The position numbers were made by a program, and so were the translations under genes. The notes under the pieces were generated by a model. The model had not been told where the DNA came from. It ran no database searches and worked only from the letters and a program-made list of their open reading frames with translations. A stretch of 64,000 nucleotides of DNA from Catenulispora acidiphila DSM 44928 (lineage in GTDB: Bacteria; Actinomycetota; Actinomycetes; Streptomycetales; Catenulisporaceae): contig NC_013131.1 of the NCBI RefSeq assembly GCF_000024025.1, positions 5,022,001 to 5,086,000 on the forward strand, in the 5' to 3' direction. Below are positions 1 through 64,000 of this stretch, in pieces; the first letter of the stretch is position 1; each line of letters begins with the position of its first letter.

Positions 1-381
1 CTGATAGGCGCGGTCCATCTCGACGGCGCGCCGCTCACCGGCTGGACTTCGCGTCCGCTGCCGCTGGACGACCTGACCGGGCTGGCCTACGCCGAGCTCG
101 ACGGCCCGGCGGTCGGACCCGGCTTCCACCGAGGCACGTTCGACCTCGACCGATGCGCGGACACCTACCTGCACCTGCCCGGCTGGACCAAGGGCGTGGC
201 CTGGATCAACGGCTTCAACCTGGGTCGCTACTGGTCGCGCGGCCCGCAGGGGTCGTTGTACGTGCCCGGACCGGTGCTGCGTGCCGGAACGAACGAGCTG
301 GTCGTCCTCGAGCTGCACGGCGCGCGCGCCGCGGCGGCCGAGCTGCGGCCGGTCCCGGATTTGGGACCGACGGAGCTGTGA
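1..381 (+). CDS. GH35 beta-galactosidase, C-terminal fragment (5' end outside window)
   Basis: Only the last 126 codons are present, read in frame from base 1. The fragment contains the signature C-terminal jelly-roll segment of family 35 beta-galactosidases: LPGWTKGVAWINGFNLGRYW, followed by a SRGPQGSLYVPGP block and the closing NELVVLEL strand. Family members hydrolyse terminal beta-galactosides. The catalytic TIM barrel lies upstream of the window, so activity and start codon cannot be judged. It is followed by an imperfect hairpin and a short spacer before the next gene. Two other carbohydrate-active genes nearby (the Endo H-like enzyme at 1480 and the alpha-galactosidase at 25034) fit a saprophytic glycan-degrading lifestyle. 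The family assignment is firm; substrate preference is unknown. Confidence 0.9.
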   Translation: MIGAVHLDGAPLTGWTSRPLPLDDLTGLAYAELDGPAVGPGFHRGTFDLDRCADTYLHLPGWTKGVAWINGFNLGRYWSRGPQGSLYVPGPVLRAGTNELVVLELHGARAAAAELRPVPDLGPTEL

Positions 382-402
382 GCCCGACGGGACCGTGAGA
401 CC

Positions 403-439
403 GGCGGGGCCGCTGTTTGTGAGGGACGGCGGCCCTGCC
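403..439 (+). terminator. candidate hairpin terminator after the beta-galactosidase
   Basis: An 11-bp stem (GGCGGGGCCGC pairing with GCGGCCCTGCC, one mismatch) with a 15-nt loop lies 21 bp after the stop codon. There is no T tract, as is common in high-GC actinomycetes. The rest of 440-600 shows nothing I can support beyond the leader of the next gene. Confidence 0.4.
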
Positions 440-600
440 AGAACTCTGCCACCGTCCTGCCTGCTGCCCTGCTGCTGCGCTGCCGCAACCGAGCCCTTTC
501 GGCGTAATCAGGTCACGAATGGAGCAACCGGACTTGATCTTCCCATAGCCGCGTTGCGAGCCTGAGCGCTCTGTCTTCGCAGGGAAGGGCGTTCCACTCC

Positions 601-1224
601 ATGACCGGTCTCCGTCTTCGTACTCCCCGTACCTCCCGGACTCGGCGCACCGCTGCCATCGCGTTCGCGGCCACCGGCATCCTCCTCGCCCCCTCGGCGG
701 CCGTCGCCTCGGCCGCCTCCGGCAAGCACCACGCCGAGCACTACGCCGGGCACTACGCCGAGAACCACACCGTTCACACCACGCGCACCTCGACGAACAA
801 CAGCCAGCAGCTGCCGGTGCAGACCAACAACGGCTACAACGCCGCCTGCGGTCCCGCCGCCGACGTCGAGGCCATGTCGATGGCCCTGGGCCTGGTCGGC
901 ATCGGCAACGTCGCGCTGTACACCGGCGCCGGGCGGACCGGCACGGGCTGCGACGTGATCACCGGCACCGGCCTGCCGATCGGCACCGACTTCCAGATCA
1001 TGGGCATGACCGCGGCGAACGTCGACAACCGGAGCGACGAGCCGGTGGCCGTCTACTCGGACACCACGGACAACCTCGACGCCGTCGTGCCGGCCGGCAC
1101 AGACAGCGACATCACCCCGGTCGACGTGAACTTCGCCGCCTACCCGCAGGGCAGCACCCCGCCGCCGGACGACAGGGGTCTGATCCCGGCCGCGGTCTTC
1201 CAGTTCCCGACCGGCGGCGCCTGA
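601..1224 (+). CDS. small secreted protein of unknown function
   Basis: A 207-residue protein with an N-terminal export signal: Arg-rich residues 5-16, a hydrophobic Ala/Ile/Leu core at about 18-32 and an Ala-rich cleavage region near 36-40. The mature protein opens with a His-rich stretch built from repeats of the type HYAxxHYAE (residues about 43-58), then a Thr/Asn-rich linker. The remaining ~140 residues are acidic and Gly-rich, with two cysteines (one in NAACGPAAD, one in GTGCDVITG) that could form a disulfide. The end is Pro-rich. I do not recognise a family. A GGGAAGGG ribosome binding site precedes the ATG. The gene stands alone between two hairpins. The His cluster could bind metal, but nothing else supports that. 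Confidence 0.7.
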   Translation: MTGLRLRTPRTSRTRRTAAIAFAATGILLAPSAAVASAASGKHHAEHYAGHYAENHTVHTTRTSTNNSQQLPVQTNNGYNAACGPAADVEAMSMALGLVGIGNVALYTGAGRTGTGCDVITGTGLPIGTDFQIMGMTAANVDNRSDEPVAVYSDTTDNLDAVVPAGTDSDITPVDVNFAAYPQGSTPPPDDRGLIPAAVFQFPTGGA

Positions 1225-1256
1225 GCCCCGGCTTCTGCTTCGGCTTCTGCTTCACC

Positions 1257-1294
1257 ACCTCGGGCACGTCGGCGCGCGCCGACGTGCCCGAGGT
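1257..1294. terminator. perfect 38-bp palindrome terminator
   Basis: Two exact 19-base arms (ACCTCGGGCACGTCGGCGC and its complement) meet without a spacer, 33 bp after the secreted-protein stop codon. A TTTT run follows a few bases later at 1301. It forms a very strong stem and would also insulate the Endo H-like gene promoter downstream. Confidence 0.75.
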
Positions 1295-1382
1295 TCATCG
1301 TTTTCTAAAACGCTTCAGAGTGGCCTCACTATGCCCTCGCACCTCGTGCGTGTCAACGTCGCCGACACCTGATACCCGGGTC

Positions 1383-1411
1383 TTGACACGTCTGCGGCGC
1401 TGGAGCATATT
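1383..1411 (+). promoter_or_regulatory. sigma70-type promoter of the Endo H-like gene
   Basis: A perfect -35 box TTGACA (1383-1388) is followed by a 17-bp spacer and CATATT (1406-1411, 4 of 6 consensus bases), about 70 bp before the start codon. A palindrome ACCCGGGT at 1374-1381 touches the -35 box, and another, CGTTTTCTAAAACG, lies at 1299-1312. Either could be an operator, but no regulator is encoded next to the gene. Confidence 0.6.
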
Positions 1412-1479
1412 CACCTCACTGAATCGGTTTATCTGCCGAGCGCCCACTGTCACCTTCATCCAGCAAGGGAGCTTGATCG

Positions 1480-2412
1480 ATGATGCGCGGACCCAGATCG
1501 AGGTGGAAGGCCCTGATCGCCACCGGCGCCCTGACGCTGGCGTTCGCCGGCACGGCGGGCGTCGCGCAGGCCACTCCCGCCAAAGCCACCCCCGCCAAGG
1601 CCAAGCCGGCGGCGACCAAGAGCGGCCCGATCTCCGTGGCGTACGTGGAGGTCAACAACAACAGCATGCTGAACGTGGGCAAGTACAAGCTCGCCACCGG
1701 CGGCGCCAACGTCTTCGACATAGCCGTGATCTTCGCGGCGAACATCGACTACGACGGCTCGAACGCCTACCTGTCCTTCAACCCGCAGGTGCAAAGCGTC
1801 CTGGACAACGTCGCGACGCAGGTCCGTCCGCTGCAGGCCAAGGGCATCAAGGTCGAGCTGTCGATCCTGGGCAACCACCAGGGCGCCGGCTTCGCCAACT
1901 TCCCCTCGCAGGCGGCCGCCGCGGCCTTCGCCAAGCAGCTGTCCGACGCCGTCACCAAGTACGGCCTGGACGGCATCGACTTCGACGACGAATACGCCGA
2001 CTACGGGGTCAACGGCACGCCGCAGCCCAACGCCAGCTCCTTCGTGTACCTCATCCAGGCGCTGCGCAAGGACATGCCGAGCAAGCTCATCACCATGTAC
2101 GACATCGGCCCGGCCGCCGACAGCCTGACCTACAACGGCACCGACGTCGGCCCGCTGTTCAACTACGCGTGGAACCCGTACTACGACTCCTGGATCGTGC
2201 CGGACATCTCGCTGCCCAAGAGCCACCTCTCCCCGGCGGCGATCGACGTCACCTCGACTCCCTCCAGCGACGCGGCGAGCCTGGCCCAGCAGACCGTGAG
2301 CGGCGGTTACGGCGTCTTCATGACATACAACCTGGGCGCCCCGGACATCCACACCTACATCTCGAGCTTCACCAAGGTCCTCTACGGCAGCAAGGCCGTG
2401 TACAGCGGCTGA
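1480..2412 (+). CDS. secreted Endo H-like endo-beta-N-acetylglucosaminidase (GH18)
   Basis: This 310-residue protein is expected to cleave the chitobiose core of N-linked high-mannose glycans outside the cell. The GH18 active-site motif appears as YGLDGIDFDDEYADYG, with the catalytic acid at Glu171 and the assisting Asp169, as in Endo H. Sequence around NHQGAGF and MYDIGP also matches the Endo H fold. A signal peptide covers residues 1-31, followed by a Thr/Pro/Ala/Lys linker built from repeated TPAKA units. An AGGGAG site precedes the first of two consecutive ATG codons, so either Met1 or Met2 may start translation. The gene is monocistronic, between its own promoter and a strong terminator. 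Length is close to that of known Endo H precursors (about 313). I am confident of the family and less sure of the natural substrate. Confidence 0.9.
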   Translation: MMRGPRSRWKALIATGALTLAFAGTAGVAQATPAKATPAKAKPAATKSGPISVAYVEVNNNSMLNVGKYKLATGGANVFDIAVIFAANIDYDGSNAYLSFNPQVQSVLDNVATQVRPLQAKGIKVELSILGNHQGAGFANFPSQAAAAAFAKQLSDAVTKYGLDGIDFDDEYADYGVNGTPQPNASSFVYLIQALRKDMPSKLITMYDIGPAADSLTYNGTDVGPLFNYAWNPYYDSWIVPDISLPKSHLSPAAIDVTSTPSSDAASLAQQTVSGGYGVFMTYNLGAPDIHTYISSFTKVLYGSKAVYSG

Positions 2413-2438
2413 GATCGGCTGAGGTACCACCGAAATCT

Positions 2439-2482
2439 CGCGGTGCGGGCTCCTAGGCGGGAGAGCCCGCACCGCGGCTTTT
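2439..2482. terminator. rho-independent terminator between convergent genes
   Basis: A perfect 14-bp stem (CGCGGTGCGGGCTC at 2439-2452 with its complement at 2463-2476) encloses a 10-nt loop and is followed by GCTTTTTC. It ends the GH18 transcript and, as a symmetric stem, can also serve the convergent TetR gene whose stop codon abuts it. Confidence 0.85.
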
Positions 2483-3154
2483 TCACGCTTTATCGTTGCC
2501 GGCGTTGGTTTTCTCGCCGGCCCTGTCGTCCTCGTCAAACAGCAACAGCCGCTGCAAATCGGCGAGATGCAGAGTCGGTCCGCTCAGCGGCGCCTGCGCC
2601 GGATCGGCCCGCAGACCGGCGATGAGCAGGTCGGCGTGCCGGTGCGCGAGCGCCAGTTGCGCTTCCTCGCTGAACCGCCCCGGCAGCGGCTGCGAGAACC
2701 GCACGACGAGCAGCCCGATGTCGGCGAACGCCGCGTCCTCGCGCAGCCGGCCAGCCTTGCGCGCCTCGTCCAGCAACTCCTCGATGAGCCGCGCCACAGT
2801 GGTGCGCGCCTGCTTGATCTGCGGCTCGTCCAGGTCGACGGCCTCCAGCAACGCCGGGACCACCGCCGAGGTGCGCAAAGCGATGACCGCGTGGATGTAG
2901 GCGGCCAGGGCGTCCATCGGGTCGGCGTGCTCCCGGCGTGCCCGCTCCACCACCTCGGCGGTCGAGGTCAGAGCATGCAGGACCACCGCGTGCATCAGGC
3001 TGCCGCGGTCGACGAAGTGCCGGTAGAGCGTGGCGATACCCACGTCGGCGCGCCGCGCGATCTCCTCCAGCGAAGCCTCCGGACCGCGCTCCACGAACAC
3101 GTCCCGAGCGGAGGTCATCAGCCGCTCGCGATTGCGGCGTGCGTCGGCTCGCAT
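2483..3154 (-). CDS. TetR/AcrR family transcriptional regulator
   Basis: A 223-residue repressor-type protein. The N-terminal helix-turn-helix (residues about 5-52) has the TetR pattern: ARDVFVERGPEASLEEIARR, then ADVGIATLYRHFVDR as the recognition region. The ligand-binding C-terminal half resembles the SBTBP-like C-terminal domain of actinobacterial TetR proteins. An AAGGGG site lies just upstream of the ATG. It follows the DUF1445 gene on the same strand after 64 bp and may be co-transcribed with it. The DHA2 exporter gene further upstream is also on this strand and is a plausible target. The inducer is unknown. Confidence 0.9.
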   Translation of the reverse strand: MRADARRNRERLMTSARDVFVERGPEASLEEIARRADVGIATLYRHFVDRGSLMHAVVLHALTSTAEVVERARREHADPMDALAAYIHAVIALRTSAVVPALLEAVDLDEPQIKQARTTVARLIEELLDEARKAGRLREDAAFADIGLLVVRFSQPLPGRFSEEAQLALAHRHADLLIAGLRADPAQAPLSGPTLHLADLQRLLLFDEDDRAGEKTNAGNDKA

Positions 3155-3218
3155 GCGGACCCCTTCCGGTTGGGACCAGCGTGCCGTGATCTCCTGCGCC
3201 CCGTGCGCGCCCCCTGCG

Positions 3219-3983
3219 TCACACGGCGACCTGCGGTTCCCGCACGTCGGTGATGAACATGTGCCCGGGGGCGTGGGTGATGGCGAACGGCGGGCGGGAG
3301 GCGACCACCGCGGCCTGCAGCGTCACGCCGCACGCCCAGAACATCGGGAGGTCGCCGGGCTGGATGTCCGCCGCGTCGCCGAAGTCGGGCTTGCTCAGGT
3401 CCCTGATGCCGAGTTCGCCCGGGTCGCCGAGGTGGATCGGGGCGCCGTGCGAGGTGGGCATCAGGGTCGTGATACGGAAGGCGGTGCCGATCAGTGCCGA
3501 GGGGACCGGGCGCATCGAGACCACGAGGGGACCGTGAAAGCGGCCTGCCGGGCGGCATTCGCGGTTGGTGACGTACATCGCGACGTTCCGGCCGGGGTAG
3601 CGCCATGGCAGTCCGGCGGATGTCAGGGCACTGTCGAAGGTGAAGCTGCAGCCGGTCAGGAAGGTCACCGAGTCCTCGCGCCAGACGTCCGTGATGTCGG
3701 TGGGTTCGTCGACCAGGCGGCCGTCGCGCCACACCCGGTAGAGCGGGAGATCGGTGCGCAGGTCGGCGTCGTGGGCCAGCGGGGTGTGGCGCGAGCCGGT
3801 GTCGGTGACGTCGAGGACCGGGCACGGGTCCGGGTTGCGGTGCGTGAACAGCAGCACGTCGTAGGCCCAGTCGGCGGGCACGACCAGCAGGTTGGCCTGC
3901 CGGAAGCCAGGGGCGAGCCCGGACGTCGGCCCGCTCACTCCCGAGCGGAACCCGGCGCGCACCTCGGCGGCTGTTTCGGGCAT
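3219..3983 (-). CDS. DUF1445 (D-glutamate cyclase-like) putative hydro-lyase
   Basis: The 254-residue sequence matches the DUF1445 family throughout: [20 protein letters not shown] near the N-terminus, [29 protein letters not shown] with the conserved cysteine, [17 protein letters not shown], and [15 protein letters not shown]...PDFGD followed by [12 protein letters not shown]. The mammalian homologue converts D-glutamate to 5-oxo-D-proline, and bacterial members are annotated as hydro-lyases. Length equals the family norm of about 260. It is probably cytoplasmic because no signal peptide is present. The ribosome binding site is weak. It may share a transcript with the downstream TetR gene. 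The substrate in this organism is not established. Confidence 0.88.
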
Positions 3984-4074
3984 ATCCGCACGGTAAGCCG
4001 ATCCGGCTCGCTCGACAACACGGCGTCGCGGGCGCGCGCTGCCGGTGCGGCGCCGGCCACCGTCGCCGAAGCGA

Positions 4075-6441
4075 TCACTCCGGGTATCCCAGCTGCACGT
4101 CGTGGCGGCTGTCGATCCGTCCGTCCACCCGCACGGCGCTGGCCACCGGCGGGTAGCCGCTGGCGATGAGCGTGTACTCCCCGGCGTCGAGGTCGGCGAA
4201 GGCGAAGGAACCCTCCGGGTCGCTGTCGGCGGTGGCCACTACGTTGCCGGCGCCGTCCATCAGCATCACCCGGGCGTCGGCGAGCGGGGAGTCGGTGGAC
4301 CAGGCGCGGACTGTGCCGCTCAGGCGGACCGCCGGGTGCAGCTCGAGCTCGGCGCGGGTGGTTCCGTGGCCCTCGATCGTGATCGACAGGGCTGCGGGGC
4401 GGTGGCCCACGGCGTTGACCGCCAGGGTGAGCGGGCCGGTGGGCAGGTCGCGGAAGGTGTGCGTGCCGTCCTCGCCGGTGCGGCGGCTGGTGAGCAGGTC
4501 GCCGGCGGCGTCGGTGAGCATCAGGGTGGCGCCGCCGATGCGGCTGCCGTCGGTGGCGTGGACCGTCACCGCCAGCCGTCCGCGCTCGGCCAGCAGGATG
4601 TCGTGCCGGACGCTGTGCTCGCGCGCGGTGATCGTCGAGGCCTCCGGCTCCCGTCCGTTCGCGGCGACGATGAGCACGTACGCGCCGACGCGCGGGACGC
4701 CGAGCTGGTAGCCGCCGTCCGCGCCGCTGCGTGCCCGGCCCACCTGGCGACCCTGCGGGGACACCGCGGTGATGGCGGCCAGCGGCATCGGGGCGCCGTC
4801 GCGGTCCCGGACGCGGCCGTGGATGAGGACGCCGTCGCCGTTGTAGGGGGAGGGGATGTGTGCCGGGACGGCGTCGTGGAGGGGGAGCAGGATCTCTGTG
4901 GGCTGCTCAACTGGGGCGAGGACTTCGGATCCCGCCGTCGTGGGAACAGCGGCCGCAACAGAGGGTACAGAGGGCATCGGAACGCCGACTCTGAAGCTGA
5001 TCAACGCGAACGACACGATCGCCGCGGCGAGCATCAGCCCGGCGGCCCACCAGAACGCGGTGATGTAGCCGTGCACCTGAGCCTGTGTGTGCAGCATCGC
5101 AATCTGCTGCGATGTGGCGACCGGATCGGGGGAGTGCTTGGCGGAATAGCTACGGGTCGCGCTCAGTGCCAGGGTACTGAGAAGCGCCGTGCCGACCGCG
5201 CCGCCGACCTGCTGCGAGGTGTTGACCATGGCCGAGGCGACGCCGGCGTCCCGGGGGTCGACGCCGCCGGTGGCGACGTTCATCGCGGGCATGAACGCGC
5301 AGCCCATGCCGAGCCCGAGTGCGATCGTGCCGGGCAGGATCCAGGTGTGGTACGAGCCGCCGACCGTGATCCGGGTCAGCGCGAGCATGCCCGCCGAGCC
5401 GAGCACGAAGCCCGGCGGCATCAGGTAGCGCGGCCGCACCCGCGTCATCAGCCGCGCGCTGATCTGCGTCGCGCCGATGAGCATGCCGCCGACCATCGGC
5501 AGGAACGCCGCGCCGCTGCGGATCGGCGACATGCCCTGCACGGACTGCAGGTAGTAGGTCAGGAACAGGAACGCGCCGAACATCCCGACGATCGCCAGCC
5601 CGAGCGAGAGGTACGCGCCGCCCCGGTTGCGGTTCCACACCACGTGCAGCGGCAGCAGCGGCGCCTTCGACAACGCCTCGGCGATGACGAACAGGACGAG
5701 CGCGACCCCGGCGGCGATCAGCAGGCTGACGGTGATCCGCGCGTTCCAGCCGTCGGACTCGGCGCGCGACAGACCGTAGACGAGACAGCCGAGCCCACCG
5801 GTCACCAGGAAGATGCCGAGGAAGTCCAGGCGCCCATGATCGTGGCGCCGCGCCGGCTCCCGGACCGTGATCGCCGCGCCGGAGAACGCGATGACGGCGA
5901 ACACGACGTTGACGAACATCGTCCAGCGCCAGCTCAGATACTGCGTCAGCAACCCGCCGAGCATCAACCCGACCGCCGCACCACCCCCGGCGATCGACCC
6001 CCAGATCCCGAACGCCTTAGCCCGCTCGGCAGGCGCAGTGAACATCACAGTCACCAGCGACAACGCCGACGGCGCCAGCATCGCCCCGAAGCACCCCTGC
6101 AAAGCCCGCGCACCGAGCAGCATCGCAGTGTCCGCAGAAGCACCACCCAGCGCCGAGGCCAAAGCGAACCCGATGACCCCGATCTGGAACGTCCGCTTTC
6201 GCCCCAACCGATCCGCCAACCGCCCCCCGAACAGCAGCAAGGCACCGAACGGCAACGCGTACGCAGTGACCACCCACTGCCGATCCGCATCAGAGAAACC
6301 CAGATCACGCTGCGCCGAAGGCAGCGCGATGTTCACCACGGTGCCATCAAGCACCACCATGAGCTGCGCGAGCCCAACAAAAGCCAGCGCCTTCCATCGA
6401 CGCGGATCCACAAGCGAAGAAGCACCATTGGTAGAGGACAT
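4075..6441 (-). CDS. DHA2-type (14-TM) MFS drug exporter fused to three Ig-like regulatory modules
   Basis: Residues 1-485 form an EmrB/QacA-type proton antiporter with 14 hydrophobic segments, the DHA2 motif [13 protein letters not shown] in TM1, [13 protein letters not shown] after TM2 and [14 protein letters not shown] in TM13. After a Pro/Val linker come three repeats of about 65-80 residues, starting near 542, 619 and 704. Each has the carboxypeptidase-regulatory/CnaB-type beta-sandwich pattern ([19 protein letters not shown]...[33 protein letters not shown]...ADARVML...[10 protein letters not shown]). With an even TM count the tail should be cytoplasmic, which is odd for such modules. 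The start is set at the ATG at 6441, served by AGGTG 9 nt upstream; a GTG at 6453 overlaps that site. Total is 788 residues against about 480-520 for plain DHA2 proteins. Confidence 0.9.
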
Positions 6442-6811
6442 GGGAAAGCACACCTATCGCAACAACGCCAAGAAAACATCAGGATGACCACCACGAGGTA
6501 CCACCCCGCGGAATTTCGCAACGACACCACAAGCACCGAGAACGCCCCGCGCCTCAGCCGCCTATTCGCGCATTCCCAAGCCCCCGACATATGGCGCGGC
6601 CACGAAACACGAACACCCGCACCACCTTCCCCAATACGAAACGACCGCGTACCACAATAGTGGGAGATGGCCTTATTGACGAACTCTGTGATAGCGGGGG
6701 TGGTTATCGCAGTTAGCGGGGCATAGATCGGCGCCGGGCAGGCTCAGCGCCGGGTGATGAGGTCCGAAAGCCGCCGGTTCCGCGAGCCGACTGCGGCTAG
6801 CCTTCCGATCC
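6442..6811. other. 370-bp divergent intergenic region, no gene seen
   Basis: This region separates the exporter (leftward) from the NTF2-fold gene (rightward). It is relatively A-rich on the + strand, as expected for promoters. I see one TTGACG hexamer (6676-6681, + strand) without a convincing -10 partner. No reading frame with coding character or recognisable motif is present. Confidence 0.4.
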
Positions 6812-7237
6812 ATGTCGGAAGCCAGCCGTGAAATAGTCCTGAACGCCTGGAAGACCTTCGCCAGCCACGACGCCGTCCAGATCGAGCCGGTCTTCACCGA
6901 GGACGCCGAATGGCTGGCGCCGCCCGGCAACGCCACCGCCCTCGCGCTGGACTGCCCCAGCCACATGATCGGCCGCACAGCGATCGCCGGCTTCCTTGCC
7001 AACGACTTCGGTCGCCTGTTCGTCGCCGACGTCGAGGTCACCTTCCGCGGCATCCACGCCACCGACGACCTCGTCGTCATCGAGGAGACGATGCGCTCGA
7101 CCCTGCCCGGCGGCGGCCACTACGAGAACGACTACTGTCTCGTCTTCGAACTCCGCGACGGCCTGATCCACCGGGTACGCGAATACATGGACACCAGCCG
7201 CGCGCATCGCATGGTGTTCGGCGCCGGTGGCATCTGA
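6812..7237 (+). CDS. SnoaL-like / NTF2-fold protein
   Basis: A 141-residue cytoplasmic protein with the layout of the SnoaL-like nuclear transport factor 2 superfamily. An opening helix (EIVLNAWKTFASHD) precedes the EPVFTEDAEWLAPPGN segment, a helix around IGRTAIAGFLANDF, and the strands DVEVTFRGIHATDDLVVIEE, HYENDYCLVFELRDGLIHRVREYMDTSRA. The ending LIHRVREYMDT is typical of the family. Members include polyketide cyclases, isomerases and many uncharacterised small-molecule proteins. No biosynthetic neighbours point to a substrate. The start ATG has no obvious Shine-Dalgarno. The gene stands alone. Confidence 0.8.
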   Translation: MSEASREIVLNAWKTFASHDAVQIEPVFTEDAEWLAPPGNATALALDCPSHMIGRTAIAGFLANDFGRLFVADVEVTFRGIHATDDLVVIEETMRSTLPGGGHYENDYCLVFELRDGLIHRVREYMDTSRAHRMVFGAGGI

Positions 7238-7388
7238 TCCGGCGGAGTTCAGGTAGGTCCCAAGTCCCATCAGCGGCAGGATCTCGCTGCTCTCCAGGAC
7301 CTCGGACGTTCACCCGCGCCCGATGTGGGCGAAGGGTTGCATCCGCCGCAGTGTATTGACCCCGCCCCCGCCCGCCGCCGCGTCGTTA

Positions 7389-7448
7389 CCAAAGCTTTGG
7401 ATTCTCGTGGATTCAGCGCCTTGAATCTTGCTTAAGGTCGCGTACAAT
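7389..7448 (+). promoter_or_regulatory. promoter with adjacent palindromes upstream of the phosphodiester glycosidase gene
   Basis: TTGAAT (7421-7426), a 16-bp spacer and TACAAT (7443-7448, 5 of 6 consensus) form a promoter about 40 bp before the start codon. A perfect 12-bp palindrome CCAAAGCTTTGG lies at 7389-7400, and GATTC (7410-7414) is mirrored by GAATC (7423-7427) over the -35 box. The palindromes look like regulator sites, but the regulator is not identified. The rest of 7238-7388 shows nothing I can support. Confidence 0.5.
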
Positions 7449-7491
7449 CCACGGAATACCAAGGGCGCCTGGGGCGTCGGCCAGGGAGGGC

Positions 7492-10400
7492 ATGGTGTCG
7501 AGGCGAGTTGGTGTGCGGCGGTTGGGATGGGGGCGGGGTGCTGTCGCGCTGGTTGTCGCTGTGGCGGGTTGTGTCGCGGTGGTGGCGCCCGCGCATTCGG
7601 TGCCTGGTGCCGTCGGGGCTGGTGGAGGTGGTGGTGCGGCTTCGGGTGCTTGGCTGCCGACGACGCCGGATCAGTGGCCGCTGGTTGTCGACGAGGCCGT
7701 GTCGCCGAGTGTGACGCTTACTCATGGTGTGCAGCAGCATTCTGATGTGCTGCGGACGGTCGGGGGTGCGCAGCGGGCGCAGGTGATGGATGTCGACCTC
7801 GCTGATCCCAATGTGCGGTTGGGTGTTGTGGAGTCTCACGATCATCTCACCGATGCTGCTGATGAGGTCCCGTCTTCCATGGCGCACCGGACTGGGGCGG
7901 TGGGCGGGGTGAACGGGGACTTCTTCGAGATCTATGGCAGCGGGCGGCCGCTGGGCATGGTCGTCATCGACGGTCGGCTGGTGAAGAGTCCTGATCCGAC
8001 GTGGAACGCCGACCTGTGGGTGCGCCATGACGGCAGCATCGGCATCGGCACCGAGACCTACGCCGGCAGCCTCACCGATGGCGCCGCCACCGCTGCGATT
8101 ACCGCCGTCAACGCTGTGAACAGCCTGTCCGGCAACGCCATCGTGCGCGTCACCCCCGATCTGGGCACCCCGTCGCCGATCGCGGCCTCGACCGTCGTTG
8201 CCGGCCACCTCGGCGCGGACGGCACCACGCTGCTCGTCGACTCCGTCACCGCCGGCGTGACCACCCTGCCGCAGCTCGCCGCAGGGACCGAGGACCTCGT
8301 CGGCTCCGGGACCCAAGCCGGGTGGCTGTCGCAGAACATTCATATGGGCGACCAGATCGCTGTCAGCGAGAAGATCGGTCCCGACCCCGACGTCGTCCAG
8401 GGCCTGTCCGGCGGCGCGATCCTGGTCCAGAACGGCCAGCGCGCCGTGCCGCTCCAGGGCTCCGGCGAGAACAACGTCGACAACCCGGTCACCGCGGTCG
8501 GCGTCAGCCAGGACGGCAAGCACGCCGTCTTCGCCGCCTTCGACGGCCATCAGAGCGAAGACGTCGCCCAAGGCCTGACCCGCCCCCAGATCGCCGGCTG
8601 GATGACGCAGCACGGCGCGTACAACGCGATCCTGTTCGACAGCGGCGGCTCCACTCAGATGGTCGGCCGCCTTCCCGGACAGACTCAGGCTTCTGTCTTG
8701 AACGTCCCCTCCGACGGCCACGAGCGCCCCGTCGCCAACGGCCTGTTCATCTACAGCACCGAGAAGGCGCCCGGCACGGCGGTCAAGGCGGTCGTCAACA
8801 ACGGCAAGCCGCTGACGGCGCTGGCCGGAACCACCGTCCCGCTCTCCGCCTACGGCCTGGACGCCGCCGACAATCCGGCACGCGACGCCGCCAGCCTCAA
8901 GGTCTCGCCGGGCAAGATCGCGACCGTGAATGGCAGCACCCTGACGTTCACCCGCCCCGGTCACGGCGTCCTGCACGTGACCGCCGGGCACGCGCAATCG
9001 ACCATCCCGCTGACCGTCGTCGACAGTCTCAAAACCCTGACTGTCACCCCGAACCAGGTCGATCTCGACAGCGGCGCGACACAGCTGATCACGGCCGCCG
9101 CCACGGCGCCCGACGGCAGCCCTGTCGACCTCCTCGCCGAAGCCGTGAAGTGGAGTGTCGACCCACCCGCGCTCGGCACGATCGCCCCCGACGGCACCTT
9201 CACCGCGGCGCCCACCGGCTCCGGCATGGTCACCGTCACCGCGAGCGCCGGCGGACGCACCGCCACCGTCAGCATCGCCGTCGGCCGCTCGACCACGAAC
9301 GTGGACCCCCTCACCGACGCCTCGAAGTGGTCGATCACCGACGCCTACATGAACGTCTACCCGCGCAAGGTCCCCAGCCCTGGCACGCACAGCACCTCCG
9401 ACGGCTCGATGTCCTTCGACCCGGCGACCAAGGCCCAGCTCGGTGACGCAGGGTCCTTCGACATCCACTACGACTACCCCTACGTCAGCAAAACCCTCGA
9501 CCTGAGCGTGTATCTCAACGACCCGAACAGCGAACAGGTCCCGCTCCTGAACGGCACCCAGGCGCCGATCGGCCTCGGCGTGTGGGTCAAGGGCAACCCC
9601 GACCTCGCCTCGCGCCCGGGAGCCGGACTCGCGCCGGGCATCGTCACCCTCAACGTGGGCATCTGGCAGTCCACCAGCCAGCCGACCAGCTTCTACCCGA
9701 CCGGCGTCACCTTCGACGGCTGGCAGTACGTGGTCGCCCAACTCCCGCCGGGCCTGCAGTACCCGCTGCGCATCAACTACCTCGGCCTGGTCGTCATCAA
9801 GCCCGGCCCGAACCTGAGCGGCGACGTCCACCTCGCCGACCTGCAAGCGGTCTACTCCCCGCGCCCGCCGGTCCCGCCGACGTACACGGCGATCCCGAAG
9901 AACCCGTCGTGGCTGAGCTTCACCGACGTCGGCTCGTTCAAGCCCGGCGGCACGAGCATCGCAGCCTTCGACGACGCGCACACCACGGCGGCGAACCCGG
10001 CCGCCACCGGAACCGTGGCGATGAAGGCGATGCCCGGACTGCTGGCGAACCTGCCGACCGCCGCGAAACCCTCGATGGTTCAGGCACTCGGCGACATGTC
10101 CGACGACGGACAGCTGCCGGACCTGACCAATCTCAAAACCCTGCTAGACGGACTTGGCGTGCCATACCATGACGCGGTCGGCAACCACGAGATCACCCAG
10201 GGCGCGACGCCGGAAAACGCCAACTTCGCCAACGTCTTCGGCGCCACGCACTACGCCTACGACCAGGGCGCGGCGCGCGTCATCGTCACCGACAGCGGCC
10301 ACATCGGCATCACCGCCTCCGACCCGTATCAGACGGTTGATACCGACGAGTCGCAATACCTGTGGCTGGCGCAGCAACTGACGCAGAACACGCAGAAGGT

Positions 10401-11016
10401 CGCGATCGTCACCACGCACGTCCCGGCGTACGACCCGCACCCCCGCGCCGACAGCCAGTTCTCCGACCGCTTCGAAGCCGAGATGTACGAGCGGCTCGTG
10501 CAGCGGTATCAGCAGACGCACCCCGGCGTCCACGTCATGATGCTGTTCGGCCACGCCCGAGGCTGGGCTGAGGACGTGCGGCTGCCCGACGGCACCGAAT
10601 CGCCCGACGGCATCCCGAACTTCGTCGTCGCCGACCTCGGCGCCCCGCCGTACGCGCCGGAAGACCAGGGCGGCTTCTACAACTACGGGCTCTTCAACGT
10701 CCTGCCGAACGGCACGGTGCAGTTCGCGGTGCAACCGCTGCTGGCCTCGATCGCGGTCACGGCGCCCGCACCACAGCTGACACTCGGCGCCAAGGAGCAG
10801 CTGAGCGCGGTGGGCACGTCGCTGACCGGGACGGACGCCCCGGCGTTGCAGGTACCGATCGCCGATCCGGTGTCGCGGCACTGGACGTCGTCGGACCCGC
10901 GCATCGCCTCCGTCGACCCGTCCAGCGGCGTGCTGACGGCCCACTGCGCGGGGACCGTGACGGTCGCCGTGACCGCCGGCGGCATCACAAGCACCGCTTC
11001 CGTCACCGCGAAATAG
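7492..11016 (+). CDS. secreted phosphodiester glycosidase (NAGPA-type) fused to a calcineurin-like phosphoesterase
   Basis: This 1,174-residue exported protein combines two hydrolases. After a signal peptide (residues 1-37), residues about 90-430 form a NAGPA/DUF2233 domain, the uncovering-enzyme family that splits GlcNAc-1-phosphate diesters; GGVNGDFFEIYG (Asp143) and ILFDSGGSTQMVGRL are its core motifs. Bacterial Ig-like Big_2-type modules occupy about 445-610, and a beta-rich, possibly carbohydrate-binding domain about 610-795. A metallophosphatase domain at about 800-1070 shows GDMSD (Asp868), GNHE (Asn898-His899), THVP and GHARG metal-ligand motifs. A further Big_2-type module closes the protein. 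AGGGAGG lies directly before the ATG. The Tat-exported GHL10 hydrolase follows 57 bp later. An extracellular role on phosphodiester-containing glycopolymers such as teichoic acids is inferred. Confidence 0.88.
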   Translation: MVSRRVGVRRLGWGRGAVALVVAVAGCVAVVAPAHSVPGAVGAGGGGGAASGAWLPTTPDQWPLVVDEAVSPSVTLTHGVQQHSDVLRTVGGAQRAQVMDVDLADPNVRLGVVESHDHLTDAADEVPSSMAHRTGAVGGVNGDFFEIYGSGRPLGMVVIDGRLVKSPDPTWNADLWVRHDGSIGIGTETYAGSLTDGAATAAITAVNAVNSLSGNAIVRVTPDLGTPSPIAASTVVAGHLGADGTTLLVDSVTAGVTTLPQLAAGTEDLVGSGTQAGWLSQNIHMGDQIAVSEKIGPDPDVVQGLSGGAILVQNGQRAVPLQGSGENNVDNPVTAVGVSQDGKHAVFAAFDGHQSEDVAQGLTRPQIAGWMTQHGAYNAILFDSGGSTQMVGRLPGQTQASVLNVPSDGHERPVANGLFIYSTEKAPGTAVKAVVNNGKPLTALAGTTVPLSAYGLDAADNPARDAASLKVSPGKIATVNGSTLTFTRPGHGVLHVTAGHAQSTIPLTVVDSLKTLTVTPNQVDLDSGATQLITAAATAPDGSPVDLLAEAVKWSVDPPALGTIAPDGTFTAAPTGSGMVTVTASAGGRTATVSIAVGRSTTNVDPLTDASKWSITDAYMNVYPRKVPSPGTHSTSDGSMSFDPATKAQLGDAGSFDIHYDYPYVSKTLDLSVYLNDPNSEQVPLLNGTQAPIGLGVWVKGNPDLASRPGAGLAPGIVTLNVGIWQSTSQPTSFYPTGVTFDGWQYVVAQLPPGLQYPLRINYLGLVVIKPGPNLSGDVHLADLQAVYSPRPPVPPTYTAIPKNPSWLSFTDVGSFKPGGTSIAAFDDAHTTAANPAATGTVAMKAMPGLLANLPTAAKPSMVQALGDMSDDGQLPDLTNLKTLLDGLGVPYHDAVGNHEITQGATPENANFANVFGATHYAYDQGAARVIVTDSGHIGITASDPYQTVDTDESQYLWLAQQLTQNTQKVAIVTTHVPAYDPHPRADSQFSDRFEAEMYERLVQRYQQTHPGVHVMMLFGHARGWAEDVRLPDGTESPDGIPNFVVADLGAPPYAPEDQGGFYNYGLFNVLPNGTVQFAVQPLLASIAVTAPAPQLTLGAKEQLSAVGTSLTGTDAPALQVPIADPVSRHWTSSDPRIASVDPSSGVLTAHCAGTVTVAVTAGGITSTASVTAK

Positions 11017-11073
11017 GCGAACAAGCGAACTAGCGACAAGCGACAAGCGAATAGACGAGTAGGCGAGGTAGCG

Positions 11074-12696
11074 ATGACAAGGGTTCCCAGCCGCAGGAGT
11101 TTCCTGGCGACGTCGGGCGGACTCACGGCCGCGTTGGCCGGCGGCGCGATGCTGATCGGCAGTTCGCCGGCGGCAGCCGCCGCGCCGGCTGGGAACCCGT
11201 ACCCCGCTCCGTGCGCCGGCGATCCCGCGCACCCCAAGCGCCAGCTGCGGGGCGCGTGGATCGCGAGCGTGTCGAACATCAACTGGCCCTCGGCTCCCGG
11301 ATTGACCGCCGAGCAACAGCAAACCGAGCTGACCGGCCTGCTGGACGCCGTCGTCCGGATGCGCATGAACGCCGTGTATTTGCAGATCCGTCCGGCCGCG
11401 GATGCCCTCTACGCCTCGCCCTACGAACCCTGGTCGCAGTACCTGACCGGCACGCAGGGACAGGATCCGGGCTACGACCCGCTGGCCTTCGCCGTCGCCG
11501 AGGCGCACAAGCGGAACCTGGAACTACACGCCTGGATGAACCCCTACCGCGTGTCCACGCAACCGGATCCGAGCCGGTTGGTACCTACGCACCCGGCGCG
11601 CGTGCACCCCGACTGGTGCGTGGAGTACAGCGGCGAGCTGTACTACAACCCGGGCGTCCCGGCGGTCCTGGACTTCGACGTCCAGGTGATCACCGACGTC
11701 GCGACCCGCTACGACATCGACGGCATCCACTTCGACGACTACTTCTACCCCTACCCCGTGGGCACGGCTGACTTCCCGGACGACGCGGCCTACGCCGCCT
11801 ACGGCGCGGACTTCCCCGACAAGGCCTCCTGGCGCCGGGCGAACGTCGACAAGCTTGTCAGCACCCTGCAACGCGAGCTGCGCGCCGTGAAGCCCTGGAT
11901 CAAGTGGGGGATCAGCCCCTTCGGCATCTGGCGCAACCAAGCCACCGACCCCCTGGGCTCGGCGACCAACGGACTCCAGTCCTACGACGCCCTGTCCGCC
12001 GACACCCGCGGCTGGATCCAGAAGGGCTGGCTGGACTACGTGGCGCCGCAGCTGTACTGGAACATCGGCTTCCCGGTCGCCGCCTACGACGTCCTGGTCG
12101 ACTGGTGGTCCAAGGCCGTGGACGGCACCGGCACGCAGCTGCTGATCGGCCAGACCGTCTCCAAGATCGGCACCCCGACCCCGCCGGCCTGGCTCGACCC
12201 GAACGAGATGCCGAACCACCTGATCCTCAACCGCCGGTATCCCGAGGTCGCCGGCGACATCTTCTTCAACATCACCAAGCTTCTCACCGACCCGCTCGGC
12301 TTCCAGACCCGCCTGATCGACGACCTGTACGAATACCCGGCACTGGTCCCCGAAATGTTCCGGCACTCCGGCCCAGCACCAGAGCGCACCGCACTGACCG
12401 AGGCCCAGCCCACCTCCACCGGCACGCGACTGCGCTGGCTCCACCTCGGCCGCCCGCACGGCGTCGAAGCCGCGTACTACGCGGTCTACCGCTTCGACGG
12501 CCGCCCACCACAGCCCGCGTGCGACTTCACGGATGCGAAGAACCTGCTCGGCACCGCCCGCGCAGTACCGGATCTCTTCAACGGCTGGACCGACACCAGC
12601 GCCACCTCAGGAAAGCAGTACACGTACTACGTCACGGCCCTGGACCGCTCGCACCACGAGAGCGCGCCGAGCAATCCGCAGGTGGTGGGCCGGTAA
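11074..12696 (+). CDS. Tat-exported GHL10-family (DUF187) glycosyl hydrolase-like protein
   Basis: The 540-residue protein begins with a twin-arginine signal (SRRSFLATSGG, then an Ala-rich core to about residue 38). Residues about 50-400 match the glycosyl-hydrolase-like 10 family: QLRGAWIASVSNINWPS, NAVYLQIRPAADALY, SPYEPWSQYLTG, LELHAWMNPYRVS, YDIDGIHFDDYFYPYP with the acidic residues expected at the barrel mouth, and KWGISPFGIWRN. A fibronectin-III-like beta domain closes the protein (about 435-540). Characterised relatives cleave denuded peptidoglycan glycan strands. It follows the NAGPA/phosphoesterase gene closely, with GAGGTAGCG as ribosome binding site, so the two are probably one transcript acting on the cell envelope. 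The gap (11017-11073) is made of short degenerate repeats of GCGAA/CAAGCGA. Confidence 0.9.
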   Translation: MTRVPSRRSFLATSGGLTAALAGGAMLIGSSPAAAAAPAGNPYPAPCAGDPAHPKRQLRGAWIASVSNINWPSAPGLTAEQQQTELTGLLDAVVRMRMNAVYLQIRPAADALYASPYEPWSQYLTGTQGQDPGYDPLAFAVAEAHKRNLELHAWMNPYRVSTQPDPSRLVPTHPARVHPDWCVEYSGELYYNPGVPAVLDFDVQVITDVATRYDIDGIHFDDYFYPYPVGTADFPDDAAYAAYGADFPDKASWRRANVDKLVSTLQRELRAVKPWIKWGISPFGIWRNQATDPLGSATNGLQSYDALSADTRGWIQKGWLDYVAPQLYWNIGFPVAAYDVLVDWWSKAVDGTGTQLLIGQTVSKIGTPTPPAWLDPNEMPNHLILNRRYPEVAGDIFFNITKLLTDPLGFQTRLIDDLYEYPALVPEMFRHSGPAPERTALTEAQPTSTGTRLRWLHLGRPHGVEAAYYAVYRFDGRPPQPACDFTDAKNLLGTARAVPDLFNGWTDTSATSGKQYTYYVTALDRSHHESAPSNPQVVGR

Positions 12697-12752
12697 GCCC
12701 GACTTGCCCGCCTTGGCCGCGTTGACCGTCTTAGTGGTGCGACAATAGCTCT

Positions 12753-13103
12753 GTGATCACGATCGCGCCCGAGCAGTTCGAGGAGTTGGTCGGCCAAGCG
12801 CTGGATTCCATTCCCCCGGCGCTGGGGCGGCAGATTCGGAACGTGGCGGTTGTCGTCGAGGCTGAGGCGCCGTATTCCGGGCTGTTGGGCCTGTACGAGG
12901 GCGTGCCGCTGACCGGGCGGGGGGAGTGGTACTCCGGTGTACTGCCGGACCGGATCACCATCTACCGGAACGAGATTCTCAAGATCTGCCACAGCTATGA
13001 CGATGTGGTGCGGGAGGTGCGGGAGGTGCGGACGACCGTGATCCACGAGGTGGGGCATCACTTCGGGATCGACGACGACCGTCTGCACGAGCTCGGCTGG
13101 TAG
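12753..13103 (+). CDS. small zincin-type metallopeptidase (DUF1025/MpmA-like)
   Basis: A 116-residue cytoplasmic protein starting with GTG. Near the C-terminus it carries the zinc-protease signature HEVGHHFGIDD (HExxHxxGxxD type), preceded by the family hallmarks ITIYRNEIL and VREVRTTVIHE. The N-terminal half (FEELVGQALDSIPPAL, NVAVVVEAEAP, LLGLYEGVPLT) is typical of the actinobacterial metallopeptidase family of about 115-130 residues. Substrates are unknown. It lies 56 bp after the GHL10 gene and may be independent of it. Confidence 0.9.
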   Translation: MITIAPEQFEELVGQALDSIPPALGRQIRNVAVVVEAEAPYSGLLGLYEGVPLTGRGEWYSGVLPDRITIYRNEILKICHSYDDVVREVREVRTTVIHEVGHHFGIDDDRLHELGW

Positions 13104-13250
13104 CGGGTAGGCGCGGGCCGCGGTGGCTCAGCTCGGCCATCCCAGCTACGGTCATGCGGAAATCAAGCGTGCATGATTGATTTTTTCTTCCCGGCCTGCC
13201 AGGCTCGCCGAGGGCGGGGACGCCCGCAGCGGACACCACCGGGAGGCGCG

Positions 13251-14045
13251 ATGGCAGTGCTGGACGATCTGCTCGAAGACCTGGCCGCCGAGAGCGGCGC
13301 CCTGGACGCCCTGCTGGCACCGCTGGAGGACGCCGCGTGGCGCACGCCGACGCCCGCGCCGGGCTGGACGGTCGCGCACCAGATCGCGCACCTGGCCTGG
13401 ACCGACCGCGTCGCGGCGCTCGCCGCCCGGGACCCCGAGGCGTTCACCGCGATGCTGACGGCCGCCCTGCAGGAGAGCGGCACAGCGTTCGTCGATCAGG
13501 AAGCTGAGCGCGGCGCGCAGCAGAGTCCCGCCGAGCTGCTGGCGGCCTGGCGCGCCGACCGCCACGACCTGGCCGCGGCGCTCCCCGCGGTCCCGCCCGG
13601 CGGCAAGCTGCCCTGGTTCGGCCCGCCGATGGGCGCCGCGACCATGGCCACCGCGCGCCTGATGGAGACCTGGGCCCACGGCCAGGACGTCGCCGACGCC
13701 CTCGGCGTGAAGCGCGAGCCGACCGCCCGCCTGAGGAACGTCGCGCACCTGGGCGTCCGTACCCGCGATTTCGCCTACATCCAACGTGGTCTGCCGGTCC
13801 CGGACAGCGAGTTCCGCATCGAACTCACCGCGCCCGACGGCAGCCTGTGGACCTGGGGTCCGGAGACGGCGGCAGAACGTGTGAGCGGCCCGGCGCTCGA
13901 CTTCTGCCTGCTGGTCGCCCAGCGTCGCCACCGCGACGACCTCGCCGTCCAGGTCGTCGGCGACCAGGCGGACCAGTGGCTGAACATCGCGCAGGTGTTC
14001 GCGGGCCCGAGCGGGTCCGGTCGGAGCAAGGGACAGTTTTCATGA
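13251..14045 (+). CDS. TIGR03084 family metal-binding (DinB-like) protein
   Basis: A 264-residue protein of the DinB/mycothiol-dependent maleylpyruvate isomerase superfamily. The N-terminal four-helix bundle includes WTVAHQIAHLAWTDR (first His ligands) and METWAHGQDVADALG (later His ligand), the pattern of a triad metal site. The C-terminal part (FRIELTAPDGSLWTWGP...VSGPALDFCLLVAQRRH) is the usual family extension. The ATG at 13251 is chosen because GGGAGG sits 5 nt before it; upstream codons in frame encode unlikely sequence. Its stop codon overlaps the AtuA start (ATGA), making it the first gene of the acyl-CoA operon. The reaction is unknown; mycothiol- or metal-dependent chemistry on an operon intermediate is an inference. 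Confidence 0.88.
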   Translation: MAVLDDLLEDLAAESGALDALLAPLEDAAWRTPTPAPGWTVAHQIAHLAWTDRVAALAARDPEAFTAMLTAALQESGTAFVDQEAERGAQQSPAELLAAWRADRHDLAAALPAVPPGGKLPWFGPPMGAATMATARLMETWAHGQDVADALGVKREPTARLRNVAHLGVRTRDFAYIQRGLPVPDSEFRIELTAPDGSLWTWGPETAAERVSGPALDFCLLVAQRRHRDDLAVQVVGDQADQWLNIAQVFAGPSGSGRSKGQFS

Positions 14046-15787
14046 GTGCCGCCAACAGCGTGACCAGCCTGTCGCAGAATCCGGATATCCTCCGCATCGG
14101 CAACGCCTCCGGTTTCTACGGCGACCGCTTCTCCGCGGTCCGCGAGATGCTCGAAGACGGCGAGCTGGACGTCCTGACCGGCGACTACCTCGCCGAGCTG
14201 ACCATGCTCATCCTCGGCCGCGACCGGATGAAGCACCCTGAGTCGGGCTACGCCAAGACCTTCCTGCGCCAGATGGAAGACGCCCTCGGGCTGGCGCTGG
14301 AGCGCGGCGTCAAGATCGTGGTGAACGCCGGCGGGCTGAACCCGGCGGGCCTGGCCGACAAGCTCCGCGAGCTCGCACAGACGCTCGGGCTGGACGCGGC
14401 GATCGCGCACGTCGAGGGCGACGACCTGCTGCCGCGCGCAGCAGAGCTCGGATTCGCCGGGGCGCTGACGGCGAACGCCTACCTCGGCGGCTTCGGGATC
14501 GCCGAGTGCCTGCGCGCCGGCGCCGACGTCGTGGTCACCGGACGGGTGACCGACGCGTCGCTGGTCGTCGGCCCGGCGGTCGCGCGCTTCGGCTGGCAGC
14601 GCTCCGACCACGACCGCCTCGCCGGCGCCGTCGCGGCGGGTCACGTCATCGAGTGCGGCGCGCAGGCCACCGGCGGCAACTACGCCTTCTTCACCGAGAT
14701 CGCCGACCTGCGCCGCCCCGGCTTCCCGATCGCCGAGGTGCACGCCGACGGCTCGGCCGTGATCACCAAGCACGCCGGGACCGGCGGCGCCGTCAGCGTC
14801 GGGACGGTCACCGCGCAGTTGTTGTACGAGATCACCGGCCACCGGTATGCCAACCCTGACGTCACCACGCGCCTGGACACCGTGACCCTGGCCCAGGACG
14901 GCCCGGACCGGGTCCGCATCAGCGGCGTCGTCGGCGAAGCCCCGCCGCCGCAGCTCAAGGTGGCGCTGAACAAGCTCGGCGGCTTCCGCAACGAGGTCGA
15001 GTTCGTCCTCACCGGCCTGTCGATCGAAGCCAAGGCGGACTTGGCGAAGGAACAACTGCTAGCCGGGCTCACCACCGCGCCTGAGTCGCTGGAATGGACG
15101 CTGGTGCGCACCGACCAGCCCGACGCCGACACCGAGGAGACCGCCAGCGCCCTGCTGCGCTGCGTCGTGCGGGATCAGAACCCGGACACCATCGGACGCG
15201 CGTTCACCGGCGCCGCCGTCGAGCTGGCGCTGTCCGGCTACCCGGGCTTCCATGTGACGGCTCCGCCCGGCGCGGCCTCGCCCTACGGCGTCTACACCGC
15301 CGCCTACGTCGACGCCGCCGAGGTCACCCACGTCGCGGTGCTGCCCGACGGCGAACGCGTCACCATCGCACACCCGGACCTGACGCTGGAGCTACAGACA
15401 GCGCCTGATCCCCTTCTCCCAGAACGACTTCCCGCCGAGGAGACCCACCTCGCCCCGCTCGGTCTGGTCTTCGGCGCGCGCAGTGGCGACAAGGGGGGAG
15501 ACGCGAACGTCGGCGTCTGGGCTCGCAGCGACGAAGCGTGGCGCTGGCTCGCCCACGAACTCACGGTCGAGCGTTTCAAGGTTCTGCTTCCTGAAGCCGC
15601 CGATCTGCGCGTCACCCGCCACCTGTTCCCGAACCTGCGGGCCGTGAACTTCGTGGTCGAGGGCATCCTCGGCGCCGGTGTCGCCTCCCAGGGCCGGTTC
15701 GACCCGCAGGCCAAGGGTCTCGGCGAATGGCTGCGCGCCCGCAACGCCGACCTCCCGGTCTCCCTGCTGAAAGGAAGCGAGCAGTGA
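14042..15787 (+). CDS. atuA: AtuA-family protein (DUF1446), acyclic terpene utilisation type
   Basis: The 581-residue protein matches AtuA/DUF1446 throughout: RIGNASGFYGDRFSAVREML at the start, LDVLTGDYLAELTMLIL, KIVVNAGGLNPAGLADKL, GADVVVTGRVTDASLV, ECGAQATGGNYAFF, and the C-terminal AtuA-like domain with ARSGDKGGDANVGVWAR. In Pseudomonas, AtuA is needed for citronellol/geraniol catabolism, but its reaction is unresolved. The gene overlaps both neighbours by 4 bp (ATGA at 14042, GTGA at 15784), so its product is made stoichiometrically with the dehydrogenase and carboxylase. The symbol reflects family membership only; a leucine or other branched acyl-CoA role is equally possible here. Confidence 0.9.
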   Translation: MSAANSVTSLSQNPDILRIGNASGFYGDRFSAVREMLEDGELDVLTGDYLAELTMLILGRDRMKHPESGYAKTFLRQMEDALGLALERGVKIVVNAGGLNPAGLADKLRELAQTLGLDAAIAHVEGDDLLPRAAELGFAGALTANAYLGGFGIAECLRAGADVVVTGRVTDASLVVGPAVARFGWQRSDHDRLAGAVAAGHVIECGAQATGGNYAFFTEIADLRRPGFPIAEVHADGSAVITKHAGTGGAVSVGTVTAQLLYEITGHRYANPDVTTRLDTVTLAQDGPDRVRISGVVGEAPPPQLKVALNKLGGFRNEVEFVLTGLSIEAKADLAKEQLLAGLTTAPESLEWTLVRTDQPDADTEETASALLRCVVRDQNPDTIGRAFTGAAVELALSGYPGFHVTAPPGAASPYGVYTAAYVDAAEVTHVAVLPDGERVTIAHPDLTLELQTAPDPLLPERLPAEETHLAPLGLVFGARSGDKGGDANVGVWARSDEAWRWLAHELTVERFKVLLPEAADLRVTRHLFPNLRAVNFVVEGILGAGVASQGRFDPQAKGLGEWLRARNADLPVSLLKGSEQ

Positions 15788-16943
15788 ACCGCCTGTCCGG
15801 TCCTGCCTGGTCGACCGAGGAACGCAGGGCTCTGAGAGCGACCGTCCGCAGGTTCACCGAGCAGGAAGTCCTGCCGAATCTGGACGGCTGGGAGCGCGCC
15901 GGTGAGCTGCCGCGCGAGCTGTCCAAGAAGGCCGGTGCGCTGGGTCTGCTCGGCGTCGCGCATCCGGTCGAGGTCGGCGGCGGAGGCGGCGACCTGATCG
16001 ACGCCATCACCGTCAACGAGGAGATGCACGACGCCGGCGGTTCCGGCGGCTTGTTCGCATCCTTGTTCACCTGCGGCATATCCACGCCGCACCTGGTAGC
16101 CGCGAACGATCCCGAGCAAATCGAGCGCTGGGTCAAGCCGACGCTGGCGGGGGAGAAGATCGGGGCGCTCGCCGTGACCGAACCCGGCGGCGGCAGCGAC
16201 GTGGCCCGTATCCAGACCACGGCGCGGCGCGACGGCGAGCACTTCGTGGTGAACGGCGCCAAGACCTTCATCACCTCCGGCGTCCGCGCCGACTACGTGG
16301 TGGCTGCCGTTCGCACCGGAGACTCAGGCGCCAGCGGCATCTCGTTGCTGGTCGTCGAGAAGGACACACCGGGCTTCACCGTCAGCCGCCGGCTGGAGAA
16401 GCTCGGATGGCTGTGCTCTGACACCGCCGAACTGGCGTTCCAGGACGCCCGCGTCCCGGTCGAGAACCTCGTCGGCGCCGAGAACAGCGGGTTCTTCCAG
16501 CTCGCCGAGCACTTCTTGTCCGAACGCGTCGCGTTGGCCGCGCAGGCGTACTCCCACGCCCAGCGCTGCCTGGACCTCGCCGTGGACTGGACGCGAAAAC
16601 GCCAGACGTTCGGCAAGCCGCTGATCGACCGGCAGCTCGTCCAGAACACCCTCACCGAAATGGCCCGGAAGATCGACGTGGCGCGCACCTATACCCATGC
16701 CCTGATAGACCGGTCCCTCGCCGGTGAGAAGGACCTGATCGCAGAAGTCTGTTTCGCCAAGAACACGGCGGTGGAGACCGCCGAGTGGGTGGCGACGCAG
16801 GCGCTGCAACTGTTCGGAGGCCTGGGCTACATGCGCGAATCAGAGGTCGAACGGCACTACCGCGACGTCCGGATCCTGGGCATCGGCGGCGGCGCGACCG
16901 AGGTGATGAACGGGCTGGCGGCGCGCGTGCTGGGCTTCCGCTC

Positions 16944-16947
<4 letters not shown>
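15784..16947 (+). CDS. acyl-CoA dehydrogenase (citronellyl-/isovaleryl-CoA dehydrogenase type)
   Basis: A 387-residue FAD flavoenzyme that introduces an alpha,beta double bond in an acyl-CoA. Family motifs: LGVAHPVEVGGGGGDL, ALAVTEPGGGSDVARIQTTA (FAD and CoA contacts), GAKTFITSGVRADY, and the C-terminal RQTFGKPLIDRQLVQ, QLFGGLGYMRESEVERHYRDVRI. The catalytic base expected in the late helix is not placed with certainty. The GTG start overlaps the AtuA stop and has AGGAAG upstream. The next gene overlaps its stop by 4 bp. In atu and liu pathways this step precedes the biotin carboxylase encoded just downstream. Confidence 0.93.
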
Positions 16948-18542
<1,595 letters not shown>

Positions 18543-18563
18543 AAGGGCTGGAAGGACTCTGCT

Positions 18564-20570
18564 ATGGCTGACTTCACGACGGGACCGCTGAATTCCGTCC
18601 TGGTCGCGAACCGCGGCGAGATCGCGCGGCGGGTGTTCGCGACGTGCCGCCGGCTCGGGTACGGGACTGTCGCAGTATTCTCCGACGCCGACTCCGAGGC
18701 GCTGCATACGCGGGAGGCCGACGTCGCCGTCCGGTTGCCCGGCAACACCTCCGCCGAGACGTATCTGCGCTCTGATCTGCTCATCGAGGCGGCGCTGGCG
18801 TCAGGGGCGGACGCCGTTCACCCCGGATACGGGTTCCTGTCAGAGAAGGAAGACTTCGCACAGGCGGTCGTCGACGCGGGGCTGCGCTGGCTCGGCCCGC
18901 CGCCGTCGGCGATCGCCGCGATGGGATCGAAGGTCGCGGCGAAGAAGATGATGGCCGCCGCCGGGGTTCCGGTGCTGCGGGAGCTGAGCGCGGACGAGGT
19001 CGCCGAGGCGGACCTGCCGGTGCTGATCAAGGCTTCGGCCGGCGGCGGCGGACGCGGGATGCGCGTGGTGCGCACGCTGGCGGAGCTGCCGGGGCAGTGG
19101 GAGGCGGCGCAGGCTGAGGCGGCCTCGGCGTTCGGCGACGGGACGGTGTTCTGCGAGCAGTACATCGAGACCGGACGGCACATCGAGGTGCAGATCCTGG
19201 CCGACGCGCACGGCACGGTGTGGGCGGTGGGGGAGCGGGAGTGCTCGATCCAGCGGCGGCATCAGAAGGTCGTTGAGGAGGCGCCCTCGCCGTTCGTGCA
19301 GGCGCATCCGGAGCTGCGCGCGCAGCTGTTCGCGGCGGCGCGGGACGCTGCGGCGGTCATCGGATACGTCGGCGCCGGGACGGTGGAGTTCCTGGTGGCG
19401 CCGGACGGGTCGTTCGCGTTCCTGGAGATGAACACGCGGCTGCAGGTCGAGCATCCGGTCACCGAGCTGACCTGCGGGCTGGACCTGGTCGCCTGGCAGC
19501 TGCGGATCGCCACCGGGGAGGCGTTGCCGGACGCCGGCGAACCCGGCGCGCGCGGCTCGGCGATCGAGGTCCGGCTCTACGCCGAGGACCCGGCGAAGGA
19601 CTGGCAGCCGGCGTCGGGAACGCTGCACGCGTTCGGGATGCCGGGCGTCGCCTACGAGTTCGAGGTTCCGGTCGGACTGAACGAGCCGTTGCTGCGGCTG
19701 GATTCGGGCGTCGAGTCCGGCTCGGTCGTCGGCGTGTACTACGACCCGATGCTGGCCAAGGTGATCGCGTGGGCTCCACGGCGCGCCGAGGCGGCGCGGC
19801 TGCTGGCGTCCGCGCTCGCGAAGGCGGAGATCCACGGAGTCGTGACCAACCGCGACCTGCTCGTCAATGTGCTGCGACACCCGGCTTTTCTAGCCGGGGA
19901 CACCGATACGGCGTTCTTCTCTACCTACGGGCTCGACGTCTTGGCGGCGCCGTTGGCATCGCCGGAGACCGAGCGCGTCTCGGCGCTCGCCGGGGCGCTC
20001 GCGGTGGCGGCGGCGAACCGGGCTGAGGCGACGGTGCTCGGCGGGTTGCCGAGCGGGTGGCGGAACGTGCCGTCGCAGTCGCAGCGGCGAGTGCTGAGCG
20101 CCGGCGAGTCCGAGTACGAGGTGCGCTATCGCTTCGGGCGCGATGGTCTGGTCGCCGAGGGGTACGACGGGGTCGCCTTGATCTCGGCCACTCCTGCCGA
20201 GGTGGTCCTGGACATCAAAGGCCTGCGACGGACGTTTCGGATCGGGCGCCACCCCCACACGGTGGTCGTCGACTCGCCGGCGGGCTCGGTGACGTTCACG
20301 CTGGTTCCGACGTTCACCGACCCCGCCGACGCAGTCGCCGCCGGATCGCTGCTGGCGCCGATGCCGGGCTCGGTGGTGCGGCTGGGCGCGGCGGGCGTCG
20401 GCGACGCGGTCGCGGCGGGGCAGCCGATCCTGTGGCTGGAGGCGATGAAGATGGAGCACCAGGTGTCCGCGCCGGTCGCCGGCGTGCTGAGCGCGCTGCC
20501 GGTGTCGGTCGGCACCCAGGTGGATGTCGGGACCGTGCTGGCGGTCGTCGAGGAGGTGGGAGCGGGATGA
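18564..20570 (+). CDS. acyl-CoA carboxylase alpha subunit (biotin carboxylase + BCCP)
   Basis: A 668-residue two-function subunit. Residues about 8-450 are the ATP-grasp biotin carboxylase (LVANRGEIARRVFATCRRLGYGTVAV, HPGYGFLSEKEDFA, KASAGGGGRGMRVV, EQYIETGRHIEVQILAD, ECSIQRRHQKVVEEAPS, EMNTRLQVEHPVTELTCGLDLV). A linker/BT region spans about 460-590, and the C-terminal biotinyl domain carries EAMKMEH with the biotin Lys at about 629. It pairs with the carboxyltransferase just upstream. The ribosome binding site is GGAAGGA before ATG, and the stop overlaps the enoyl-CoA hydratase start. Cytoplasmic; requires biotinylation by BirA. Confidence 0.95.
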   Translation: MADFTTGPLNSVLVANRGEIARRVFATCRRLGYGTVAVFSDADSEALHTREADVAVRLPGNTSAETYLRSDLLIEAALASGADAVHPGYGFLSEKEDFAQAVVDAGLRWLGPPPSAIAAMGSKVAAKKMMAAAGVPVLRELSADEVAEADLPVLIKASAGGGGRGMRVVRTLAELPGQWEAAQAEAASAFGDGTVFCEQYIETGRHIEVQILADAHGTVWAVGERECSIQRRHQKVVEEAPSPFVQAHPELRAQLFAAARDAAAVIGYVGAGTVEFLVAPDGSFAFLEMNTRLQVEHPVTELTCGLDLVAWQLRIATGEALPDAGEPGARGSAIEVRLYAEDPAKDWQPASGTLHAFGMPGVAYEFEVPVGLNEPLLRLDSGVESGSVVGVYYDPMLAKVIAWAPRRAEAARLLASALAKAEIHGVVTNRDLLVNVLRHPAFLAGDTDTAFFSTYGLDVLAAPLASPETERVSALAGALAVAAANRAEATVLGGLPSGWRNVPSQSQRRVLSAGESEYEVRYRFGRDGLVAEGYDGVALISATPAEVVLDIKGLRRTFRIGRHPHTVVVDSPAGSVTFTLVPTFTDPADAVAAGSLLAPMPGSVVRLGAAGVGDAVAAGQPILWLEAMKMEHQVSAPVAGVLSALPVSVGTQVDVGTVLAVVEEVGAG

Positions 20571-21385
20571 GCGGCGTGAGCGGCACGAGCGGCACGAGCG
20601 CGAGCGGCACGGGCGAGACCTTGGTGCGGTACGAGGCGGCGGGCGGCGTCGCGACGGTGACGCTCGACTCGCCGGCCAATCGCAACGCGCTGTCCTCGAG
20701 GCTCGTGGCGCAGCTGCACGCGGGCTTGCAGGAGGCGGCGGCGGATCCGGGCGTGCGGGTGGTCGTGCTCGGACATACCGGCAACACCTTCTGTGCCGGA
20801 GCCGACCTGTCGGAGGCGACGTCCGGGCCGGTGGATCCGGAGGGCCCGGTGGCCGGGCGTGCGCGGGCGCTGGCGGGACTGCTGCGGGCGCTCGTCGAGC
20901 TGCCGAAGCCGGTGATCGCGGCTGTGGACGGGCACGTGCGGGCCGGCGGGATGGGACTGGTCGCGGCGTGCGACCTCGCGGTGGCCGGACCGGCGGCGAC
21001 ATTCGCGCTGACGGAGGCGCGGCTGGGTGTCGCGCCGTCGATCATCTCGCTGACGGTGCTGCCGCGGCTGACCTCGCGAGCCGCCTCGCGCTACTTCCTG
21101 ACCGGCGAGAAGTTCGACGCGGCGCGCGCCGAAGCGCTGGGCCTGGTCACGCTGGCGGCGCCGGACGTGCCGGCTGCGGTCGCCGAGCTGGTCGCGGCGC
21201 TGCGTCAGGGCTCTCCGCAGGGTTTGGCCGAGTCGAAGAAGCTGGTCACCGCTGGGGTGTTGGCGGCGTTCGATGCCGATGCGGACGCGTTGGCGTCGAC
21301 CTCGGCGCGGCTGTTCGCCTCGGAGGAGGCGCGGGAGGGGATGACGGCGTTCTTGCAGCGGCGCCCCCCTACCTGGGCAGAATAA
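20567..21385 (+). CDS. enoyl-CoA hydratase/isomerase family protein
   Basis: A 272-residue crotonase-fold protein that would hydrate the carboxylated enoyl-CoA (methylglutaconyl- or isohexenylglutaconyl-CoA) made by the upstream carboxylase. Crotonase hallmarks: VATVTLDSPANRNALSSRL, FCAGADLSEA (first oxyanion-hole strand), KPVIAAVDGHVRAGGMGLVAACDLAVA, and FALTEARLGVAP, where the canonical glutamate is present. The ATG overlaps the BCCP stop (ATGA). The N-terminus is extended by a short Ser/Gly/Thr repeat (SGVSGTSGTSASGTG) encoded by a GAGCGGCAC direct repeat, which may be a slippage product and leaves some doubt about the exact start. Confidence 0.9.
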   Translation: MSGVSGTSGTSASGTGETLVRYEAAGGVATVTLDSPANRNALSSRLVAQLHAGLQEAAADPGVRVVVLGHTGNTFCAGADLSEATSGPVDPEGPVAGRARALAGLLRALVELPKPVIAAVDGHVRAGGMGLVAACDLAVAGPAATFALTEARLGVAPSIISLTVLPRLTSRAASRYFLTGEKFDAARAEALGLVTLAAPDVPAAVAELVAALRQGSPQGLAESKKLVTAGVLAAFDADADALASTSARLFASEEAREGMTAFLQRRPPTWAE

Positions 21386-21466
21386 GCGTTCCGCCGATCG
21401 GCGCACGCGCCGACCATTCACCCGACCACCACTCACCGGACCACCACGACAGGCGAGCAACCCCTG

Positions 21467-22075
21467 ATGCGCGAACCTCAGCAGGACCGAAGCCGGGCGA
21501 CCCGCCGCCGCCTGCTCGAGGCGTGCGTGGAGTGCCTGGCCGCCATGGGGTGGAGCGCCACGACGGTGGCGGTGGTCGCCGAGCACGCGGGGGTCTCCCG
21601 GGGCGCCGCCCAACACCACTTCCCGACGCGCGAGGATCTCATCACCGCCGCGCTGGAGCACATGTTTGACGAGCGCATCGAGTCGGCGCGTGCCGAACTC
21701 GCCGCGCCGAGGGTCGTCGTCACGACCGAGATGGTGGTCTCGCGTCTGGTCGAGCACTTCACCGGCACGTTGTTCAAGGCGGCGTTGCAGGTCTGGACCG
21801 CCGCCGCGGCCGACGAGGCGCTGCGGGAGCGCGTAGTTCCGCTGGAGCAGAAGTTCGGGCGAGTCGCGCATCGGATGGCGATCGAGGCGCTCGGCGTCAC
21901 GGACGAGGACGAGACCGTCCACCGCCTCGTCCAGGCGACGCTCGACCTGGCGCGCGGGCTCGGGCTGGCCGACGTGCTGACGGACGACTCGGCGCGTCGC
22001 GGGGAGGTCGTGAAGGCCTGGGCAGCGCATTTGGACGCGGTGCTGCGGGCCCGGCGAAACGTGGCAATCATGTGA
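21467..22075 (+). CDS. TetR family regulator of the acyl-CoA operon
   Basis: A 202-residue TetR protein. The HTH region is DRSRATRRRLLEACVECLAAMGWSATTVAVVAEHAGVSRGAAQHHFPTRED, a form common in regulators of branched-chain acyl-CoA catabolism in actinomycetes. The ligand domain is helical (LVEHFTGTLFKAALQVWTAAA...). It sits 81 bp after the enoyl-CoA hydratase on the same strand and closes the operon, so it most likely controls it, with a CoA ester as inducer (inference). The last base before its stop is followed closely by the next transcription unit. Confidence 0.88.
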   Translation: MREPQQDRSRATRRRLLEACVECLAAMGWSATTVAVVAEHAGVSRGAAQHHFPTREDLITAALEHMFDERIESARAELAAPRVVVTTEMVVSRLVEHFTGTLFKAALQVWTAAAADEALRERVVPLEQKFGRVAHRMAIEALGVTDEDETVHRLVQATLDLARGLGLADVLTDDSARRGEVVKAWAAHLDAVLRARRNVAIM

Positions 22076-22137
22076 CTGAACTGGGGGTATTCTCACTTCG
22101 CCGACCCACAGGTGGTCGGCTTGGGGAGGAACCGGGG

Positions 22138-23592
22138 ATGGAATCTGAGATAGGTCCCGACGAGGGCGATCCATCGCGCCCGACGGAGCCTGCTGGTGCT
22201 GACGGCGGTGTGTCTGAGGGTGTGCCTGAGGGTGCGCCTTTCACGGCGTTCGAGACGGACGCCGGCGATCCTTTGGCGCCGACTGACAACGTGCCCTTCG
22301 CTGCGGTCGAGCCGGCGCCGCCTCCGACGGTCGTGTCATCGATGCCTGCGCCACCGATGTCGCCTCCGCCTCCACCGCCCTATCCGCCGCAGGCATGGCC
22401 CGGCTACGGTCAGGCGCCGACCGGTCCCTACGGCTACCCGCCGCAGGGTGCCCCGCAGTACGGCACGCATCAGTACGGCACGCCCCAGTACGGTTCCCCG
22501 CAGTTCGGCTACCAGCCCTACGGCTATGGCTACGGCTACCCGCCCCAGCCGCCCCGCGGCACCAACGGCATGGCGATCGCCGCCCTCGTCCTGGGCATCT
22601 GCGGGTTCTTCTTCGTCACGCCGATCCTCGGTCTGATCCTTGGCATCGCCGGTCTCGTGACGGTCAGGCGGACCGGCCAGAAGGGCAAGGGCCTGGCGGT
22701 CAGCGGAATCGTGCTGTCGGGCGTGTGGATCGCCCTGTTCGCGGTGCTCATCACCGTCGCCGTGATCAACATGCCGGACCCGCCGCGCCGGGACGTCAAC
22801 GGCACGGTCGTGAGCCCCGGCTCGGTCTCGGTCTTCAGCCTGCACCCCAAGGACTGCTTCACCATGCCGGCGGGCGTCATCGGATCCACCAAGAGCCACC
22901 TGCGGAACCTCACCGTCGTGCCCTGTTCGACGCCGCACGACAGCGAGGCGTTCGGCTCCTTCACGGCGGCCGGCGACTCCTACCCCGGTACGGACGCACT
23001 GCGCACCGACGGCAACACCAAGTGCCTGCACCTGCTCGACAGCTACGTTCCGGACCCGTTCTCACTGCCGAGCGACACCCGCATCCAGTTCGTCTACCCG
23101 AACAGCCAGGCCTGGGGCGACGACCAGCGCCGGGTGAGCTGCTTCCTGCAGTTCCCCGCGCCCACGATGACGCAGTCGGTGTACCACGACCCCGCGAGCT
23201 ACACCGCCGACCAGCGCCGCTTTCTCGCCGCGGTCACCCCCCTCGCCGACGCCATCGGCGACCTGAGCGACACACCGCAGGACGCGGACCTGTCGGTGCT
23301 CCGCCAACGCGCCGACGCCATAGCGACCGCGACGCAGAACGAGGTCTCAGCCCTGACCTCAGCACCATGGCCCGACACCGTGCAGACCACCGTGAACTCC
23401 CTAGCCGCCAGCCACCAGAACATGGCACAGCTGTGGACCCAGGCCGCGAAAGACACCGACCTGACCACCTTCAACCAAGACAGGCGCCGAGCCGACATCG
23501 CCTACGACCTCCCAGAGATGACATCACTCCGAACCACCCTCGGCCTCGCGACAACCAGGCCGACAGGCGGCGCCACGCAGAAGACGGTCTGA
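22138..23592 (+). CDS. DUF4190/septum-formation family membrane protein
   Basis: A 484-residue protein. Residues 1-75 are acidic; about 75-140 are rich in Pro, Gly, Tyr and Gln (repeats such as QYGTPQYGSPQFGYQPYGYG). Two hydrophobic segments follow in the DUF4190 pattern (GMAIAALVLGICGFFFVTPILGLILGIAGLVTVRR, then GIVLSGVWIALFAVLITVAVI). The extracytoplasmic part has the septum-formation-type motif (SVFSLHPKDCFTMPAG, VVPCSTPHDSEAFGSF, CLHLLDSYV, VSCFLQFP) with four cysteines spaced for two disulfides. The ATG at 22138 is chosen for its GGGGAGGAA site; the frame is open a little further upstream without such a site. Function in cell division is suggested only by the family name. Confidence 0.85.
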   Translation: MESEIGPDEGDPSRPTEPAGADGGVSEGVPEGAPFTAFETDAGDPLAPTDNVPFAAVEPAPPPTVVSSMPAPPMSPPPPPPYPPQAWPGYGQAPTGPYGYPPQGAPQYGTHQYGTPQYGSPQFGYQPYGYGYGYPPQPPRGTNGMAIAALVLGICGFFFVTPILGLILGIAGLVTVRRTGQKGKGLAVSGIVLSGVWIALFAVLITVAVINMPDPPRRDVNGTVVSPGSVSVFSLHPKDCFTMPAGVIGSTKSHLRNLTVVPCSTPHDSEAFGSFTAAGDSYPGTDALRTDGNTKCLHLLDSYVPDPFSLPSDTRIQFVYPNSQAWGDDQRRVSCFLQFPAPTMTQSVYHDPASYTADQRRFLAAVTPLADAIGDLSDTPQDADLSVLRQRADAIATATQNEVSALTSAPWPDTVQTTVNSLAASHQNMAQLWTQAAKDTDLTTFNQDRRRADIAYDLPEMTSLRTTLGLATTRPTGGATQKTV

Positions 23593-23606
23593 GCCGACGA
23601 AGCGGC

Positions 23607-23643
23607 GAGCCCGACGCGACGACATGTTCGTCGTGTCGGGCTC
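23607..23643 (+). terminator. hairpin terminator
   Basis: A 16-bp stem with one G-T wobble (GAGCCCGACGCGACGA / TCGTCGTGTCGGGCTC) and a 5-nt loop lies 14 bp after the septum-formation-type gene. No T tract follows. Confidence 0.6.
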
Positions 23644-23689
23644 ACGTCGTGCTCGGGTCAGATGTCGACTTCGCTATGCCTCGGCACCG

Positions 23690-23840
23690 GCCGCCGCAGC
23701 AGCCGCAGTCACCGGAGCCAGCCGCCGCCACGGGAGCCGCCGCCGCAGCCATAGAAGCCACCCGCCGTTGCAGCCGCCGCAGCCATGGAAGCCAGTCGCC
23801 GCCGCAGCCGCCGCAGTTCTGGAAGCCAGCCGCCGCCACA
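23690..23840. repeat. degenerate ~32-bp GCC/CAG-rich repeat tract
   Basis: About four imperfect copies of a unit reading roughly CAGCCGCCGCAGCC followed by A/T-containing GGAAGCCAG-type sequence and CGCCGC. The tract lies between convergent genes (the septum-formation-type gene and lacI-type gene), downstream of the hairpin. It has open frames in several phases, but no start site or homology supports a gene. Confidence 0.6.
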
Positions 23841-23851
23841 GCCCCAGCCCC

Positions 23852-24880
23852 CTAACCCTCAGCCCCGCAAGACCCCCGCACCACCAGCCGCGTCGCCACC
23901 TGCAGCGGCGCGTGCGCCGTGCCGTCGTCGGCGTCCAGTGCGTCGACGAGTGCCTCGACTGCGCCTGCGCCGAGTGCGACGCGGTCCTGGGCGACGGTGG
24001 TGAGTGTCGGGCGGACCAGGGCTGCGGCTTCGATGTCGTCGAAGCCGACTACTGCCATGTCGTGGGGGACGCGGAGGCCGGCGTCGGCTAGGGCGTGCAG
24101 GGCGCCGATGGCCATTTCGTCGCCGGCGGCGAAGATCGCGGTGGGCGGGTGCGGGAGTTCGGTCAGGCGGCGGGCGGCTTCGTAGCCGCTGGCGAGGAAG
24201 AAGTCGCCGTCGACGATGTGGTGCGGGTTCGGTTCGAGGTTCAGGCGGGCCATCTCCTCGCGGTAGCCCGCTAGGCGTTCGGTCGCGGGCATCATGGTCA
24301 GCGGGCCGGTGATCGTGGCGATCGCGGTGTGTCCGAGGCCGTGCAGATGGCGGACGGCGGTCGCGGCGCCGGCGCGGTTGTCGGAGGTGACGTACGTCGT
24401 GCGGTTGCGGTGCAGCGGCAGGTCGATGCCGACGCAGGGTGTGCCCGCGTCGACGAGTGCTGTGATCGCCGGATGTGTGGCGTCGACGCCCATCATGATG
24501 ACGCCCGCCAGGCTGTGCTGCTGGGACGCCCGCAGGTACAGACCGACGTCGCCGGGGCTCGCGGCGCCGGCCGTGGAGAGCACCATCAGGTGGTACCCGG
24601 ACTCGGCGAGCGTCTGCTTGATCCCGACGAACAGGTCCAGCAGGAACGGATGCCGCCGATCCTGGTTGGTATAGCCGGTATCCCAGATCAGCCCGATCAT
24701 GTCCGAGCGCCGCCGTACCAGCGTGCGCGCCGGCTGGTTCGGGGAGTACCCGAGCCGCTCGGCCATCTCCAGGATCCGTCGCCGGGTCTCCGGACTCACC
24801 TCGGCCCGGTCGTTGAGGGCGCGCGAGACGGTGGCGGGGGAGACGCCGCTGAGGCGTGCCAGCTCGCGGATGTCCACCAT
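23852..24880 (-). CDS. LacI family transcriptional regulator
   Basis: A 342-residue regulator. The N-terminal HTH and hinge are complete: DIRELARLSGVSPATVSRALNDRAEVSPETRRRILEMAERLGYSPNQPARTLVRRR. The periplasmic-binding-protein-like sugar sensor follows (IGLIWDTGY, LAGVIMMGVD, TYVTSDNRAGAATAVRHLHGLGH, AIFAAGDEMAIGALHALADAGLRVPHDMAVVGFDDIEAA). AGGGT precedes the ATG. It lies downstream of the alpha-galactosidase on the same strand, with a hairpin between them, and carries a LacI-type palindrome in its own leader, so autoregulation and control of nearby glycosidase genes are likely. The sugar effector is unknown. Confidence 0.93.
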   Translation of the reverse strand: MVDIRELARLSGVSPATVSRALNDRAEVSPETRRRILEMAERLGYSPNQPARTLVRRRSDMIGLIWDTGYTNQDRRHPFLLDLFVGIKQTLAESGYHLMVLSTAGAASPGDVGLYLRASQQHSLAGVIMMGVDATHPAITALVDAGTPCVGIDLPLHRNRTTYVTSDNRAGAATAVRHLHGLGHTAIATITGPLTMMPATERLAGYREEMARLNLEPNPHHIVDGDFFLASGYEAARRLTELPHPPTAIFAAGDEMAIGALHALADAGLRVPHDMAVVGFDDIEAAALVRPTLTTVAQDRVALGAGAVEALVDALDADDGTAHAPLQVATRLVVRGSCGAEG

Positions 24881-24932
24881 GGGGCGACCCTAGCGGAAGA
24901 CAGCTTGTTGCGATAGATCGTTATGTGGGAGT

Positions 24933-24948
24933 GCGGAAACGTATCCGC
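24933..24948. promoter_or_regulatory. candidate LacI-family operator
   Basis: GCGGAAACGTATCCGC is a 16-bp palindrome around a central CG with one mismatched pair, the shape expected of LacI-family operators. It lies 53-68 bp upstream of the lacI-type start codon, inside its promoter region. I did not find the same site in front of the alpha-galactosidase. Confidence 0.55.
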
Positions 24949-24996
24949 GCAGTACACGCGCGTTATTACGCCGTCGCGGTCGCGCGAGGGCGATCA

Positions 24997-25028
24997 GCGC
25001 CGCCGGGCAGATCGATGCCCGGCGGCGC
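24997..25028 (-). terminator. hairpin terminator of the alpha-galactosidase gene
   Basis: A perfect 13-bp stem (GCGCCGCCGGGCA / TGCCCGGCGGCGC) with a 6-nt loop begins 5 bp beyond the alpha-galactosidase stop codon. No T tract is present on the leftward transcript. Confidence 0.65.
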
Positions 25029-25033
25029 CGCTT

Positions 25034-27217
25034 TCAGGGCTGAACCGTCATCGCGAAGACATGAATAGCCGGGTCGCTCGGAACAGTAACGGTCTTCACC
25101 GTCTTCGTCGCATCAATGGCGATCGAGTTGTAGAACACGTCGTAAGCGGTCCCGAAGTTCGCCGGTCCGCTCGGCGTGTTCCGGTGATCGGTGACGATCG
25201 CCGGCGTGGCGCCGTAGCCGGTCGGCGACGAGCAGCACCAGTTCGGGAAGCCGAGACTGCCCGTGCTGGACGTGCCGTCGGTGTACGCCACCGTGACGGT
25301 GTCGGTGCTGAAACCCGCCTCCGAGCCGAGGAATCCGAGCTTGGAGCCCTGCCCGGCGAGGTTCACCATCACCCCGCTGCCCGCCACGTTGTCGTTCGTC
25401 CCGGCCGCTGCCGACGGCCAGGTGAACGTCGTGCCGCCGGCGCTGATCGTCGCCCCCGGCGTGGCGCCGGCTGTGGCGAGCGACTGCGCCGAGTAACTGT
25501 CGCCGTCCCCGTCGAAGTTGCCGGGCGCGGTGTTGGTCTCATCGGTGATCGCGGTGTTGTTGAACGCGCCGGCCAGCGTCGGGAACGGCGTGTTGGTGAC
25601 GTTGGACAGGTCCGCGCTGTCGGACGCCGGTCTGCCGCGATCGCGGTAGGCGACGGACGTGGTCAACGTCGTCGTCACCTTGCCCGGCGGTGGAGCGCTG
25701 GCGGTGACGACGAACGTCGCCGTCGCCGACGTCCCCGGCTTGACGTTCTTCAACGACACCGAAGCCGGCGTCGCCGTCCAACCGGTCGGCAGCTTCAGCG
25801 TGACAGAGGGCTGCTGCGCGTCGAAATACCCGTGATTGGCGAAGGAAACGCTGACCTTCGTGGGTACCCCGGCGGCGAGCGGTGCGCTGCTGATCGTCGC
25901 GGCGGTGTGGATCGGCAGGTGCTTGTCGCCTCCGGGGTGCACGCGGTAGATCACCGTCGAGTGCGGTGCGAGGGACGCCGAAATGGTGCCGTCGCTGGCG
26001 CTCGTGGCCTTGCTCACCAAATCGGTCAGCTGGAACGGCGCGCCGCGGCTCGGCAGGCCGATCTTCGCCGCGGTCGTGGTGACCGTCTGCGCCGTGTCGC
26101 CCTTGTTGAACAGCACGACCGACACATCGCCGTCCGCGAGCGGCTTGGCCAGCACGTCGTAGCCGGTCCCGGACTGCACGATCGTCCCCTGCGCGCCGAG
26201 CCGGTCCTGGTCCACGGCCACGACATCGGGGTTCGAAACGATCCCCACCTCGGCCGGGGTCAGCTTCGACAGGTCGGTGGACAGCAGGATCGGCGAGGCC
26301 ATCTCGGCCCACAGCGTCATCTGGGTCTGCTCCTCGGTGGGGGTCAGCCCGCCGTTGCCGATCTCCAGCATGTCCGCGTCGTTCCAGTGCCCGGGACCGG
26401 CCCACTGCGCCAAGCCCGGGGTGTTGTCCTCGCTGTAGTTCTCCAGCACGCTCGGCCAGGCGTCGTAGATGTCCGAGCCGAAGCGCCACAGGTTGCCGTG
26501 CTGGTAGAGCCAGGTGAGCTCGTCGGTGAAGTCCGAGCCGGAGCAGCAGACGTAGGCCGGGGCGGACTCGGAGAACAGCATCGGGCGGTGCGTGTTCAGC
26601 AGCGCCTGGCTGGCCTCGGTGTAGACGATCTGCGCGACCTGGCTCTCGGTCTTGCCGGGGAACTGGTCCATCGGCTCGTAGCAGTAGTCGAGCTTGAGGT
26701 AGTCCACGCCCCAGGAGGCGTAGAGGTCCGCGTCCTGCTGGAAGTGCCCGTAGCTGCCTGCGGCGCCCTGGCAGGTGTAGTAGCCGGCGTCCTCGTAGAT
26801 GCCGAACTTCAAGCCCTTGCTGTGGATGTAGTCGCCGAGCCATTTCAGACCGTGCGGGAAGCGGGTGGCGTCGACCTGCAAGTCGCCGTTTGCGTCGCGG
26901 GTCTTCTGCATCCAGCAGTCGTCGATGTTGACGTAGTCATAGCCGAGTTTGTTCAGGCCCAGCTTGACTATTTCGTCGGCGGTCTTGGTGAACAGCGCCT
27001 CGTTCATGTCGCTGTTGCATTCAAAGCCGGCCCAGTCGTTGAAACCCATCGGCGGGGTCAGCGACAGGCCGTTGTAGGAGGGGTGGGTGTTGATCGCGGG
27101 AGTAGCTGCCGTGGTGCTGGCCGAGACCGCGGGCGCGGCAGCGGTCACGGCGCCGAACACCATGACGGCCGCGGCGACGGCTCCGAACAGGCTCCGGCGT
27201 GGGGCGGTGCGGGACAT
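25034..27217 (-). CDS. secreted GH27 alpha-galactosidase with NEW3 and C-terminal accessory domain
   Basis: A 727-residue exported enzyme releasing terminal alpha-galactose. Signal peptide 1-33. Residues about 48-330 form the GH27 barrel: TPPMGFNDWAGFECN, YDYVNIDDCWM, the nucleophile in YLKLDYCY (Asp177), the acid/base in WRFGSDIYDAW (Asp249), and PGHWNDADMLEIGNGG. An all-beta C-terminal barrel cap (about 340-430) is followed by a NEW3-type Ig domain (about 440-545). The last ~160 residues (from FNNTAITDETN) are a domain that also occurs twice in the SGNH hydrolase at 33684. The ribosome binding site is GGAGGTGAT directly before ATG. It is probably regulated by a sugar-responsive repressor such as the adjacent LacI protein. 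Confidence 0.93.
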   Translation of the reverse strand: MSRTAPRRSLFGAVAAAVMVFGAVTAAAPAVSASTTAATPAINTHPSYNGLSLTPPMGFNDWAGFECNSDMNEALFTKTADEIVKLGLNKLGYDYVNIDDCWMQKTRDANGDLQVDATRFPHGLKWLGDYIHSKGLKFGIYEDAGYYTCQGAAGSYGHFQQDADLYASWGVDYLKLDYCYEPMDQFPGKTESQVAQIVYTEASQALLNTHRPMLFSESAPAYVCCSGSDFTDELTWLYQHGNLWRFGSDIYDAWPSVLENYSEDNTPGLAQWAGPGHWNDADMLEIGNGGLTPTEEQTQMTLWAEMASPILLSTDLSKLTPAEVGIVSNPDVVAVDQDRLGAQGTIVQSGTGYDVLAKPLADGDVSVVLFNKGDTAQTVTTTAAKIGLPSRGAPFQLTDLVSKATSASDGTISASLAPHSTVIYRVHPGGDKHLPIHTAATISSAPLAAGVPTKVSVSFANHGYFDAQQPSVTLKLPTGWTATPASVSLKNVKPGTSATATFVVTASAPPPGKVTTTLTTSVAYRDRGRPASDSADLSNVTNTPFPTLAGAFNNTAITDETNTAPGNFDGDGDSYSAQSLATAGATPGATISAGGTTFTWPSAAAGTNDNVAGSGVMVNLAGQGSKLGFLGSEAGFSTDTVTVAYTDGTSSTGSLGFPNWCCSSPTGYGATPAIVTDHRNTPSGPANFGTAYDVFYNSIAIDATKTVKTVTVPSDPAIHVFAMTVQP

Positions 27218-27226
27218 ATCACCTCC
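27218..27226 (-). promoter_or_regulatory. near-perfect Shine-Dalgarno of the alpha-galactosidase
   Basis: On the minus strand GGAGGTGAT immediately precedes the ATG. It is complementary to the 3' end of 16S rRNA over nine bases and fixes the start codon. Confidence 0.7.
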
Positions 27227-27394
27227 GAGGGAGAGAGGACTGATCTCGCCGAGTCACCGTAAGAAGTGCGGGCGCCGCGCGCAAGTGTTTGCCAGGGGTC
27301 AGTTTCAATCAGTTCCGCGCAGCGTTCGCGCAGGAGCGGCCGTCGCGGGATATCAGGCCTCGACGATCGTCGGCGTGTCGGCGAGACTGATCTG

Positions 27395-29392
27395 ATGACG
27401 CGGTGGGGTCGGCTTTGGCAGCGTATGACCCGGCTTTTCGACGTGGACGCGGTGCCGGTGACCGTCGTCGACGACATGGCGCCGGACCCGGCGGGCTGGA
27501 GCGCCGGCTACGCCGACACCGCCGAGACCGGCTATCGCACCGTGGCACGCCGGCTGCCGATGCTCGTGGTGACCTCGTTGCGGTTGGCGGCCGAAGCTTC
27601 CAAGCCGCGCACCATCGCGCTGCTCGTGGTGCAGACCGCCTCGTCCTTCGCCGGGGCGTTCAGCCTCTACGCCACCACCGATGTTCTGGCGCCGCTGTTC
27701 GGCGCCGGCGCCACCCCGGACAAGATCCGCGCGGCGCTGCCGTCGATGTTCGTGGTGCTGGTGCTGACGGCGTCACGGTCGTTGTGCGACTCGGTGGCCA
27801 AGGCGTTCGCGGCGCAGCTCGGGCCGATGATGGACGCCAAAGCCAGTATCCGGCTGCAGGAGCTGTGTACGCGCGCCGAACTCGTCGCGTTCGACAAGGC
27901 CGATTGGGTCGACGCCTCCCAGCGTGCCGACCGCGGGTCGATCTCGGCGCGCAGCATGCTGGTCATCACGCAGCAGGTGTTGCAGAGCCTTGCGACGCTC
28001 GTCGGCGTCGCCGGGGTGCTGGCGGTGCTGCACCCGGTGCTGGTGCCGCTGCTGTTGCTGTCGGTGGTGCCGCGCTGGTGGGCCGCTGTGCGGGTGGCGC
28101 GGTTGGACTACAAGGTGTTCGTGCGCTGGGTCGAGGGGCGGCGTCGGCAGAGTCTGCTGATCGGGCTGTCGGTGACGACCACCTCGGCCGCTGCGGTGCG
28201 TGCGCTGTCGCTGTCCGGCTACCTGGTCGAGCGTTACCGCCGGATCACCGATGCCTACCTGGCTGAGCGGTTGCAGCTGGTGCGGGCCGAGACCTCGTCG
28301 ATGATCGCGGGCAATGCCATCGCAGGGTTCTTCACCGGCATCGTCTACGCGGTGCTCGCGCTGCTGTTGTGGCGGCAGGCGATTCCGCTGGCGGTCGGCG
28401 GGACAGCGTATCTGGCGGTGAGCCGGGTGCAGCAGGCGTTGCTCAGCTTGGCGATGGATATCAACGAGCTGTATGCCGAAGGCCTCTACCTGGAGGACTA
28501 TCGCTCGTTCTGCAACGACGCCGCCGGACATCTGCCGCCGCTGGGAAGCGAGCCGGCGCCGGCGGAGTTCGAGGAGATCGTCGCCGAGGATGTGGTGTTC
28601 GCCTATCAGGGGGCGAAGACGTCGGCGGTCGCGGGCGTCTCGCTGCGGGTGAAGCGCGGGCAGGTGGTGGCTTTCGTGGGGGAGAACGGCGCGGCGAAGA
28701 CCACGATGGCGAAGCTGTTGGCGCGGCTGTACTTGCCGGATTCAGGGCGGATCCGCTGGGACGGCCACGACAGCGCCGCGATGGACGTGGAGACGCTGCG
28801 CTCCCGGATCGCCTTCATCGACCAGGACCACACGCGCTTTCCGTTCACGGCTGGTGAGAACATCCGTATCGGGGAGTGGACCGCTGATTTCGAACAGACG
28901 CGGATCGAGGAGGCGGCACAGCACGCCGGGGCACACGAGTTCATCAGTGCTCTGCCACGCGGCTACCACACGCTGTTGGAGCGGAGCCTTAGCGGCGGGC
29001 TTTCGGTCTCCGGTGGGCAGTGGCAGCGGCTGGCGTTGGCGCGTGGCTTCTTCCGGCGCGCGGCGCTGGTGATCGCCGACGAGCCGACCTCCAGCCTGGA
29101 CGCGGCAGCGGAGGCGGCGTTCTACCGTCGGCTGCGCGAGTACGGCGGGACGATCGTGATGATCACGCATCGGTTGGGGAACGTCGCCGAATGCGCGGAC
29201 TACATCTACGTGTTCGCCGACGGGCTCGTTGCCGAGCAGGGGACGCATGCCGAGCTGGTCGCCGCAGACGGTTGGTACGCGCGGTCTTATCGGCTGCAAC
29301 GGCAGAGCTTTGAGAAGGGCGACCGCCTCGGCGAGCCGGTCGGACCGGTTGGACCGGTTGGACCGGTCGAGTCGATAGAGCCGGTCGCGTAG
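27395..29392 (+). CDS. ABC exporter (fused permease-ATPase) of the lanthipeptide locus
   Basis: A 665-residue half-transporter. A membrane domain with about five to six segments spans roughly residues 50-370 (for example TIALLVVQTASSFAGAFSLYATTDVL, GVAGVLAVLHPVLVPLLLLSVV, NAIAGFFTGIVYAVLALLLW). The ATPase follows at about 400-640, with Q-loop region AFIDQDHTRFPFT, signature LSVSGGQWQRLALARG, Walker B ALVIADEPTSSLD and the H-loop MITHR. Walker A reads GENGAAKTT: the usual last glycine before Lys is Ala. No C39 peptidase domain is present, so it cannot cut the leader itself. The C-terminus ends in a GPVGPVGPV repeat. The start is placed at the ATG at 27395; another ATG lies at 27425. It converges on LanM, 67 bp away, and probably exports the modified peptide. 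Confidence 0.88.
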   Translation: MTRWGRLWQRMTRLFDVDAVPVTVVDDMAPDPAGWSAGYADTAETGYRTVARRLPMLVVTSLRLAAEASKPRTIALLVVQTASSFAGAFSLYATTDVLAPLFGAGATPDKIRAALPSMFVVLVLTASRSLCDSVAKAFAAQLGPMMDAKASIRLQELCTRAELVAFDKADWVDASQRADRGSISARSMLVITQQVLQSLATLVGVAGVLAVLHPVLVPLLLLSVVPRWWAAVRVARLDYKVFVRWVEGRRRQSLLIGLSVTTTSAAAVRALSLSGYLVERYRRITDAYLAERLQLVRAETSSMIAGNAIAGFFTGIVYAVLALLLWRQAIPLAVGGTAYLAVSRVQQALLSLAMDINELYAEGLYLEDYRSFCNDAAGHLPPLGSEPAPAEFEEIVAEDVVFAYQGAKTSAVAGVSLRVKRGQVVAFVGENGAAKTTMAKLLARLYLPDSGRIRWDGHDSAAMDVETLRSRIAFIDQDHTRFPFTAGENIRIGEWTADFEQTRIEEAAQHAGAHEFISALPRGYHTLLERSLSGGLSVSGGQWQRLALARGFFRRAALVIADEPTSSLDAAAEAAFYRRLREYGGTIVMITHRLGNVAECADYIYVFADGLVAEQGTHAELVAADGWYARSYRLQRQSFEKGDRLGEPVGPVGPVGPVESIEPVA

Positions 29393-29430
29393 GTCTCGCC
29401 GAGGCCGAGGCCGAGGCTGAGGTTGAGGTT
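29342..29430. repeat. short tandem repeats at the exporter/LanM convergent junction
   Basis: Three copies of GGACCGGTT (29342-29368) encode the Gly-Pro-Val repeat at the exporter C-terminus. After its stop come about five and a half copies of a GCCGAG/GTTGAG hexamer (29398-29430). Both are slippage-type repeats lying where the two transcripts meet. No clear hairpin terminator is seen here. Confidence 0.75.
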
Positions 29431-29459
29431 GCGGCTCGGGCTTGTGCCCAGATCGGTCG

Positions 29460-32339
29460 TCACAGCGGATCGTCGAGCACCAGCACCGACGGCAACGCAC
29501 TGCCCGCACCCATACGCAGCAGCTGATACGCCACGCCGCCGAGCCCGGACATCATCGCCGGGGAGAAGGCGTCGCGCGCCATGCCGCTGATCGCGCCGTT
29601 CTGCTCCAGGCTGGCGACGATGCGCGCCTCGAAGCCTTCCCGGTCCACGCTTGGCGGCGCGAAGCCGTCCCGCAGCGCGGCGTCCATCAGTTCCCAGACA
29701 CCGAGTTCGCCATGGCACAGCGTGTGATTCCAGCCCATGCCGTGCCCGAGGGCGGCGTTCGCGGCGCGCCGCAGGAGGTCCTCGACGCCGTCGGCCGGCC
29801 AGCCGCGACGAAGCAGGTCCAGCTGCGTCAGGGCGATCCCGACCGAGCCGTGGCACCAGGCGTTGGCGGTCAGCCCGGGTTCGATCTCGCGCAGGTCGCT
29901 CCAGCCTCCGACCTCCGGCACATAGCAGGACTCTTCGAAGGCGAACGCGGCGCGTGCCGTCTCGGCCGCGCGGGCGTCACCGGTCGCCAGCGCGAGCCGG
30001 GCCAGGGCCCAGCCGATGCCGGACGCGCCGTGCGCACAGCCGCCGAGGCCGCCGGGCCAGCGCAGCGTCGGCCATGTCATGCCGACGTCCTTGGCGATCG
30101 CGGCGTCGCACAACACCGTGCCGACGTGCGTGGCGATGTCGGTCCAGCGCTGCTCGCCGGTCGCGGCGCTCAGTTGTAGCAGCGGCACGATGGCGCCCGC
30201 CGGACCGGCGCAGACTTCGTACTCATCGGCGTCGCCGATCGCCTCGGGGATCAGCGCTGCCAGAGTGCGCGACCGTTCCAGGGCTTCGTCGCCGACCACG
30301 CCGAGGCGGCGCAGCGTGAGCCAGGTCCACAGCTCCGAGCCCAGACCGACCCACCCGCCGGGCTCGCGCGGCCGCATCGCGACGCCGTCGGCGCGCAGCT
30401 TCGCCGCGTGGTCGCCGGCCAGGCGGATGGTCTGGATCGTGGCGTCCAGGAGTGCGGGCAGATCATCAAGGCGGTCCGCGCGTCCGGCGTCGGATTCCCG
30501 CTCGTAGGCGGCGAGCAGTAGCGCGACGCCGGGCAGCCCGCTGTACAGGTCCGGACTGAGCGGCTGGACCACCCAGCCGGTGAGGCTGAGCACCGGCGCG
30601 ATCCAGGTCGCGGTGCCGTCCGAGCCGCGGGTCGCGGTGTCGCGGACCTCGCGGACCAACTCTGCCGCCAGAGTCCTGCGACGCTTATCAAAGTCCTGCG
30701 TACTGACGTCTGTGGGCGCACGCAGTCCCTTGCTCGGCGTCCAGTCGGCATTCAGATACGCGCTGACCAGCGTCGCGCGGATGATGCCGCGATCGAACTC
30801 CAGATCCGCGCCGCGCCAGCGGGTCAGCGCGTCGGCGACCAGGTCCTGCTCCGGCAGCCAGTGCGTGCCGCCGGGTCCGGTGAGCCGCCCGGAGCGGGGC
30901 GTGGTGCCGAAGTAGGGGATGTCGCCGGTCAGCAGGTCGGCGATCTCCGCCGCGACCACGTCCGGATCGCCCGGCGCCGCCGGGGACTGCCGCGCCATCT
31001 GGACGAACAGCTCGGTGGCGCGTTCGACGGCGGCGGGTTCGCCGTGCAGCGAGACCGGATGCCAGAGCATGCGCGCGACTTCTTCGTAGACGTCCGTGGC
31101 GCGCAGCACCATGCGGATCTGACAGTCGCTGAACACTGACATCGCCGGTTCCAGGATGCCTGCGGCGTCGGCTGCGGCCAGCGCGGCAGAGCCCTCCTCG
31201 AACCCGGCGGCGACCGTCTCCCAATGGTCGGCGAGGTTCGGCTTCGGGCTGGGCAGACTGGCGGCGGGCTGGGGTGTCGCCTGGGCGAACCCGAGGCGTG
31301 CGCGGTCGGTTCCGGCGTCCAGGATCACCGGGACTTGCCCGGAGGGTTGCTCGTCAGGCAGCGCGCCGACAGAGGAGGAGTCCACGCCGCGCCAGCCCAG
31401 GGCGGCACCCCGGTTGGGGAGCATGCCGACGCGCAGCACGGTCTCGTCCACGAGCTTGGACGCGGTGTCGACGGCCTGGCCCATTCCCGAGGGCGGACCG
31501 GCGGGGATGGTGCTGAACAGGGTTTCGCAGTCCACGACGATCGGGACCGGACCCGCGGCGATGACGTTCTCGGTGTGCAGGTCGCTGCCGCCGAGCAGGC
31601 GCATCACCGCCAGCCAGTGGCCGACGCCGCGGTAGAAGGTGGTCAGCTCGGCGTCGGAGGCGCAGTAACGGTGCGGGATGAACTCGCTCCAGCCATAGCC
31701 GTCGCGCACGACGACCTCTGGGACGCGGATGCGCGTCGCCACCGGGACGTCGGGGAGCACGGTCTGGAGCAGGTGAGTCAGGGCTTTGTCGACCTCGACC
31801 GGCCGGGGCTTGTAGACGACGGTCGCCTCGGCGAGTTCCAGGATCGCGACGGACTGCCCGCCGCGATGGCTGTCGCCCGCGCCGAACGTGACGTGTCGTA
31901 GCTCGCCGGGGTCGATGGCCGTGAGCGTCCGCAGAGCTCTGCGATCGACGGCGAACCGCTCGGCCAGGGTCGCGGCGGCGTCGGCGCGCCGCTGCATGAC
32001 GGTGTCCAGACGCTGCTGGAGCGTGGGATAGCGGCTGCTCAGGGAGTGCCAGAACGTGAGGCTGTCAGCGAGGTTCACGAACTCGTCCCAGCGTCCGGCC
32101 GAGTCCTCGGCGGTCAGCCGCCCGGACAGGCGCGCGGCGTTGAGTTCCAGAAGCAGGACTCTGCTGACCTTGCGGTGGACGGTCTCCAAAATGGCGCGCT
32201 CGGCAGCCTCGGCGATGGCGGCGCGCTCGGGGTCGGACAGGTCTTCGACGGCGGCGAGCCGGGCCGCCAGGCCGGCCGAGACCGGCGCGGCCAGGCAGCC
32301 CAGTGCTCCGGCGAACTCACCGGAGAAGCGGGAGGTCAC
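29460..32339 (-). CDS. lanM: class II lanthipeptide synthetase LanM
   Basis: A 959-residue bifunctional enzyme that dehydrates Ser/Thr in the precursor and cyclises them with Cys. The N-terminal ~600 residues are the kinase-like DUF4135 dehydratase (HVTFGAGDSHRGGQSVAIL, VVYKPRPVEVDKAL, GGSDLHTENVIAAGPVPIVVDCETLF). The C-terminal LanC-like cyclase starts near 610 (LYSGLPGVALLLAAYE) and keeps the Gly-rich and zinc motifs: GCAHGASGIGWAL, AWCHGSVG (Cys829) and LCHGELG (Cys875, His876). The GTG start lies 6 bp after the precursor stop codon without a good ribosome binding site of its own, so translation is probably coupled. The length is slightly below the usual 1,000-1,100. The complete set of motifs implies an active enzyme. 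Confidence 0.95.
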   Translation of the reverse strand: MTSRFSGEFAGALGCLAAPVSAGLAARLAAVEDLSDPERAAIAEAAERAILETVHRKVSRVLLLELNAARLSGRLTAEDSAGRWDEFVNLADSLTFWHSLSSRYPTLQQRLDTVMQRRADAAATLAERFAVDRRALRTLTAIDPGELRHVTFGAGDSHRGGQSVAILELAEATVVYKPRPVEVDKALTHLLQTVLPDVPVATRIRVPEVVVRDGYGWSEFIPHRYCASDAELTTFYRGVGHWLAVMRLLGGSDLHTENVIAAGPVPIVVDCETLFSTIPAGPPSGMGQAVDTASKLVDETVLRVGMLPNRGAALGWRGVDSSSVGALPDEQPSGQVPVILDAGTDRARLGFAQATPQPAASLPSPKPNLADHWETVAAGFEEGSAALAAADAAGILEPAMSVFSDCQIRMVLRATDVYEEVARMLWHPVSLHGEPAAVERATELFVQMARQSPAAPGDPDVVAAEIADLLTGDIPYFGTTPRSGRLTGPGGTHWLPEQDLVADALTRWRGADLEFDRGIIRATLVSAYLNADWTPSKGLRAPTDVSTQDFDKRRRTLAAELVREVRDTATRGSDGTATWIAPVLSLTGWVVQPLSPDLYSGLPGVALLLAAYERESDAGRADRLDDLPALLDATIQTIRLAGDHAAKLRADGVAMRPREPGGWVGLGSELWTWLTLRRLGVVGDEALERSRTLAALIPEAIGDADEYEVCAGPAGAIVPLLQLSAATGEQRWTDIATHVGTVLCDAAIAKDVGMTWPTLRWPGGLGGCAHGASGIGWALARLALATGDARAAETARAAFAFEESCYVPEVGGWSDLREIEPGLTANAWCHGSVGIALTQLDLLRRGWPADGVEDLLRRAANAALGHGMGWNHTLCHGELGVWELMDAALRDGFAPPSVDREGFEARIVASLEQNGAISGMARDAFSPAMMSGLGGVAYQLLRMGAGSALPSVLVLDDPL

Positions 32340-32345
32340 CTGCGG

Positions 32346-32540
32346 TCAGCAGCACTCGCCGCCGCGCGAGGCGGTGCAGGAGCTGCACGTCCCGCGGGTC
32401 AGGATGACCACGGCGCCGACGATGTCGGCCTCGGCGTACTTGCCGCCGGTGAACAGCGGGCCCGCGGGGCTGTCTTCCGTCGAGCCCAGCCAACCGCTGA
32501 GGATCGCGTCGGTGCGGTCGAGGATTTCGTTTTCGGACAT
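32346..32540 (-). CDS. lanA: lanthipeptide precursor (LanA-like), 64 residues
   Basis: A tiny gene ending 6 bp before lanM. The acidic leader (MSENEILDRTDAILSGWLGS...) is followed by PLFTGGKYAEADIVGAVVIL and a Cys/Ser/Thr-rich tail RGTCSSCTASRGGECC. All four Cys (52, 55, 63, 64) lie in the last 13 residues, together with six possible dehydration sites from Thr48 onward (Thr48, Thr51, Ser53, Ser54, Thr56, Ser58). A double-glycine site at Gly32-Gly33 would release a 31-residue core; cleavage nearer to RGTC is also possible. GGAGGT lies 6 nt upstream of ATG and a good promoter lies about 80 bp upstream. I cannot match the core to a named lanthipeptide. The role is inferred from position, size and composition and is strongly supported by context. 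Confidence 0.88.
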   Translation of the reverse strand: MSENEILDRTDAILSGWLGSTEDSPAGPLFTGGKYAEADIVGAVVILTRGTCSSCTASRGGECC

Positions 32541-32617
32541 GCCAAACCTCCGAAGGTGGCGGGAAGGTGGTGGGGCGCGAACCTGGGATCACCATCTGGT
32601 TCGTGCTCAATGTGTTC

Positions 32618-32646
32618 TGTATATATCTCACTGTGCGGACTGACAA
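32618..32646 (-). promoter_or_regulatory. promoter of the lanA-lanM operon
   Basis: On the minus strand TTGTCA (32641-32646, 5 of 6 consensus) is followed by a 17-bp spacer and TATACA (32618-32623, 4 of 6) inside an AT-rich patch (TATATATC-type) that stands out from the surrounding GC. The predicted transcript starts about 70 bp before lanA. Confidence 0.65.
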
Positions 32647-32714
32647 GCGGAAAGATACGGAAATTTCCACTCGATCCGACCCTGACAGAGTCCTGACATG
32701 CAGCGAGGTTGACC

Positions 32715-33620
32715 ATGGCTGATCCGTCGGCTCCGGAGCGCGAGGCGATGCGTGCGTTGGCCGCGCGAGTGGGCGATCGGGCCAACGCGCTGGCCGCTGA
32801 GGGGTGCGTCGCGGAGGTCCCGGCACTGTGGGAGACCGCGATCGCCGGTCTATCTGACAAGTCGTCACAAGCATTGATCACGCTCGCTTATGCCTGGTAC
32901 CAAGCGCTGCACGGGGAGGTCGAGCACGGGGTGCGGCTGGCGGCGGATCTGCGCGATTGTGCTGTGTCATCGGTGCGGTCCCAGGTCCGAGTACTGATTC
33001 GCAACCGTGTGCGGGTCGAGCCGGAGGTGGTGGAGCGGACGTGGCGGGCGGCGACCGGGATTCCGCTTCCTGCGTGGGCGTTTCTCTCCGACGCGGACAT
33101 CGATGACGTGGCGGAATGGATCGCGGCGTCGTCGTGGGAGGAGTCGAGGGCGCTGTACGGCGCGCTGGCCGGTCGGGTCACATCGCAGGATATTGAGTAC
33201 GTACTTGACGAGATCGTGTTGGGAGACGTCCGGCTGCGGACCGCGGTCTCGGTTCACCGGGCGGTTCTGGTGCTCGGCGGTGATGTCGGGTACCGCTGCC
33301 TGGGAGATCTGCCGGAAGTGGCTCGGGTTGCCGGTGCGGCCATTGTGGCGCGTGACTGGAATGTCTTGCGGGCGTGCGGGACGGTCGAGCTGATCGTGCA
33401 CGGTCGGGCGTTCTTGGGCGGCGTGCACGGGGTGATTGCGGAGTTGATGGCAGCCGGCGATATGGCGGTCAGTCCCGCGATGGCTGAGCGGGTCGCCGCC
33501 TTGGCGCGGGACGCCCAGCCGTGGGAGCGCCGGCAGGTCGCCGCGGATCTTGCCGCGACCGGAGACGTCGCGATGCTCGGGCTAGTGGTGGGAACGGACG
33601 CTGAATCCCTTGACAGGTAA
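32715..33620 (+). CDS. unknown, mostly helical protein divergent from lanA
   Basis: A 301-residue protein that I do not recognise. It has no signal peptide or membrane segment. Its composition (Ala, Val, Leu, Arg, Glu) and spacing suggest an all-helical repeat fold such as HEAT/ARM-like helices: QALITLAYAWYQALHGEVEHGVRLAADL, SVHRAVLVLGGDVGYRCLGDLPEVARVAG, MAERVAALARDAQPWERRQVAADLAA. The ATG at 32715 has GAGG 7 nt upstream; an in-frame TTG lies 6 bp earlier. The gene starts 174 bp from lanA on the opposite strand and shares its regulatory region, so immunity, regulation or peptide handling are possible, but nothing in the sequence proves membership of the cluster. Confidence 0.72.
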   Translation: MADPSAPEREAMRALAARVGDRANALAAEGCVAEVPALWETAIAGLSDKSSQALITLAYAWYQALHGEVEHGVRLAADLRDCAVSSVRSQVRVLIRNRVRVEPEVVERTWRAATGIPLPAWAFLSDADIDDVAEWIAASSWEESRALYGALAGRVTSQDIEYVLDEIVLGDVRLRTAVSVHRAVLVLGGDVGYRCLGDLPEVARVAGAAIVARDWNVLRACGTVELIVHGRAFLGGVHGVIAELMAAGDMAVSPAMAERVAALARDAQPWERRQVAADLAATGDVAMLGLVVGTDAESLDR

Positions 33621-33683
33621 CGTTCCCTCCAGTTTCCTACCAGGCCATTGACAGGTTCGCAGAGTACTTCGACACTCCCAATT
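33610..33683 (+). promoter_or_regulatory. candidate promoter with duplicated TTGACAGGT / AACGTTCCC elements
   Basis: TTGACAGGT occurs at 33610-33618 and again at 33648-33656, and AACGTTCCC occurs at about 33619 and again at about 33687. The second TTGACA (33648-33653), a 17-bp spacer and the weak GACACT (33671-33676) would place transcription at or next to the GTG at 33684, which would mean a leaderless mRNA. The repeated elements may be binding sites. Confidence 0.4.
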
Positions 33684-36068
33684 GTGAACGTTCCCCACCA
33701 ATCGGTCTGGCTCCGCCGGGCCGCAGTGCTCCTGTTCGCCCTCTGCCTGAGTTCGGCAGGCTTCATGCACGGCACCGCGCGTGCCGCGACCCCGACCGCG
33801 ACCCCGACCGCGACCGCGGCCGCGACCGGACTGGCCGCCACCTTCAACAACACGGGGATCAGCGACGATGCGGCGCCGGGGGGCGCGAACCTGGACGCGG
33901 CGGGGGCGAGCTTCTCGGCGGAGGCGCTGGCGGCCGACGGCTGGGCGCCGGGTGCGGTGTTCACGCTCGCCGACGGCGCGACCGTGACCGTTCCGCAGAT
34001 CGCGCCGGGACAGGCCGACAACACCGTCGCCACCGGGCAGACGTTCGCCGACGCCGGGTCCGGCGGCGCGCTGGATCTGGTCGCGACCAGCACGAACGGC
34101 GCGACGACCGGAACCGGGACGGTGACCTACGGCGACGGCACGACGCAGAGCTTTGCGATGGCCGTGCCGGACTGGTGGCACGGGACCGTCGCGATCGCCG
34201 CGGTCGCGCCGTACCGGAACTCATCCGGCGGCCGGCAGGTGCACCAGGTGAGCCTGTTCCTGACCTCGGTGCCGCTGATCGCCGGCAAGGCGGTGGCGAC
34301 GGTGACGCTGCCGAACGCGACCGGCGGCGCCAACGCCGCGCTGCACGTCTTCGCGGCGGCCTTCGCCCCGACCGCGCCGGTGGCGGGTCTGGCGGCGGCG
34401 TTCGACAACGTCGGGATCAGCGATGACGGCAACCTGGCCGGCGCGAACCTGGACGGCAACGGGAACAGCTTCTCCCAGCAGGACCTGATCGCCGCCGGCT
34501 GGTCGCCGGGCGCGCGGCTGGTGTCCGGCGCCGCGACGCTGGCGCTGCCGCAGGTGGCGGCGGGACACGCGGACAACGTGGTGGCGAACGGTCAACGGAT
34601 CACGTACTCCGCCTCTGGCAGTGCCCTGAGTTTTTTGGCGACGAGCACCGACGGCACCGCGTCGGGCTCCGGGACGCTGACGTACAGCGACGGCAGCACG
34701 CAGAACTACACGATGGGCACGCCGGACTGGATCGTCGGCGCGACGGACACGATGGCGGTGTCCTTGCCGCACTGGAACAACGCTGGCGGGCAGACGGCGA
34801 CGTCGGCGAAGCTCTACGTGGAGTCCGTGCCGCTGGCGGCGGGCAAGACGCTGGCGTCCTTGACGCTGCCGACTCTGGCGTCGCCGCCGGCCGGCAACGG
34901 GCTGCACGTCTTCGCGCTCGGCGTGCGGCCCTTGGCCGGGTCGTGGAGCGGGAGCTGGGCCGCGGCGGCTGACGACGGGCTCGTCCCCGGGCCCTGGACG
35001 AACCGCACGCTGCGGATGGTGGAGCACTCCAGCGTCGGCGGCGGGCAGGTGCGGGTACGGCTGGACAACGCGTTCGTGGGCGTACCGGTGGACGTCGGCC
35101 ATGTGACGGTCGCGGTGCAGAGCAGCACCTCGGCCGCGACCGGCACGCCGGCCACCCTGACCTTCCACGGGAATCAGGCCACGACGATCCCCGGCGGCGG
35201 CCAGGCACTCAGCGACGCGGTGCCCTTCACCGTCCCGCCCGACGCGAACCTGCTGGTGAGCATCTACTTCCCCGGCACGGTCCAACTGGAGTCGGTCCAC
35301 AGCCTCGGCACGCAGGACATGTACTCGACCGCCGACAACACCGGGGATCAGACCACTGACGTGGGCAACTACCCCTCGAGCATCACCTTCGGCTTCTGGA
35401 CCCTGCTCTCCGGCCTCGACGTGATCCCCAGCGGCACCCCGACCGGCACCGTCGTAGCCCTCGGCGACTCGATCACCGACGGCGTCGGCTCGACCTACAA
35501 CGGCAACAACCGCTGGCCCAACGACCTCTGGCGCCGCCTGGCCGCCAGCCCGTACCCCCACCGCGGCGTCCTCGACGAAGGCATCAGCGCCAACCGCGTC
35601 GTCACCGACGACTTCACCGGCGTCCAAGGCACCGGCGACGGCGGCATCAGCGCCCTGAGCCGCACCGACCGCGACGTCCTGAGCCAGAGCGACGTCAAAA
35701 CCCTGATCATCCTCGAAGGCGTCAACGACATCAAGGCAGGTACCCCAGCCACCGCGGTCATAGCCGGCCTCAAGCAGATCGCCGCCCAAGCCCACGCCCA
35801 AGGCATCACGGTGATAGGAGCCACCATCACCCCCTTCCAGGGCTACAGCGGCTGGACCAGCGCCTACGAAACCCAACGCGAAGCGGTGAACACCTTCATC
35901 CGCTCCAGCGGCGGCGCATTCGACGCCTACGTGGACTTCGACGCAGCGATCCGCAACCCCGCGAGCCCGAACGCACTGCTGGCGACCTACGACAGCGGCG
36001 ACCACCTGCACCCGAGCGCGGCCGGGTATCAGGCGATGGCGAACGCGGTCGATCTGTCGAAGCTGTGA
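33684..36068 (+). CDS. secreted SGNH/GDSL hydrolase with two accessory repeats
   Basis: A 794-residue exported esterase-type enzyme. A signal peptide (Trp-Leu-Arg-Arg then AAVLLFALCLSSAGFMHG) is followed by a TPTATPTATAA linker. Two homologous domains of about 170 residues follow, starting FNNTGISDDAAPGGANLD and FDNVGISDDGNLAGANLD, related to the C-terminal domain of the alpha-galactosidase at 25034. The rest is a standard GDSL architecture: a jelly-roll (WTNRTLRMVEHSSVGGGQVRVRLDNAF) and an SGNH domain with GDSITDG (Ser596), the Gly of SANRV-type block, EGVNDI, and the Asp-His pair in DHLHPSAAGY. The GTG at 33684 is chosen because it gives a compact signal peptide; an in-frame TTG at 33648 is the alternative. 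The natural ester substrate, probably an acetylated polysaccharide, is inferred. Confidence 0.9.
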   Translation: MNVPHQSVWLRRAAVLLFALCLSSAGFMHGTARAATPTATPTATAAATGLAATFNNTGISDDAAPGGANLDAAGASFSAEALAADGWAPGAVFTLADGATVTVPQIAPGQADNTVATGQTFADAGSGGALDLVATSTNGATTGTGTVTYGDGTTQSFAMAVPDWWHGTVAIAAVAPYRNSSGGRQVHQVSLFLTSVPLIAGKAVATVTLPNATGGANAALHVFAAAFAPTAPVAGLAAAFDNVGISDDGNLAGANLDGNGNSFSQQDLIAAGWSPGARLVSGAATLALPQVAAGHADNVVANGQRITYSASGSALSFLATSTDGTASGSGTLTYSDGSTQNYTMGTPDWIVGATDTMAVSLPHWNNAGGQTATSAKLYVESVPLAAGKTLASLTLPTLASPPAGNGLHVFALGVRPLAGSWSGSWAAAADDGLVPGPWTNRTLRMVEHSSVGGGQVRVRLDNAFVGVPVDVGHVTVAVQSSTSAATGTPATLTFHGNQATTIPGGGQALSDAVPFTVPPDANLLVSIYFPGTVQLESVHSLGTQDMYSTADNTGDQTTDVGNYPSSITFGFWTLLSGLDVIPSGTPTGTVVALGDSITDGVGSTYNGNNRWPNDLWRRLAASPYPHRGVLDEGISANRVVTDDFTGVQGTGDGGISALSRTDRDVLSQSDVKTLIILEGVNDIKAGTPATAVIAGLKQIAAQAHAQGITVIGATITPFQGYSGWTSAYETQREAVNTFIRSSGGAFDAYVDFDAAIRNPASPNALLATYDSGDHLHPSAAGYQAMANAVDLSKL

Positions 36069-36119
36069 GCGCGGCGAGGCTGTGAGATGACAGAGCGGGG
36101 CTGGCGTGCTGAGTGTGCG

Positions 36120-36155
36120 CCGGTGGCGGCAGCCAATTCAGGCTGCCGCCACCGG
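36120..36155 (+). terminator. hairpin terminator of the SGNH hydrolase gene
   Basis: A perfect 15-bp stem (CCGGTGGCGGCAGCC and its complement) with loop AATTCA, about 50 bp after the stop codon, without a T tract. It also insulates the gene from the adjacent mobile-element remnant. Confidence 0.75.
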
Positions 36156-36182
36156 ATCACTTCAGTGGAATCGCGGGCTAGC

Positions 36183-36443
36183 TGTACTGACCACGGAGGT
36201 TGGTGACAGGGGTCACGGCTGATTGAGCTTGATATGGGTGAGGGCCTTCTGGCTGGGTGTGGATTGCGACGTCTACACCGACCAGAAAGGCCCTCATGGT
36301 CCACCGTAATGCACCGCTGTCCGAGACCGAACGACGCGCCGCACTACCCGGCTGGCTCCACACCTACAATCACCACCGCGGACACACCGCGCTGAAGGGC
36401 TCACCACCAGCCAGCCGCATCCCCAACCTCACGGGTCAGTACA
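36183..36443 (+). mobile_element. 261-bp internally deleted IS481-family element
   Basis: Both ends are kept: the left end starts TGTACTGACC and the right end finishes GGTCAGTACA, and the terminal inverted repeats match at 20 of the first 24 positions. They are flanked by GCTAGC on the left and GCTAAC on the right, a near-perfect 6-bp duplication that fits the NCTAGN target of IS481. Inside, a hairpin (GAGGGCCTTCTGG with CCAGAAAGGCCCTC) precedes a fused transposase remnant. The element cannot move by itself but could be mobilised by a full-length relative, like a MITE. Confidence 0.82.
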
Positions 36444-36448
36444 GCTAA
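36296..36448 (+). pseudogene. IS481-type transposase deletion remnant
   Basis: The 50-codon frame begins with MVHRNAPLSETERR, the usual N-terminus of actinobacterial IS481 transposases, and jumps directly to their C-terminus, GWLHTYNHHRGHTALKGSPP...NLTGQYS. About 250 residues holding the HTH and DDE catalytic core are missing, so it is non-functional. The TAA stop lies in the flanking duplication, outside the inverted repeat. Confidence 0.85.
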
Positions 36449-39400
36449 CCGAGGCGTGCCTCGATGGAGGCGATGATCTTGGGGCGGAGGTCGGCGGCCT
36501 TGATGACTTCGTCGACGGAGCCTACTTGGACGGCTCGTTGGATGCTGTGGACGCGGTCGAATTCGGTGGCTACCTCGCCGAGTTTTTCGGCTCGGACGGA
36601 GGCTCGGAGTTCGTCGAGTTCGGCGGCCAGGGCGGCTCGGTCGGTGCCGGAGGCGGCGGTGACGCGGGATTCCAGGTCGCGGATGCGGGGGTCGTTGGCG
36701 GTGCGGGAGTTCACGTCGCCGGAGAAGACCACTGCTGCGGCTGGGGCGCCGCCGAGGACTGAGGCGTAGGAGCCTTCCAGGGCCAGGACCGTCATGTTCG
36801 GGTTCAGTGCCTTGGAGAAGACCACGAAGGCGCCGCCGTGGTAGCGGGAGATCACGCAGAAGACGATCGGGCCCTCGAAGTTGACGATGGCGCGTCCGAT
36901 CTCGGCGCCGTACTCCAGCTGGAGCTTGCGCATGGATTCCGGCGAGCCGTCGAAGCCGGAGAGGTTCGCCAGCACCACCAGCGGACGGTTCCCCGAAGCG
37001 GAGTTGATCGCGCGCGCGACCTTCTTAGACGACTGCGGGAACAGCGTGCCGGCGGTGTACGTGTCCGGACCGTCGGTGGGCGGGAACCCACGGCGCGGAA
37101 CGGCTCGCGACTCGATACCGACCAGGCAGACCGGCAGCCCGCCGAGATGCACGTCCTGCACCACCGACGTCTCGGCGCCCGCCATCCCGGCCCAGCGCTC
37201 CAGCACCGGGTGGTCCTGGTCCGACAGCGCCCGCATCACGGTCCTGATGTCGAACGCCTTCTTGCGGTCGGGGTTCGCGGCAGCGCTGAAGATCTCGCCG
37301 ACGGTCGTGAAGTCCGAACCGGCGAACGTGTGCGGGAAGCTCGACACATCGCGGTCGTACGGGTCGTCGGTACCAGCGCGCCGCGGCGAGGTCTCGCCCG
37401 GCGCGATGTAGGTGTGGTCGTAGTGAGACATGAGCACGTCGCGAGCGGCAGCCAGGCTAGGCGCCCAGTACTGGGCCTGCCCGTTCGGGCCCATGACCCG
37501 GTCGTAGCCGCCGATGCCGAAGTTGTCCTCGGCCGAGACACCGCCGGAGAAGTCCAGCGCCTGCTTACCGGTCAACACCATCGCAGAGTCCGGAGTCATG
37601 ACCAGAACACCACGCGTGTGCATCAGCATCGTGGCTTCGGCGTTCCAATAGGGCTGCGCACCAACGTTGATGCCGTTGACGACAACGTTGATCTCGCCGC
37701 CATCCTGCGTGAACTCCACAATCCGCTTCAGCGCAGCAGCCACCCAGTCCATGTTCTCCGTACCGGACTGCATCGAGATGCGAGCGCCGGAGGACAAGGC
37801 GTACCACTCGACAGGAACCTTCATCTGCTCAGCAAGGTCCAGCGCGGCGATCACCCGGCGGCACTCAGGCTCAGACAGCGCGCCCAGAGACTTCGTGGGG
37901 TCGCCCAACAGCAGCACCCGCGTCACCCCCTGACGGTGCCGCCGGGTCTTCGTGCTGATGACGCCGGCCACCATCGCCGCGCTGTTGCGCCCCTTGGGCC
38001 GGTCGACCGGGACCAGGGTGTGCGCCTCGTCGAGGTCGTGCTCGGTGAAGTCGCCGAGGGAGTCGACCAGCTCGTAGGGGTACACCGTCCCGCGGCTGGC
38101 GGCGCGCATGACCTTCAGCCGGTAGTCGTCCAGCGGCTCGATCGGGCTCAGGGTGGGTTCGCCGACGTTGAGCGAGGGGTTGCCCGCGGTGTCGAAGCGG
38201 ACCCGGACCGCGATCTTGATCAGCTCGCCGGTCTTCCACGAGCGCTGCCGCCCGATGAGCTCGATCTCCTCCAGCCCCGCGCCGACCGTGGAGGGCAGGA
38301 TGCGCTGGGCGATCAGATACAGCTCCGAGCGCTTGATGTCCGACACCGGCCACAGGTAGACCACGACCCGGTTGGTGCTGAACCGCTTGTTCGAGGGCTT
38401 GCGCAGCTGCGCGCGGCGGATGGAGTCCACGCACGCCGCGATCGCGTCCTCGGCGGTGGGCAGCGCGACCAGGCGGCCGTCGTGCTCGCGCAGCTCGGTC
38501 AGGTCGCGTACCTGGGTGAAGGCGACCAGCCGGTCGTCGGCCGGGTTCTCCCGCGCCACGCACTGATACAGGTACACGTCCTCGTCCGAGGACGGCAGGC
38601 GCGTCAGGTCGAACTTGTTCAGCCGCTCCAGCTGCATCCGCTCGGCGATGAACGGGTGCAGGCCGCGGATCAGCCGCTCCTCGGTCAACCCGGTGGTGGA
38701 ACGCCGGAAGGTGAAGTGGTGGTGCATCACCGAGTTGCGGCGCCCGGCGACCGTCGCGGTCACCCGGCGCACCTGCTGCGGCAGCGGATGCGCGCTGATC
38801 ACGCGCTGCAACGCGGTCGCCGCCTCGTCGGTGTCCGGCTGGTTCTCCCAGAGCAGGTAGATGTCGGCGTCCAGGGCGCCGGCGGAGGCGGCCAGCTCGG
38901 CCAGGCCGTCCAGGGCGTCCCCGAGCCGGTCGAACGGCACGGCCGCCGACGCCAGCTGCGAGCCGTCGTGCTCGGCGACGATGAACGGGTTGCCGCCGAC
39001 CTCGGTGGTCCGCACGCCGGTCAGACCCTTGTTGCCGTAGTAGCGCCGGGTCAGGACCTCCAGCATCGCCGAGTTGTCCAGCTCGGTGTGCACCAGGCGC
39101 TGGGCCAGCAGCCGGACCAGCGGCTCGGTGCTGCGGACCATCTCGGCGACGCGCTCGTCGCGGTCCTCGGCCCGCGGGTTCTCGTCCAGGTATCGCAGGT
39201 TCTTACGGATGGCGGCGTAGACGCGGGCCCGGTTGCGGCGCAGCAGCGGCTGGCCGAACCACGCGTAGACCACGCCGCGCGCCAGGTCCGCGACGTTCGG
39301 GAAGCGCACCTGCGTGGCCGCGATCAGCCGCTCCAGCGCCAGGCCGGTGGGCTCGCGCAGCAGCTCGTCCGGCGGCAGCTCGCGCAGCCAGGCCCGCATC

Positions 39401-41937
39401 AGCGCGGCGATCACGGTGGCGTCCGTCGCAGAACGCTGACGCGCCAGGAAGATGCGGAACACCGCCGCTTCCAGCTCCGGCGAACGGTCCAGCTCGGTGA
39501 CGCCGTAGTGCGCCAGCACCTTGCGCAGCGCGGCCTGGAAGGACTCCGGCAGCCCGGCGCGCTCCACGTCCAGGCTCTGCAGGTAGGTGTGGAAGTACTC
39601 GTGCGCGCTGTGCAGCTGGCTCTCGCCGTTGCTCTCCTCGGCGGCAGCCGCGGGACGGTTGCGGCCGAGGTCCGCGAGGTCGGCGAAGACCTCGATCAGG
39701 CTCAGCTCGCCGGACAGCGGACGCAAGCCCTGCTCGACGGCGGTGGTGCGGGCCTCGACGTAGCCGGCGAGGATGCGGTCCTCGTCGTGCGGGTCCACGT
39801 CGAAGCCGAGCAGCAGACTGCGAAGGTCCTCCTGGCCCTGCGCCACGCGGGCGCGGACGGGAACCTCGGCGGGAGCGGCGGGCAGGTCCAGCTCGGCGGC
39901 CTCGGTCGGCTGCGCGGAGGCGGAGGCGGCGGCTTCGTCGGCGTCCTCCTCGACGATCTGCTCCAGGCGGAGCAGAGGGGCGCCGGTTTCGACCTGGCTG
40001 CCGACGGTGACGGCGAGTTCTTTCAGGCGGGCTTTGAACGGTGCGCGCAGCACCGTTTCCATCTTCATGCTTTCCAGCACCACCACCGGCGCGCCGGCTT
40101 CGACTTCGGCGCCGACCTGCAACGGGGTGGCGATCACCAGCGCCGGGGCAGGAGAACGGATCACACCGCCCTCGTCAAGGGACACGCGGTGGGTGACGCC
40201 GTCCACCTCGACCTGGTGCACCGAGCCGTGGGTGGCGGTCAGGAGCCGGAAACGTGAGCCGTTGACCGCGATCTGACCGGTGTGCCGGTCGAAACGGTCC
40301 AGGACGACGTCGGCGGTCTGGGACTGCGCGCCGTGCCCGTCGCCTGCCTCTATCCCCACGCGGAACCGGTGCGCACCCACGCGCGCGACCCGGACTTTGT
40401 AGCTGACGCCGCGCAGTTTCAGGTCCAGCGGTCGGCCGGACTCGTGCTGGACTTGGGGGCGTCCGCCGGATGCGGTAGACAGCAGCCGGGCACGCTCGAC
40501 CCGTTCCTCGTCTTCGTAGGCGTCGATGGCGGCGGCGGCCAAGGCGACTGCGGCGTTGCGGTGGGAGACCAGGCGGCCTTCGGCGCGGACCCGGTCGATC
40601 CAGCCGGTGTCGGCACTCGCGTCGATCACCTCGGGCTGGTCCAGCAGGTCCAAAACGAAGCTCTTGTTGGTGGTTCCGCCTTCGATCACCACCGAGGTTT
40701 CCGCCATCGCGCGCCGCAACCGGCCCAGGGCCTCGTCGCGGTCACGGCCGTAGGCGATCACCTTGGCGATCATCGAGTCGAAGTCGGCGGGGATGGTGTC
40801 ACCCTCCGACACGCCAGTGTCGACGCGAATACCGGGACCGGCAGGCAAGTCGAGGCGTGCGATGCGCCCCGGCGAGGGCGCGAAGTCGCGGTCCGGGTCC
40901 TCAGCGTTGAGCCGAGCTTCGATCGCGTGCCCGCGCTCAGCCGGGGGACGACCCTCCAGCTTCCCGCCGCCCGCGACGTGCAGCTGCGCCTTGACCAGGT
41001 CGAACCCGGTCGTCAGCTCGGTGATCGGGTGCTCGACCTGAAGCCGGGTGTTGACCTCCAGGAACGCGAACTGCTTGTCACCAGGGTGGTAGAGGAATTC
41101 GACGGTCGCCGCGCCTCGGTAACCGACCCGCACCGCGAGACGCTCAGCCGATGACTTCAGCTCAGCAGCCTGCTCAGCGCTGAGCACCGGCGACGCCGAC
41201 TCCTCGATCACCTTCTGATTGCGGCGCTGAATCGAGCAGTCGCGGACGCCGAGCGCCCACGCCGTGCCCTGACCGTCGGCGATGACCTGCACCTCGACGT
41301 GCCGAGCGCCGGTGACCAGACGCTCCAGGAACACGATGCCGGAGCCGAAGGCGCGCGCCGCTTCCTGGCTGGTGCGCTCGTAGGCGTCGACGAGTTCGGA
41401 TTCGTTCGTGATCACGCGGATGCCGCGTCCGCCGCCGCCGGCGGTCGCCTTGAGCATCAGCGGATAGCCGATCTGCCCGGCCGCCTCGATCGCCGTCTCC
41501 AGCGTCTCCACGGCGCCGCGGCTCCACGGAGCCACCGGGACGCCGACCTCCTCGGCGATCAGCTTCGCGCCGATCTTGTCGCCGAGCTGGCGCATCGCCT
41601 CGGCATCGGGACCGATGAACGTCACGCCGATCCGGTCGCAAAGCTCTGCGAACGCCGGATCCTCGGCCACGAAACCCCAGCCGACCCACGCCGCGTCCGC
41701 GCCGGACTCCAGCAGGGCGTGCTCCAGCACCTTCAGATCCAGGTACGGACGCGCGGCGGCCGGGCCGAGATCGAAGGCGATGTCGGCCTCGCGGACGAAG
41801 GTGGCATCGCGGTCCACGTCGGTGTGCAAGGCGACGGTCTCGATCGGCGTCGCGCTTTGCGCGCTCAGCTCCCGGACCGCGTGGATGAGCCGCATCGCGG
41901 CCTCACCACGGTTGACGATGGCGACACGACTGAACAC
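36445..41937 (-). CDS. single-chain biotin carboxylase-BCCP-carboxyltransferase (eukaryote-like acetyl-CoA carboxylase layout)
   Basis: An 1,830-residue fusion. Biotin carboxylase occupies about 1-450 (RVAIVNRGEAAMRLIHAVREL, KATAGGGGRGIRVI, ERLVTGARHVEVQVIADG, EVNTRLQVEHPITELTTGFDLV). The biotinyl domain has VVVLESMKMETV with biotin-Lys 625. A long central region of about 550 residues resembles the ACC central domain (RRYYGNKGLTGVRT, FTFRRSTTGLTEERLIRGLHPFIAERM). The C-terminal carboxyltransferase spans about 1290-1790 (SAAMVAGVISTKT, EWYALSSGARISM, NVVVNGINVGAQPYW, LTGKQALDFSGGVSAEDNFGIGG, ANLSGFDGS). GTG at 41937 is chosen for AGGAAGG about 10 nt upstream and because it begins VFSRVAIVNRGE; the frame stays open 42 codons further. 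The TAG stop lies in the IS481 target duplication. It most likely makes malonyl-CoA or a related product. Confidence 0.9.
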   Translation of the reverse strand: MFSRVAIVNRGEAAMRLIHAVRELSAQSATPIETVALHTDVDRDATFVREADIAFDLGPAAARPYLDLKVLEHALLESGADAAWVGWGFVAEDPAFAELCDRIGVTFIGPDAEAMRQLGDKIGAKLIAEEVGVPVAPWSRGAVETLETAIEAAGQIGYPLMLKATAGGGGRGIRVITNESELVDAYERTSQEAARAFGSGIVFLERLVTGARHVEVQVIADGQGTAWALGVRDCSIQRRNQKVIEESASPVLSAEQAAELKSSAERLAVRVGYRGAATVEFLYHPGDKQFAFLEVNTRLQVEHPITELTTGFDLVKAQLHVAGGGKLEGRPPAERGHAIEARLNAEDPDRDFAPSPGRIARLDLPAGPGIRVDTGVSEGDTIPADFDSMIAKVIAYGRDRDEALGRLRRAMAETSVVIEGGTTNKSFVLDLLDQPEVIDASADTGWIDRVRAEGRLVSHRNAAVALAAAAIDAYEDEERVERARLLSTASGGRPQVQHESGRPLDLKLRGVSYKVRVARVGAHRFRVGIEAGDGHGAQSQTADVVLDRFDRHTGQIAVNGSRFRLLTATHGSVHQVEVDGVTHRVSLDEGGVIRSPAPALVIATPLQVGAEVEAGAPVVVLESMKMETVLRAPFKARLKELAVTVGSQVETGAPLLRLEQIVEEDADEAAASASAQPTEAAELDLPAAPAEVPVRARVAQGQEDLRSLLLGFDVDPHDEDRILAGYVEARTTAVEQGLRPLSGELSLIEVFADLADLGRNRPAAAAEESNGESQLHSAHEYFHTYLQSLDVERAGLPESFQAALRKVLAHYGVTELDRSPELEAAVFRIFLARQRSATDATVIAALMRAWLRELPPDELLREPTGLALERLIAATQVRFPNVADLARGVVYAWFGQPLLRRNRARVYAAIRKNLRYLDENPRAEDRDERVAEMVRSTEPLVRLLAQRLVHTELDNSAMLEVLTRRYYGNKGLTGVRTTEVGGNPFIVAEHDGSQLASAAVPFDRLGDALDGLAELAASAGALDADIYLLWENQPDTDEAATALQRVISAHPLPQQVRRVTATVAGRRNSVMHHHFTFRRSTTGLTEERLIRGLHPFIAERMQLERLNKFDLTRLPSSDEDVYLYQCVARENPADDRLVAFTQVRDLTELREHDGRLVALPTAEDAIAACVDSIRRAQLRKPSNKRFSTNRVVVYLWPVSDIKRSELYLIAQRILPSTVGAGLEEIELIGRQRSWKTGELIKIAVRVRFDTAGNPSLNVGEPTLSPIEPLDDYRLKVMRAASRGTVYPYELVDSLGDFTEHDLDEAHTLVPVDRPKGRNSAAMVAGVISTKTRRHRQGVTRVLLLGDPTKSLGALSEPECRRVIAALDLAEQMKVPVEWYALSSGARISMQSGTENMDWVAAALKRIVEFTQDGGEINVVVNGINVGAQPYWNAEATMLMHTRGVLVMTPDSAMVLTGKQALDFSGGVSAEDNFGIGGYDRVMGPNGQAQYWAPSLAAARDVLMSHYDHTYIAPGETSPRRAGTDDPYDRDVSSFPHTFAGSDFTTVGEIFSAAANPDRKKAFDIRTVMRALSDQDHPVLERWAGMAGAETSVVQDVHLGGLPVCLVGIESRAVPRRGFPPTDGPDTYTAGTLFPQSSKKVARAINSASGNRPLVVLANLSGFDGSPESMRKLQLEYGAEIGRAIVNFEGPIVFCVISRYHGGAFVVFSKALNPNMTVLALEGSYASVLGGAPAAAVVFSGDVNSRTANDPRIRDLESRVTAASGTDRAALAAELDELRASVRAEKLGEVATEFDRVHSIQRAVQVGSVDEVIKAADLRPKIIASIEARLG

Positions 41938-42270
41938 CGGCCGGAGCCCTTCCTCTATTCCAAGGCACCAGTCGTGCGACCGGATGTGGGCTGGCCGGTT
42001 TCCCCGCGCAGTCGTTGGTGTCGGCCGGACGAGCTGGTTGTGACTGGTCGGAGTGTAGTGCAACGGGGGTGGGGGTCCGTGGAGCGTGAGGTGGAGGGCT
42101 GGCTACCGGTCAGTAGGGTGCCGGTCGTCCGGCGTGGCCATGGCGGTGCTGCGGGACTGGCAGGCGAGCCCGGGCTGCTGCGGATGACGATCGTCGCGGA
42201 TGTCGCCGACCCTGAACGCGATGTGCTGACGCCGAGGGAAGCCTTCATCGAGGGATATGCGGCGGGACGC
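41938..42270. other. 333-bp intergenic region upstream of the fused carboxylase
   Basis: It separates the alkylation-repair operon end from the carboxylase start, both leftward, and should hold the carboxylase promoter, but I find no convincing -35/-10 pair. On the plus strand an open frame from ATG 42184 (MTIVADVADPERDVL...) runs into the Ada-domain gene and has mildly coding-like composition; no homology or ribosome binding site supports it. Confidence 0.35.
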
Positions 42271-42540
42271 TTAGCGCGGCTCTCGGTCCCGCACCCAAGC
42301 GCGATACCGCTCCGGCAAGCACCGCGCGCACGGCCGGTAGCCGGCGGCGAGCGCGGTGGGCTCGTCGGCGAAGAAGACCCGGTGCGGTGTGTAGTTCCCG
42401 GCGGCGATGTGGCGCAGCGCTGAGGGGCAGTCGAGGCGGCCGTAGATGCGCAGCCGCCGGTGGCCGCCGAGCGTGCCGGGCGTCGGGCTTTCGTAGGGGA
42501 GTGCGTCAGAGCCCAGCAGCGTCCACGTCCGAGCGCTCAT
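42271..42540 (-). CDS. stand-alone Ada-type zinc-binding domain protein
   Basis: An 89-residue protein that corresponds to the N-terminal metal domain of Ada, the part that accepts methyl groups from DNA phosphotriesters. Motifs: GGHRRLRIYGRLDCPSAL (Cys38 aligns with the methyl-accepting Cys38 of E. coli Ada), HRVFFADEPTALAAGYRPCARCLPERY (Cys71, Cys74). The fourth zinc cysteine of Ada (Cys42, in CRPSC) is replaced by Leu; nearby His44 or His53 could serve instead. Its ATG overlaps the stop of the 2OG oxygenase gene (ATGA). It forms the third gene of an operon with ogt. No AraC-type DNA-binding domain is attached. Confidence 0.85.
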   Translation of the reverse strand: MSARTWTLLGSDALPYESPTPGTLGGHRRLRIYGRLDCPSALRHIAAGNYTPHRVFFADEPTALAAGYRPCARCLPERYRAWVRDREPR

Positions 42541-43235
42541 GCCGCGTCGTGGAACACCAAGCCGAGCGCGCGGCGCTGTCCGGAGCGCACGGTGCTGACA
42601 CCGTGCCGCACCGGTCCGATGGACCAGCCGCGCGAGGAGCGGACCGGGCGGTCGCGCGTGGTGAAGATCAGCGCGTGGCCTTGGGGGAGCGGCGTGGCGG
42701 TGCCGCGGGATTGGGCGCGCGGGCGCTGCTCGACGAGGAGGAACTCCCCGCCGGTGTAGTCCGTGCCGTAGGCGTCGAGCCCGATGACCGCCTGGAGCGG
42801 GAAGAGCATGTCGCCGAACACGTCGCGGTGCAGTGCGTTCCAGTCGCCGGGACCGTAGCGCAGCAGGATCTGTGCCGAGCGTGCCTGGCCGGCGGCGTGG
42901 CACCGCTCCAGCCATTCGTCCAGGTCGTCCGGCCAGGGCGCCGGGCGTCCCAGGCGCTCGGCCCAGTCGCGGGCGATCGGTAGCAGGTGCGGCCACAGTG
43001 CGCGGCGCAGCGCGGCGATCGGGGCGGGCAGGTCGTGGGTGAAGTAGCGGTACTGGCCGGAGCCGAAGCGGTGGCGTGCCATGTCCACGGTGGTGCGGAA
43101 CAGCTCGGGGCGGTCGTAGAGGGCTGCGATGCCGCCGCACTGCTCGGGGGTGAGCAGCCGCGGCGTCGGGGCGCAGCCGGAGGAGTCGAGCTCGGCGGCG
43201 ATCGTGGGCCAGTCGGCGTCGGTCAGGGCAGGCAT
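42537..43235 (-). CDS. 2-oxoglutarate/Fe(II)-dependent oxygenase in an alkylation-repair operon
   Basis: A 232-residue cupin-fold dioxygenase. The iron triad is visible as His and Asp in NALHRDVFGD and the distal His in GPVRHGVSTVRSGQRRALGLVFHDA, where the Arg binds 2-oxoglutarate. Conserved flanking blocks are LLTPEQCGGIAALYDRPELFR, HRFGSGQYRYFTHDLP and GTDYTGGEFLLVEQRPRAQSRG. It sits between ogt (12-bp gap, GAGAGGAAT ribosome binding site) and the Ada-type zinc domain (4-bp overlap), so a role in repair of alkylated DNA or RNA, analogous to AlkB, is inferred. The sequence resembles prolyl-hydroxylase-like rather than classical AlkB proteins. Confidence 0.88.
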   Translation of the reverse strand: MPALTDADWPTIAAELDSSGCAPTPRLLTPEQCGGIAALYDRPELFRTTVDMARHRFGSGQYRYFTHDLPAPIAALRRALWPHLLPIARDWAERLGRPAPWPDDLDEWLERCHAAGQARSAQILLRYGPGDWNALHRDVFGDMLFPLQAVIGLDAYGTDYTGGEFLLVEQRPRAQSRGTATPLPQGHALIFTTRDRPVRSSRGWSIGPVRHGVSTVRSGQRRALGLVFHDAA

Positions 43236-43247
43236 GGGGGATTCCTC

Positions 43248-43754
43248 TCAGACCAGCAGCGGGGCGATCGCGCCCTCGGACGCCAGCAGCCACTGCTTGC
43301 GCTCGACGCCGCCGGCGTAGCCGCGCATCGATCCGTCGGCGCCGACGACGCGGTGGCACGGTCGCACGATCAGCAGCGGGTTCGCTCCGATCGCCGCGCC
43401 GAGCGCCTGGACCCGGTCGCGCGGGAGGCCGAGCTGGGCGGCGAGTGCGCCGTAGGTGGTGGTCGTGCCGTGCGGGATCGTGTCGAGGGCGTCCCAGACG
43501 CGGCGCTGGAAGTCGGTGCCGGTGATCGTGGCGGCGAGGTCGAATTCGATCCGGGTTCCGGCGAAGTACTCCTGGAGCTGCCGGGTGACCTCGGCGAACG
43601 CTTCGGCGTCGGCGACCCAGCCGTCGCCGATCTTCGGCGCGGAGCGCTGGCCGTCCATCGAGACGGACGCCAGGCGGACGCTGCCGTCCGGGGTCCGCTC
43701 GCCGACGAGCAGCAGCGTGCCGATGGGGCTTTCGATGTCGGTGTAAACGTTCAT
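43248..43754 (-). CDS. ogt: methylated-DNA-protein cysteine methyltransferase
   Basis: A 168-residue suicide repair protein that moves alkyl groups from O6-guanine or O4-thymine to its own cysteine. The active-site block is IVRPCHRVVGADGSMRGYAGGVERKQWLL with the acceptor Cys133. DFQRRVWDALDTIPHGTTTTYGALA is the helix-turn-helix that flips the base. The N-terminal half (ESPIGTLLLVGE, LQEYFAGTRIEFDL) is the usual Ogt ribonuclease-like domain. First gene of the ogt-2OG oxygenase-Ada zinc domain operon. Full length for Ogt, lacking the Ada N-terminal module, which is encoded separately two genes downstream. Confidence 0.95.
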   Translation of the reverse strand: MNVYTDIESPIGTLLLVGERTPDGSVRLASVSMDGQRSAPKIGDGWVADAEAFAEVTRQLQEYFAGTRIEFDLAATITGTDFQRRVWDALDTIPHGTTTTYGALAAQLGLPRDRVQALGAAIGANPLLIVRPCHRVVGADGSMRGYAGGVERKQWLLASEGAIAPLLV

Positions 43755-43780
43755 GCGTCCAGTCTGAGCCGGACCGGCGC

Positions 43781-44341
43781 TCAGAACTGGCGGGATTCGG
43801 ACACGGCGCCGAGGAGCTGGTCGACGGCTTTGGCGGAGATCTCGACCGGGTCGTCGTGGGTGTCCAGGCGCAGGTCGGGCGTTGTCGGAGCCTCGTAGGG
43901 GTCGTCGACGCCGGTGAGGCCGACGAACTCGCCGCCAGCGTGGCGCTGGTACAGGCCTTTCGCGTCGCGGCGTGCGCAGACGTCCAGTGGCGTCGCGACG
44001 TAGACCTCTAGGTAGGCGATGCCCGAAGCCGCATGGAGATCGCGGACTTTCGCGCGGGCGGCGGCGTACGGCGCTATAACCGCGACCAGCACGATCGCGC
44101 CGTCGCGCGCCAGCGATGCGGCGAGCGCGCCGATCCGGCGCACGTTCTCGTCGCGGTCGGCGCGGCTGAAGCCGAGACCTGCCGATACGGTGCGGCGCAG
44201 GTCGTCGCCGTCCAGGATCTCGGCGCGTTGTCCGCGCTCGCGCAGGCGTGTGGCGACGGCAGCGGCGATGGTGGTCTTGCCCGAGCTGGGGAGCCCGGTC
44301 AGCCACACTGTCGCGCCGCGCGGGGTGTCGTCGCTGATCAC
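43781..44341 (-). CDS. cysC: adenylyl-sulfate kinase
   Basis: The 186-residue enzyme phosphorylates APS to PAPS in sulfate activation. The P-loop is GLPSSGKTT (Lys22). DGDDLRRTVSAGLGFSRADRDENVRRIGALA is the hallmark APS-binding segment, and YLEVYVATPLDVCARRDAKGLYQRHAGGEFVGLTGVDDPYEAP completes the family signature. Stand-alone, without sulfate adenylyltransferase genes beside it, which may mean use in sulfation rather than assimilation (inference). It is divergent from the epimerase-like gene, whose start is 33 bp away, and precedes the ogt operon on the same strand by 26 bp. Confidence 0.94.
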   Translation of the reverse strand: MISDDTPRGATVWLTGLPSSGKTTIAAAVATRLRERGQRAEILDGDDLRRTVSAGLGFSRADRDENVRRIGALAASLARDGAIVLVAVIAPYAAARAKVRDLHAASGIAYLEVYVATPLDVCARRDAKGLYQRHAGGEFVGLTGVDDPYEAPTTPDLRLDTHDDPVEISAKAVDQLLGAVSESRQF

Positions 44342-44373
44342 CGGGGGAGTCTATGCCTGCTACCGTACGGCGA

Positions 44374-45129
44374 ATGCGCATCCTGATAATCGGAGGCTCG
44401 GGCTACGTCGGCACATTGATGCTTCCCGGGCTGGCCACGGAGCATGAGATCCGTGTTCTGGACCTGGTTCCGCCGCAGGGGGATCACGAGCATGTCGCTG
44501 GCAGCGCGACGGATCCGGCGGCGCTGGCGGCCGCGCTGGAGGGCATGGACGCGGTCGTGCACGGCGCGATGGGGCGGCGCTCCGAGAGCCACTGGCCGCA
44601 CCCGGATGTCGCGAGCGCCTTCGAGGTGAACGTCGCCTCGGTGTACGCGACGCTGGAGGCGGCGCACGCTGCGGGCGTGAGGCGTGCGGTGCTGATCGGG
44701 AGCCTGTCGGTGTTCGACGAGGGGCAGCTGATCGAGCGTCAGGTCGATGAGGAGACGGCGCCGGACGCCGCGGACGTCTACGGCGTGACGAAGCGGCTGG
44801 CCGAGCAGGTGGGGCGGATCGCCGCCGAGGCGCACGGGATGACGGTCACCGTGCTGCGGCTGGCTTTCCCGACGCCGGACGATGTCTGGCCGCGCTGGGC
44901 GCTGCCGGTCGTCGACGAGCCGATCGAGATTCGGCGTGCCGATGGAAGCTTGGTTCCGGCGCTGGCTGGTTCGGACTTGTCGGCTGCGGTGTCCGCGGCT
45001 TTGAGCCGCGATGACGGCGGTTACGACGTGTTCCACATCGTCGGCGCGGACGACTCGGGGCGCGGTTGGAGCACGGCGAAGGCGCGCGACGCGCTGGGGT
45101 GGGTCGCGCGGCGGCGGTATCAGGGGTAG
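44374..45129 (+). CDS. NAD(P)-dependent epimerase/dehydratase family protein
   Basis: A 251-residue extended-SDR protein. The N-terminal Rossmann motif is MRILIIGGSGYVGTLMLPGL, followed by an acidic residue ending strand 2 (VLDLVPP). GSLSVFDEG and DVYGVTKRLAEQVGRI supply the Ser and YxxxK catalytic pattern. The end (FHIVGADDSGRGWSTAKARDALGWVARRRYQG) is the substrate-binding half seen in small NAD-dependent epimerases. The start at 44374 puts the Rossmann fold at residue 1; an ATG at 44353 has GGGGGAG upstream but only 3 nt away. Substrate not predictable. Confidence 0.88.
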   Translation: MRILIIGGSGYVGTLMLPGLATEHEIRVLDLVPPQGDHEHVAGSATDPAALAAALEGMDAVVHGAMGRRSESHWPHPDVASAFEVNVASVYATLEAAHAAGVRRAVLIGSLSVFDEGQLIERQVDEETAPDAADVYGVTKRLAEQVGRIAAEAHGMTVTVLRLAFPTPDDVWPRWALPVVDEPIEIRRADGSLVPALAGSDLSAAVSAALSRDDGGYDVFHIVGADDSGRGWSTAKARDALGWVARRRYQG

Positions 45130-45147
45130 CAGAGGGCTGCTTTGCGG

Positions 45148-45663
45148 TCAGTCAGTGGCCAGATCCAACCGCCACACGTTCGACCGGATGAAGTGCCCCT
45201 TCGGATACTCGAACTCCGAATCGCCCCTGAGCTCGAAGCCCGCCTTGCGGCACACCGCGTTCGACGCGCCGTGCTCGACCGAGGGGAACGCGTACAGCCA
45301 CCGATGCCGACCGTCGGCGCGCGCCGCCTCGGCCGCCGCGAGCGTCGCGGCCATCGCCAGCCCGCGTCCTTGGAACTCCGGCAGGATGGCGTAGCCGGTC
45401 TCGTAGGCGGGCTCGCCCTCCCACTCGTGGTCCCAGAAGCCGGTCGACCCCGCGACCTGCCCGTCCGGCAGCACCACCAGGAACATGGTCCCGTTCTTCG
45501 CCGGATCGAGGTACCGCCGATGCCGGTCGGCGAGCTTCTCCGGGCTCTCCGGCCCGCCGAGGTGCTCGGTCATCTCCGGCGTGTTCTGCCGGCGCAGTAC
45601 GGCGAAGCCCGCCTCCGACCACGGTTGGAGGCTGACCTGCGGGGCGGTGTCGATCGAGTGCAT
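45148..45663 (-). CDS. GNAT family N-acetyltransferase
   Basis: A 171-residue acetyltransferase of the RimJ/RimL-like type. The acetyl-CoA site is AILPEFQGRGLAMAATLAAAEAAR (Q-x-x-G-x-G/A pattern), with GSTGFWDHEWEGEPAYETGYAI as the central strands and GASNAVCRKAGFELRGDSEFEY at the end. The ATG at 45663 is chosen; the frame continues upstream to a GTG at 45702 that lies inside a tandem repeat. Convergent with the epimerase-like gene. The acceptor (an N-terminal amine or a small molecule) is unknown. Confidence 0.88.
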   Translation of the reverse strand: MHSIDTAPQVSLQPWSEAGFAVLRRQNTPEMTEHLGGPESPEKLADRHRRYLDPAKNGTMFLVVLPDGQVAGSTGFWDHEWEGEPAYETGYAILPEFQGRGLAMAATLAAAEAARADGRHRWLYAFPSVEHGASNAVCRKAGFELRGDSEFEYPKGHFIRSNVWRLDLATD

Positions 45664-45696
45664 GCCACCCACGCTACGCCCGGCCACTGACAAGTG

Positions 45697-45752
45697 GCTC
45701 ACTCCGCTCAGCTCACTCCGCTCAGCTCACTCCGGTCAGCTCATGCCGCTCA
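45697..45752. repeat. 14-bp tandem repeat, four copies
   Basis: GCTCACTCCGCTCA occurs at 45697-45710 and 45711-45724 exactly, then with one change (45725-45738) and two changes (45739-45752). It lies just upstream of the GNAT gene and downstream of katG. The unit length is not a multiple of three. Copy number could vary by slippage. Confidence 0.88.
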
Positions 45753-45778
45753 GCCCATTAACGTTCATCGGAACAGAA

Positions 45779-45817
45779 GAGCCCTGCCCGAACACCGCAG
45801 TGTCCGGAACAGGGCTC
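45779..45817 (-). terminator. hairpin terminator of katG
   Basis: GAGCCCTG pairs with CAGGGCTC, and after an internal asymmetry CCGAACAC pairs with GTGTCCGG except for one mismatch; the loop is CGCA. It lies 14 bp beyond the katG stop codon. Confidence 0.6.
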
Positions 45818-45831
45818 AGCCTCAGATCTTC

Positions 45832-48099
<2,268 letters not shown>

Positions 48100-48150
48100 T
48101 CACGCTGTTCGGATGTTCTCTGCGGATGGTGTTCGGGGTTCTGCTGAGGG

Positions 48151-48594
48151 CTAGCCCTCGGGTCCGGCCGGGACGGCGCAGCCGGGGCACAGCCCCCAAT
48201 AGACGACCTCGGCCTCGTCGATGGTGAAACCGTGGTCGTCGACCGGATCCAGGCACGGCGCGGCGCCGACCGCGCAGTCCACGTCCACGACCGTGCCGCA
48301 GCTGCGGCAGACCAGGTGGTGGTGGTTGTCGCCGACCCGGCCCTCATAGCGCGCCGGGCTGCCGGCCGGCTCGATCCGCCGCACCAGCCGGGCGGCGGTC
48401 AGCGCGTGGAGCGCCTCGTAGACGGCTTGCAGCGATACGTGGCCGACCCGCGCGCGCACCCCGGAGGCGATGGCGTCGGCGTCCAGATGGTCGCCGCCGC
48501 GCACGGTCTCGAGCAGGGCCACACGCGCCGCGGTCACCCGGAGTCCGGCGCCGCGCAACTCCTCCGCGGCGGTCGGCGGGTGGGATGCGGTCAT
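48151..48594 (-). CDS. furA: Fur-family repressor of katG (FurA/CatR-like)
   Basis: A 147-residue metalloregulator. The winged helix spans about 8-85 (ELRGAGLRVTAARVALLETVRGGDHLDADAIASGVRARVGHVSLQAVYEALHALTAARLVRR). The metal-binding part follows: ARYEGRVGDNHHHLVCRSCGTVVDVDCAVG, then a C-terminal CPGC. The His triplet and both CxxC motifs match FurA/CatR proteins that sense peroxide through metal-catalysed oxidation. It lies directly upstream of katG on the same strand, so it presumably represses both genes from the palindromic site in its own promoter. Confidence 0.92.
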   Translation of the reverse strand: MTASHPPTAAEELRGAGLRVTAARVALLETVRGGDHLDADAIASGVRARVGHVSLQAVYEALHALTAARLVRRIEPAGSPARYEGRVGDNHHHLVCRSCGTVVDVDCAVGAAPCLDPVDDHGFTIDEAEVVYWGLCPGCAVPAGPEG

Positions 48595-48617
48595 GGCTTC
48601 AACCTATCGGGCTAGAG

Positions 48618-48652
48618 ACGAACAATTCAAGATAACGAACCTTGCAAGTTTT
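48618..48652. promoter_or_regulatory. candidate Fur-type operator/promoter of furA-katG
   Basis: Just upstream of furA an AT-rich patch contains ATTCAAG, 10 bp of spacer, and AACCTTGCAAGTTT, an imperfect 14-bp palindrome (48639-48652) with core CTTGCAAG. This resembles the CTTGAA-type half-sites of actinobacterial FurA/CatR boxes. Confidence 0.5.
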
Positions 48653-48687
48653 GGCGTGTCGCCGTGGGCCGTGCGGGGGACGGGTCG

Positions 48688-49329
48688 TCAGTCCCCGGCC
48701 TCCAAAAACGTCAGCACGGCCCGCACCCGCCGGTCCCCGGCCTGGTCCGGCGGCAGTCCGAGCTTGCCGAAGATGTTCCCGATGTGCTTGCTCACCGAGC
48801 GTTCGGTGATCACCAGGGTCGCGGCGATGGTGGCGTTGTCCAGCCCTTGTGCCATCAGGGACAGGACTTCGCGTTCGCGCGGGGTGAGGGAGTCCAGGGG
48901 GTCGCGGCGGGTCAGCAGTTGGGAGACCACCTCGGGGTCCAGTGCTGTGCCGCCGGCGGCGACGCGTTCCAGGGCCTCCTGGAATTCCTCGACGCGGGCC
49001 ACGCGGTCCTTGAGGAGGTAGCCGATGCCGCCGGCGCCGTCGGCGAGGAGTTCGGCGGCGTAGGTTTCCTCCACGTACTGCGACAGGACCAGGATCGGTA
49101 GGCCGGGCAGGAGTTTGCGGGCTTGGATCGCGGCGCGAAGGCCCTCGTCGCGGAAGCCCGGGGGGAGGCGGACGTCCAGGATCGCGGCGTCGGGGCGGTG
49201 CTCCAGCAGGGTCGGGACCACCTCCGGGCCGCTGCCGGCGACGGCCACCACCTCGTGGCCGACGGTGGTCAGCAACAGTTGCAGACCCTCGCGCAACAGG
49301 ACGTTGTCTTCGGCGATCACAAGCCGCAC
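48688..49329 (-). CDS. NarL/LuxR-type response regulator
   Basis: A 213-residue regulator with a receiver domain (phospho-acceptor Asp52 in AAILDVRLPP, acidic pair Glu7-Asp8, Lys in YLLKDRVARVEEF) and a C-terminal LuxR-type HTH (LDSLTPREREVLSLMAQGLDNATIAATLVITERSVSKHIGNIFGKLGLPP). The GTG start overlaps the end of the histidine kinase gene by 13 bp, so the pair is co-translated. The likely target is the divergent ABC transporter operon beginning at 50722, since such two-component systems often control an adjacent transporter. Confidence 0.95.
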   Translation of the reverse strand: MRLVIAEDNVLLREGLQLLLTTVGHEVVAVAGSGPEVVPTLLEHRPDAAILDVRLPPGFRDEGLRAAIQARKLLPGLPILVLSQYVEETYAAELLADGAGGIGYLLKDRVARVEEFQEALERVAAGGTALDPEVVSQLLTRRDPLDSLTPREREVLSLMAQGLDNATIAATLVITERSVSKHIGNIFGKLGLPPDQAGDRRVRAVLTFLEAGD

Positions 49330-50549
49330 GGCAGCTCCACTTCCACGGTCGTGCCGGTCCCGTCGGTGCGGCTGTCGATACGGGTGACGCCGTCCAGCGC
49401 CGCGACCCGGCGGCGGATGCCGGCCAGGCCGCTGCCCCCTGCGGGGTCCGCGCCGCCGCGGCCGTCGTCGCGGACGCGCACCGTCAGATACGGGCCATCA
49501 TGCCGGACCGAGACCCAGGCGTGCGCCGCGCCGCTGTGCTTGGCGACGTTGGTCAGCGCCTCGGCGACCACGAAGTACGCCGCCGCCTCCACCGCCGCCG
49601 GGCAGCGCCGGTCCGGCTCCGGGATCTCCACCGACACCGGGACCGGGCGTCCGGCGGCCAGCGCGCGCACCGCCCCGGCCAGCCCGCGGTCGCTCAGGAT
49701 CGGCGGATGGATGCCGCGGATCACGTCGCGCAGCTCGGCCAGCGCGTCCTCGATGCCGGTGCGCGCGTCCAGCATCAGCTTCCTGGCACCGCCGGGGTCG
49801 GCGTCGAACCGCTGGTCGGCCAGGCCCAGCCGGAGCGCGGCGCTGACCAGCTGGGCCTGGGTGCCGTCGTGCAGGTCGCGCTCGATGCGGCGCAGCTCTG
49901 CGCCGTGCGCCTCCAGGGCCTCGGCGCGGGTCTCGGTCAGCGACTCCACGCGGGCGGCGAGCTCGGTCCGGCGGGTCGGGCCGAGCAGGCGCTGGGCGTA
50001 CCAGCCCTCGAAGCGGGCCAGCCACGGCTGCAAGAACAGCTGGATCACGATGAACAACGCCGCCGACCCCACCGGGTAGGCGATCGCCTGCGGCCAGGTG
50101 TAGATCTGCAAGATGGCGCCGAGCGTGCCCGGCGGCTGTGTCCACCACCAGAACGGCAGCGCCAGGTTCCACGGGATCGTCAGCCACATCTCCACCGAGA
50201 ACACGGTGACGATCAGCCCGACGAAGCCGTGCACGAACATCCAGCCGATGTCCCGCCACACCGCCGTGGAGCGCATCAGCGAGAAATACTGCTGATACGG
50301 ATTGATCGCCTGCGGCGTCGCCGGCTCCAGGATCGGCTGCCCCAGGACCTTCGCCGCGCGGCGCCGCTCGACGTTGGTCAGGGCCCGGATCCGCCCGGCG
50401 ACCCACGGCAGCCCCGGCACGCCGAACGCCAGCAGCAGCGCCAGCGGCAGCAGGCAGACGCCGAGCAGCGCGGGCAGCGCCGTGCGCAGCCCGGCGACCA
50501 GGTACCAGGTCGAGCGCAGGCTCCGGGCGAACCGGGCACGGATCTTCAT
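49317..50549 (-). CDS. NarL-family sensor histidine kinase
   Basis: A 410-residue membrane kinase with hydrophobic segments near residues 25-48, 102-125 and 155-175, and a short coiled region (about 195-220). The HisKA_3 phosphoacceptor is His227 in RRIERDLHDGTQAQLVSAALRLGLADQ. The HATPase domain follows, with VVAEALTNVAKHSGA (N box) and VRDDGRGGADPAGGSGLAGIRRRVAALDG (G boxes). It has no separate extracellular sensor, so it probably senses membrane or envelope stress. The stop overlaps the response-regulator start. The gene is divergent from the ABC transporter, with 172 bp between. Confidence 0.94.
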   Translation of the reverse strand: MKIRARFARSLRSTWYLVAGLRTALPALLGVCLLPLALLLAFGVPGLPWVAGRIRALTNVERRRAAKVLGQPILEPATPQAINPYQQYFSLMRSTAVWRDIGWMFVHGFVGLIVTVFSVEMWLTIPWNLALPFWWWTQPPGTLGAILQIYTWPQAIAYPVGSAALFIVIQLFLQPWLARFEGWYAQRLLGPTRRTELAARVESLTETRAEALEAHGAELRRIERDLHDGTQAQLVSAALRLGLADQRFDADPGGARKLMLDARTGIEDALAELRDVIRGIHPPILSDRGLAGAVRALAAGRPVPVSVEIPEPDRRCPAAVEAAAYFVVAEALTNVAKHSGAAHAWVSVRHDGPYLTVRVRDDGRGGADPAGGSGLAGIRRRVAALDGVTRIDSRTDGTGTTVEVELPCGL

Positions 50550-50721
50550 CGCCTCCCACTCTAAAGGCCTGGTGGCGCCGCGTCCGCCCGGCTGGCCCCA
50601 CCGTGATGGTGGAGCGCGCTACACCCCCAAGAGGGGACCTTGACGGCTGGGGCGCGCGGAGATCCAAAACTAGCGTCGGAGACGTGCTTTCCGTCCTACC
50701 CGTCCTACCTCAGGAGCGTCT

Positions 50722-51483
50722 ATGACCGCCCCTCACGCCGTGTCCGCGACCTCGGCCACTGATCCCTCCGGCCACGGCGGCGCCGCCGTGACCCTGGAGC
50801 GCGTGACCAAGACCTACGGCCGCGTGACCGCGCTGGACAACGTCAGCTGGGCGTTCCGGCGCGGCAGCTTCACCGCGATCATGGGCGCCTCCGGCTCCGG
50901 CAAGAGCACGTTCCTGCACTGCGCCTCCGGGCTGGACCGGCCGACCTCCGGCACGATCCGCCTCGGCGAGACCGACCTGGGCAAGCTGAAGGAGACCGCG
51001 CTCACCGAGCTGCGCCGGGACCGCGTCGGCTTCGTGTTCCAGGGCTACAACCTGGTGCCCTCGATGGACGTCCAGCGCAACATCACGCTGCCGCTCACGC
51101 TCGGCGGGCGGCGCGCGGACTCCGGCTGGCTCACCGAGATCGTGCACCGCGTCGGGATGGCCGACCGGCTTGGCACCAAACCCTCGCAGCTGTCCGGCGG
51201 GCAGCAGCAGCGGGTCGCGGTGGCGCGGGCGCTGGTGACCCGGCCGGAGATCGTCTTCGCCGACGAGCCCACCGCCGCCCTGGACCCGCGCACCGCAGGG
51301 CACGTGCTTCGGCTGCTGCGCGAGGCCGCGGACGCCACCGGGCAGACCGTGGTGCTGGTCACGCACGACCCGACCGCCGCGGCGTGGGCCGACAGCGTGG
51401 TGTTCCTGTCCGAAGGGCGCATCGTCGACGAACTGGCCCGCCCGACCGCCGCGACGGTCCTGAACCGCTGGGAGACGCTGTGA
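50722..51483 (+). CDS. ABC transporter ATP-binding protein (MacB/LolD type)
   Basis: A 253-residue ATPase. Walker A is GASGSGKST, the Q-loop VGFVFQGYNLVPSMDVQRN, the signature LSGGQQQRVAVARAL, Walker B EIVFADEPTAALD and the H-loop LVTHD. The spacing matches the LolD/MacB group that powers FtsX-like mechanotransmission transporters. CAGGAG lies 6 nt before ATG. The stop overlaps the permease start (GTGA). Genes of this type next to a NarL-type two-component system often confer self-protection against peptide antibiotics; that role here is inferred. Confidence 0.95.
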   Translation: MTAPHAVSATSATDPSGHGGAAVTLERVTKTYGRVTALDNVSWAFRRGSFTAIMGASGSGKSTFLHCASGLDRPTSGTIRLGETDLGKLKETALTELRRDRVGFVFQGYNLVPSMDVQRNITLPLTLGGRRADSGWLTEIVHRVGMADRLGTKPSQLSGGQQQRVAVARALVTRPEIVFADEPTAALDPRTAGHVLRLLREAADATGQTVVLVTHDPTAAAWADSVVFLSEGRIVDELARPTAATVLNRWETL

Positions 51484-53948
51484 GGAAGGGCATCGCCTTC
51501 GGGGTCGCCGCCGCGCTGGCGGTGGCGGCCATGGTGCTCGGCGCCTTCGGGGTGCTGATCGAGTCCGGCGCGCGGGCGCACGGCACGCTGGAGCGCTACG
51601 CCTCGGCCGCCGCGGTCGTCCACGGCGAGCAGAGCGCGACGTACTCCCACGGCAGCGGGGACAACAAGGATTCCGAGAGCCGGCCGCTCGTCGAGCCGGC
51701 CCGGGTGCCGCTGGCACAGGCCGCGCCGCTGAAGGCGGTGGCCGGGGTCGGGAATGTGGTCGCGGACTTCTCGGTGCCGGTGGTCGCTGCCGCAGCGTCT
51801 GGCTCACCTGGTTCGCCCGGCTCCACGCTGACCGGTCACGGCTGGGACTCCTCGAAGCTGGTCCCGACCGCTTTGTCCTCCGGGCATGCCCCGGTTTCAG
51901 CGCACGATGTCGTGGTTGATGCGGGTTCTGCGACCCGGCTCGGCGCCCACGTCGGCGCAGACGTCCGACTCCAGATCGACGGCGCGCCGCAGGACTACCG
52001 CGTGGCGGGGATCAGCTCCACCGGTCCGTCGGCGACGGTGTACTTCACGCAGCAGCAGGCTGAGACGCTGTCCGGCCATCCGGACCGTGCCGACGCGCTG
52101 GTCGTGCTGCCCTCCGCCGGCGCGCACGTCTTCGCCTCCGCGCTGCGCCACGCCGCACCCGGACTGGACGTCGCGACCGGCGCGGCGCGCGGCGACGTGG
52201 AGAACCCGGCGATCCAGGCCGGCCGCACCGACAACCTGGGCGCCGCCGGCAGCCTCGGCGGCGCCGGTCTGCTGGTGGCATTGCTCGTTGTCTCCGGGCT
52301 CCTGGAGCTTTCGGTCCGCGACCGCACCCGGGAGCTCGCGGTGATGCGGGCGGTCGGCGCCACGCCCCGACAGGTGCGGCGGGTCATCGTGCGGGAGATG
52401 CTGAAGATCGCGGTGCCCTCGGCGCTGGTCGGGGGAGTGGCCTCGCTCGGGCTCGGGGCGTTGCTGAAGGCCGTGATGACGTCCCAAGGCGTGCTGCCCT
52501 CAGGTTTCGCGCTGGCACTGAGCCCTATCCCGGTGTTCGGCTCGGCGCTGGTCACCGTGCTCGCCGCTGTCGGCACCGGCTGGCTCGCCTCCCGGCGGGT
52601 GTCGAAGATCAAGCCGGTGCAGGCGCTCGGTGAGGCCGCCGTCGAGCCGACCCGGCTGCCGCGCTGGCGGGTCATCATGGGCTTGGTGTTCCTGGTGCTG
52701 GGCGCGGGGATGCTGGTGCTGGCGTTCACGGCCGGCGGGCAGGCGGCGTCGTCCTCGATCGCCGGGCTCGTGATCTCGCTGATGTGGGGCGTGGCGCTGC
52801 TCGGACCGTGGATCGCGCGCGGCGGCGTCCGGGTGCTCGGCGCGCCGCTGCGCAGGCTTTCGCCGATCGCCGGGGACCTGGCTGCCACGTCGGCGCGCGC
52901 CGCCGCCGTGCGGATGGCCGCTGTCATCACGCCGATCGCGTTGGCGCTGTCCTTCGGCGGCACGCAGCTGTTCGCGCAGACCACGAGCGCGAACGCCACC
53001 TCGGCTGAGGCGCGCGAGGGCATGCACGCCGACCGCGTGCTGACCTCCTCAGGGCCCGGAGTCCCGCACGCCGTCTACGACGCGGCGAAGACGCTGCCGG
53101 GCGTGACCGACGTGACCGCGGTGAAGCGCACCACGGTGGTGATGCCGGTGTGGAACCTCGACACGTCGCTGCAATCGCTGTCGGCCCAAGGCTTGGAGGG
53201 CGGCTCGGCGACGACGCTGGATCCGAAGGTCACGGCCGGATCGCTCGCCGGGCTGAACGAGCCGGGCACCATCGCGCTGAGCTCGATGGTCGCGCACGAC
53301 ACGAAGGTCGGCGACACGCGCCAACTGTGGTTGGGCGACGGCACGCAGGTGACGCTGAAGGTGGTCGCGCTGTACGACCACGGGTTCGGCTTCGGGGACG
53401 TGCTGCTGCCGCGCGATCTGGTGGCGGCGCACGCCGCGACCACGCTGGACGACTACGTGCTCGTCGACGGTCAGGGTGACCTCAGCCCTCTGATGAAGCA
53501 GTTCACCGGGCTGCGCACCGCGACCGCCGCCGACTATGGCAGCACCCTGACCGAGCAGGCGCACCGCGACGGTCTGATGGGCTTGATCGCGGTGGTGGCG
53601 ATCGCCGGCTTCATCCTGGTCGGGGTGGTGACCACGCTGGCGGTGGCTACGGCGTCGCGTCGCAGAGAGCTGACACTGCTGCGGCTGGTCGGCGCCACCC
53701 GCGACCAGGTGCTGCGTGCGCTGCGACTGGAGACAGTGATCATCCTCGGGGTCGGGACGCTCGTCGGGGCGGCGGTCGCCGGGGTGACGCTGGTCGCCTT
53801 CGCCGCTGGCGTCACCGGCTTGCCGATGCTCTCGATACCGCCGCTGACCTGCGCGGGGATCGTGGCGGCGGTGGCGATTCCGGGCGCGGCCGCGGTGCTG
53901 GTGCCGGGGCGGCGGATCGTGCGGCGGCGCTCGCCTCGGATCGAGTGA
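51480..53948 (+). CDS. FtsX-family ABC transporter permease
   Basis: An 822-residue permease with an N-terminal membrane anchor (GIAFGVAAALAVAAMVLGAFGVLIESGARA), a large extracytoplasmic domain, and two FtsX modules. The first lies around 265-390 (LVALLVVSGLLELSVRDRTRELAVMRAVGATPRQVRRVIV) and the second at the C-terminus (GLIAVVAIAGFILVGVVTTLAVATASRRRELTLLRLVGATRDQVLRAL). Each carries the coupling-helix motif that contacts the ATPase. A second extracytoplasmic domain lies between them. GTG start overlaps the ATPase stop. Ten-segment permeases of this type act as exporters or lipid/peptide extractors rather than classical channels. Confidence 0.92.
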   Translation: MRKGIAFGVAAALAVAAMVLGAFGVLIESGARAHGTLERYASAAAVVHGEQSATYSHGSGDNKDSESRPLVEPARVPLAQAAPLKAVAGVGNVVADFSVPVVAAAASGSPGSPGSTLTGHGWDSSKLVPTALSSGHAPVSAHDVVVDAGSATRLGAHVGADVRLQIDGAPQDYRVAGISSTGPSATVYFTQQQAETLSGHPDRADALVVLPSAGAHVFASALRHAAPGLDVATGAARGDVENPAIQAGRTDNLGAAGSLGGAGLLVALLVVSGLLELSVRDRTRELAVMRAVGATPRQVRRVIVREMLKIAVPSALVGGVASLGLGALLKAVMTSQGVLPSGFALALSPIPVFGSALVTVLAAVGTGWLASRRVSKIKPVQALGEAAVEPTRLPRWRVIMGLVFLVLGAGMLVLAFTAGGQAASSSIAGLVISLMWGVALLGPWIARGGVRVLGAPLRRLSPIAGDLAATSARAAAVRMAAVITPIALALSFGGTQLFAQTTSANATSAEAREGMHADRVLTSSGPGVPHAVYDAAKTLPGVTDVTAVKRTTVVMPVWNLDTSLQSLSAQGLEGGSATTLDPKVTAGSLAGLNEPGTIALSSMVAHDTKVGDTRQLWLGDGTQVTLKVVALYDHGFGFGDVLLPRDLVAAHAATTLDDYVLVDGQGDLSPLMKQFTGLRTATAADYGSTLTEQAHRDGLMGLIAVVAIAGFILVGVVTTLAVATASRRRELTLLRLVGATRDQVLRALRLETVIILGVGTLVGAAVAGVTLVAFAAGVTGLPMLSIPPLTCAGIVAAVAIPGAAAVLVPGRRIVRRRSPRIE

Positions 53949-54244
53949 CACGGTGGGGCGAGGATGGCGCGGCGTGCGAGCGCGGTTGCTATGGTGCACG
54001 TGAACCGCCTCGCCCCCGTCGTGCGTTACACCGACATACGCGTCGCAGGGGCGTGATATGCGCGGCGTGTCCGTCAGGAGGATTCCCGCAGCCTCCGTTC
54101 ACTCCCCAGTGGTGACGGGCACGCCGCTCCTCGAGGGCGCAAAGATCCGCCCGAAGATGGCTCTTGTACCCTCACGCCGTCCCTCCTACAGTGCAGCGAC
54201 CTACCGTGATCACGCGGCGCTCGCCGCTGGAGGGGGTGCGCCCG
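53949..54244. other. 296-bp leader region of the GMC oxidoreductase gene
   Basis: No gene is supported here. The GMC frame stays open back to 54164, but only the ATG at 54245 has a ribosome binding site. No clear promoter pair or terminator hairpin is seen. Confidence 0.35.
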
Positions 54245-55873
54245 ATGGGACAGCGTTCGAAGCGTGCGATGCCCGGGGAGGCCGACTACGTCGTGGTCGG
54301 CGCCGGGAGTGCGGGGTGTGTGCTGGCCGCACGGCTGGCCGGGAGCGGGGCGCGGGTGGTGCTGATCGAGGCCGGCGGCTCGGACCGGACGACGCTGGTG
54401 CGCAAACCCGGGCTGATCGCCGCGGTGCACAGCGTGCCGCAGCTGAAGGCGCGGCTGGACTGGGGCTACTACTCGGTGCCGCAGAGCGACGCGCTGGAGC
54501 GCAAGATCCCGCAGACGCGCGGCAAGGTGCTCGGCGGGTCCGGGTCGGTGAACGGGATGCTGTTCGTGCGTGGGAACGCCGCGAACTATGACTCCTGGGC
54601 CGCAGAGGGCTGCGACGGGTGGTCGTACGCGGACGTGCTGCCCAGCTTCAAGAAGCTGGAGAGCTGGGAGGAAGGCGAGACCGAGTTCCGCGGCGGCGCC
54701 GGACCGATTAAGGTGCGGCGGCAGACGGACGTCACGACCGCGACGCTGGGCTTCATGGAGGCGTTCGCCGACACCGCCGGGGTGAAGGTGCTCGACGACT
54801 ACAACGGCGAGTCGCAGGAGGGCATCGCGATCGTCCAGCAGAGCGCGCACGACGGGCTGCGCTACAGCTCCTCGGTCGGCTACCTGGACGACCACGGCAT
54901 GGCGCAGCTCGACGTCGTCACCGGGGTGACGGTCGCGCGGGTGGTGCTGGAGAAGGGACGCGCGGTCGGGGTCGAGGTCGTCGGCGAGGATGGTGTGCGG
55001 CAGGTGGTGCGGGCCACACGCGAGGTGGTGCTGTGCGCCGGGGTGTTCGGCTCGGCGCAGCTGCTGCAACTGTCCGGGATCGGACCGGCGGAGCATCTGC
55101 GCTCGGTGGGCGTCGAGGTGGTCCAGGACCTGCCGGTCGGGGACAACCTGCACGACCACCTGTTCGTCCCGATGTGCTTCCTGATGCCGGAGGCGCGGAA
55201 CAAGGGGACGGCGCCGTACTTCGCGCGCGGCTTCGTGAAGGAGATGACGCGCGGCGGGACGTGGGTCGGGCGGACGGTGTTCGAGTCGGTGGGGTTCGTA
55301 CGCAGCCCGAACGCCGGCAGCGTGCCGGATTTGCAGATCCACGTGCTGCCGTGGTCCTATCCCGGACCGAACCAGGACGCGCCGATCCGGCACAAGGCCG
55401 ACCCGCGGCGGACGCTGACGGTGATGCCGACGCTGATCTACCCCCACAGCCGCGGGACCCTGCGCCTGGCATCGGCCGACCCGCTCGCCGCGCCGCTCAT
55501 CGACCCGGCGTACCTGCGCGAACCGGCGGACACCCAGCTGCTGCTGGACGGGATGGAGATGGTCCGCGAGGCGATGGCGCACCGCTCACTGTCCGGGCGC
55601 GTGCAGGGCGAGAGCTCGCCGGGCACGGCGTACGCGAACCGCGCGGCGCTCGCCGCCGAGCTGCCGAACCGCGCGACGACGGTCTACCATCCGGTGGGCA
55701 CGTGCCGCATGGGCGTCGACGAGCGCGCGGTGGTGGACCCGGCCCTGCGGGTGCGGGGGGTCGAAGGGCTGCGGGTCGCGGACGCCTCGATCATGCCGAG
55801 CATCGTCGGCGGGAACACGAACGCCGCGGCGCTGATGATCGGCGAGCATGCGGCGGGGCTGATTCTGGGGTGA
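54245..55873 (+). CDS. GMC-family FAD oxidoreductase (choline dehydrogenase-like)
   Basis: A 542-residue flavoprotein oxidising an alcohol. The FAD site is ADYVVVGAGSAGCVLAARL (GxGxxG) with GKVLGGSGSVNGMLFVRGN as the GMC signature 1 and VVLCAGVFGSAQLLQLSGIGP as signature 2. The catalytic region shows TVYHPVGTCRMG and the C-terminal ASIMPSIVGGNTNAAALMIGE, supplying the His and Asn pair. GGAGGGGG about 9 nt upstream fixes the ATG at 54245. It stands alone. Resemblance is to choline dehydrogenase-like and alcohol dehydrogenase members; no betaine gene accompanies it, so the substrate is open. Confidence 0.92.
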   Translation: MGQRSKRAMPGEADYVVVGAGSAGCVLAARLAGSGARVVLIEAGGSDRTTLVRKPGLIAAVHSVPQLKARLDWGYYSVPQSDALERKIPQTRGKVLGGSGSVNGMLFVRGNAANYDSWAAEGCDGWSYADVLPSFKKLESWEEGETEFRGGAGPIKVRRQTDVTTATLGFMEAFADTAGVKVLDDYNGESQEGIAIVQQSAHDGLRYSSSVGYLDDHGMAQLDVVTGVTVARVVLEKGRAVGVEVVGEDGVRQVVRATREVVLCAGVFGSAQLLQLSGIGPAEHLRSVGVEVVQDLPVGDNLHDHLFVPMCFLMPEARNKGTAPYFARGFVKEMTRGGTWVGRTVFESVGFVRSPNAGSVPDLQIHVLPWSYPGPNQDAPIRHKADPRRTLTVMPTLIYPHSRGTLRLASADPLAAPLIDPAYLREPADTQLLLDGMEMVREAMAHRSLSGRVQGESSPGTAYANRAALAAELPNRATTVYHPVGTCRMGVDERAVVDPALRVRGVEGLRVADASIMPSIVGGNTNAAALMIGEHAAGLILG

Positions 55874-55971
55874 GGGCGCGGGTGTCCTGGACCGCGTGGG
55901 CTGAAGCCCGGCTCGGAGCGTTCCGAGCCGGGCCTCTGTTGTGCGGTAACGCTTTCTCGCCTTGTCCGGAC

Positions 55972-58900
55972 CTACCGCTTCCAGAACGGCGCGCGCCGCG
56001 GCTTGGTCGTCGGCTCCGAATCTGACACTGCCTGCTGCACCGATTCCAGGAACGCGATGGCACTCTGGCGGCGCTTGTCGAGCGGCTTGTCGAACGGCTT
56101 GTCGAGGGCAGTCAGGGTGCTGAGGAGGTCACCGGCATCGGCGGAGCGCGTGGACGACAGGCGCGGGGCAAGCTCGCGCAGCTCCGTGGCGAATTCGGTC
56201 AGCAGCTTCTCCTGGGCCTCGGCGGTGTCGTTCGCGGCGGCCGTGAGGCGGGGGAGCCAGGTCGCCGCGAGGGCGCGGAGTTCGTCCGCGGCGGAGGTGG
56301 ATTCCTTCAAGAAGTCGGGCAGGGCAGCCATGTCGTCCGCCGAGTCGACCGAGATCGCGGGCTCCGCCAGCGGCGGCAGCAACGGCCGCGCCAACGGCTG
56401 GACCGACGGCGGGACCGACGGCATCGGCGCACCGGGAGCCGGCATGGCGCCGCCGTACCCCGGTCCGCCGCCGGGCGCCAACGGCCCGGGCTTCGGCGCG
56501 CCGACGCTCCGCGCACGTACAGACTTGCGCGACACCCGCGCGCCGAAGTCGAGACTCGAGTAATGGGCATCGGCGGCCGGCGCGGGCATCGAAGCACTGA
56601 CCGGCAGAGCACCCCCGAAGTCCGCCGCCCAACCATCAGGCAGATCGACCGGCTGCGTGACCTGCTTGTGAGCGCCGCCCGCGTTCACCACCCGACTGTC
56701 GACCACCACGAAAGCCGTGAACCGCGACAGCACACTGTGCTCAACCGAGGCAGCAACAATCGCCCGCTCGATCTCCGCCTGCCCGCCATAGGTCGAGACA
56801 TACCGATCCTCCAGATCACGAATCCGCCCCCGAGCCCAAAACTGCCCAAGCCCCGCATCCGCAGTCCCAACCCCAGCCACACGGCGACTCCACGCGGACC
56901 CATCGGCCGCCGTGCCGGTGATGACGATGCCGGGGATGGTGTCAGCCGCAGCCGCATCTTCGCCCGAGCCAGCCGCCGCGCCGCCGACCGCAGCCACAGT
57001 CTCGCCAGCCGTCGCCGAGTCGCCGAGCACAGCCGCATTCTCGCCAGCCGTCGCCGAGCTATCGACCGCATCCGCACTCTTGCCAGCCTCTGCCGAGCCG
57101 CCGAGCACAGCCGCAGCCTCGCCAGCCGCCGCGCCCTCGACGGCCGCTGCATTCGTGTCGCTCGCCGCAGAATTGCCGAGTGCGGACGCTCTCCCGCCAG
57201 CCTCCGCCGAGTCGCCGAGCACAGCCGCACTCTTGCCAGCCTCCACCGAGTCGCCGACCGCAGCCGCATTCTCGCCAGCCGCCGCCGAGCCCTCGATCGC
57301 AGCCGTACTCTTGCTGGTCGCCGCCGAGCCCTCGATCGCAGCCGTACTCTTGCTGGTCGCCGCCGAGTCGCTGAGCGCGACCGCGCTCGCGCTAGTTGCC
57401 GCGCTCTCGCCAGCCGCCGCATTCTTGTCGCTCGCAGTCGCGCCGAGCGCGACCATCTTCCCGCCGAGTCGCCCGGCTACCACCAGCGGTGCTCCGGCGA
57501 AGAGGTCTGGCAGTCGGGTCGGCGTGACCGAGTTCTGCTCTAGCTCGAGGCCGCCGACTCCGGTCAGGTGGAGGCCGGTCACGAGGGGGGTGGCGATGCG
57601 GTGGTGAATGGCGTCCATGGCGTCGTCGAGGCGGTCTTCGGATTCGACGAGTTCGCAGTGGCCGCCGCCGAGGGTGGATAGGCGCTGGAGGAAGGCGGCG
57701 TTCACGGCGGTGTCGATGCCGACTGTGTGGACGCGGATGTGGGTCAGTTTGGGGCTGAGGGTGGTGAGGAGGCGGTCCTCGTTGCCTACTTGGCCGTCGG
57801 TGATGAGGATCAGGACTCTGTCGCGGTCGGGGTTGTCGTCGGACAGGAGGGTGGCGGCTCGGCGGAGGGGTGGTTCCATCTCGGTGCCGCCGCGGGCGTC
57901 GACGGTTGCCAGGTGCTGGACGGCGCGGAAGCGGTGGCGGTCGGTTGCTTCGGACAGGCCGGTGGGGAGGCCGTCGGGGGTTTCCATCTGGTCGTCGAAG
58001 GTCAGGACGGCGAAGCGGTCTTCGGCGGTCAGGGTGTCGACGATGCGGGCTGCGGCGCGGCGGGCGGCGGTCATCTTCCAGCCGCCCATGCTGCCGGAGC
58101 GGTCCAGGATCAGCGCGACGTCACGCGGGCGGGTGGCGCCGGTCGGTTCCGGGGGCAGGACGGTCAGCAGGAATGTGCCGATGTCAGTGGGCGTCGCTTT
58201 CGCGGATTCCTTCGCGACCTCGTTCGCGGACTCGCTGTCCCATGCGACGGCCAAGGATGTCGCCGCGCCCGAACCGCCGTACCCCAAGCGCAGCACGAAG
58301 TCCCGGTCGGCGCGCGCCCCGGGGTTCAGCCGCACCAGATATCGAGAGCCCTCCGACTCCTCCACGCTCACCCCGTGCAGGCTCGACGTCAGCCCGGCCA
58401 GCGGCAGCCCCACCGGGTCGACCGCCACTTCGATCGACAGCCGGACCGGGTTCGGGAACCCGGGCAGCAGGATCGGTGGGCTGATGCGCGAGGCATCGGG
58501 TACCTGGTCGGTGTCCGACGCCGTGCCGCTGCCCACCTGCTCCCCGGGCAGGTCGGCGCCGGGGATGTAGCGCGGCGCGACGACCAAGGGGAACCGGAAC
58601 GTGGCCTGTCCGTCCTCATACGGCAGGCGCCCCGACAGCGACGTACGGATCACCACGCGCTCGCCGGGCATGATGTTGCCGACCCGCAGCGTGAAGACGC
58701 CCGGGCGCTCCTCCTCGGCGATCGAGGCGCGCTGGCCCGCGGAGATCGCCGCGTCGTAGTCGGCGCGCGCCGCCTCCCGCTCCTTGATGACGCCCTCGAT
58801 CACGCGGTCCGCGGCCTCCATGCGCAGCCGCGTCACCGCGGCGCGGTCCGGCAGCGGGAAGATGTACGTCGCCTCCAGCGGCACGTCGTACGGATTGCGG

Positions 58901-59073
58901 AAGCCCTGCGCCAGCTCGGTGCGCACGGCCAGCCCCGCCACCGCCGAGCGCACCTCGATCAGCTCCAGCGGCAGGTTCCCGCGCTCGGTCCGCAGCGCCC
59001 CGAGGCCGCCGTCCGGCTCCGGGCGCGGCGCTTCCTCGACGACGTCGACGACACCGGTTTGAACAACAGTCAT
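55972..59073 (-). CDS. VIT + von Willebrand A domain protein with an inserted 13-residue repeat array
   Basis: A 1,033-residue protein without a signal peptide. Residues about 25-155 form the VIT domain (LAVRTELAQGFRNPYDVPLEATYIFPLPDRAAV, ERPGVFTLRVGNIMPGERVVI). The VWA domain at about 317-480 has an intact MIDAS: DRSGSM (Asp324, Ser326, Ser328), a Thr in GGTEMEPPL and ITDGQVGNED. At about 540-709 an Ala/Gly/Ser-rich array of 13-residue repeats interrupts a beta domain whose halves (APLVVAGRLGGKMVALGA and GIVITGTAADGSAWSRRV) flank it. The C-terminal third is Pro-rich, then helical. AGGGGGA precedes ATG. Downstream of the MerR gene by 30 bp, so one operon. Function unknown; VIT/VWA proteins mediate metal-dependent protein contacts. 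Confidence 0.9.
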   Translation of the reverse strand: MTVVQTGVVDVVEEAPRPEPDGGLGALRTERGNLPLELIEVRSAVAGLAVRTELAQGFRNPYDVPLEATYIFPLPDRAAVTRLRMEAADRVIEGVIKEREAARADYDAAISAGQRASIAEEERPGVFTLRVGNIMPGERVVIRTSLSGRLPYEDGQATFRFPLVVAPRYIPGADLPGEQVGSGTASDTDQVPDASRISPPILLPGFPNPVRLSIEVAVDPVGLPLAGLTSSLHGVSVEESEGSRYLVRLNPGARADRDFVLRLGYGGSGAATSLAVAWDSESANEVAKESAKATPTDIGTFLLTVLPPEPTGATRPRDVALILDRSGSMGGWKMTAARRAAARIVDTLTAEDRFAVLTFDDQMETPDGLPTGLSEATDRHRFRAVQHLATVDARGGTEMEPPLRRAATLLSDDNPDRDRVLILITDGQVGNEDRLLTTLSPKLTHIRVHTVGIDTAVNAAFLQRLSTLGGGHCELVESEDRLDDAMDAIHHRIATPLVTGLHLTGVGGLELEQNSVTPTRLPDLFAGAPLVVAGRLGGKMVALGATASDKNAAAGESAATSASAVALSDSAATSKSTAAIEGSAATSKSTAAIEGSAAAGENAAAVGDSVEAGKSAAVLGDSAEAGGRASALGNSAASDTNAAAVEGAAAGEAAAVLGGSAEAGKSADAVDSSATAGENAAVLGDSATAGETVAAVGGAAAGSGEDAAAADTIPGIVITGTAADGSAWSRRVAGVGTADAGLGQFWARGRIRDLEDRYVSTYGGQAEIERAIVAASVEHSVLSRFTAFVVVDSRVVNAGGAHKQVTQPVDLPDGWAADFGGALPVSASMPAPAADAHYSSLDFGARVSRKSVRARSVGAPKPGPLAPGGGPGYGGAMPAPGAPMPSVPPSVQPLARPLLPPLAEPAISVDSADDMAALPDFLKESTSAADELRALAATWLPRLTAAANDTAEAQEKLLTEFATELRELAPRLSSTRSADAGDLLSTLTALDKPFDKPLDKRRQSAIAFLESVQQAVSDSEPTTKPRRAPFWKR
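56945..57455. repeat. 39-bp intragenic tandem repeat array
   Basis: About 12-13 degenerate 39-bp units encode a 13-residue pattern close to AAVLGDSAEAGKS within the VIT/VWA gene. Two adjacent units (57281-57319 and 57320-57358) are identical over all 39 bp, so the array has expanded recently. Copies differ mainly at codons 6-13. Confidence 0.88.
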
Positions 59074-59103
59074 GGGTCGTTCCCCCTCGTAATAGTGCGG
59101 ATC

Positions 59104-59844
59104 TCAGGTCTCGGACAGGCCGAGGCGCTCCAGCAGGTCCAGCAGCGGCCGCGACGCTTCGGCGATCGCGGCCCGGGCGGCGGCGTCCGGCACACGGCCG
59201 GGCGGCAGGAGCAGGGTGACGTCGGGCGCCAGGCGAATGCCGTGGACGGGCACTGCGATGTCGGAGACGGCGTCGGTGGTAATGGGTGCTGCGGTGATAG
59301 GTGCAGCGGTGATGGGTTCGGCAGGTGAGGCGGGTGCGGCGGATCTGGCGAGCGCGTCGTGGTCGGCGAGCGCGCTCGCTGCGGGTTCCTCGTCAGCAGG
59401 AGTCGATGCCACCGGCGCCACCCAGAACCGCGCCCGGGTCTGCGCCTTCGGCTCGGGCTTGCGCTCAGGCTCGCCCGCGTCCTGCGTCCCCTCGACCCGA
59501 GTGATCAGCTCCTCCAGGTCGGCGGGCAGCAGGGCGATCTCCTCGATCGCGCTCTCGTCCGCGCCGAGCAGCCGCTCCTGCACCGCCGCGACGGTCAGTC
59601 CGTCGGCCTGCAGCCGCTTGATGGCGACCAGCTGGGCCAGGTGCGAGCGGCCGTACAGCGCGGTGCGGCCGCGCATCGCCGCCGGGCGGCCGAGCAGGCC
59701 GATGGAGGTGTACCAGCGGATGGTCCGCACGTCGGGCACCTCCCTGATCCGGCCGTTGGGTTGGGTCGGTGCCCCGGCCGCCAACGCCGCCGCGGCCAGC
59801 CGCGCGAGCCGGTCGATGGTCCATGCCGCCGAGTCACCGTTCAC
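59104..59844 (-). CDS. MerR family transcriptional regulator
   Basis: A 246-residue regulator with an N-terminal MerR winged helix (TIDRLARLAAAALAA..., DVRTIRWYTSIGLLGRPAAMRGRTALYGRSHLAQLVAIKRLQADGLTVAAVQERLLGADE). The C-terminal part is Ala/Pro-rich with a hydrophobic end (ALARSAAPASPAEPITAAPITAAPITTDAVSDIAVPVHGIRLAPDVTLLLPPG). It has no cysteine cluster typical of metal sensors. The GTG at 59844 is chosen: an upstream TTG in frame is the first base of the promoter palindrome. It leads the operon with the VIT/VWA gene and probably regulates itself through the palindrome directly upstream. Confidence 0.87.
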   Translation of the reverse strand: MNGDSAAWTIDRLARLAAAALAAGAPTQPNGRIREVPDVRTIRWYTSIGLLGRPAAMRGRTALYGRSHLAQLVAIKRLQADGLTVAAVQERLLGADESAIEEIALLPADLEELITRVEGTQDAGEPERKPEPKAQTRARFWVAPVASTPADEEPAASALADHDALARSAAPASPAEPITAAPITAAPITTDAVSDIAVPVHGIRLAPDVTLLLPPGRVPDAAARAAIAEASRPLLDLLERLGLSET

Positions 59845-59855
59845 GGGACTGATGA

Positions 59856-59879
59856 TGACACTGTCATATGACAGTGTCA
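59856..59879. promoter_or_regulatory. perfect 24-bp palindromic operator/promoter of the MerR gene
   Basis: TGACACTGTCAT and ATGACAGTGTCA meet as an exact 24-bp palindrome. On the minus strand it supplies the -35 box TTGACA (59875-59880); a 17-bp spacer leads to CATCAT, 7 nt before the GTG start, suggesting a leaderless transcript with the regulator bound between or over the promoter boxes. The same site lies about 70 bp upstream of the divergent carboxypeptidase gene. Confidence 0.75.
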
Positions 59880-59950
59880 ACGTCGCTGACGTGTCCTGCC
59901 GATGTGTTCAGCCGACGTGTTCAAGCCGATGTGTTCAAGAGGGGGCGCCG

Positions 59951-61210
59951 TTGATCGCGCACCAGGGCGCTGATACGGTCCCGCATGTGGCAGTGAGCCC
60001 CCGGTTCCGTGCGCCCGTGCTGCTCGCCGCCGTCGTCGCGGCGTTGGCGGTGGGCGTCGTCGAGATGCCGGGATCCCGGGCGGCGAGCGTCGGCTCCGCG
60101 CCGAGCGTGGACGTCGCCTCCTATGTCGTCGCCGACTACGCCACCGGCCAGATCCTCGCCGAGCAGAGCCCGCACCGCGAGCTGTACCCGGCCAGCACCC
60201 TTAAGGTCCTGACGGCCGACACCCTCATCCCGCGCCTGGACCCGGCGCGCACCGTCACCCCGAAGGCCGCCGACTTCGCCGCCGAGCCCGACGGCAGCGT
60301 GGTCGGCATGACCGCGGGCGTCACCTACTCCATCGCCGACCTGTGGCGCGCGACGTTCGTGGAGTCCGCCAACGACGCCGTCGCCGAACTCGCGCACCTG
60401 TCCGGCGGTCTCAGCGCCACGGTCGCGGCGATGCGCCAGGAGGCCAGGAGCCTGGGCGCCCACGACACCACGGTCCTCGACGCCGACGGCTACGACCAGG
60501 ACGGCCAGCTCACCAGCGCCTACGACCTGGCGATCTTCGCCCGCGCGGGCCTGCGCCTGCCGGCCTTCCGCGCCTACTGCGACCTGAAGCAGACCACGTT
60601 CCCCGGCCCGAAGGGCACGACGCTCACCCTCGTCGGCCACGACCCGATGATCAAGAGCTACCCGGGCATGATCGGCATCAAGGGCGGCCTGACCACCAAG
60701 GCCGGCCACACCTACGTCGGCGCCGCGACCCGCGACGGCCACACCGTCATCGAGACCCTGATGCTCGGCGGCACAGACGTCTTCGACCAGGCGGCGCGCC
60801 TGATGGACTGGGGATTGCAGGCCGACGGGAAAGTCAAGCCGGACGGAATGCTGCCTGGCGGGTCCAAGCCTTCCGCGGCTCCGCCGCCCACGCCTACGCC
60901 TTCTCCCAAGCCGACGCCGACCCCAACTCCGACCCCTGTGCCGACTCCCATCCCGACACCTCCGTGGACATCGACTCGGGCACCCCTCCGCGCCATCACG
61001 CCGCAGCCAGGATCGCAGCAGGCGGTGACACTGGCATTCAGCGTCACGGACGCCGGCGGCTACTCGCCCTTGCCATCGCGCAGATCGCAGGCCACTGCCT
61101 CCCCCTGGTCAGGAGCGGCGTGGATGGGCACCGCCGCGGCCGTGGCGGCGCTCGCCGTGCCGCTGGGCGCACACAGCGCGCACCGCACACGCCGCGGTCG
61201 CAGGCGCTAG
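59951..61210 (+). CDS. membrane-anchored D,D-carboxypeptidase-like serine hydrolase (S11)
   Basis: A 419-residue penicillin-binding-protein-type enzyme acting on peptidoglycan stem peptides outside the membrane. An N-terminal hydrophobic segment (about 21-38) exports it. Active-site motifs are SxxK in YPASTLKVL (Ser82-Lys85), SxN in ESANDAVAEL (Ser139-Asn141), and GIKGGLTTKAGHTY, where the usual KTG reads Lys244-Gly-Gly. A Pro/Thr-rich linker (PTPTPSPKPTPTPTPTP region) and a C-terminal hydrophobic segment with an Arg-rich tail (WMGTAAAVAALAVPLGAH...RRGRRR) suggest anchoring at both ends or after processing. TTG at 59951 is chosen for AGAGGGGG 5 nt before it; GTG at 59987 is the alternative. 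Confidence 0.85.
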   Translation: MIAHQGADTVPHVAVSPRFRAPVLLAAVVAALAVGVVEMPGSRAASVGSAPSVDVASYVVADYATGQILAEQSPHRELYPASTLKVLTADTLIPRLDPARTVTPKAADFAAEPDGSVVGMTAGVTYSIADLWRATFVESANDAVAELAHLSGGLSATVAAMRQEARSLGAHDTTVLDADGYDQDGQLTSAYDLAIFARAGLRLPAFRAYCDLKQTTFPGPKGTTLTLVGHDPMIKSYPGMIGIKGGLTTKAGHTYVGAATRDGHTVIETLMLGGTDVFDQAARLMDWGLQADGKVKPDGMLPGGSKPSAAPPPTPTPSPKPTPTPTPTPVPTPIPTPPWTSTRAPLRAITPQPGSQQAVTLAFSVTDAGGYSPLPSRRSQATASPWSGAAWMGTAAAVAALAVPLGAHSAHRTRRGRRR

Positions 61211-61367
61211 GGACCCCGACCCCGCGAAGATCAGTGCTCTGACCACCGAGTTCCTGCGCGTCATGAGCCTGCTCCCGGTGGTCCTGAGACGCGGCGAGCA
61301 TGTCGTCGGCGTCTCTGGTGCGGGACTGTTGCGCGGGCTGCTCAGGCTCAGGCTGAGCCGAAGCAAA

Positions 61368-61397
61368 CGGCGCCCGGTCCCGAAGGACCGGGCGCCG
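61368..61397 (-). terminator. hairpin terminator of the Ser/Thr kinase gene
   Basis: A perfect 13-bp stem (CGGCGCCCGGTCC / GGACCGGGCGCCG) with a CGAA tetraloop; on the leftward transcript it is followed by TTTGCTT. It lies between the convergent carboxypeptidase and kinase genes. The rest of 61211-61434 shows nothing I can support. Confidence 0.75.
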
Positions 61398-61434
61398 CTC
61401 GGCGCCGGAGCCCGCCCGAAGCGGACGCGGCCGC

Positions 61435-63897
61435 CTACTGCCCGTTCGCGTTGAACCCTATGATGGCCTCACCGGCGGTGTAGTACACCTTGCCGCCGCC
61501 GGCCGTCAGCGTGGACACGTCCTGGCCGCTGAGCAGCGCGTTGGAGTAGGACCAGTTGCACTTGCCGGTCTTGGCGTCGACCGCGTACAGCGCCTTCTTG
61601 TAGTCGGTGACGTAGAGCTGGCCGTCGCCGACGGCGAACGCGCCGTCGATCTCGAACTGGTCGGAGTCCGGCAGCGAGGACTGCCACAAAAGCTTGCCGT
61701 TGCTGGCGTCCGCGGCGACCAGCAGGCCGTCGGCGGTGACGTAGACCCGGCCGCTGTTGTCGGTGAAGGGGTGGTTCGCCAGGCTCACGCCGGTGTCGAT
61801 GCTGCCGAGCTGGGTCGCCCAGACCACCTTGCCGGTGGCCGGGTCCAGCGCGGTGAGCTTGTCGCCGCCGGTCATCAGCAGGTTGTTGGTGTAGGCGAAG
61901 GGGTCCGAGCCCGCGCCGCCCATGACCGCGCTCTTCTGCGAGACCTGCCAGACCTTGTTGCCGGTGGTGACGTCCAGACAGGTGATCGTCGCGTCGGTGT
62001 CGGCGGTGGCCGAGTCGTGGGCGGTGAAGATGTACTTGCCCGACGGCGGCACGTGGATGGCGCCGATGTCGTTGGTGTTCTGCTTCCACACGACCTTGTG
62101 CGTGGTCTTGTCGACCGCGTACAGCCCGTCGCCCTGCACGTTGACGTTGGCCGAGACGATCACCAGGTTGCCGATGACGCCGGCCGCGCCCTGCAGCTGC
62201 CAGTTGCGGTCGACCTGCGGGACCTGCCACAGGATCTTGCCGGTCGGGACGTCGATCGCGAACAGCGGGTCGCCGCCGGTGTTGTCCAGACCGGTGGTGT
62301 ACAGCGTGGTGCCGTTCGGGTCCATCGCGGTCAGGATGCCGATCGTGCCGCTGCCGCACTCGATGTCCGGCCATTTGGTCTGGCCCTGGCTGTTCAGACC
62401 GTGCAGTTTCTGGCTGCCTTCGAGCACCAGCACGTTGTTGGCCAGCGCGCTGCCGTAGACCTGGTCGGTGGTGGTCTGCTGGAAGGCCGGTTTCCCCTGC
62501 GGCGCCCCGCCCAGCTTCTGCGAACCGGGAGTGTTCGGGTCCTGCACCGAGGGGTTGCTGGTCGGGGTGGTCCCGCCGGTGGTGGACGGGGCGCTGCTGG
62601 TGTCCGCCGAGGTGGACGGGCCGCTGCTGGTGGGTCCGCCGGTCGTGCCTCCGGTCGCGCCGCCGGTGGTGGTGGCCTGCTTGTCGCTGGAACCGCCGGA
62701 CAGGGCTATCGCCGCGCCGCCGCCGCCGAGGACGACCACGCCGCCGCCGATGATCCCGAACAGGGCGCGGCGGCTCATCTTGCCGGCGCTGTTCGGGTTC
62801 TGCTGCTGGTACTGCATCTGCTGCTGCGGACCGCTGTTCGGGCCGGGACCACCGTAGGGACCCACGCCGACCATGCCGCTCTGCGCGGTCTGGGCGTAGG
62901 CCGGGGTGTTGCTGTTGCCGTACGGGGGAGTGCCGCCGCCGCCCTGGTAGCCGGACTGCTGGTTGTATTCGTTTCCGGTGTTGCCCACGTGCGCGGACGG
63001 ACCGGAGTTGATGCCCATGTGGGTCATGACGCTGCTCGCCTGCACGATCGCGTCGGTGTAGTGCGGGGGCAGCCAGCCGCCGGTGGTCGGCGCCGGGGCG
63101 TTGGCGTCCAGGTACTCCAGAATCTGCTGGGTGGTGGGCCGGCGCGCCGGCTCCTTGTGCAGACAGGCGGCGATCATGTCGCGCAGCGAGTCCGGCACCC
63201 CGGTGATGTCCGGCTCCTGGCTCACCACGCGGTACAGCAGCGCCGGCGTCGGCCCGTCCCCGAACGGGCTGCGCGCGGTCGCGGCGTACACCAGGGTGGC
63301 GCCCAGGGAGAACATGTCGGTCTCCGGACCCACGCGCACCCCCGAGGCCTGCTCCGGCGACATGAAGCCCGGCGAGCCCATCACGGTCCCGGCGGTGGTC
63401 AGCGCGGTGCCCTCGGTGGCGCGGGTGATGCCGAAGTCGATGACGTACGGGCCGTCCAGGGCCAGCAGCACGTTCGCGGGCTTGAGGTCCCGGTGGATGA
63501 TCCCGGCGCGGTGCACCGCGGTGATCGCCTCGGCCAGGCCGGCGGTCAGGGTGCGCAAAGCGGGCTCGGGCAGCGCCCCGAAGCGGCTGACGGCGTCCCC
63601 CAAGGAGATGCCGGCGATGAACGCGGTGGCGAACCAGGGCACGGACGCTTCGGTGTCGGAGTCCACGACCGCAGCGGTGAAGGCACCGGAGACGGACTTG
63701 GCGGCCTCGATCTCGTTGCGGAACCGCTGGCGGAACTGCGAGTCGTCGGCCAGTTCGGGCCGCACCGCCTTGACCGCCACCGTCCGGCCGCCGGTGGAGC
63801 GGCCGAGGTAGACCTTGCCCATGCCGCCGCTGCCGAGCACGCCGAGAATGGCATATGGGCCGATGCGTGTCGGATCCCCCGCTTCCAGCGGTTGCAT
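61435..63897 (-). CDS. transmembrane Ser/Thr protein kinase with extracytoplasmic PQQ-type beta-propeller
   Basis: An 820-residue receptor-like kinase. Residues about 11-270 form a Hanks-type kinase: VLGSGGMGKVYLGRSTGGRTVAVKAV (Lys43), IIHRDLKPANVLL, VIDFGITRATEG, MGSPGFMSPEQASG. A Gly/Gln/Asn/Pro-rich linker leads to one membrane segment (about 375-400, LFGIIGGGVVVLGGGGAAIAL) and a Thr/Ser/Gly-rich stalk. The C-terminal sensor (about 450-820) is a PQQ-like propeller with recurring W-motif blades such as ILWQVPQV, KVVWKQNTND, KVWQVSQK, KVVWATQLGS and KLLWQSSLPD. The overall design resembles PknD-type receptors. ATG with GGGGG upstream. Ligand and substrates are unknown. Confidence 0.93.
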   Translation of the reverse strand: MQPLEAGDPTRIGPYAILGVLGSGGMGKVYLGRSTGGRTVAVKAVRPELADDSQFRQRFRNEIEAAKSVSGAFTAAVVDSDTEASVPWFATAFIAGISLGDAVSRFGALPEPALRTLTAGLAEAITAVHRAGIIHRDLKPANVLLALDGPYVIDFGITRATEGTALTTAGTVMGSPGFMSPEQASGVRVGPETDMFSLGATLVYAATARSPFGDGPTPALLYRVVSQEPDITGVPDSLRDMIAACLHKEPARRPTTQQILEYLDANAPAPTTGGWLPPHYTDAIVQASSVMTHMGINSGPSAHVGNTGNEYNQQSGYQGGGGTPPYGNSNTPAYAQTAQSGMVGVGPYGGPGPNSGPQQQMQYQQQNPNSAGKMSRRALFGIIGGGVVVLGGGGAAIALSGGSSDKQATTTGGATGGTTGGPTSSGPSTSADTSSAPSTTGGTTPTSNPSVQDPNTPGSQKLGGAPQGKPAFQQTTTDQVYGSALANNVLVLEGSQKLHGLNSQGQTKWPDIECGSGTIGILTAMDPNGTTLYTTGLDNTGGDPLFAIDVPTGKILWQVPQVDRNWQLQGAAGVIGNLVIVSANVNVQGDGLYAVDKTTHKVVWKQNTNDIGAIHVPPSGKYIFTAHDSATADTDATITCLDVTTGNKVWQVSQKSAVMGGAGSDPFAYTNNLLMTGGDKLTALDPATGKVVWATQLGSIDTGVSLANHPFTDNSGRVYVTADGLLVAADASNGKLLWQSSLPDSDQFEIDGAFAVGDGQLYVTDYKKALYAVDAKTGKCNWSYSNALLSGQDVSTLTAGGGKVYYTAGEAIIGFNANGQ

Positions 63898-64000
63898 TCG
63901 CTGACCCCCATCAAGATCTCGTTATCGTTTGCCCGAGCCGGACAGCAGGATAGGCCGTCCGCCTGGAAGGATTCACCCCAGCCCCCGCAGTGAACCGTAG
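63898..64000. other. start of the region upstream of the kinase gene
   Basis: The last 103 bp hold the kinase ribosome binding site (GGGGGT on the minus strand) and presumably its promoter. No further feature can be supported before the window ends. Confidence 0.3.

What the first reader, a model, noticed from the sequence alone, without database searches (positions are those of the whole stretch)
29460..32540. Class II lanthipeptide locus with an unfamiliar four-Cys core
A 64-residue precursor sits 6 bp from an intact LanM. All four Cys and five of the Ser/Thr lie in the last 16 residues, RGTCSSCTASRGGECC, so the rings would be packed into a very small, positively charged C-terminal knot. 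The stretch between the double-Gly site and this tail (KYAEADIVGAVVIL) has no Cys and only hydrophobic/acidic residues. I cannot match the core to a known lanthipeptide. Motifs, promoter and ribosome binding site are seen in the sequence; product novelty is inference.
Basis: partly seen in the sequence, partly recalled or inferred. Interest (0 to 1): 0.82.

Follow-up and report, generated by a model that had tools for sequence, protein, structure and literature searches.

The report
Rhodanocin-type class II lanthipeptide locus
A soil actinomycete carries a small, genus-conserved gene pair that should make a tightly knotted thioether peptide, but its supposedly unfamiliar tail is shared with peptides in Streptomyces and Lysobacter-type bacteria and belongs to an already recognised family (DUF6229, rhodanocins).

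Summary
A 64-aa precursor (32346-32540, minus) lies 6 bp from an intact LanM (29460-32339, minus), with a good ribosome binding site and a promoter-like site conserved across the genus. All four Cys and five Ser/Thr lie in the last 16 residues.

It is a class II lanthipeptide locus, but the core is not unmatched. The precursor belongs to Pfam DUF6229 (5e-21), which published work shows to be class II lanthipeptide precursors (rhodanocin from Dyella, NMR structure; 21 of 27 Lysobacter precursors). Eight of ten Catenulispora genomes carry the same core. Nearly the same core (CSSCTASRPGxCC, CSSCSASGGGxCC, CSSCTGSxxxxCC) occurs in Xanthomonadales and Streptomyces, beside a LanM in every locus read.

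Aligned on CxxCTxS, the core keeps most ring-forming positions of rhodanocin. From this I predict a compact knot with a backward Cys52-Ser58 lanthionine, plus a fourth ring rhodanocin lacks.

The double-Gly cleavage claim is weak. GG is not conserved, no C39 peptidase was found in the genome, and the published homologue was not cut by the C39 protease LahT150. ADIVGA is an alternative site.

A new member of a known kind; product untested.

The parts
32346..32540 (-). Precursor peptide (LanA), 64 aa, DUF6229/PF19740; core tail TRGTCSSCTASRGGECC (Cys 52, 55, 63, 64)
   Evidence: translation; Pfam PF19740 E=5.2e-21; conserved in the genus
29460..32339 (-). LanM class II lanthipeptide synthetase, 959 aa, GTG start, 6 bp after the precursor stop
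   Evidence: TIGR03897 537.5 bits; DUF4135 + LANC_like; key residues invariant in 36 homologues
32547..32551 (-). Ribosome binding site GGAGG, 6 nt before the precursor ATG
   Evidence: conserved in 8 of 8 Catenulispora loci
32618..32646 (-). Promoter-like site TTGTCA-17-TATACA for precursor and LanM; overlaps the invariant 12-mer AGATATATACAG (32617-32628)
   Evidence: phylogenetic footprint; single match in the window; single match of the 18-mer in the genome; function inferred
27395..29392 (+). ABC exporter (permease + ATPase, no C39 domain), tail-to-tail with LanM; possible exporter or self-protection pump (inferred). ORF opens at 27266, likely start ATG 27395
   Evidence: conserved in the 5 Catenulispora loci whose contigs reach far enough and hold the CSSC core, but so is the whole neighbourhood; homologues 36-37% identical lie directly downstream of LanM in L121 and L122

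Best explanation
The locus makes a class II lanthipeptide of the DUF6229/rhodanocin kind. The promoter at 32618-32646 drives precursor and LanM as one transcript (inferred). LanM binds the conserved leader, dehydrates Ser/Thr among Thr48, Thr51, Ser53, Ser54, Thr56 and Ser58, and closes up to four thioether rings in the last 17 residues (inferred). By position-for-position homology with the NMR structure of rhodanocin, the predicted rings are Thr51 (or Thr48)-Cys55 and Thr56-Cys63/64 as methyllanthionines, and Cys52-Ser58 as a lanthionine that runs backwards, the Cys lying before the Ser. A fourth lanthionine, which rhodanocin does not have, would join Ser53/54 to the remaining terminal Cys. 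The leader is probably removed by a protease encoded elsewhere in the genome, not by a LanT-type C39 domain; cleavage after ADIVGA43 (21-residue product) is at least as likely as after GG33. The tail-to-tail ABC exporter is the best local candidate for export or self-protection. An antibacterial role is plausible from rhodanocin (weak, MIC 126 uM on Klebsiella for a non-native AspN product) but untested here.
For: PF19740 match 5.2e-21 over the whole precursor. LanM 537.5 bits with intact kinase-like dehydratase and zinc-cyclase residues, invariant in 36 homologues. LanM next to the precursor in all 38 loci fetched around DUF6229 genes, from Catenulispora, Streptomyces, Sphaerisporangium and Xanthomonadales; in four of them (L114, L118, L119, L123) the precursor is too different for tblastn with the window's peptide but is read directly. 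DUF6229 precursor shown to be a LanM substrate, with NMR rings T6-C11, C8-S14, T12-C23 and Dhb18 (PMC9576775). L114 and L115 fit all seven of those positions. 24 distinct precursors share CxxC[TS]xS with a Cys at or near the end; the 18 non-Catenulispora ones all have Thr/Ser two before the first Cys. Joint losses fit the rings: Streptomyces LYGFCSSP[TS]GS lacks both T6 and C11; Sphaerisporangium RPSSCTGA lacks both C8 and S14. The last 17 codons are the constrained part in Catenulispora: pN/pS 0.38 against 1.1 for the rest. No C39 peptidase found in the genome.
Against: No product, transcript or enzyme assay. In Catenulispora the Thr sits one and four residues before the first Cys, not two, so ring A is not exactly homologous. 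The fourth ring has no structural precedent in the family. The Sphaerisporangium sister peptide keeps S14 without C8, but gains a Cys at 13. The two joint losses are few events, not a statistical test. The ABC exporter is conserved along with unrelated neighbours, so its link is weak.
Confidence: 0.8

Rival explanations
1. It is a class II lanthipeptide, but the CSSC...CC core folds into a ring pattern different from rhodanocin (for example all Cys onto upstream Ser/Thr, or only partial cyclisation), so rhodanocin is a guide to the leader only.
For: PMC9576775 states that DUF6229 holds at least two groups with different ring patterns, and PMC11451712 finds six precursor families in Lysobacter. 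Catenulispora shifts the upstream Thr and adds a fourth Cys. LanM falls into two deep clades.
Against: CxxC[TS]xS with a terminal Cys is kept in both LanM clades and in rhodanocin-like L114/L115; two joint losses match the rhodanocin rings.
Confidence: 0.35
2. One reading: leader cut at GG33 by a LanT-type C39 transporter, giving KYAEADIVGAVVILTRGTCSSCTASRGGECC as a core with no known match.
For: A GG motif is present at 32-33 and kept in all eight Catenulispora CSSC-type precursors.
Against: GG is kept in 19 of 58 relatives; YAEADI after it is itself conserved, as in a leader; no C39 domain found in the genome, nor in 7 of 8 other Catenulispora genomes that hold DUF6229, nor near any DUF6229 locus searched; LahT150 did not cut the rhodanocin precursor; the core has matches.
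Confidence: 0.1
3. A silent or decayed locus: genes intact but not expressed or no longer making a product.
For: No expression data; no dedicated protease in the locus.
Against: Core and promoter-like site conserved genus-wide, LanM open and intact in the genomes read.
Confidence: 0.08

Closest known systems
Rhodanocin (FAST-RiPPs 'LanII', Dyella sp. 333MFSha, DUF6229; PMC9576775)
   Same: DUF6229 leader, LanM substrate, CxxCTxS core motif with a terminal Cys, EADIVG leader end; LanM in the same tree half as rhodanocin-like L114/L115
   Different: Four Cys instead of three, ending CC; Ser53/Ser54 between the first two Cys; shorter last ring; Thr one and four (not two) residues before the first Cys; actinobacterial. 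The Dyella sequence itself was not read here; it is represented by L114/L115, which fit its published positions.
Lysobacter DUF6229 class II lanthipeptides (PMC11451712; 21 of 27 unique precursors)
   Same: Same Pfam family; Xanthomonadaceae-type relatives read here end CSSCSASGGG[QY]CC, almost the same core
   Different: Leader of the other type (WLNGSE...TEAALTD), LanM only 41-42% identical, other tree half. That my unnamed G handles are among the paper's strains is not shown.
Streptomyces DUF6229 loci (L022-L035, unnamed)
   Same: CSSC[TS]GSxxxxCC or CSSP[TS]GSxGSWCC core next to LanM
   Different: LanM 41-44% identical; leader AEAALTD; some lack the second Cys. Not found described in the papers searched.
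Mersacidin / lacticin 481 type class II lantibiotics (from memory)
   Same: LanM-type synthetase, double-Gly-like leader motif
   Different: Core and leader unlike; no LanT with C39 here. Not aligned, a recalled comparison only.

Membership tests
Class II lanthipeptide locus | Fused LanM (DUF4135 dehydratase + LanC-like cyclase) with intact catalytic and zinc residues | tested here: met
Class II lanthipeptide locus | Adjacent precursor with leader and Cys/Ser/Thr-rich C-terminal core | tested here: met
Class II lanthipeptide locus | Lanthionine or methyllanthionine in the product | not testable with these tools
   needs mass spectrometry
Class II lanthipeptide locus | LanT with C39 peptidase (usual, not universal) | tested here: not met
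   no PF03412 match in the genome; local ABC lacks it. Common but not a defining requirement.
DUF6229 (PF19740) | Score above curated cut-off over the full profile | tested here: met
   74.8 bits against 25, profile 2-62 of 62
Rhodanocin proper | T6, C8, C11, T12, S14, T18, C23 pattern with three Cys | tested here: not met
   C8, C11, T12, S14 and a terminal Cys present; T6 shifted, no T18, one Cys more
Rhodanocin proper | Backward Cys8-Ser14 lanthionine | not testable with these tools
   positions present (Cys52, Ser58); linkage inferred

The most novel reading that the evidence does not exclude
The CSSC[TS]xSxxxxCC core, kept in two phyla and in both LanM clades, is the ancestral DUF6229 product: a four-ring knot within about 14-17 residues with a backward Cys-to-Ser ring and a fourth ring not seen in rhodanocin, released without a C39 protease.
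Probability: 0.4. Interest if true: 0.5.

Novelty: new member of a known kind. Interest (0 to 1): 0.3.

Why it matters
It ties an overlooked actinobacterial locus to a lanthipeptide family so far described mainly from Gammaproteobacteria, gives testable ring and cleavage predictions, and shows one compact core kept across two phyla. That kind of conservation suggests a fixed target or role rather than a fast-changing one (inference). The product's structure and use remain unknown, so the gain is a clear hypothesis, not a new kind of system.

Tried and rejected
Opposite-strand ORF 24923-27262 (+, 779 aa) first looked like part of a transporter pair; it has no family match and the coding-like frame is 25034-27217 (-), so it was set aside. 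LanM search in genome contigs gave few relatives, so the Pfam family was used instead. Search of papers for the core strings themselves found nothing. Two DUF6229 matches below the cut-off in a phylum-wide search (L005, L006) showed no convincing precursor-like peptide and were dropped. ABC exporter as a proven part: not accepted, because the whole Catenulispora neighbourhood is conserved. Proteases: no C39 found; PMC8960859 reports AplP-like and PttP1/PttP2-like proteases for class III peptides in work with C. acidiphila, and whether either acts on this peptide is unknown.

Full report
Observation. The window lies in a single-contig genome of 10,467,782 bases; that size and the named relative Catenulispora rubra (86% identical LanM, L007) point to Catenulispora acidiphila DSM 44928, which is my inference from memory. 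The precursor ORF 32346-32540 (-) and the LanM ORF 29460-32339 (-) are exactly as described, 6 bp apart. LanM scores 537.5 bits to TIGR03897 and carries DUF4135 and LANC_like domains. Lys177, Asp253, His255, Asn258, Asp270, His770, Cys829, Cys875 and His876, which I take as the catalytic and zinc residues from general knowledge of LanM and LanC, are invariant in 36 aligned homologues.

What the precursor is. It matches Pfam PF19740, DUF6229, end to end (74.8 bits, cut-off 25). No NCBIfam model matches it. Two papers in the library name DUF6229. PMC9576775 expressed the Dyella member with its LanM in E. coli, solved the rings by NMR and named the group rhodanocins: 23 residues, methyllanthionines T6-C11 and T12-C23, lanthionine C8-S14 with the Cys before the Ser, Dhb18, LL-lanthionine. 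PMC11451712 reports that 21 of 27 unique Lysobacter class II precursors are DUF6229, and that the precursors fall into six groups.

How widespread. The family is in 9 of 10 Catenulispora genomes, 8 of them with the CSSCTAS core, and in 14 of the 378 genomes sampled outside the family in its order, all of one genus, taken as Streptomyces from L008. It occurs in 16 of 247 and 28 of 299 genomes sampled around a proteobacterial hit at family and order level; names are not given, so the assignment to Xanthomonadaceae/Xanthomonadales rests on the Lysobacter and Dyella literature and is inferred. It is rare elsewhere: in a phylum-wide sample of 396 only the window's own genome exceeded the cut-off, and 2 of 398 did in a sample of the phylum around a Ferrovibrio genome. 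A LanM lies next to the precursor in all 38 DUF6229 loci of 7.5-20 kb read.

The core. Of 58 distinct tails, 24 have CxxC[TS]xS followed by Cys at or near the end. Examples: Catenulispora TRGTCSSCTASRGGECC; Xanthomonadales LVSHCSSCTASRPGLCC and LLTRCSSCSASGGGQCC; Streptomyces LLTGCSSCTGSWHSYCC; L117 AITGCSLCTGSMRINCCA. L114 (LVTDCAMCTGSIKNTIHIYCA) and L115 (LVTGCAMCTGSIEHTIRIACA) match all seven modified positions of rhodanocin. So the core is neither unique nor unmatched.

Inferred rings. Position 6 (Thr/Ser) is present in all 18 non-Catenulispora tails of this type. Two joint losses fit the rhodanocin rings. Six Streptomyces tails (LYGFCSSP[TS]GS) lose both position-6 Thr and the second Cys. 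Sphaerisporangium tail RPSSCTGARTIACC loses both the first Cys and Ser14. These are two events, suggestive and not a test. In Catenulispora, Thr51 or Thr48 must serve for ring A. The second terminal Cys comes together with a Ser between the first two Cys in these tails but not in rhodanocin-like ones, so a fourth Ser-Cys ring is my guess.

Descent. A LanM tree of 36 rows splits into two halves, both 100/100. One holds Catenulispora, Sphaerisporangium, rhodanocin-like L114/L115 and other YAEADI-leader xanthomonad loci. The other holds Streptomyces and TEAALTD-leader xanthomonad loci, including the CSSCTASRPG type. The tree is midpoint-rooted for drawing only. The CxxC[TS]xS core with CC end is in both halves, so it is probably old, or arose or moved more than once; I cannot tell which.

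Selection and control. In eight Catenulispora sequences the last 17 codons have pN/pS 0.38 against 1.1 for the rest (simple counts). TRGTCSSCTASRG is invariant. Upstream, AGATATATACAG is invariant, part of a TTGTCA-17-TATACA promoter-like site in most species; the 12-mer is found once in the window and the extended 18-mer once in the genome, at this place.

Cleavage and export. GG at 32-33 is kept in 19 of 58 tails. The genome has no C39 peptidase match (where 8 of 14 control genomes do), and where other DUF6229 genomes have one it is not close to the locus. LahT150 failed on the rhodanocin precursor. ADIVGA43 aligns with ADIVGG of L114/L115 and offers a second possible site. The protease is unknown. 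The C39-free ABC exporter 27395-29392 (+) is conserved in the genus, but so are all its neighbours; distant homologues sit directly after LanM in L121 and L122, and other C39-free ABC genes after LanM in L109 and L113.

Verdict. Real, intact and conserved; a new member of a known kind. The unfamiliar core is familiar once the family is known. What stays open is the ring pattern, the fourth ring, the protease and the use.

Noticed in passing
G000:C1:4204122-4206884 (L002/L003), outside the window: A second LanM-like gene (open frame 1039 aa, 35-40% identical) in the same genome; no Cys-rich precursor was seen next to it with a simple filter.
   Followed up: partly
window 32709-33620 (+): A 303-aa ORF divergent from the precursor, no Pfam or NCBIfam match, conserved at 57-68% in Catenulispora next to this locus.
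   Followed up: partly
L116 (Sphaerisporangium, G778:C20 about 51.4-51.8 kb): Two tandem DUF6229 precursors with different cores (RPSSCTGARTIACC and MASSCTCSRFCC) before one LanM; L107/L108 and L115 also have two tandem precursors.
   Followed up: no
L021/L043 (G404, same genus): One Catenulispora genome has a different DUF6229 core (AFCGTDCSYSHTRYCC) with a 53% identical LanM and none of the usual neighbours.
   Followed up: no
window 36445-42063 (-): A single 1872-aa protein fusing biotin carboxylase, biotin carrier and carboxyl transferase domains, with a stretch matching ACC_central, like a eukaryote-style acetyl-CoA carboxylase.
   Followed up: no
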